This document shows, in pieces, positions 1 to 20,735 of a stretch of DNA of 20,735 nt; within the stretch, counting starts at the first letter, position 1; each line of letters starts with the position of its first letter. The translations under genes and the position numbers were made by a program. The stretch is taken from IMG/VR virus record IMGVR_UViG_3300042923_000270, positions 1 through 20,735 of that record, one strand, 5' to 3'. Source of the DNA: a virus. The notes under the pieces are model-generated. The model was not told where the DNA came from, ran no database searches, and saw only the letters and a list, made by a program, of their open reading frames with translations.

Positions 1-3000
1 GACTCCACGGCAACGCTTCCGGTGTTCGCAGCAGCCTTCTCGACAGAACCGGACATATTGCCCAGACCCTTGATGAGACCCTCCGCAGAAAATCCGCCGA
101 CCTTCATGAACTCCACAGAAGGAGACTTGATTCCGAGCTTCTTCTTGATGGAACTCACCATTGCTGCAGCGAGCTTGTCCATCATGGCTTCAAGCTTCTT
201 CTGCTGACCTTCCAGTCCCTTGACGAGACCGGCAGCGGCGTCCACACCAGCTTGGTACAGAGCGGTAGAGGAGTTCTTGCCCAGAGCGCCCGCGACAGTG
301 TCGAGGTCCTTACCGAGCTTGTTCACCTCATCGACACTAGCCTTACCGCCAGCCAGGAGTTGATCGGCGAACGGAAGACCGGTGATTCCCTTAGCCAGGA
401 GATCCTTGTACATCTCGTCGTTGAGCCCAAGAGCACGCAAACGCTGAAGCGTGTTCGCATACTTCTTGGTTTCTTCGATCTGCTTCTTAAGATCTTCCTT
501 GAACTGGGCTACCGAAGTGTCATCCCCAGCAGTAGCTACATCTCCGTACTGATCGGTGATGGAGTTCTTGTAATCGTCTCTCGTTTTGACGGCATTGGCA
601 TAGGTGTCCTTCGCCGTCTTGATCTTCTCGGTCAGCTTGTCGTACTGGTCCGAGAGTTTACCGATTGCGGTCTTTTCGTCGTTGAGCTTCTTGGTCAGGG
701 TGGTGTAGGCGGACGCAGCCTTCTTACGTTCGGAAGAAGAAGCCTTGGAACTCTTGGAGAGGTCCAGAAGCATCTTCTTCAGGTCGTTGAAGGCGTCGTA
801 AACCTGCGCCTTGTTCCCGTCCAGTCCCTTCTTGAAACCATCATTGACGTAGTTACCGACCTTCTCGAACTCCTTGGACGGAGAATGAATCCCCAGGAAG
901 CTCTTTGCCCCATCCAGAGCACTCTTGGCAACACTCACAGCCGCGTTCTTGATCTCACCGATACCAGCCCCGATACCCTTGGCCATGCCCTTGACGATGG
1001 CTACAGCCAAGCGACCGCCCGCAGCTCCCAATTCGGAAGCATGCGAATCAATGGCTTTGGTAACACCGTTGACGAAGCTGATGATCAGCTTGACACCGGA
1101 ATCGATGATCCTCGGAAGATTCTTGGAGATTCCACCGACGAAGTTGACGATGAGGTTGGTTGCTGCCGCTACCACCTTACCGATGTTCTTAGCGACACCG
1201 TTCAGGATAGCCACGACCAAGGCCATACCCGCCGCTATGAGGTTGGGTACGTACTTCAGCATGGTCTGGAGAATGGCTGTCAGCAACTTGAACATAGCGC
1301 TGACGATCTTCGGTACTACCTTGACAATGGCGTCGATCAACGCATTCAAGACCGCTACAAGCGCCTTGGTGATCGCTGGACCGGCTGTTGCAATGACGCC
1401 CGCAAAGGCTACAAGTCCCAGACCGATCTGCTTCATGACCTCGGGAATAAGTGCTATCAGACCGGCAACGATACCGATGATAGCCGCAGTTCCCGCTGCA
1501 CCGGCCGCCGCGAGGACTGTAAGTCCTGTAGCGAACAGAAGGACACCCGCGCCAGCAGCCAGAAGACCGATACCCAGAAGGGCTACAGCAGCCGCCAGAG
1601 CGATCATCATCGGTACAACCGGAGTGAGCAGCAAAGCCGCCGCACCGAATACCGCGAACACACCAGCCAGCATGAGAAGTGCCGTGCCGATCTCACCCAT
1701 GGACATCTGACTGAACTGCATGAGTACAGGTGCCAATATCGCCAACGCCGCCGCGATGATGAGAGTGGCAGCAGCACCCGGAACAGCACTGGTCATCAAG
1801 AGCATGGCTCCTGCGATGATACCCATGGTTCCGGCGAGCATCGTCATCGCCTTGCCGATCTCTTCCCAGGAGTATTCAGCAAAGCCCGCAAGTGTCTTGG
1901 CGATCCGCTCAAGAGCAAGAGCGGTGATGAGAATGCCAGCCGCTGCGAGAGGAGCTGTCGGCGGAATAACGTACAATGCCGCCGCGATGATTGTAAGAGC
2001 ACCCAACATTACTGTCAGACTCTTACCAATATCGCCCCAGCTCATCTTAGCCATGTCCGCCAGAGCATCGGCGATCATGCCCAGAGATACGGCTGTGAGA
2101 AGGACTCCAGCAGCCGCAAGTGGCGCCGTCGGAGGAATAAGCATCAAAGCACCCGTGATGATACCGAGTGCTCCAGCTAGAGTGACAAGGCCCCTGGCGA
2201 TTTCGTCCCAGGAAAGCTTGGCCATGTCGGTCACGGCACTGGCGAGGATCTTGATCCCTGCCGCCAGCAATAGAATCCCAGCGCCCTGAAGGATGGCGCC
2301 CTTGTTGGCCTTGGCGAACATGGTGAAGAGGGTCAATGCTCCGAGAAGAGCACCTACACCGAGAAGACCCTTGGCCAGTTCTTCCCAGCCAAGACTGGAC
2401 ATGTCCTCTACTGCACTGGCCAGGATCTTGATCCCTACAGCAAGTGCAATCAGACCGAGACCCGTGGATATGAGTCCCTGTGAGGGTGGCATGAACTTGA
2501 GAGCCCCGACAAGGAGACCCAAGGTAACTGCCAGTCCGGTGAGCCCCTTCGCTAGCTCGTTCCAGTCCAGCTCGGAAAGCTGCTTGACCGCCTGGACCAG
2601 AATAAGAACGGCGGCAGCGAGAAGGATCAGAGATCCCATAACGAAAGGCAGCTTGGCGAATCCAGCGGCACCGATGAACTTGTTGAAGACTGCCAGAGAA
2701 CCCAACAACTGGGTGAACATGAACGTGATCGCGGTGCTTCCGCGAGTCAGTCCTGCGGCATCGATCTTCGACAGGATGTTCAGAGATACGGCAAGAATAC
2801 CGACTGCGATAGCGATCTGAAGAAGAGTCGCCGCGTTCAGAGCGTTCTGCATGCCCTTCAGAGTACCGGTGAATCCCTCGATCGCGTCCGAGATACCATC
2901 GAGAAGTCCGGGAGCACCTCCCCCGGCAAAGTTCTTGATGATGAGGACCAGACCAGCGAGAAGACCGGTGTTGAGTCCCGCGAAGAGATGATCGAAGTTC

Positions 3001-5111
3001 AAACCCTCGAACATTCCTCCCATTCCGCCGATGGATTCGGATATGGTCTGTCCGAGTCCCTCGAAGAAGGCCCCCACGTTCTTCATGACTGTGAGAGTCT
3101 TCTGCCAGACCTTTGAGACTACCTCTCCCAGTCGGCCGAGCGGCTCAAGCTTGGAGGATATGCCCTCAACACTCTTCTCGACCCCTGAAGAATCAGTGTC
3201 CTTGAACAGAGAACCAAGGAAACCCATGAGCTTTTGGATGAGCTTGATGGGCAGGACGAGAACCGAACTAAGACCCTTGAAGAAATTCGTCAGGCCTTCG
3301 CCTTCTACAATGCCCTTTCGAAGCGCGACGAGAAAGTCGCCGATCTTCGCAGTGAAGCTGAGAAAGCCGCCGGAGCCCTTTGTGACTTGCCCGACCAGAT
3401 CAAAGATTACGCCAACAACACCCTTGATGATGTCAAACCCGATACCAAATATCGCGAAGACACCCGCAAAGGTTCGCTTCAGTTTGTCTGCTGTTGCTCC
3501 TCCGACTTTCAGTTTCTCGGTGAACTCACGGAAGTTCTTGGTCATCTCCGCAAGCTGCTTGCCAGTGGTGGCTGGGAATATCTCCCGGAAGCCATCCTTG
3601 ATCGGCTTGATTACCGACATCAAGCCCTGGAAGACGTTGGTAACGCCAGCGATCAGATCCTTCCGACCGCCCAGCTTGTCCCAGTCGCCCAGCATCTTGT
3701 TTCGGGCTTCAGAAGAGTTCTGAAGCATCTTACCGACGGAGTTACTGATGCCTGTGAAGAGACCCTTGGCTTCGTTGAAGTCACCAAATATGATCTTCCA
3801 GGTCTCGGCCCAACCAGACCCCATCTGCTCCTTGAACGTCCCAAAGAGCTGAGTCATGGTCTTGACTTCGGTAGCAGCGTTCTTGGCCACCTTGGCTGTC
3901 GCCTGGATGGACTTGATCTGCTCCTTGCTGAAGCCCTGAGCCGCGAGCTGTGCATCGGTCATGTCTCCAGTGAACTGCTGGAGAGTGTTGGTGAGAACGT
4001 CGGATGTGAGCCATCCTTCCTTCCCGCCAATTGCCGCGATGGACTTCTCGAAGCCCTTACCGTTGATGGTAACGGTCTTCATGGAACCGCTGAGCTTTAC
4101 AGCACTCTTGTCAAGGGTGCCCATCTCGATAGCGGTTTCGGCAAGAGCCCTCTTGAAGGCCATGTTGCCCATACCGGCATCGGCAACCGAATTCCAGTCT
4201 TCGAGGGAGACCGTGCCGGAGGATATAGCCTGCGAAAGCTGGTACATGACTCGGGAGGCCTGCTCCGAGTTCGCACCGGCCATAGCCGCCAGGTTGGCGA
4301 TACCCTTGATGGAGCCTGTGGCTTCCTCCAGACCGACACCAGCAGCCGTGAAGGTACCGATGTTCTTCGCCATCTCGGCGAAGTTGTAGATGGTCTGGTC
4401 GGAATAATGGTTCAGTTCATCGAGAGTGGCAGTGACATCTTTCAGAGTCTTTCCGGCAACCGCAGTGTTCGCCAGAATCGTCTGAACCGAGTTGATGTTC
4501 GTCTCATACTCGCGGAAACCATCCATGATGGGCGCGAAGCTGAACGAATTGAGCAACCGCGTACCGGCTTCAGCCGCACGGGCACCGATGCTGTGCAGGG
4601 CGCCAGTGGCCACTTGGGCCAGAGTGGAGAACTTGCTGGCCAAGGATGAGGTGTTCGCGTCGATATTCTTGAGCGAAGAAGCAGCCTTGTCAGCGGCAGG
4701 CGAAGTCTTGTTGAGATTGTCGGTGAACCGCCCCAGGGCATCCTGTCCAGCAACGAAGCTCTGGGCGATCTTTTGACCGAACCCATGGGCCTGGGTGGCT
4801 ACTTCCGAAAATCCAGTAGCGACCTTACCCAGAGATTCCTTGCCCGCTTCCATCCTCTGGGCAAAGCTCTGAGTAACGGTGGTCGACTGCTGCATTCCCG
4901 TGGTGAACTGACCGAGGGAATTCCTGCTCCGAACCATGTGCTGGTCGAACTGCTGAGCCATGGTGGCTACAGATTGAAGACCCTTTTGAGCACCCTGGAG
5001 TTGCAGACCTTTGTTGAGCTTCTCCAGCGAGGACAGGGTCTGAAGAACACCTTGCTGGAATGCGGCGTTCTCGAACTTCATCTGAACAATGCGTTCTTCA
5101 ACAGTGCTCAT
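1..5111 (-). CDS. Tail tape measure protein, 3' end beyond the window
   Basis: This is the scaffold and length ruler for the tail tube and is later exposed at the tail tip. The ATG at 5111 overlaps the stop of the preceding gene as ATGA, and the frame reads leftward as coherent protein to the window edge (at least 1,703 residues, C-terminus missing). The N-terminus begins MSTVEERIVQMKFENAAFQQ, a start I know from tape measure proteins, and is followed by the motif NSVQTILANT. Residues about 840-1190 are hydrophobic tandem repeats of 56-59 residues. The rest of the C-terminal part is helical and lysine-rich, with two copies of the tape-measure motif LGI(H/K)SPS.EF near residues 1405 and 1655. 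No lytic peptidase domain was seen in the visible part. Identity rests on length, composition, motifs and position after the tail genes. Confidence 0.95.
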   Translation of the reverse strand, partial: MSTVEERIVQMKFENAAFQQGVLQTLSSLEKLNKGLQLQGAQKGLQSVATMAQQFDQHMVRSRNSLGQFTTGMQQSTTVTQSFAQRMEAGKESLGKVATGFSEVATQAHGFGQKIAQSFVAGQDALGRFTDNLNKTSPAADKAASSLKNIDANTSSLASKFSTLAQVATGALHSIGARAAEAGTRLLNSFSFAPIMDGFREYETNINSVQTILANTAVAGKTLKDVTATLDELNHYSDQTIYNFAEMAKNIGTFTAAGVGLEEATGSIKGIANLAAMAGANSEQASRVMYQLSQAISSGTVSLEDWNSVADAGMGNMAFKRALAETAIEMGTLDKSAVKLSGSMKTVTINGKGFEKSIAAIGGKEGWLTSDVLTNTLQQFTGDMTDAQLAAQGFSKEQIKSIQATAKVAKNAATEVKTMTQLFGTFKEQMGSGWAETWKIIFGDFNEAKGLFTGISNSVGKMLQNSSEARNKMLGDWDKLGGRKDLIAGVTNVFQGLMSVIKPIKDGFREIFPATTGKQLAEMTKNFREFTEKLKVGGATADKLKRTFAGVFAIFGIGFDIIKGVVGVIFDLVGQVTKGSGGFLSFTAKIGDFLVALRKGIVEGEGLTNFFKGLSSVLVLPIKLIQKLMGFLGSLFKDTDSSGVEKSVEGISSKLEPLGRLGEVVSKVWQKTLTVMKNVGAFFEGLGQTISESIGGMGGMFEGLNFDHLFAGLNTGLLAGLVLIIKNFAGGGAPGLLDGISDAIEGFTGTLKGMQNALNAATLLQIAIAVGILAVSLNILSKIDAAGLTRGSTAITFMFTQLLGSLAVFNKFIGAAGFAKLPFVMGSLILLAAAVLILVQAVKQLSELDWNELAKGLTGLAVTLGLLVGALKFMPPSQGLISTGLGLIALAVGIKILASAVEDMSSLGWEELAKGLLGVGALLGALTLFTMFAKANKGAILQGAGILLLAAGIKILASAVTDMAKLSWDEIARGLVTLAGALGIITGALMLIPPTAPLAAAGVLLTAVSLGMIADALADMAKMSWGDIGKSLTVMLGALTIIAAALYVIPPTAPLAAAGILITALALERIAKTLAGFAEYSWEEIGKAMTMLAGTMGIIAGAMLLMTSAVPGAAATLIIAAALAILAPVLMQFSQMSMGEIGTALLMLAGVFAVFGAAALLLTPVVPMMIALAAAVALLGIGLLAAGAGVLLFATGLTVLAAAGAAGTAAIIGIVAGLIALIPEVMKQIGLGLVAFAGVIATAGPAITKALVAVLNALIDAIVKVVPKIVSAMFKLLTAILQTMLKYVPNLIAAGMALVVAILNGVAKNIGKVVAAATNLIVNFVGGISKNLPRIIDSGVKLIISFVNGVTKAIDSHASELGAAGGRLAVAIVKGMAKGIGAGIGEIKNAAVSVAKSALDGAKSFLGIHSPSKEFEKVGNYVNDGFKKGLDGNKAQVYDAFNDLKKMLLDLSKSSKASSSERKKAASAYTTLTKKLNDEKTAIGKLSDQYDKLTEKIKTAKDTYANAVKTRDDYKNSITDQYGDVATAGDDTSVAQFKEDLKKQIEETKKYANTLQRLRALGLNDEMYKDLLAKGITGLPFADQLLAGGKASVDEVNKLGKDLDTVAGALGKNSSTALYQAGVDAAAGLVKGLEGQQKKLEAMMDKLAAAMVSSIKKKLGIKSPSVEFMKVGGFSAEGLIKGLGNMSGSVEKAAANTGSVAVE
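1540..2594 (-). repeat. Tandem hydrophobic repeats of about 57 residues in the tape measure
   Basis: Six successive copies of the motif (S/L)-(W/M)-x-E/D-(I/L)-(A/G)-K-x-(L/M) are visible. Their aromatic or Met residues fall at tape measure residues 850, 909, 968, 1025, 1082 and 1138 (genome positions 2564, 2387, 2210, 2039, 1868 and 1700), so the spacing is 59, 59, 57, 57 and 56 residues. Each unit ends in one or two long Ala/Leu/Ile stretches that could form membrane-spanning helices. The coordinates given are approximate outer limits of the array. Confidence 0.8.
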
Positions 5112-5485
5112 GCAGAGGTCACCGCCTTCCATACTTGATCTGCGATGCTGTCAAATATCGGCTTCATGGCTGGATTGATGTAGTCCTGTCCATCCACGTA
5201 GCCACCGGTGCCCGTTCCATGTCCGTACTGGAGCATGATAGCGACAGGAAATCCGTTTTCGATGTCAGTGTTCAACCACCTGATCGTAACGGATTTCCCC
5301 GACCGCTCGATTTCGTAGTCCCAGGAATCCGCAGCCAGACCGGAGTCCTTCGGAACTGAAGAAGCCAGAGCAGCAACGCCCTTCTGGGCTTCGCGGTCCA
5401 GCGACTTGTAAATATCGGCGTTCTTGAGCTTTCGGAGGAAGTCTTCCGTTCGTATACCCGAACGGGTGGAGACGAACGAAATCAT
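5108..5485 (-). CDS. HK97 gp10-like tail completion / neck protein
   Basis: This 125-residue protein looks like the HK97 gp10 family, which sits at the head-tail interface. It shows the family's C-terminal pattern, AIMLQYGHGTGTGGYVDG followed by DYINPAMKP (about residues 81-107). The N-terminal half has the usual pattern of a helix and then PKDSGLAADSW. The ATG at 5485 follows AGAGGAG by five bases and lies 16 bases after the previous stop; the gene's own stop overlaps the tape measure start. Its location is unusual: related genes normally lie between the head closure and tail terminator genes, but here it follows the fibre genes. Family membership is from recognised motifs; the exact role is inferred. 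Confidence 0.75.
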   Translation of the reverse strand: MISFVSTRSGIRTEDFLRKLKNADIYKSLDREAQKGVAALASSVPKDSGLAADSWDYEIERSGKSVTIRWLNTDIENGFPVAIMLQYGHGTGTGGYVDGQDYINPAMKPIFDSIADQVWKAVTSA

Positions 5486-5501
5486 GCGGACTCCTCTTCT
5501 G

Positions 5502-5777
5502 CTATTCCAGACCAGTCATCTTCCGACCGACATCGATCAGGTTGGGGTTGTTGACACGGATCGCATCGACGCTCTCGAAGTAGAAGCGAAGTACGTACGC
5601 CTCATCTGCGGTGTATTCGTAGTCTGCTACCAGAGGATCGACCGCGTCGATAACTGGATGATTCACCAACCACTTCGCGAGGGCTTCGGTCTTGTCGAGC
5701 GCCGATCTCAGTTCGAGAACCGCCTGAGCAGCCTTCACGTTCAGTATTTGCTTGTTGACTTCCAGCCCGAGGGCCAT
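5502..5777 (-). CDS. Small conserved-looking phage protein, function unknown
   Basis: This 91-residue protein begins MALGLEVNKQILNVKAAQAV and appears mostly helical. Its middle is acidic and aromatic (DYEYTADEAYVLRFYFESVD). The start is well supported: AAAGGAG lies seven bases upstream of the ATG, and the gap to the fibre gene is 17 bases. No signal peptide, membrane segment or enzymatic motif is visible. It sits between a receptor-binding-type fibre and a neck-type protein, so a minor virion or assembly role is possible, but I do not recognise a named family and assign no function. Confidence 0.75.
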   Translation of the reverse strand: MALGLEVNKQILNVKAAQAVLELRSALDKTEALAKWLVNHPVIDAVDPLVADYEYTADEAYVLRFYFESVDAIRVNNPNLIDVGRKMTGLE

Positions 5778-5794
5778 ACTGAAGCTCCTTTGAA

Positions 5795-7150
5795 TTACTC
5801 AGCCCAACGAAGGGGTGTGACCCGCATCATCACGTAGTTCGCCGAAGCGGCTCCTGTACCAGTCTTGAACGCCATGACCTTGAAGGTGTGTGTACCGGCA
5901 GTCAGCTTTACGGTGACTGACATACCATGTTGCCCACCGCCGCCGAGAGTTCCTTGAGTGGTCTCGTACAGTACGTTCCCCCACGCCGATCCGAATGAGT
6001 TTTCCGGGTTGGCCAGGTTGTGGCCGACACCACATCGAACAGTGGAGGCATCGGTGTAGGAAATGGCCAGCCACGCATTCAGTTCGACACTTACGATGCA
6101 GTCGTAAGGAACGGTCAGCGTTTGCGATAGCGTAGCCGGGTGGTCTGCCCAAGTGGTCGCCGTTACCGTGTAGGTCGTATTGCCTACCGATACGGCCGGG
6201 TCGGGGAGAATTGCATCCCGAAGAATTCTGCGCCAACGAGACCACCCAGAAGCCTGGTTAGCCGTTCGAATCCACCGTTCGGTTTCGACTCCGACGGCGG
6301 TACCACCTACATGCTTGATCCACTCCTGCTTGGCGAAGTCCGTACCGTCTACGTAAGTGAGAACCTCACCGGCCTTACCCGCGAAATCCCACGATGTGGA
6401 GTTCACGGTCGTGTAGTACAGACGAGACCAACCGGAAGGATATGACGACATTGCCGTCGTCTGTGTGAAGCTTCCGGCAGTGAGCGAATACAGAGTGTTG
6501 TACTGAGCCCACGCGGTCCATCCACCACCGTTGTTGCTGGTGTGATACTGCCGGATCCAGCTTCGAGGCGCCCCTGTACCACCGGGGTTCGAGAAAGCAG
6601 TCTGAACAGTTCGGTCGGTCTCAGGTCGATAAGTGATGATCGATCCGAAACCCGAGTTGACAGACCATCCCGAACCGGTGGTGATGTTCATCAACGACAC
6701 ACCGAGAGGATATGCGGCTGGAAGCGCTCCTTCAGTGTTGGCATTGGCTGCCAGGACCTGAACTCGGTAGCCCGGCAGAGAAGCCAGTCCAGCCGGTGTA
6801 ACAGCCCTCTGGGAGTCGGTACCGGTTTGCGTCTCCGCAGCCGTCGCGAGTTCTACCAGACCCTTTTGGAGTTCGCTTGCCACGGGTCCAGCCACGTCGT
6901 TCGTGTCATACCAGACAGAACCGTTGGGTACGGATCCTGGATCGGTCGCTCCAATATAGGAGAACGCATCGACCTTGGCGTAACCCGTTCCCGGATCCAT
7001 CTGCATCCCGGAAACAGCACCCATGTCAATCGGGGTACCATCCTGTCGTTCCAGGATAAGATGCCCTGCGGCATTGATCGATCCGTCGACAATCGACGTG
7101 GCCTCGATCTCAAGCGTGCGCTCAGCGGTTACTACAGTTACCGTAGCCAC
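5795..7150 (-). CDS. Tail fibre / receptor-binding protein with two pyocin-knob domains
   Basis: A 451-residue protein that probably binds cell-surface glycans. In order: a short beta-rich N-terminal segment (about 1-60); a fibre-type motif at 93-122 containing ELQKGLVELATAAE and then the AVTPAGL signature; two modules that resemble pyocin-knob domains (about 127-217 and 230-308), each ending in a W..W pattern (GGWTAWAQ; SGWSRWRR); and a beta-rich C-terminal domain (about 325-450) resembling jelly-roll fibre heads. The GTG start at 7150 is preceded by AAAGGTGG. The gene lies before the tape measure, whereas fibres usually follow it. The fibre assignment is strong; the receptor is unknown. Confidence 0.8.
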   Translation of the reverse strand: MATVTVVTAERTLEIEATSIVDGSINAAGHLILERQDGTPIDMGAVSGMQMDPGTGYAKVDAFSYIGATDPGSVPNGSVWYDTNDVAGPVASELQKGLVELATAAETQTGTDSQRAVTPAGLASLPGYRVQVLAANANTEGALPAAYPLGVSLMNITTGSGWSVNSGFGSIITYRPETDRTVQTAFSNPGGTGAPRSWIRQYHTSNNGGGWTAWAQYNTLYSLTAGSFTQTTAMSSYPSGWSRLYYTTVNSTSWDFAGKAGEVLTYVDGTDFAKQEWIKHVGGTAVGVETERWIRTANQASGWSRWRRILRDAILPDPAVSVGNTTYTVTATTWADHPATLSQTLTVPYDCIVSVELNAWLAISYTDASTVRCGVGHNLANPENSFGSAWGNVLYETTQGTLGGGGQHGMSVTVKLTAGTHTFKVMAFKTGTGAASANYVMMRVTPLRWAE

Positions 7151-7180
7151 AAGGCCACCTTTCTTGTCTCGGAATATAGA

Positions 7181-7915
7181 TCACGTCATAGGGTCCCAGA
7201 CATCCAGAATCCTGGGTTTGGGTGATGCAGCGACCCACGCATCGTCCATCCGGACCCTGGGAGTTGCCCAGATCCAGTTACCTCCCCAGCGGATCTTACG
7301 GACTGCGAATGTCTCGATATCCGTGGCCCAGAAGGAGGCTTCATCGAAGTTCGCGACCAGATTAGGCGTGCTCGCGTCCCAGACTCCAGCCATGAACACC
7401 AAGGCTGTTGCGGACTTGTTGAACGTTCCGCCCACGGTGCACCGAGCCATCTCGACCCAGTCCTGTCCGTCAGACGATTTGTACATCCTGAGGACGTTGT
7501 CCGGGCCCATGTTCCCGATGCCCCACCAGGTCCCGTTGACCCAACTAGGTCCGACCCCTACGGTCGTATCGGTTTTTACTTCGGTGTTGAATGTCGTAAG
7601 TCCCGTTCCCTGGAACGACAGAAATGTCCCGTTGGGTACACCCATACCGGAGATAGCATTGCCTGAAGCATCATGCGCACCGATATAGAATTCTGTGTTC
7701 GCCGAACGAACTCCACTAGCCGACAGTTTCGCCGCGTAGATCCCAGAAGAGAGATCGAAATATGTCTTTCCCTCGACTCTCGGATAGTCGGCGACAGCGG
7801 ACAGATTCAGAGTTCCGCCCGATTCAACAGCACCCGGACCCTGAGTTATCTCCCACTTGACCGGATCGAGAGTTCCGTCATTGAAATCGTCAATGAGCGT
7901 TTGGGTGTAACTCAC
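7181..7915 (-). CDS. Concanavalin/LamG-like minor tail or decoration protein
   Basis: A 244-residue beta-rich protein. The opening DDFNDGTLDPVKWE (residues 9-22) is the hallmark start of concanavalin-A-like jelly-roll domains, which bind carbohydrates or form virion appendages. The body contains further lectin-like strands (GTWWGIGNMG and SSDGQDWVEMARC). The C-terminal 35 residues hold a short degenerate duplication of the form GG.W..A.PRVR..DAWV.A.P, which I have seen at the ends of actinophage tail proteins. The GTG start at 7915 has a strong AAGGAGG upstream and lies 12 bases after the previous stop. It probably works with the neighbouring fibre in adsorption. The domain call is from pattern recognition only. 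Confidence 0.65.
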   Translation of the reverse strand: MSYTQTLIDDFNDGTLDPVKWEITQGPGAVESGGTLNLSAVADYPRVEGKTYFDLSSGIYAAKLSASGVRSANTEFYIGAHDASGNAISGMGVPNGTFLSFQGTGLTTFNTEVKTDTTVGVGPSWVNGTWWGIGNMGPDNVLRMYKSSDGQDWVEMARCTVGGTFNKSATALVFMAGVWDASTPNLVANFDEASFWATDIETFAVRKIRWGGNWIWATPRVRMDDAWVAASPKPRILDVWDPMT

Positions 7916-7927
7916 GGAACCTCCTTC

Positions 7928-8716
7928 CTATCCGGAACTGATGGTGTAGGTGTTTGCGTCGACCGGAAGTACCGTGGACCAGTCGAACTGAAGGAAAATA
8001 TCCCCCAGCGGCTGAATAGCATCGTCCGGTCCGGAGATGGTGAATGTTCCATCGCCATTGTCGGTCACCACGAAGACGAAGAACGCGTCGTACATCTCGA
8101 CCAGTTCTTCGAATGTGGGAAGTCTTGGTAGGTCTTCGTCGGTTCCGTACAGTGTCTCTTCGATGAGCCCGAGAACGTTTGAATCGGTTGTTCTGGAATC
8201 TATCTCGACATGCGATGTACGTTTGAACCCCGTGATCGCCGGAGGCCGAGTTGTGATCGTCCACCCGAACACAATGGGTTCGGCTTCTTCGCTGGTTGAA
8301 GAATATGAACGGCTCGATGGTTCGGCAAGCGCGTTGTAGACCAGGTGGATCTTGTATCCCAGATCACCGTTCAGATCGCTTCCTACCTTGGTTCGGTAGG
8401 AGAATCCGAATGGCTTTCGCCGTTGCTGAGTCAGAACCAGACCCGGACGCGCTGAGCTGGATCCGTCACACTGCTCGAACTCTGGCGGGTAATGGAACGC
8501 ATTTATCGTAGCCCCGAATTCCTCAGCGGAAGAGGCGAGGAGATACTTGTTCCCATCCAGATAGTATGACTTCGAACTACCGCCCGTTGGGGCCATCTCG
8601 ACCGAAGTCAACCCTGACCAGGGGACACCAGGCTGACCACTTACGTAGAGAACGCCTCGGTCGACCCCGGCTTCATAGAGGCGAGAGCCTGTCGAATTCC
8701 ATTGGAGCTTGGCCAT
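7928..8716 (-). CDS. Second, divergent tail tube protein (paralogue)
   Basis: A 262-residue protein clearly homologous along its first 190 or so residues to the main tube protein encoded at 9298-10182. Shared blocks are LYE.GVD.GVLY, SAEEFG.TI.AF.YPPEFEQCDG, SYRTKVG.DL.G and GYK.HLVY.ALA. Its C-terminus differs: it lacks the appended domain of the paralogue and instead ends in an acidic, beta-rich segment (DNGDGTFTISGPDD). The codons are more mixed than in the paralogue. The ATG at 8716 follows GAGGAGA and lies 14 bases after the chaperone stop. It could be a minor tube ring, a tail-tip tube subunit or an adaptor for the adjacent fibres. The homology is seen directly; the specific role is inferred. 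Confidence 0.85.
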   Translation of the reverse strand: MAKLQWNSTGSRLYEAGVDRGVLYVSGQPGVPWSGLTSVEMAPTGGSSKSYYLDGNKYLLASSAEEFGATINAFHYPPEFEQCDGSSSARPGLVLTQQRRKPFGFSYRTKVGSDLNGDLGYKIHLVYNALAEPSSRSYSSTSEEAEPIVFGWTITTRPPAITGFKRTSHVEIDSRTTDSNVLGLIEETLYGTDEDLPRLPTFEELVEMYDAFFVFVVTDNGDGTFTISGPDDAIQPLGDIFLQFDWSTVLPVDANTYTISSG

Positions 8717-8730
8717 TCAATTCTCTCCTC

Positions 8731-9273
8731 TCAGCCTCGGGAACCGGTTACAGACTGACGTTGAGCATTCAGTGCCCGTCGTTGAGCCAGCATCTCGCTC
8801 CTGGACATCTTCTTAGCCGGTGCGTTCTTCAAGTTACACACCTTGATGAGAGCCAGCAGCCGGTTCAAATGCCAGTTCTCGCACTCGATCCAGATGTTCA
8901 GCGCGACCATCCAGTAGTAGATCAGTTCTGCTGTGATGATCTCCGGACTGGACTTCTGGTTGATCGCTTCTTTGAACGTCGTGGCGGTCATCTCGGCATG
9001 GATGTAGTCGTTGATTGCTTCGAAGTTCTCCTGAGAAAGCCTGAAGTAGACTTCCGGTGGAACATCAGGGGTTAGCACCATGGCCCTGATGTACCACATC
9101 GTCTCTTCAGAGGTCTTCTCATCTTTGCCGAGGAACGGCTTTTCGAAGAAAGACTCCCATTTTGACAGAGAAGCCAGAGAGTGCTCCATCTCCAATGTAA
9201 ACGACTCAGTGACAACGAATTCTTTCTTCTTCTCGTCGAAACCTTCGCTGATCGGTATCGTGATGACGAGCAC
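8731..9273 (-). CDS. Tail assembly chaperone
   Basis: A 180-residue helical protein between the two tube protein genes. It carries the motif [17 protein letters not shown] followed by a basic tail with [19 protein letters not shown], which I recognise from tail assembly chaperones of related phages. These proteins coat the tape measure before tube polymerisation and are normally absent from virions. The GTG start at 9273 is preceded by GGGAGG at good spacing. Many chaperone genes express a longer product by programmed frameshift, but I see no convincing slippery sequence here, and the next gene starts 14 bases after the stop, leaving no room for a conventional extension. Confidence 0.8.
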
Positions 9274-9297
9274 TCTCTGACCTCCCTTCCGTAGCGA

Positions 9298-10182
9298 CTA
9301 GAAGTCGCCGATGAGCCAGTCGCTGTCGGACGGCTGGGTGAACTTGTAGCCGACGTTCGGACGAGCCTCGACCATCTTGTTCTCGGTGAGAACCATCGGA
9401 CCCGCCGGAACGACCTCGTCGTCGACGTAGTACGTGACACCTGCGACCGTGGGAACGGTCATGGTGTTGGATGCGTTGTCGTAGGTCGGAGCGGTCGGAG
9501 TGACCGTGAGAACCGCTCCGGAGAAGAGCGCGATCACGGCCGCCGGAGTCGGCAGAGACGGGTCAGTACCCGCCGTACCGTAGAGGAACTCCTCCAGAGT
9601 GGCCAGGTCATCCGCGTCGACCTTCGTCGAGTCGATCGTGATGGTGGCCGTCGGCTTGTACATCGTGCCCGAGATCGTGCCGACCTCGACCGGAGTCGTG
9701 GTGAACTCCCAGCTGAAGGTGATCGCCTCGGGCGAGTCGTTGATGGTGGCGTAAGCCTTCTCGGACGGAGCTGCGAGAGCGCCGTAGACGAGGTGGAGCT
9801 TGTAGCCGTGATCCTGACCGTCCAGGTCGTTGCCGACCTTGGTGCGGTAGGACAGACCGAACGTCTTCCGGCTCTGCTGTCCGATGCCGACCCCGGGGGT
9901 CGGAGAGGCGGTGCCGTCGCACTGCTCGAACTCCGGCGGGTACATGAAGGCCTCGATCGTGCCACCGAATTCCTCGGCGGAGACCAGGTTCAGGTACTTG
10001 ATGTTGTCCGCGTACTGCGGGTTGGACTCGGCGCCCGAAGGCGACTCGGTGACGGTCGTCAGACCATTCCAGGACGATCCGGTGTCGTAGACACCTGCGC
10101 CATTGGGAATGTAGAGGACACCATGGTCGACGCCGGTCTCGTAGAGCCGCTCGCCCGCCTTGTCCCACGTGAGCGTGGTCAT
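9298..10182 (-). CDS. Major tail (tube) protein with C-terminal decoration domain
   Basis: This 294-residue protein is the main tube subunit. The core (about 1-215) contains LYETGVDHGVLY, YPPEFEQCDG, SYRTKVGNDLDG, GYKLHLVYGALA and INDSPEAITFSWE, all typical of this tube family. Residues about 227-294 form a separate domain (TPTAPTYDN, then PTVAGVTYYVDDE, then NVGYKF) homologous to the C-terminus of the capsid protein. Codons are strongly biased to C or G in the third position, as expected for a high-copy protein. The ATG at 10182 follows GAGGGAG and lies 16 bases after the terminator gene. It stands directly before the chaperone gene, the normal position. Confidence 0.92.
   Translation of the reverse strand: MTTLTWDKAGERLYETGVDHGVLYIPNGAGVYDTGSSWNGLTTVTESPSGAESNPQYADNIKYLNLVSAEEFGGTIEAFMYPPEFEQCDGTASPTPGVGIGQQSRKTFGLSYRTKVGNDLDGQDHGYKLHLVYGALAAPSEKAYATINDSPEAITFSWEFTTTPVEVGTISGTMYKPTATITIDSTKVDADDLATLEEFLYGTAGTDPSLPTPAAVIALFSGAVLTVTPTAPTYDNASNTMTVPTVAGVTYYVDDEVVPAGPMVLTENKMVEARPNVGYKFTQPSDSDWLIGDF
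9301..9504 (-). other. C-terminal decoration domain of the main tube protein
   Basis: About 68 residues (227-294), with TPTAPTYDN, then VPTVAGVTYYVDDE, AGP and NVGYKF. It matches the capsid C-terminal domain block by block. The second tube protein at 7928-8716 lacks it. Confidence 0.75.
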
Positions 10183-10198
10183 GCTGGTACTCCCTCAC

Positions 10199-10516
10199 TC
10201 AGAAGTAGTAGAGGTTGAAGACGTAGTGGTGAAGATTGTCCGCCGTGAATGTCCGATTCAAGTTGGACAGGGGCAGTTGGGCGATGTCATCAGGGATAGG
10301 ACTGTCCGGATCCCTTGAAATATACGTCACCTGATACCGCTTGGCGCGACTGTATGGGTGATTGTCCGCGAATTCCGACTTCGCATTGTCATACTTGTAG
10401 ACGATGCAATCGTACTTCATCGTCAGATTGGAAGGGGGCTGGAAATATACGTTGGTACTTCCCAGGACCTCTACCAAGAGCCCATGCAACTCAAGGCGTT
10501 TCGGGTCTGGGGCCAT
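10199..10516 (-). CDS. Tail terminator protein
   Basis: A protein of about 105 residues that caps the finished tail tube and joins it to the head in related phages. It begins MAPDPKRLELHGLLVEVLGS and ends NLHHYVFNLYYF, both familiar from tail terminator-like proteins. The central block has KYDCIVYKYD and KRYQVTYISRDPDS. I chose the ATG at 10516, which matches the family N-terminus and has AGGGGG upstream; an in-frame GTG at 10525 would add three residues. Either start lies inside the end of the preceding gene, so the two are translationally coupled. Its position between head closure and tube genes supports the call. Confidence 0.75.
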   Translation of the reverse strand: MAPDPKRLELHGLLVEVLGSTNVYFQPPSNLTMKYDCIVYKYDNAKSEFADNHPYSRAKRYQVTYISRDPDSPIPDDIAQLPLSNLNRTFTADNLHHYVFNLYYF

Positions 10517-10823
10517 TGTAGACACCCCCTATCCTCAACAGCAGGCGGGGGCTCCGCACCTCGATCTCTGTGACCGACCACAGAGCCCCCATCCACTCAA
10601 CATAGCGAATTGCCGAAATATGCTCGTTGGCATAGGCATCAGCAACGATACTGATCGAATTACTCACCGAGAGGTCATTGTTGACACTCTCACCTTCCCG
10701 GAACTTCAGCGAATTCCGTTCCACGTCTCCGAAATGGGAGCGTTCGTGGATTTGGTCTTCGTGCACGCCTGGGGAGGTTTCAACAGTTACGCCGTATCCC
10801 ACCTTTCCTGAAAATCGAGTCAT
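10491..10823 (-). CDS. Head closure (stopper) protein
   Basis: A 110-residue beta-rich protein starting MTRFSGKVGYGVTVETSPGV, with the later blocks SNSISIVADAYAN, IRYVEWMGALW and RLLLRIGGVYNG. This series matches a family I know from directly after capsid genes, thought to be the head-tail stopper that retains DNA after packaging. The ATG at 10823 follows GGTGAGG and lies about 20 bases after the capsid stop; the 3' end overlaps the tail terminator gene by 26 bases. The family pattern is recognised from memory; the stopper role is inferred from position. Confidence 0.7.
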   Translation of the reverse strand: MTRFSGKVGYGVTVETSPGVHEDQIHERSHFGDVERNSLKFREGESVNNDLSVSNSISIVADAYANEHISAIRYVEWMGALWSVTEIEVRSPRLLLRIGGVYNGPRPETP

Positions 10824-10843
10824 GACCGGACCTCACCTATCTC

Positions 10844-12859
10844 CTAGGCGGCCGGACGGGTGAAGGGCCACGAGTCCTCGGCGTTGGTGGCGAAGTAGTA
10901 GCCAGCGTTGGCGCTCGCGTAGACCGTCATGGACTCACCAGCCGCCAGAGCCGTCTGCGGTCCTGCGGTCAGGGTGACACCCTCGTCGTCCTTGTACGTC
11001 ACGCCGGTGACGGTCGGGATGGTGATGACGCCGGTACCCTTGTTGAACGCGGGCTTGGTCGGGGTGGCCAGAACGTTCGCCGCAGCGGTCTTCTTGATGA
11101 CCAGAGCCGACTTGGGGCGGACCAGAGCACCCGACATGCGGGTCTCCAGCAGGTACTTCTGCTGGTTGTAGTCGATGTCGAAGTCCTCGAACATCGTCAG
11201 CTCGCCACCCTTGTCGGTGCCGATGTTGTAGTCGTCGAGGTTGACGATGATGCCGACCAGGTCGGCGATCTCCTTCATCGGCTCGACCGTGTGGATCGCG
11301 GCGACGCCCAGGGCGTCAGCGACTTCCTGCTTCGTCTTGTAGTGACGGCGACCCATGCCATCGCGGGCCGTCAGGAACTTGTTGAGGTGCGGGATCGTGG
11401 TGTAGAAGGACGGGGTGCCGGTTCCCTTGTAGAACTCCATGCCACCCATGACCGCTTCCACGATCTCCTCGTAGGAGGAATCCGCGTTGTCGACGTTCAC
11501 GTTGACCGTGGTGACGAAGAGCTCGTGGTCGTTGTAGATCGACCGGAGACCGTCACCAGCCGCACCGCTGGGCTCCTTGATCTTGTCCTCGTCGGTCACC
11601 TGACGGCCGTCACCGATGAGGATCGCACGAGCGATTTCCTCCTCGGTCATGAGCCGCATCTCGCCCTTGAGGAAGGCGACGACGTCGAAGTCCGTGATGT
11701 CGAGCATGTCGTCACGGTCGAGCTTCTGCTTCTTGTAGATCGTGGTCGGGCCGGTGGTCCGCTTGGTGACGCCGAACCACTCTTCCAGCTTGTAGTTCCC
11801 CTTGATGTAGCCCTTGGCGCGGGCCTCCTCCTGCCGCAGGTCAGCCGCGAAGGTCTTGATGCGGGAGAACGGGGTGTGACGGGTGCCGTTGAGGACGGAG
11901 GCGACCCACTCGGTGCGACGCTTCTCCAGCTCGATCGTCCCCGTGGCCATCTTGGCGTCCGGGAACAGGATGTCGATGTCGGTGATGCCGTGCTGGAGGT
12001 TCGCCTCGGCGTAGTTCTCGACAGCAGTCTTCAGGGAGCCCGACTTCTGGGCATCCTGGAAAATGCCCTTGAGAGCATCGTGCGACAGCTCGTGCTTGGG
12101 CTTGCCGTCCTGGGTCTTGTCGTTCTGGTCGAACACGTTGCGCGACATGTCGTCGGCTCCTTCCTGGTGGGTGAGGTCACCCTCGCCGGGCTGGTTGTCG
12201 GAGTGGGAGGCGCTGGCTGCGGCGTCCTCGGTGGCGACACCGATGAGGTAGTGAACTACGTTCTTCTGTTCTTCGGTCATTCCGTCGTAGACGTCCTTGA
12301 CCGTTACGTCCTCGTCGTCATCGGCATGAGAGAGGTCGTCCTGAACCGTCACGGTCTCAGTCTCGTCCTCCACGGTCTCGTCCTCCGAGTGCTGAATCGT
12401 GAGACCCATGGTGATCACAGCGTCCTCGTCCGACTCGACGATAGAACCATCGCCGTGCTGGATGTTGACGAAGTCGATCTTGGCACCAGGATTGGCACCG
12501 GCCAGAACGAGGCTGACCTCGCGGATGGTTCCGTGGGTGACCGTCTTGGCGTGCTCGGTGAGTCCGTTGGCGAAGATCGAGAGAGAATCGAGATCCTCGT
12601 GCTCGACCGACTCCTTGGCAGCCTGAGCCTTGGGCGACTTGTTGAAGTAGCCGTAGGCGTACATGCCGTCGTCACGGGCTTCCAGGAGGGCGTGACCGAG
12701 CACGTTCTCCGGGTCGCTGTGGGCGTGCTGCCAGACGAGCGGAATCTTCCGGCCATCCATGTGGCGGAAAGCATCCGAAGTGATGGTCCGCCCATCGGAG
12801 CACTTGAGTCCAGCCTTGGTGGCGTAGCCACTGAAGTCGGGCTTACGATTTGCTGCCAT
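10844..12859 (-). CDS. Prohead protease - major capsid protein fusion (HK97 type)
   Basis: A 671-residue fusion. Residues 1-138 form an S78-family prohead protease: WQHAHSDPENVLGHA gives the likely catalytic His45, LDSLSIF the likely catalytic Ser94, and EVSLVLAGANPGA closes the fold. Residues about 139-237 are a very acidic linker with YDGMTEEQKNVVHYLIG, probably acting as the scaffolding (delta) segment. From Met238 (MSRNVFDQND) the HK97-fold capsid protein follows, ending in an Ig-like or small beta domain (about 597-671). The ATG at 12859 has AAAGGAG upstream. A good internal ribosome binding site precedes Met238, so free capsid protein may also be made. Codons in the capsid part are strongly GC3-biased. 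Confidence 0.92.
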   Translation of the reverse strand: MAANRKPDFSGYATKAGLKCSDGRTITSDAFRHMDGRKIPLVWQHAHSDPENVLGHALLEARDDGMYAYGYFNKSPKAQAAKESVEHEDLDSLSIFANGLTEHAKTVTHGTIREVSLVLAGANPGAKIDFVNIQHGDGSIVESDEDAVITMGLTIQHSEDETVEDETETVTVQDDLSHADDDEDVTVKDVYDGMTEEQKNVVHYLIGVATEDAAASASHSDNQPGEGDLTHQEGADDMSRNVFDQNDKTQDGKPKHELSHDALKGIFQDAQKSGSLKTAVENYAEANLQHGITDIDILFPDAKMATGTIELEKRRTEWVASVLNGTRHTPFSRIKTFAADLRQEEARAKGYIKGNYKLEEWFGVTKRTTGPTTIYKKQKLDRDDMLDITDFDVVAFLKGEMRLMTEEEIARAILIGDGRQVTDEDKIKEPSGAAGDGLRSIYNDHELFVTTVNVNVDNADSSYEEIVEAVMGGMEFYKGTGTPSFYTTIPHLNKFLTARDGMGRRHYKTKQEVADALGVAAIHTVEPMKEIADLVGIIVNLDDYNIGTDKGGELTMFEDFDIDYNQQKYLLETRMSGALVRPKSALVIKKTAAANVLATPTKPAFNKGTGVITIPTVTGVTYKDDEGVTLTAGPQTALAAGESMTVYASANAGYYFATNAEDSWPFTRPAA
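10847..11071 (-). other. C-terminal decoration domain of the capsid protein
   Basis: About 75 residues (597-671 of the fusion), with TPTKPAFNK, then IPTVTGVTYKDDEG, AGP and NAGYYF. It is homologous to the C-terminal domain of the main tube protein and lies beyond the capsid fold, so it is probably displayed on the outside of the head. Confidence 0.75.
12149..12162 (-). promoter_or_regulatory. Internal ribosome binding site before the capsid part of the fusion
   Basis: Reading leftward, AAGGAG occupies 12162-12157, followed by eight bases and an in-frame ATG at 12148 that encodes Met238, the expected N-terminus of the capsid domain (MSRNVFDQ). Strength and spacing are near ideal. The inferred product is a free 434-residue capsid protein in excess of the protease fusion. 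The element is directly visible; its use is not proven. Confidence 0.55.
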
Positions 12860-12875
12860 TTTGACTGACTCCTTT

Positions 12876-13361
12876 CTACTTCGTAGTCTTCTTGGCTCCG
12901 ATGGAGCCGTCTTGGCGCATCTTCTCGATCCGCTTCCGAATGGTCTTGATCTTTTCGTTCAGCGACGTCACGTCATCCGAAAGAGCCTTCTCCGGATTCT
13001 TCTTCCGGTAGGCTTCCGATGCCTTGGCGGCTTTGGCCTTTTGAGTGGGTGTCAGCTTCCGGTCAGGAGTCTTGGAGCCACCGGTTTCCGTCTTCTTGGG
13101 TCCGGTCTTCTTGGGCTCTACACCGCTTCGGGCCTTGGCTTGTTTGGTCAGTTCAGCAAGGACCGACTGGAGTCGCTCAAGACGTCCCTTAAGGGCATCT
13201 ACCTGGGCTTCAAGCTTCTTCCGCCTTTCGGCTTGTCGCTGAGCTCTCGTCTTCTTAGGGGGTGGGCCCTGACCGGGCTTTCGTCCCTTCAACTTACGAT
13301 TCCTGAGATAGTACTCGCGCCGTTTGGTGGCGTCGTAAGCGTGGACGAGGTTGTCAGCCAT
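12876..13361 (-). CDS. Basic coiled-coil protein with EYYLRNRKLKGR motif, between portal and capsid
   Basis: A 161-residue, very Lys/Arg-rich protein. Residues 7-27 contain YDATKRREYYLRNRKLKGR, a short motif I recall in varied phage head-region proteins, always of unknown function. A long coiled coil follows (about 41-75), then a Pro/Lys/Thr-rich segment with PKKTGPKKTETGG, and a second helix rich in Lys/Arg (about 128-153). Scaffold-like composition and the position just before the protease-capsid fusion suggest a head assembly or DNA-associated internal protein, but neither is shown. The ATG at 13361 overlaps the portal's end by eight bases; its ribosome site is weak, which suggests coupled translation. 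Confidence 0.75.
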   Translation of the reverse strand: MADNLVHAYDATKRREYYLRNRKLKGRKPGQGPPPKKTRAQRQAERRKKLEAQVDALKGRLERLQSVLAELTKQAKARSGVEPKKTGPKKTETGGSKTPDRKLTPTQKAKAAKASEAYRKKNPEKALSDDVTSLNEKIKTIRKRIEKMRQDGSIGAKKTTK

Positions 13362-14709
13362 CTTCTATCCCCAGATCGGAGAAGATCGCGTCTAGAGAGC
13401 CATTGAGTTCTGCTAGACCGCTCTGGAGAAGATCGGGCTCATCATCAACATCGTCTTCGTCCGCTTCCGGTGGAGCCGCCCCAGTACCGAGATTGGTTCC
13501 GGGCTGAGGCATGTTGCTGTTGACGAGTTGATCGGCCTTCGGGTCCTTGGACGGCTTGAATCCGATGCCCTGACGGATCTCGTTCGCCGAGAGAACCTCG
13601 TTCCTCGTGAACTTGTCCGCGATCTCGGCAACCTGCTCCATAGGAACAAGTGCGAACGGGTCCCGGAAGAACATGATCGACTGTCCCTGGGACCGAGCGG
13701 TCTTGGTCAGGAACTTTCGCTTCATCTCTTCGGAGATGGCTCGGACGATCGGCTTGATAGTCCGGTTGTGATAGTTCAGCATGGCCTTTTCATCGGCCGT
13801 ACCGTTCATGACTTCTTTGGTCAGACCGAGCTGAGAGTACAGCTCTTCAGTTAGGTACTCGATCTGCTTCAGGAAGTTGTTCTCAACCGGTCGGTTCAAC
13901 TGCTGGATCTTCTCAGTACCATCGGTATAGGCGATACCGTAAGTACTACCCTTTAGCTGAAACTCAATATCTTTCCGTCGCTGTTCCGCCTGCGCTCGAC
14001 GGGCTTCGGACTTGATCACGTACGGAAGCTGAATGATCATGTCGAGCTTACCAGAACTGGTTTGCTCGTCAACCGAGTCCAACATTCCAAGCTTCTTGGT
14101 CAGACGCTTGAGAGTTGAGTTCGGTTCGTTCATCACCGCATAAAGCGGGTTCTCGATGATTGCGACCATCTTCTTGGGGATGGTAATTTCTTTCCGTTCC
14201 CCATTGCGCTCATCGTAAAGACTTACGCGTACATGCTGCGGATGCCATCCCACAACTTCACCGACACGAAGAGACTTGATGTCATAGCCCCCCGTTTCGA
14301 GAGGCGAAATATCGGTCTCCACCGGAACGATAGCTGCGACGCCCTTTTCGAAGAGGGTCATCGCTATGTCTTGCTGGAACTGCTGTGGACCCTGATCGAG
14401 GTTTGGATCGACCTGAATACAATCCTGAAGTCCACTGGTCATGTCGCCGGTGTATCGGCCGTCGGCATCTGTTCGGACATGACGAATATCGATACCGGCT
14501 ACATCGATACCAACCCGAGTGTAGATCGACGAGATGATGGAACGCTCGTTCGAAAACGACAGTCGGGTACGAGAAGGAGATGCATAGTATCCGAGACCAC
14601 CGACACCATTGTGTGAGTGCGAATGGAGACCATCCAGATAGTTCTCGTCCAGGAAGGCATTCCAGCTATGCTTGAACCCTTCCTTCACACGGGAAAGCAA
14701 GCCTGCCAT
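13354..14709 (-). CDS. Portal protein (HK97-type)
   Basis: A 451-residue protein forming the dodecameric DNA channel at one capsid vertex. Family features include an N-terminal region with SIISSIYTRVGIDVAGIDIR, a beta-rich central clip and wing, the stem-type segment LGLTKEVMNGTADEKAMLNY followed by TIKPIVRAISEEM, and the late motif LSANEIRQGIGFKPSKDPKA. The C-terminal 50 residues are acidic and probably disordered (EADEDDVDDEPD). The ATG at 14709 has a strong AGAGGAGGTG site. The gene lies between the terminase and capsid groups as expected, although two motif-tagged genes separate it from the terminase. Confidence 0.9.
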   Translation of the reverse strand: MAGLLSRVKEGFKHSWNAFLDENYLDGLHSHSHNGVGGLGYYASPSRTRLSFSNERSIISSIYTRVGIDVAGIDIRHVRTDADGRYTGDMTSGLQDCIQVDPNLDQGPQQFQQDIAMTLFEKGVAAIVPVETDISPLETGGYDIKSLRVGEVVGWHPQHVRVSLYDERNGERKEITIPKKMVAIIENPLYAVMNEPNSTLKRLTKKLGMLDSVDEQTSSGKLDMIIQLPYVIKSEARRAQAEQRRKDIEFQLKGSTYGIAYTDGTEKIQQLNRPVENNFLKQIEYLTEELYSQLGLTKEVMNGTADEKAMLNYHNRTIKPIVRAISEEMKRKFLTKTARSQGQSIMFFRDPFALVPMEQVAEIADKFTRNEVLSANEIRQGIGFKPSKDPKADQLVNSNMPQPGTNLGTGAAPPEADEDDVDDEPDLLQSGLAELNGSLDAIFSDLGIEDG

Positions 14710-14745
14710 GAGTCACCTCCTCTCTGAAAAGGCTAGACATCGTAA

Positions 14746-15702
14746 TCAGTACTTCCGGTTTTCCAGTTCAACGAGATTGTTCTCTGAACCACGGATGTCG
14801 CCGTTGCTCATCACATTACTGGACTTGGATCCTAGAGCATTCGTGGCGAAGATAACCAAGGGCGTTTCGCCGATCACCCCTGCGTCCATCTCGTCAACGA
14901 TCGCACCGAATCCTTTCTTACGAAGAGCACTGAACAGACCCTGAGCCCTTCCGTCGCTCCAACTTCCACCACTCAGTTCTTGGTATGCCTTGAGGGCATG
15001 ATCGTCCGTAGAGTCTCCAGAAAGAACGCCCTTGAGCGTCTCCAGAACCGTGCCCAGCTTAGGGACCCGGATCTCTTCCTTGGCATGGAAAGTGATGTGG
15101 TGAAGGTTGGGGGTGTCCAGCTCTTGTCTGAACTGAGCTACGTATCGGTCGAAATCTTCTCGGCTATGGGTAGCGTAGGTTGCAGACTTGAACGAGGTTT
15201 CGCCCTTCGTAGACAGGCGATGAAAGGTATGACCTGCAGGAAGAGAGAATTCCTCTCGGTCGAAAGACTGAGGTTTGAAGTAGTCGTCCCTCGCCCACGT
15301 CTTGATCTTGGAATGCATGACGTGTTTGGAGAAGGTTTCGAGGTCGATCGACTTCCCGCGAAGTTCCTCGATTGACGCAACCGTTCTTTTCTCAGCTATG
15401 ACATTAGCGAGAATAAGAGCGGTTATGGCAGCCCCGGTGGTAAGGGCTACTTTGTGATTCGAGGCAAACTTCTTGGCCTTGGCTGCTGCACTGTTCTTGG
15501 GCTTGTCGCCGTCGATCTTAGCCTTGAACTTCTCTTCGTTCTTGGCTAGGTTGGCGGCACCTTCCTTCAGAGGAGGAGTCTTCTTCGGCTTATGCGCCGC
15601 CTTGTACTTCTCCGTTACAGCGTCACGTTCGGAGGTCTCCTCTTCTTTCCGGATCCCCCAACGCATGCCCTTTACGCCATAGTGAATGATCTCATCGCTC
15701 AT
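14746..15702 (-). CDS. HYGVKGM-motif protein with possible ADP-ribosyltransferase-like domain
   Basis: A 318-residue protein. Residues 7-18 carry the tag HYGVKGMRWGIR. A lysine-rich stretch (about 30-80) and one hydrophobic, possibly membrane-spanning helix (about 84-102) follow. The C-terminal part (about 150-290) has LPAGHTFHRLST, YATHSREDFDRYVAQF, RVPKLGTVLETL and GFGAIVDEMDAG then TPLVIF. This order resembles ART-fold domains I have seen attached to the same tag in other phages, but I cannot place the catalytic triad with certainty. The ATG at 15702 overlaps the upstream gene by 11 bases and has only a weak ribosome site, so coupling is likely. The CDS is firm; the enzymatic call is tentative. 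Confidence 0.6.
   Translation of the reverse strand: MSDEIIHYGVKGMRWGIRKEEETSERDAVTEKYKAAHKPKKTPPLKEGAANLAKNEEKFKAKIDGDKPKNSAAAKAKKFASNHKVALTTGAAITALILANVIAEKRTVASIEELRGKSIDLETFSKHVMHSKIKTWARDDYFKPQSFDREEFSLPAGHTFHRLSTKGETSFKSATYATHSREDFDRYVAQFRQELDTPNLHHITFHAKEEIRVPKLGTVLETLKGVLSGDSTDDHALKAYQELSGGSWSDGRAQGLFSALRKKGFGAIVDEMDAGVIGETPLVIFATNALGSKSSNVMSNGDIRGSENNLVELENRKY
15649..15684 (-). other. HYGVKGMRWGIR tag, third copy
   Basis: Encodes residues 7-18 of the 318-residue protein. It keeps the His-Tyr-Gly-Val-Lys-Gly-Met core and the Trp-Gly pair but has Arg-Trp-Gly-Ile where the other two copies have Lys-Trp-Gly-Val. Confidence 0.9.
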
Positions 15703-16060
15703 GGTCAGACTTTTTGTGGGCAGAAGCGGCGATGCTGAAGATGCTTACGCCACCGTAAGCTCTGAGCATGTCCTTGGTCGTTGCCTTGCCGTTTGCGATC
15801 CGGTCGTGCTCTGCCTTCAGCTCAGCGCTTCTGCGGGCCGCCCCGCCCCTGAAACCGCCATTCTTGATCGAGAGGTCCTTCCACCTGCTCGACTGAATCA
15901 CGGCCATGTTTTCCAGAGGAGTACCCTTGCCCGCAGCGACCTTGTCGAGAAGGATAGTTCCCTTCCTGAGGTCACCGGTACGAGCCTTCTTGACGCCCCA
16001 CTTCATACCCTTGACGCCGTAGTGAGCAAGCTCTCCCGGCGAAGGATTTCTTTGACTCAT
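15692..16060 (-). CDS. Small HYGVKGM-motif protein, unknown function
   Basis: A 122-residue basic protein. The tag HYGVKGMKWGVKK is at residues 13-25. Then come a Lys/Gly-rich segment, a helix with RRSAELKAEHDRIANGKAT (a pattern I recall in other tagged phage proteins) and a short hydrophobic patch (AYGGVSIFSIAASA) near the C-terminus. The ATG at 16060 overlaps the terminase stop as ATGA and has AAGGAGGAG upstream, so it is well translated. It contains no recognisable catalytic motif. Position between terminase and portal genes and the shared tag suggest a virion or assembly role, which is inference. Confidence 0.75.
   Translation of the reverse strand: MSQRNPSPGELAHYGVKGMKWGVKKARTGDLRKGTILLDKVAAGKGTPLENMAVIQSSRWKDLSIKNGGFRGGAARRSAELKAEHDRIANGKATTKDMLRAYGGVSIFSIAASAHKKSDHER
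15986..16024 (-). other. HYGVKGMKWGVKK tag, second copy
   Basis: Encodes residues 13-25 of the 122-residue protein. The nucleotides over the core are almost the same as in the copy at 18238-18276. Confidence 0.9.
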
Positions 16061-17796
16061 TCGAACTCCTCCTTATGGAGCTTGTATGCCACCCAGGCAT
16101 CCATCAGTGCTGCTACGGCGTCGATCTTGGCGTCCTGACGCTTCTTCAGAAGCTTCCGGTTTCCGTTGGTGTCTTCCAACGTGATCGCATTACCCATAGC
16201 GAAGGTCATCAATGCTTGATCAAATATGAGCCAACGTTCGCCACTGAGAGTCTTGAGTTCCCCAAGCGGGACAGACTCCGTTCTCGCCCCCTGAATCACT
16301 TTCTCGATAGCATGCGGACCATTCTCCGCTTCCCAGCGGCCTACGAACTCCTTGGCGTTGTAGGGGTCGTACCCAAACGCGCGCACGTCATAGTTAGATT
16401 CCTGAATGAAACCATCCAGGTCATCATAGACTTCCATCATGTCGAGAATGCTGCCGTCAAGCACATGGAGACTACCCTCGTCCATGAATTCCTGATACTT
16501 CTGTCTCATGGCACTTTGAAGTTTCAGGAGGGTCAAGGATGAGATGTAGTTTCTCGTCTTCACCCCGAATTTGCCGCGTGACAGTGGAAAGAGGAATGTG
16601 AACGAACAGAAGTCATCACCCTGCGAAAGGTCGGCACCCATAGCACAAGGCAACTGCCAGAATTCCCGGTGAGGATGAGGTAGGGTCTCCTCGTAAGTGA
16701 AGAAGTACGTGTATCCCTCCATCGGAAGCCCGAAACGCTTCGCCAGAATATCGTTCCTGGCCGCAGGAGCCTTTTCGGCTCGTTCAACGTCGAGTTGGTA
16801 AACGTCATAGGTGACGGTCTTTCCGAGGTTGGGGTTCGCCTTCTGCCACATGGCAGGGTTGGCTACTTCTTCGACGTCGTCCAGCTTGTAGTGCCAGATC
16901 GAAACGTGAGGAGCCTGATACTCACCCTTGAGAATATCGGCCAGTTCCATCTTGATGGTGTCGCCACTGCCGTTCCGGACGGTACCTTCGGAACTGACAG
17001 CCACGATCAGATAGTCATCAAGCTTTGAAGCACCCTGTTCGATGGCGCCGATGACATCTTCTCGCAGATCCCCAGACAGCCATTCATCAACTGTTGCTAT
17101 CTTGGTACGAAGACCTTGAAGCTTGTTGATGGTCATCGGCCGTACTTCAAGGATCGAACCCGTGAGGAAGTTCTCGACACCCTTCTTGGTCGCGGCCAGC
17201 TTGACTCGGTTGACCCTTGACCCGGTGGTGTTCTGAAGCGATCCTTCTGTGAGAAACGCGAAGAGCGGTCCCCTGGCCCGGACGATGGACGTTCTGACGG
17301 GTGACATGACCTCGTCAGCCTGCTTCATCGTAGGGGCTGTAGTGATCTGATGAGTGGTGGACGAATCGATGTTCAGAAAATAGCTCTGGAGGCAAGATTC
17401 ATACAACGACTTGGCCGCACCACGGGCAACGATCAGGTACTGCTTTGTCGTAAGGCGCTTCTTGATCACCTTGTCCACGTAACGTCCGCCACGCTCGCCC
17501 GGCTCGTATACGCTTCGATTGACGAAGTAGTACCAGCAGAAAATCTGTTCTGCCCACAGTTTGAACGTGTCAAGCAGGTGAAGATCGGTACCGTCGGTAA
17601 GAGTGAGTTCCGCTTCGCAGTACTTTACGAACCCCTCTACCGGATTGGGATCGTAGTAGATGTTCGGATTCGCGATGAGTGCGTCGATGCGGTTCATCTC
17701 TAGGGAGACTTCCCGGTTTACCGGAATATCGCCGTTCAGTACCGCGTCACGGAATCTTCCGTAGTAGTACGGAACTGCCGTGTTCGACAAGTCCAT
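16057..17796 (-). CDS. Terminase large subunit
   Basis: A 579-residue packaging motor ATPase and nuclease. The Walker A-like loop is at about 122-130 (IVARGAAKS, a slightly unusual form with ARGAAKS). The Walker B and catalytic acid are at 232-238 (KIATVDE; Asp237, Glu238). Nuclease-domain acids are likely Asp389 in GADLSQGDDF, Asp477 in FGYDPYN and Asp559 in AKIDAVAALMDAW. The C-terminal part also has the family-typical RWLIFDQALMTFAMGN. Length is normal for the family. The ATG at 17796 has a strong AAAGGAGG site, 15 bases after the previous stop. Head genes follow directly. Confidence 0.93.
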   Translation of the reverse strand: MDLSNTAVPYYYGRFRDAVLNGDIPVNREVSLEMNRIDALIANPNIYYDPNPVEGFVKYCEAELTLTDGTDLHLLDTFKLWAEQIFCWYYFVNRSVYEPGERGGRYVDKVIKKRLTTKQYLIVARGAAKSLYESCLQSYFLNIDSSTTHQITTAPTMKQADEVMSPVRTSIVRARGPLFAFLTEGSLQNTTGSRVNRVKLAATKKGVENFLTGSILEVRPMTINKLQGLRTKIATVDEWLSGDLREDVIGAIEQGASKLDDYLIVAVSSEGTVRNGSGDTIKMELADILKGEYQAPHVSIWHYKLDDVEEVANPAMWQKANPNLGKTVTYDVYQLDVERAEKAPAARNDILAKRFGLPMEGYTYFFTYEETLPHPHREFWQLPCAMGADLSQGDDFCSFTFLFPLSRGKFGVKTRNYISSLTLLKLQSAMRQKYQEFMDEGSLHVLDGSILDMMEVYDDLDGFIQESNYDVRAFGYDPYNAKEFVGRWEAENGPHAIEKVIQGARTESVPLGELKTLSGERWLIFDQALMTFAMGNAITLEDTNGNRKLLKKRQDAKIDAVAALMDAWVAYKLHKEEFE

Positions 17797-17811
17797 CGCT
17801 AAGCCTCCTTT

Positions 17812-18858
17812 CTACCGCTCTGCTGCCATCCGGCGTACTACTACGCCTGCTCCGGCTGTTACTGCCGCCGATGTCCCGCCAGTGGCATAGGCAAGTCCAG
17901 CAGTGACAGCAGTCGTCACACCGGTCTTGACTGCCACACCGGTTGGAGTCTTCAGAAACTGGCGTACATCGTTGACGGTCTTGCCGAGAGCGAGAACCTT
18001 CTTGACCTGATCGTGCCCCCGGTCCACAGAAGACTTCTCAGGCGGAGCTGTCATCATCGTTCGGTACTGACGTTCCAGGTTCATCCGCGTCAGAAGACCC
18101 TGCAGTTCCTGATTGCTGAGGGTTTGGGTACCGCCTTGAGAAATCTTCCTCTGAGCGTTGACAGCAGCCTTCACATCGGCCGAAACAGGCGGAGGCTTTG
18201 GAGCTGAAGCTGAAGCTACCGAAGACTGATCATCAGCTCGACGGACCCCCCACTTCATACCCTTGACGCCATAGTGACTGAGAGCCGTCTGTCCGACCTC
18301 GCTCATGACGGAGTGAGGCGACTGGATTTGTGACATCGCTACCTCCATGTCGTAACGAAAAGGTTTGAGATCGAATGTCGGACCTTCGGAATCTCCGATC
18401 CACAGAGCGACACGGTCGAACTGGACGAAGGTGACTCCAGCGTCGAAGTCGTTCGGGGGCTTCTTCGCCGGGGTTTCGGGATACCCGAGCGTCAGATGAG
18501 GAGTCCAACCTTCGAACTGTTCGGTGCCATGGTAAGCAGCCGAGATGAGAGGATTCTGAAGAAGGTGGTCCCGGAAGGTCTGAATTTTACGGGACAAGTA
18601 GTCCTTGTAGAAGAAGAGTACATCCGCTTTCTTGTCGCCCAGCTCACCCCGTCGATCAACCTCAAGACTGAATTGAAAGAGGAAAGTTGAGGCATAGTCG
18701 ACGTACTCCTGAAGCTTGGTGATCTGTCCCTGATCGTAATCAGGCTCACCCAGGTACAGAAGCGTCAGATGCGGATTCTTCTCGCTCGAAACCTTATGGA
18801 CATAGTCGTTCTCAGACGGAAGAGCGACTACTACAAGCTGGGTACGGGCGCCGTCCAC
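17812..18858 (-). CDS. 2H phosphoesterase fused to an HYGVKGM-tagged C-terminal region
   Basis: A 348-residue protein. Two His-x-Thr motifs, PHLTLLYLG (His30) and TPHLTLGY (His121), about 90 residues apart mark the 2H phosphoesterase (2'-5' RNA ligase-like) superfamily, which acts on 2',3'-cyclic or 2'-5' phosphodiester bonds. Residues 195-207 are HYGVKGMKWGVRR; beyond lies a helical segment and a Gly/Ala/Val-rich hydrophobic tail (about 305-345). I chose the GTG at 18858 because GGAGG lies seven bases upstream; an ATG at 18891 would add 11 residues and overlap the preceding gene by 61 bases. An internal start at 18336 may yield the tagged half alone. Substrate is unknown. Confidence 0.8.
   Translation of the reverse strand: MDGARTQLVVVALPSENDYVHKVSSEKNPHLTLLYLGEPDYDQGQITKLQEYVDYASTFLFQFSLEVDRRGELGDKKADVLFFYKDYLSRKIQTFRDHLLQNPLISAAYHGTEQFEGWTPHLTLGYPETPAKKPPNDFDAGVTFVQFDRVALWIGDSEGPTFDLKPFRYDMEVAMSQIQSPHSVMSEVGQTALSHYGVKGMKWGVRRADDQSSVASASAPKPPPVSADVKAAVNAQRKISQGGTQTLSNQELQGLLTRMNLERQYRTMMTAPPEKSSVDRGHDQVKKVLALGKTVNDVRQFLKTPTGVAVKTGVTTAVTAGLAYATGGTSAAVTAGAGVVVRRMAAER
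18238..18276 (-). other. HYGVKGMKWGVRR tag, first copy
   Basis: Encodes residues 195-207 of the 2H-phosphoesterase protein counted from the GTG start. It is the most canonical of the three copies in the window and lies between the enzymatic domain and the helical C-terminal region. Confidence 0.9.
18337..18346 (-). promoter_or_regulatory. Internal ribosome binding site within the 2H-phosphoesterase gene
   Basis: Reading leftward, GGAGGT occupies 18346-18341, then four bases and an in-frame ATG at 18336. The product would begin MSQIQSPHSVMSEV, run 174 residues and place the tag near its N-terminus, as in the 122- and 318-residue tagged proteins. The element is directly visible; whether it is used is inference. 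Confidence 0.5.
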
Positions 18859-19196
18859 TCTTCCCCCTCCCGATGAACGTTGAGAAGCCATTCGAACTTC
18901 TCGATCTGCTTCTCCATGGAATCAAGAGCGTAGGACGTTCCTGGCGGATCGAATACCAATCGAACCGACATGTAAACGTAAGTCCTCACTTGGCTGAGTC
19001 GAGGATCGTTCCCGATGAAGGCGTCCCACGTGGCCGTGTCGTCTTCGATCATGAAGCCTCCGACTGGGCCGATCCCGAGTTGGTCCAGTCTTGCCAACGT
19101 TGAGTTGATGTGCATGATGATGTCGGTATCGAACGATGTGTCAGTCTCAGGCAGGCCAAGAACCTTCTTGACACTGACAAGGATGCGCTGTTCCAC
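18831..19196 (-). CDS. Head-tail adaptor (gp6-like connector)
   Basis: A protein of about 121 residues resembling gp6-type adaptors that bind under the portal. Visible family pattern: VKKVLGLPETDTSFDTDIIM, INSTLARLDQLGIGP, then RTYVYMSVRLVFDPP and IEKFEWLLNV. I prefer the GTG at 19196 (MEQRILVSVKK) because AGGAGG lies at proper spacing; the GTG at 19205 is too close to it. The end overlaps the next gene by 28 bases, which implies coupled translation. Such genes normally follow the capsid gene; here it precedes the terminase by two genes, about 6 kb upstream of the capsid end in transcription order. Confidence 0.75.
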   Translation of the reverse strand: MEQRILVSVKKVLGLPETDTSFDTDIIMHINSTLARLDQLGIGPVGGFMIEDDTATWDAFIGNDPRLSQVRTYVYMSVRLVFDPPGTSYALDSMEKQIEKFEWLLNVHREGEEWTAPVPSL

Positions 19197-19230
19197 GTGG
19201 GACACCTCCTCTCATTTTGACGGAGTTGGA

Positions 19231-19950
19231 CTACCGACGAGCCCGAGCCTGTCGATCGACTTCAGCCTGGACCTGCTTGGGGTCGTAGCCCGCTTCCTTG
19301 AGGTCCCTGGATCGACTGGGGTCGTTGCCCCACTTACCCGCGAAGACTTCGGCCGCCAGAGTCTTGATGGACTTCCGACCCTGCGGCGGGTTGAGGATCT
19401 CCTCGACTCGGGCCTGAACCTGCTTGGGGTTGTAACCCGCAGCGATGAGCTTCCGGACCCGCTCGGGACCGTTGCCCCAGTTCCCCTTCTCGACGATCTC
19501 GTGAGCGATCTGGTCGACCGTCTTCTTCGAGGGGGTGGAGGGGCTAGGGGAGGAGGGGGAGGGCTTCTGGTAGGCACCAGCGAAGAACAGCACGTGGATG
19601 TGATCCATGTGGTTCTCAGTCACACTTCCACGGTCCGCCATCTTCCGACGGACGCCGGGCTCGGTGACGGTCGAGGTGATGTGCTGTTCCCAGATGACAT
19701 GCTGCAGGCGGAGACGCTTGCGGTTGGTCCAGATGTAGTTCCGGATCCAGTCGCCCGCCTTCTCGTTCCGGACCATGAGATCCAGGGCTCGGCCGGTAGC
19801 GTGCTCCGAGCTGCTGCCCATCCCCCACATGTACCAGATCTCGTGACCGGCCTTCTTGGCGGCGTCGAAGATCTCCTGAGAGATGGACTTGGTGGCGGGC
19901 TGCACCTTGCCGAGCTTGGCGCTGACAGTGGCGTACGTTGCGGCAGTCAC
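19231..19950 (-). CDS. Endolysin: peptidase-like domain plus two CW_7 repeats
   Basis: A 239-residue lysin. The N-terminal domain (about 18-125) has GSSSEHATGRALDLMV (His50, Asp57) and NHMDHIHVLF (His117, His119), the His/Asp layout of M15-type zinc peptidases; related domains are common in actinophage lysins. A Pro/Ser linker (SPSSPSPSTPSK) leads to two Cpl-7-type wall-binding repeats (about 142-187 and 194-234), each with a GxWGNxP core and AGY(N/D)PKQVQA. There is no signal peptide, so release needs a holin, which is not in this window. The GTG at 19950 overlaps the preceding stop as GTGA and has AAGGAGGA. Third-position GC is much higher than in flanking genes. Confidence 0.88.
   Translation of the reverse strand: MTAATYATVSAKLGKVQPATKSISQEIFDAAKKAGHEIWYMWGMGSSSEHATGRALDLMVRNEKAGDWIRNYIWTNRKRLRLQHVIWEQHITSTVTEPGVRRKMADRGSVTENHMDHIHVLFFAGAYQKPSPSSPSPSTPSKKTVDQIAHEIVEKGNWGNGPERVRKLIAAGYNPKQVQARVEEILNPPQGRKSIKTLAAEVFAGKWGNDPSRSRDLKEAGYDPKQVQAEVDRQARARR
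19248..19527 (-). repeat. Two CW_7 (Cpl-7) cell-wall-binding repeats
   Basis: Endolysin residues about 142-234. Each copy contains a GxWGNxP core (GNWGNGP; GKWGNDP), an Arg-rich stretch with LIAAGY or LKEAGY, and the closing PKQVQA. These repeats bind peptidoglycan muropeptides in the lysins where the family is characterised. Confidence 0.8.
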
Positions 19951-20069
19951 TTGGACGTCTCCTCCTTCGCGTTCGTCTCCTCGACGTCGAAGTCGGCGTC
20001 GGTCTCGTCGGGCTCCGTGTCGCCGTCGTAGAAGTCCATCTCGACGGGGGGCTCGTTCTTCTCAGTCAT
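19947..20069 (-). CDS. Small acidic protein of 40 residues
   Basis: A short reading frame from ATG at 20069 to TGA at 19947, between the HNH gene and the endolysin. It starts MTEKNEPPVEMDFYDGDTEP and is dominated by Asp and Glu. GAAGGAA lies upstream of the ATG, and its stop overlaps the endolysin start as GTGA; an AAGGAGGA inside its last codons serves the endolysin. Codon use is as GC3-rich as in the endolysin, which suggests the two form one cassette. No membrane segment is present, so it is not a holin. The role may be only translational coupling, or it may be a DNA-mimic-like or regulatory peptide; neither is shown. Confidence 0.65.
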   Translation of the reverse strand: MTEKNEPPVEMDFYDGDTEPDETDADFDVEETNAKEETSK

Positions 20070-20080
20070 CGTGATTCCTT

Positions 20081-20491
20081 CTACCAGAGTTTTGTATCGC
20101 CAGGTCTGCGTTCGACCATTGGACGGGGAAGAAGACTTTCGTCTCCGTAGTGAATGGCGTTGTGTGTCCGAAGAGCAACCGTGATCAAGTTGTCCGGATC
20201 AAGGAGACAGGAATCCCCGGCTTCGATCTGCTCGACAGTTATGGGATTCAAATGGTGAATGTAGAGACCCTTGTGAATCTCATAACCTTCGATACCCAGA
20301 TCACAACCGTTGTCCCGAACGATGATCTCATGTCGAGTCTGACGCCATTCGCGGGATGTGTAAAAGTCTTGATTGATCCAACGATTGAACCCGAACGTTA
20401 CTTCTCCGACTCGACCTTTGAGTGAGAGATAACGGAACCGCTCTAGGAAGTCGTCGAATCTACGTAGTTCAGAATACGATCTACGCTTCAT
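20081..20491 (-). CDS. HNH endonuclease
   Basis: A protein of about 136 residues with the HNH signature in its C-terminal half: IHHLNPITVEQI, then LDPDNLITV and RTHNAIHYG, giving the His-His, Asn and His of a beta-beta-alpha metal finger. Small HNH proteins next to terminase genes assist genome end cutting in several phage groups, so a packaging role is likely here. The tandem ATGs at 20494 and 20491 follow GAGGA and overlap the end of the preceding gene; a longer frame back to 20656 is antisense-like overlap with that gene and is unlikely. It is separated from the large terminase by four genes. Confidence 0.82.
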   Translation of the reverse strand: MKRRSYSELRRFDDFLERFRYLSLKGRVGEVTFGFNRWINQDFYTSREWRQTRHEIIVRDNGCDLGIEGYEIHKGLYIHHLNPITVEQIEAGDSCLLDPDNLITVALRTHNAIHYGDESLLPRPMVERRPGDTKLW

Positions 20492-20735
20492 CATCTTCCT
20501 CAGGAGGATGACCCTGATACCCTCGCATAGCTTTGATCGCCGTGGCGTAAAGTTCTTCCAAACGCTGCGATGAAGCCATGGCTTCGATCTTGGCTTCCTG
20601 AAGTCTGACCTCGCCAGCCAGACGTTGCTGTTCGAGCTGTTCTCGGGTCGAGCCAAGCTTCAGGTAATGCGTAATAACCTGAGCCGAGGCTATGCCTTCC
20701 TTCATCTGCTGTTCGGCTAGTCTCTCGGCCAGAGA
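20481..20735 (-). CDS. Possible terminase small subunit, 5' end beyond the window
   Basis: The last 84 residues of a protein whose frame is open to the right edge, so the start is missing. It is helical: LAEQQMKEG, then ITHYLKLGSTREQLEQQRLAGE, then EELYATAIKAMRGYQG and an acidic tail. This pattern matches proteins I remember directly upstream of HNH and large terminase genes in related phages, sometimes annotated as small terminase. An in-frame ATG at 20705 could serve as start but removes conserved-looking residues, so I treat the gene as truncated by the window. The function is inferred from position and general resemblance. Confidence 0.5.
   Translation of the reverse strand, partial: SLAERLAEQQMKEGIASAQVITHYLKLGSTREQLEQQRLAGEVRLQEAKIEAMASSQRLEELYATAIKAMRGYQGHPPEEDDEA

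Follow-up and report, generated by a model that had tools for sequence, protein, structure and literature searches.

The internal proteins of phage T4 are diverse defence proteins that have a conserved capsid targeting sequence (CTS) alone in common (PMC3012670; PMC12373910). MuF polymorphic toxins of temperate phages join a head-associated N-terminal part to variable enzymatic C-termini, and their genes are found at the portal and terminase genes (PMC5576092). Polyvalent proteins, which are predicted to be packaged into virions, include ADP-ribosyltransferase (ART), RimI-like GNAT acetyltransferase, 2H phosphoesterase and peptidase domains (PMC5512222).

Here we describe a peptide tag carried by otherwise unrelated proteins that are encoded around the large terminase gene (TerL) of a virus. 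The tag corresponds to Pfam family DUF7211 (PF23847), whose function is not given by Pfam, and a literature search for the motif, DUF7211 and PF23847 found no paper. It probably serves one siphophage head lineage as a short encapsidation (head-sorting) signal, placed mostly at the N-terminus, which would load cargo proteins for injection.

Results

Three neighbouring proteins share one short peptide

The stretch of DNA analysed (the window) is a 20.7-kb virus fragment from the neighbourhood of Streptomyces phages of the Bingvirus/Rimavirus type. The genes and tags considered here are as follows.

18831..19205, minus strand: head-tail connector, the syntenic upstream neighbour (Phage_connect_2, 9e-40)
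17812..18891, minus strand: 359-aa tagged protein (Pfam 2_5_RNA_ligase2 and DUF7211)
18245..18276, minus strand: tag HYGVKGMKWGV, residues 206-216 of the 359-aa ORF
16057..17796, minus strand: terminase large subunit, TerL (Pfam TerL_nuclease, 5e-34; phrog_9, 1e-107)
15692..16060, minus strand: 122-aa tagged protein (DUF7211, 5e-12)
15993..16024, minus strand: tag HYGVKGMKWGV, residue 13 of the 122-aa ORF
14746..15702, minus strand: 318-aa tagged protein (DUF7211, 4e-8; 11-sequence alignment; predicted model)
about 15652..15684, minus strand: tag HYGVKGMRWGI, residue 7 of the 318-aa ORF
13354..14709, minus strand: portal protein (Pfam Phage_portal, 4e-19)
12876..13361, minus strand: 161-aa coiled-coil protein, very basic (+29) (phrog_12541, charge, N-terminal motif)
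10844..12859, minus strand: fused prohead protease and major capsid protein (phrog_3270, 2e-247; Peptidase_S78; Phage_capsid)

The motif H-Y-G-V-K-G-M-[KR]-W-G-[VI] is present in exactly three ORFs of the window, with TerL lying between them, just as the initial annotation had placed them. That annotation gave the tag as HYGVKGMKWGV in all three proteins, which holds for the 359-aa and 122-aa proteins but not for the 318-aa copy, HYGVKGMRWGI. Likewise, the tag of the 2H protein is present, but its position shifts from residue 195 to residue 206 when the longest ATG start is used. A scan of the whole window with the DUF7211 profile (25 residues long; curated cut-off 27 bits) matches the three tagged ORFs and no others, at 32.9, 45.5 and 45.2 bits, all above the cut-off. 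A degenerate DNA pattern of the tag has no match in 100 dinucleotide shuffles, which rules out a chance occurrence. BLAST alignments among the three proteins are limited to the tag region and detect nothing else in common, in line with the earlier statement that the proteins are otherwise unlike.

The tag is predicted to lie outside the folded domains

The 359-aa protein comprises a 2H phosphoesterase domain (residues ~17-177), a linker that holds the tag, and a helical module. The sequence HLT occurs twice in it, both HxT motifs are kept in 27 of 27 relatives, and the predicted fold is that of LigT/CPDase (Z about 12-13, up to 12.9 over 138 residues). With two HxT/S motifs and a 2H fold, the protein belongs to the 2H phosphoesterase superfamily, which bears out its first identification. 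Its structural match to the Acb1 anti-CBASS nuclease has a Z of 8.7, compared with 12-13 for LigT-like enzymes. The helical module, LSNxELxxLxxRMNLExxY, is homologous to tagged genes adjoining TerL in many phages. Module and tag together form the most widespread carrier, and TerL starts directly after it in 45 of the 46 relatives parsed.

In the 318-aa protein, the tag is followed by a linker, a hydrophobic helix (~90-113) and a C-terminal domain (~146-312). Foldseek finds no significant match to the model in the PDB (no E below 0.16), and sequence profiles of the 2H and ART-like families match no PDB chain. When the C-terminal domain is given a second look with a structural aligner, nearly all of the 39 best-ranked chains are of the ART, RES or NADase type or related, and the best match is of moderate strength (Z 7.3, rmsd 4.8, 139 aligned). 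The model is suggestive, rather than proof, of an ADP-ribosyltransferase-like domain. Seven residues are invariant in an alignment of 11 family members (R162, S164, E168, Y176, D183, D270 and D273), and these are candidate catalytic residues.

The predicted models place the tag in disordered segments of both proteins, with a pLDDT of 32-40 for the linker of the 359-aa protein and about 31 for the tag of the 318-aa protein. The possibility that the motif is simply the core of one catalytic domain, which the initial annotation had raised against its own proposal, is rejected by these models for the 2H and ART-like proteins.

The 122-aa protein shares 50% identity with the latter half of GirlPower gp9, which is itself a fusion of a tagged acetyltransferase with a tagged relative of the 122-aa protein. 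In its close relatives Kardashian gp8 and Miek gp8, the leader is kept and the remainder is swapped. Membership of the tagged proteins in the MuF family is rejected, as no MuF domain (PF04233, PF06152) is found in the window proteins at E up to 1, or among 176 carriers scanned at E up to 0.001.

One tag is joined to many kinds of cargo

A set of 270 tagged ORFs was collected from fetched loci, mostly from IMG/VR with a few named phages, of which 180 are non-redundant. The tag profile is [DE][DE]xLxH[YHF]G[VI]KGM[KRH]WG[VI]R[RK], with conservation over about 15 residues. The H, G, K, G, W and G of this profile are invariant by construction of the regex search, and the choice of loci by a strict DNA pattern means that the true variability of the tag is underestimated. 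Indeed, the middle lysine is changeable in divergent phages, as seen in Qui (HYGV[MALQ]GMKWG) and phage 1706 (HRGVIGMRWG). Arthrobacter phage Qui (L189, 114 kb) has nine tagged genes, all with its genome-specific variant without the middle lysine.

Of 255 complete ORFs, 225 have the tag in their first 25 residues, and tag positions cluster at residues 4-20, a statistic that depends on start codons chosen by our own script. At least two tags are present in 18 ORFs. When the tag is masked, the 180 carriers separate into 115 unrelated clusters at E below 1e-8, a stricter cut used in place of a single-linkage cluster of 162 carriers that we distrusted. The cargo domains recognised include a papain fold of the glutamine-deamidase type (7), GNAT acetyltransferase (7), 2H phosphoesterase (4) and one P-loop NTPase. 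A search for the motif among phages, as the initial annotation had proposed, finds diverse domains joined to it.

Several individual carriers merit mention. Tagged proteins with the papain (glutamine deamidase-like) fold are encoded at L065:802-1686 and L029:12663-13544, and in that of L065 a hydrophobic helix separates the tag from the domain. The tagged protein at L104:4225-4968 contains HESAHAMFH, which resembles a zincin-type metallopeptidase motif. One carrier gives a XopAD-type match that may be a repeat artefact.

The tag follows one head lineage

Among 50,697 phage records, a tag match is found in 238 and a relative of the fused protease-capsid protein in 258. The two counts are equal for Arthrobacter (95), Gordonia (55), Streptomyces (54), Curtobacterium (7) and Microbacterium (4) phages, an agreement between genus counts rather than a record-by-record overlap. 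The records left over with the capsid only belong mainly to Streptococcus phages, where the matches are weak or partial, and to Lactococcus phages, where the tags are divergent. Degenerate tags are present in all four Lactococcus phages checked by profile (1706, CHPC971, P078 and P162), and the 13 kb read of Streptococcus phage Javan411, which has separate protease and capsid genes, contains no tag. In 28 tagged viral contigs, the fusion (phrog_3270) is present in 27, TerL in 28 and the portal gene in 27, and the sole contig without the fusion is a 15.8-kb fragment.

The same association is seen in cellular genomes. Only 18 stretches in 84,980 bacterial and archaeal genomes fit the strict DNA pattern, and these are located in 16 genomes. 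Twelve of the 16 also have the fusion, which in 11 cases lies on the same contig as the tag and at most a few kb away, and the other four are represented by short contigs or weak single matches. One of the loci, L182, is binned as a Thermoplasmata archaeon and has two tags with the capsid fusion on another contig; contamination during binning is possible.

Position within the genome is equally constrained. On contigs of at least 30 kb, 64 of 69 tags lie in a stretch that starts 8 kb ahead of TerL, ends at the capsid gene and makes up 26% of the bases. In records that include the capsid gene, every tag is on the strand of that gene. Of the 37 genes located between TerL and portal in ten genomes (the window, Kardashian, Miek, GirlPower, Inked, Zeph, Pepy6, Qui, oengus and BitterVaud1), 35 are tagged. 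A portal protein itself (L094:5124-6575) has a tag at about residue 427 of 484, in its C-terminal tail.

Because the tag is restricted to one capsid lineage, its partner would be the protease-capsid fusion or the portal. Linkage between tag and fusion is not proof of contact, since head genes are inherited together, and it could reflect co-inheritance of the whole head module rather than binding.

Cargo changes while leader and tag stay constant

The nearest relatives of the window, Kardashian and Miek, are 91% identical to it in TerL, 75-78% in the portal and 74-79% in the capsid protein. In the gene that follows TerL, the first 29-31 residues, tag included, are 71-76% identical, and the sequences are unrelated thereafter.

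Tags on unrelated cargo are more alike within a genome than between genomes. Within genomes, the codon identity of tags is 55.5% versus 41.6% expected (control 43.1% versus 43.0%), whereas between genomes it is 38.1% versus 34.1% expected. Selection acts on the protein, because between-genome codons are near expectation while the peptide is kept, and a purely DNA-level element is rejected on the same ground. We read these patterns as selection on the tag peptide, combined with acquisition of new cargo through recombination or local copying at the tag.

Tagged proteins are basic, and one relative is annotated as structural

With the tag removed, the net charge per residue of tagged ORFs is +0.086, compared with -0.012 for other ORFs of the same loci, and 98% of the former versus 32% of the latter are net positive. 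For annotated genes of eight named phages, the values are +0.054 and -0.022 (P 2e-12, which is optimistic because related proteins are treated as independent). The three window proteins have +0.090, +0.020 and +0.003 per residue, such that two of the three are barely basic.

Gene product gp07 of Lactococcus phage 1706 has two tags and is a "structural protein" by record annotation. It is syntenic with the 359-aa protein of the window and aligns with the tagged region of that protein (E about 1e-4). Alignments with Qui gp15 also connect the two (4e-11 to 1e-10 for gp07 and Qui gp15; 2e-13 for Qui gp15 and the 359-aa protein). The tagged protein gp019 of ReqiPepy6 is annotated by similarity to 1706 gp07.

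Other features of the head module

The 161-aa coiled-coil protein, encoded between portal and capsid, has an N-terminal motif that differs from the tag, LVHAYDATKRREYYLRNRKLKGR, with 33 matches and at most one per locus. Written as [DE]xLxHxYD[PA]xKxxEYYxRTRxLKGR, this motif has its leading [DE]xLxH in common with the tag. It is also carried by two long ORFs, one of 492 aa in L153, apparently the portal ORF, and one of 714 aa in L098. This basic protein is possibly a second internal protein. In addition, the major tail protein (9298-10182) is matched by roughly the last 30 residues of the capsid fusion profile, which suggests, from sequence comparison, that the capsid and major tail proteins have an Ig/InlB-like add-on domain in common.

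Discussion

The initial annotation proposed that the three window proteins are candidate capsid-targeted effectors, which the present analysis supports in part. A modular sorting signal beside head genes passed every computational test run: the tag is linked to head genes and joined to diverse cargo, cargo is swapped while the leader stays the same, tagged proteins are basic, the predicted catalytic folds do not include the tag, the window has an ART-like cargo, and phage 1706 has a homologous tagged protein that is annotated as structural. From these observations we infer packaging, a binding partner, ejection and enzymatic targets of the tagged proteins, and delivery of effectors is the conditional part of the proposal.

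In the mechanism that we consider, a component of the head would recognise the tag while the prohead assembles; the likeliest candidates are the fused protease/major capsid protein, through its inner face or a scaffold-like region, and the portal. Recognition would draw basic cargo proteins into the prohead, where they would be enclosed along with the DNA and then ejected into the next host. There, catalytic cargo, which in the window would be the 2H phosphoesterase and the ART-like domain, would act on host defence or metabolism. Over time, cargo would be exchanged behind the constant leader and tag.

The tag might instead dock assembly or packaging factors on the portal or terminase, such that the carriers remain at the vertex or in the infected cell and are not delivered effectors. 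Carriers surround TerL and the portal, the most widespread of them directly precedes TerL in nearly all parsed relatives, and MuF proteins are known to bind the portal (PMC5576092). Even so, we judge this arrangement unlikely, because assembly factors would not be expected to be as diverse and enzymatic as this cargo, because the cargo is swapped between near-identical head modules, and because several phages are without any TerL-portal gene.

Processing rather than sorting could be the main role if the tag were a recognition or cleavage site of the fused prohead protease. T4 internal proteins are processed by the prohead protease, and the co-occurrence of the tag with the protease-capsid fusion is near-perfect. 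However, the 2H protein has its tag at an internal position, other carriers have the tag in duplicate, and the roughly 15 conserved residues exceed a typical cleavage site, which makes this role improbable as the principal one; the two roles are compatible.

Still harder to defend is the view that the carriers are ordinary late cytoplasmic or membrane accessory proteins, with a tag that docks the membrane or a host protein in a non-virion role. Strong hydrophobic segments are present in 15% of the ORFs with a tag and 6% of those that have none, and many Qui carriers are annotated as membrane proteins, such that, judging by sequence, some carriers could be targeted to membranes. Most carriers have no such segment, however, and the restriction to one head lineage, the tag on a portal protein and the structural annotation of 1706 gp07 all count against a non-virion role. 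Finally, conservation of the tag as DNA, namely as a site of recombination or mobility whose translation is incidental, is scarcely credible given the near-expected codon identity between genomes, despite the calibrated within-genome excess and the leader and tag that mark the swap junction, although recombination at the tag may be the route of cargo exchange.

A sorting signal for the head thus remains our preferred reading. In its broader form, towards which the balance of evidence tilts, the tag would represent an undescribed, widespread siphophage encapsidation code, in which one short peptide, swappable toxin-like or anti-defence enzymes and a protease-capsid receptor combine to provide a multi-enzyme cocktail at infection. 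If true, DUF7211 would become the sequence signature of head-loaded proteins in phages of Streptomyces, Gordonia, Arthrobacter, Rhodococcus, Lactococcus and gut bacteria, and hundreds of "hypothetical proteins" encoded between TerL and portal would become candidate injected anti-defence or host-takeover enzymes. It would also offer a short, portable tag for loading proteins into siphophage capsids, which so far has been available mainly with T4.

Comparison with known systems

DUF7211 and the tag are the same 25-residue profile, to which the present analysis adds the head linkage, the cargo census and the evidence for swapping. Like MuF toxins, tagged proteins join a head-linked N-terminal part to varied enzymatic cargo near the portal and terminase genes. 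However, MuF folds as a domain (that of SPP1 Gp7 attaches to the portal), whereas the tag spans about 15 residues and can be present on as many as about nine genes of a single phage. The domain repertoire overlaps that of polyvalent and P1 Dar proteins, and the GNAT, glutamine-deamidase papain fold, 2H and ART-like cargo types largely match polyvalent proteins predicted to be injected (PMC5512222). Those domains are strung together in one long polypeptide, whereas the tagged set consists of separate small proteins, each with its own tag.

A further parallel is with T4. IPI-III and Alt, like the tagged proteins, are diverse and often basic, share only a short N-terminal peptide, derive from a variable gene hotspot, and are anti-defence enzymes or inhibitors, as is proposed here for tagged cargo. 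The tagged proteins differ in being associated with an HK97-like head with a protease-capsid fusion, in siphophages of mostly Gram-positive hosts, and the tag, unlike the CTS, can be internal or repeated, with an encapsidation role that we infer. To our knowledge, the CTS and the tag peptide have no recognised sequence similarity. A short peptide common to otherwise unrelated proteins is found in both systems, and the best explanation by analogy is that the tag works like the T4 capsid targeting sequence, a proposed likeness of function.

Follow-up and report, generated by a model that had tools for sequence, protein, structure and literature searches.

A tagged 2H phosphoesterase gene with a conserved internal start in a phage head-gene cluster and its possible delivery with the virion

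Organization of the locus

The window analyzed here is the whole stretch of 20,735 nucleotides at positions 1 to 20,735 of the virus record IMGVR_UViG_3300042923_000270 (IMG/VR), from a phage of soil bacteria. On its minus strand, genes follow each other in the order HNH, endolysin, connector, 2H-tag-core, TerL, P0003, P0002, portal, coiled-coil protein, and protease-capsid fusion. The relevant features are the following:

18831-19205, minus strand: head-tail connector (PF24829, E 9.2e-40)
17812-18858, minus strand: 2H-tag-core gene, long product of 348 residues from GTG; the ORF extends to ATG 18891
18367-18837, minus strand: 2H phosphoesterase domain, P0001 residues 19-175 (Pfam, alignment, AF2 model, fold matches)
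18760-18771, minus strand: first HxT motif, HLTL, residues 41-44 (H41, T43; invariant, 37/37)
18487-18498, minus strand: second HxT motif, HLTL, residues 132-135 (H132, T134; invariant, 37/37)
18342-18346, minus strand: internal Shine-Dalgarno (SD) sequence GGAGG, conserved
17812-18336, minus strand: nested product of 174 residues, an N-terminally tagged core without 2H, predicted from the conserved SD and ATG
18247-18276, minus strand: tag HYGVKGMKWG (PF23847/DUF7211), P0001 residues 206-215, residues 21-30 of the predicted short product
18064-18120, minus strand: core motif LSNQELQGLLTRMNLERQY (motif count and core alignment)
16057-17796, minus strand: terminase large subunit (TerL)
15692-16060, minus strand: second tagged protein P0003, 122 residues, cargo without assignment
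14746-15702, minus strand: third tagged protein P0002, 318 residues, C-terminal fold weakly ART/RES/NADase-like
13354-14709, minus strand: portal protein
10844-12859, minus strand: prohead protease-major capsid fusion (phrog_3270, E 2.4e-247)

A sequence-only reading of this DNA had placed at 17812-18858 a 2H phosphoesterase that was joined to a HYGVKGM tag and encoded with head genes. The gene is a real minus-strand ORF in which the tag HYGVKGMKWG is present, and with connector, TerL, portal and protease-capsid fusion as neighbors its placement among head genes was borne out. The longest ORF starting with ATG (17812-18891, minus strand) encodes 359 residues and is named P0001; residue numbers follow this ORF. 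The calculated SD:anti-SD ΔG was -10.8 at GTG 18858 versus -3.0 at ATG 18891, and because of this stronger pairing GTG 18858, the start chosen in the earlier reading, is probably the true one. The match of P0001 to DUF7211 (PF23847) had an E-value of 5.8e-12 and a score of 45.2 bits against a curated Pfam cut-off of 27. C-terminal to the tag lies a helical core with the motif LSNxELQxxxxRMNLExQY and a hydrophobic C-terminal stretch. Matches to P0001 were found in 275 phage records.

DUF7211 matched at three places in the window, and none of the three tagged window proteins matched the MuF family in Pfam at E 0.1. Neither the internal start nor the two further N-terminally tagged genes had been mentioned in the earlier reading. 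The order connector-core-TerL-(tagged genes)-portal-protease/capsid was also found in Rhodococcus phage ReqiPepy6, in the Streptomyces phages ClubPenguin, CherryBlossom and LibertyBell, in the Gordonia phages Mossy and Zeph, and in the Arthrobacter phages Trustiboi and Qui, the analyzed Mossy stretch ending within the portal gene. In Lactococcus phage 1706 the head genes follow the same order, but none lies between TerL and portal. As a separate observation, the tail protein (9298-10182) and the protease-capsid fusion (10844-12859), both on the minus strand, have similar ends by eye (GVTY..D.E...G...GY.F), and a match of the capsid query at 9316 was noted as well.

Fold and active site of the 2H domain

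P0001 matched the Pfam family 2_5_RNA_ligase2 above cut-off (E 1.6e-6), and the four residues H41, T43, H132 and T134 were invariant in all 37 aligned homologs. In the AF2 model of P0001, the pLDDT of the 2H domain was mostly above 90. The solved fold most similar to this model was CPDase (Z 12.8, rmsd 4.6, 152 aligned residues), followed by YjcG (Z 12.7, rmsd 3.1, 139 aligned), Usb1 (Z 11.9, rmsd 3.5, 148 aligned), LigT (Z 11.2, rmsd 3.9, 143 aligned), and rotavirus VP3 (Z 10.8, rmsd 3.7, 138 aligned). Acb1 (7t26) ranked below LigT, CPDase, YjcG and Usb1 (Z 8.4, rmsd 3.4, 118 aligned). A CNPase-like fold was rejected, CNPase entries reaching Z 5.5-5.7 only. At the sequence level, the 2H profile gave only weak matches to proteins of solved structure (best E 0.22), and the nearest NCBIfam model, TIGR02258 (RNA 2',3'-cyclic phosphodiesterase), scored 26 bits, under its cut-off of 65.7. 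From the predicted fold and the intact active site, we assign P0001 to the 2H phosphoesterases, of the LigT/CPDase/Usb1 type. This assignment also corrects the label "RNA ligase" that the 2H gene often carries in phage records (e.g., MT310854, OR195046).

The two HLTL motifs had been taken as the mark of a 2H phosphoesterase, with which their invariance, the Pfam match and the predicted fold agree; the structural comparison with Acb1, LigT and CNPase proposed at that time gave a 2H fold, with LigT ahead of Acb1 and Acb1 ahead of CNPase. The suggested kinship with T4 Acb1 was not supported. P0001 had no match to the Pfam Acb1 family (PF23474) at E 0.1, whereas the positive control T4 57B matched it with 2.7e-60, which rules out membership of that family by profile; in addition, Acb1 reached Z 8.4 compared to 11-13 for other 2H folds. 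The earlier reading is supported as to enzyme, active site, tag and head cluster, and is not supported as to the Acb1 relationship. A 2H profile (A3) aligned with T4 57B over 31 columns only, around the second HxT motif.

Occurrence of the 2H domain in tagged proteins

A narrow query restricted to the 2H domain retrieved just three loci, and therefore profile A3 was used. This search, which made no use of the tag, covered the best 80 of 232 loci and yielded 64 distinct 2H ORFs after 16 of 80 ORFs, with repeated 2H domains, had been dropped. In 63 of the 64 the tag follows downstream in the same ORF, as in P0001, and the remaining one reaches the end of its locus first. A second list of relatives comprised the best 80 of 295. 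At the position of the gene in Trustiboi, CherryBlossom and LibertyBell the tagged core lacks a 2H domain. Along a tree built from 100 terminase entries, 34 of them with 2H, presence of the domain changed at least 15 times, compared to an average of 28.8 changes after shuffling of the 2H labels on the same tree. This was a quick tree without cut loci and without terminases ≥ 90% identical to one already kept, and 14 entries without a tagged upstream ORF were dropped from the count.

A conserved internal start between 2H domain and tag

In the window, the stretch between 2H domain and tag contains GGAGG-TAGCG-ATG, with the ATG at 18336-18334 and a spacer of 5 nt. An SD duplex of ≤ -9 kcal/mol was predicted for 47 of the 62 ATGs between 2H domain and tag in the tag-independent set, where the test picks the best ATG of the stretch and so favors it somewhat; an ATG was absent there in 2 of 64 ORFs. 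Of the control ATGs inside the 2H domain, none of the 111 in frame and one of the 234 out of frame had such a duplex, and chance was rejected as the source of the internal SD on the basis of these controls. An overlapping ORF set, from which incomplete ORFs were dropped by a rule on query end 155, gave the same result. In homologs with a peptide xEVxM at the internal start, the codons for x and E were NNG-GAG at 42 of 43 sites, compared to 17 of 68 E-V pairs elsewhere in these ORFs, where GAG makes up 57% of the Glu codons. Where x is not Met, NNG was observed at 22 of 23 positions versus 7.7 expected. Since the sequences are related, all these counts represent non-independent events. We read the codon pattern as selection on the nucleotides.

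The internal SD and its synonymous codons are kept in homologs down to about 40-50% identity; the Gordonia phages in which a long insert separates 2H domain and tag do not have a strong SD. Because SD and ATG are conserved at this place, two products are expected, and we infer that the gene makes the long 2H-tag-core protein plus a short, N-terminally tagged core of 174 residues. In the predicted short product the tag occupies residues 21-30, its usual place in other tagged proteins. The internal start might instead be an unused relic of a recent fusion, and the 2H-less cores of the three phages named above would suit such an origin. Conservation of the SD together with its synonymous codons over this range of divergence argues against a relic, which we consider highly improbable.

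The tag marks the genes between TerL and portal

In Pfam, PF23847 is a family of unknown function. A tag-like match was present in 239 records of the phage collection, and the exact tag pattern in only 21 stretches from 84,980 bacterial and archaeal species, each represented by one genome. The nine phages with the head-gene order described above (1706 included), complete genomes hand-picked for variety, contained 48 PF23847 matches (47 over cut-off), and all 48 were located between connector and portal. Between TerL and portal, 39 of 41 genes are tagged in eight complete phages and the window, counting annotated genes in the former and ORFs in the latter (ReqiPepy6 7/7, ClubPenguin 3/3, Mossy 5/6, Trustiboi 5/5, Qui 8/9, Zeph 4/4, CherryBlossom 3/3, LibertyBell 2/2, window 2/2). 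Mechanical gene calling in 118 distinct loci, 24 of which have an empty interval and from which repeated gene sets had been dropped, gave 204 tagged genes out of 234, and part of the untagged remainder consists of spurious-looking ORFs or tag variants. These densities describe tagged phages only, because the tag itself served to retrieve most loci. Of the 115 loci retrieved with the tag pattern, 111 contained a recognized head gene, and all 322 tags there were on the strand of that gene.

The tag lies within the first 30 residues in 291 of 387 unique complete tagged ORFs (longest ORF). By contrast to the tag, the core motif occurs in 68 of the 387 tagged proteins only (1 of 5225 untagged ORFs), and it was ruled out as a universal second element. 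Co-variation of the tag among unrelated proteins of one phage was weak (z 2.6, relatedness being uncontrolled). Since nearly every gene between TerL and portal is tagged, the distribution suggests that the tag is an address-like module on head-cluster proteins, possibly a label for head-loaded enzymes. A search for publications naming the tag string or DUF7211 found none, and neither the TerL-portal rule nor the nested start is described in the literature covered here.

In two core genes, Trustiboi gp6 (locus L225, 3242-3721) and CherryBlossom gp7 (locus L228, 2641-3147), the annotated starts cut the tag, which as a whole begins upstream. Short proteins of about 70-80 residues that lack the tag and have starts that look alike are found repeatedly between TerL and portal (loci L108, L114, L201, L220). 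It is possible that they are partners or immunity proteins of the neighboring cargo.

Cargo of the tagged proteins

Besides the tag, the tagged proteins have little in common. A Pfam scan of 205 representatives of the 387 unique tagged proteins (45% identity, ≥ 80 residues) revealed seven GNAT domains, seven Gln_amidase domains (papain fold toxin 1), five 2H domains, one Ntox50, and one portal; other matches were few, weak and single, most proteins matched nothing, and about nine-tenths had no recognized enzyme domain. Mossy gp17 (locus L201, 11669-13213) has the arrangement tag-GNAT-tag-papain and thus combines two tagged cargo units in one protein. We also noted a portal protein with a C-terminal tag (locus L133, 5124-6575) and a protein of 1089 residues with four tag stretches (locus L154, 9464-12730). 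Most tagged proteins are N-terminally tagged, whereas the 2H domain sits before the tag.

The predicted model of P0002 (pLDDT 84.9) gave weak fold matches (best Z 6.6, rmsd 4.9, 139 aligned residues), too low in score to exclude chance. Most of these were ADP-ribosyltransferases, RES proteins or NADases, and the top Foldseek hit was a cyanophage pre-ejectosome protein (E 0.006). With its N-terminal tag and weakly ART/RES/NADase-like C-terminal fold, P0002 recalls Alt of phage T4.

Discussion

We propose that the 2H enzyme is carried on a tagged core, packaged in the head, ejected with the DNA, and blunts a host response, a reading that we favor by a modest degree. According to this proposal, the ribosome would make two forms from the gene, the short tagged core and the long 2H-tag-core protein. 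The core would probably be a minor head protein, and the tag, with or without the core, would bind a conserved component of the prohead. Since no gene separates portal and protease-capsid in phage 1706, this partner is probably the portal, the protease-capsid fusion, the connector or TerL. With such binding, the 2H enzyme would be co-packaged via tag and core, much as T4 proteins are by their common peptide, the CTS, and would then leave the head together with the DNA. Once inside the next host, the enzyme would hydrolyze a 2',3'-cyclic, 2'-5' or cyclic-oligonucleotide phosphoester and thereby most likely blunt a nucleotide- or RNA-based response, the substrate being the least certain step. 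Packaging with the virion fits the distribution of the tag, and delivery is plausible and would resemble that of the internal proteins of T4. Points against the proposal are the large share of tagged proteins that lack a recognized enzyme domain, the weak co-variation of the tag, and the place of the 2H domain ahead of the tag.

A structural role of a tagged protein is on record for Lactococcus phage 1706, whose orf7 occupies the syntenic position, bears two tags, and was entered by the depositors as "structural protein", unlike several other 1706 genes labeled "putative" or "unknown". With its tags masked, orf7 matched the actinophage core profile with 21.6 bits. The relatives CHPC971 and P1046 match orf7 (locus L202, 2501-3889) over residues 1-355 only, and the C-terminal part of orf7, behind the second tag, may therefore be cargo open to exchange. 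Searches for literature on 1706 proteomics and on actinophage virion proteomics found nothing usable. Thermobifida phage P318 looks unrelated, judging by part of its description.

The tag could also serve assembly without ejection, as an assembly or scaffold-binding motif on proteins that have a late function in the cell where the phage is made, for example in anti-defence or RNA processing, and do not reach the next host. Tailed phages commonly have assembly proteins that exit the head before packaging, the tagged genes lie within the head cluster, and our search for proteomes of tagged virions found none, all of which would agree with such a role. On the other hand, papain-toxin-like, GNAT, Ntox50 and ART-like cargo makes more sense if injected, and 1706 orf7 was entered as a structural protein. 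We rate assembly without carry-over as rather unlikely.

Concerning the substrate, the modeled fold leaves the choice undecided, and RNA ends or trimming are about as likely as defence nucleotides. An action on RNA instead of defence signals, be it on 2',3'-cyclic ends or by Usb1-like trimming, for example of host-cut tRNA, is a possibility that we put somewhat short of even. CPDase, YjcG, LigT and Usb1 as best folds point to it, as does the nearest NCBIfam model, an RNA 2',3'-cyclic phosphodiesterase, though under cut-off; against it, fold says nothing on substrate, and the RNA ligase families PF09511 and PF09414 were missing from all six complete 2H-bearing phages, with T4 as the positive control for PF09511. 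Because of this absence, RNA repair together with a phage ligase is less likely. Virion 2H domains have been proposed to be RNases or degraders of nucleotide signals, and for them, too, an association with RNA ligases was noted to be lacking (Iyer et al., 2017; PMC5512222). Recruitment of LigT-like enzymes against nucleotides of immune systems has occurred repeatedly (PMC11410667). An anti-defence substrate, as the sequence-only reading had suggested, is possible. An Acb1-type anti-CBASS enzyme in particular appears unlikely: the common superfamily, the Acb1 alignment over 118 residues and the short alignment with T4 57B around the second HxT motif are in its favor, but the lack of a Pfam Acb1 match, in view of the strong control, and the better fit of other 2H folds weigh against it.

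In a broader form of the proposal, HYGVKGMKWG would be a general head-loading code of the clade with protease-capsid fusions, by which up to nine effectors are packaged and injected and in which the nested start determines how many empty copies there are per armed one; we give this an even chance. The same balance applies to the hypervariable cassette of this code, in which 2H, acetyltransferase, papain-like and ART-like enzymes would be grouped around the terminase and portal genes. Should the tag act as a loading signal, many uncharacterized injected effectors would be flagged by it (205 representatives in the sampled loci, at 45% identity), and both their prediction and their testing would be simple. 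A further use might then be as a peptide handle for loading proteins into such heads, as with the CTS in T4; the 2H enzyme would be a concrete, assayable member and the nested start a testable dosage device.

Comparison with known systems

LigT, CPDase, YjcG and Usb1 all contain the HxT motifs. P0001 resembles them in fold (Z 11-13) and in its two HxT motifs, and differs from them in sequence (11-18% identity in the matches quoted) and in scoring below the equivalog cut-off. T4 Acb1 (57B) shares the 2H superfamily with P0001; however, it forms its own Pfam family and is a standalone protein of 152 residues, whereas P0001 is a tagged fusion outside that family. The T4 57B gene adjoins ipI, the gene of an internal virion protein (locus L298, 92-911).

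In lambda gene C, an in-frame internal start gives rise to Nu3, a short assembly protein contained within a longer enzyme. The nested in-frame start within an enzyme gene is common to both cases, but the enzyme is a protease in lambda and a phosphoesterase here, where the assembly role of the core is putative. The B-C-Nu3 initiator of lambda has been described (PMC3224144, in part).

MuF polymorphic toxins combine a head-linked module with variable effectors. In temperate phages (PMC5576092), the head-linked module is N-terminal and the effectors are C-terminal, according to parts of PMC5512222. They carry a MuF domain instead of a short tag of 25 positions, and many separate tagged genes occur per phage here. 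Fusions of 2H to MuF or portal have been described in polyvalent and virion proteins, and packaging and injection of the 2H domain were predicted for them (Iyer et al., 2017; PMC5512222); here the partner is DUF7211 with a specific core and a nested start. That virions deliver 2H domains has as such been predicted before (parts of PMC5512222 and PMC9503650).

The system of T4, in which Alt bears the CTS, resembles the present one in having a short peptide on otherwise unrelated head-cluster proteins and in its N-terminal position, which holds here for the 291 of 387 tagged ORFs mentioned above, the tag being internal in the long 2H product. In T4, this short common peptide encapsidates diverse proteins, IPI-III and Alt, which are then injected, some internal proteins counter host defences, and Alt is a head-packaged ART (parts of PMC3012670 and PMC5512222). 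The peptide itself is different, and the phages described here have a protease-capsid fusion, putative cargo grouped between TerL and portal, and more than one tag in some proteins. By this analogy, the new part would be a CTS-like addressing of cargo in another phage clade, with its TerL-portal rule and its nested start.
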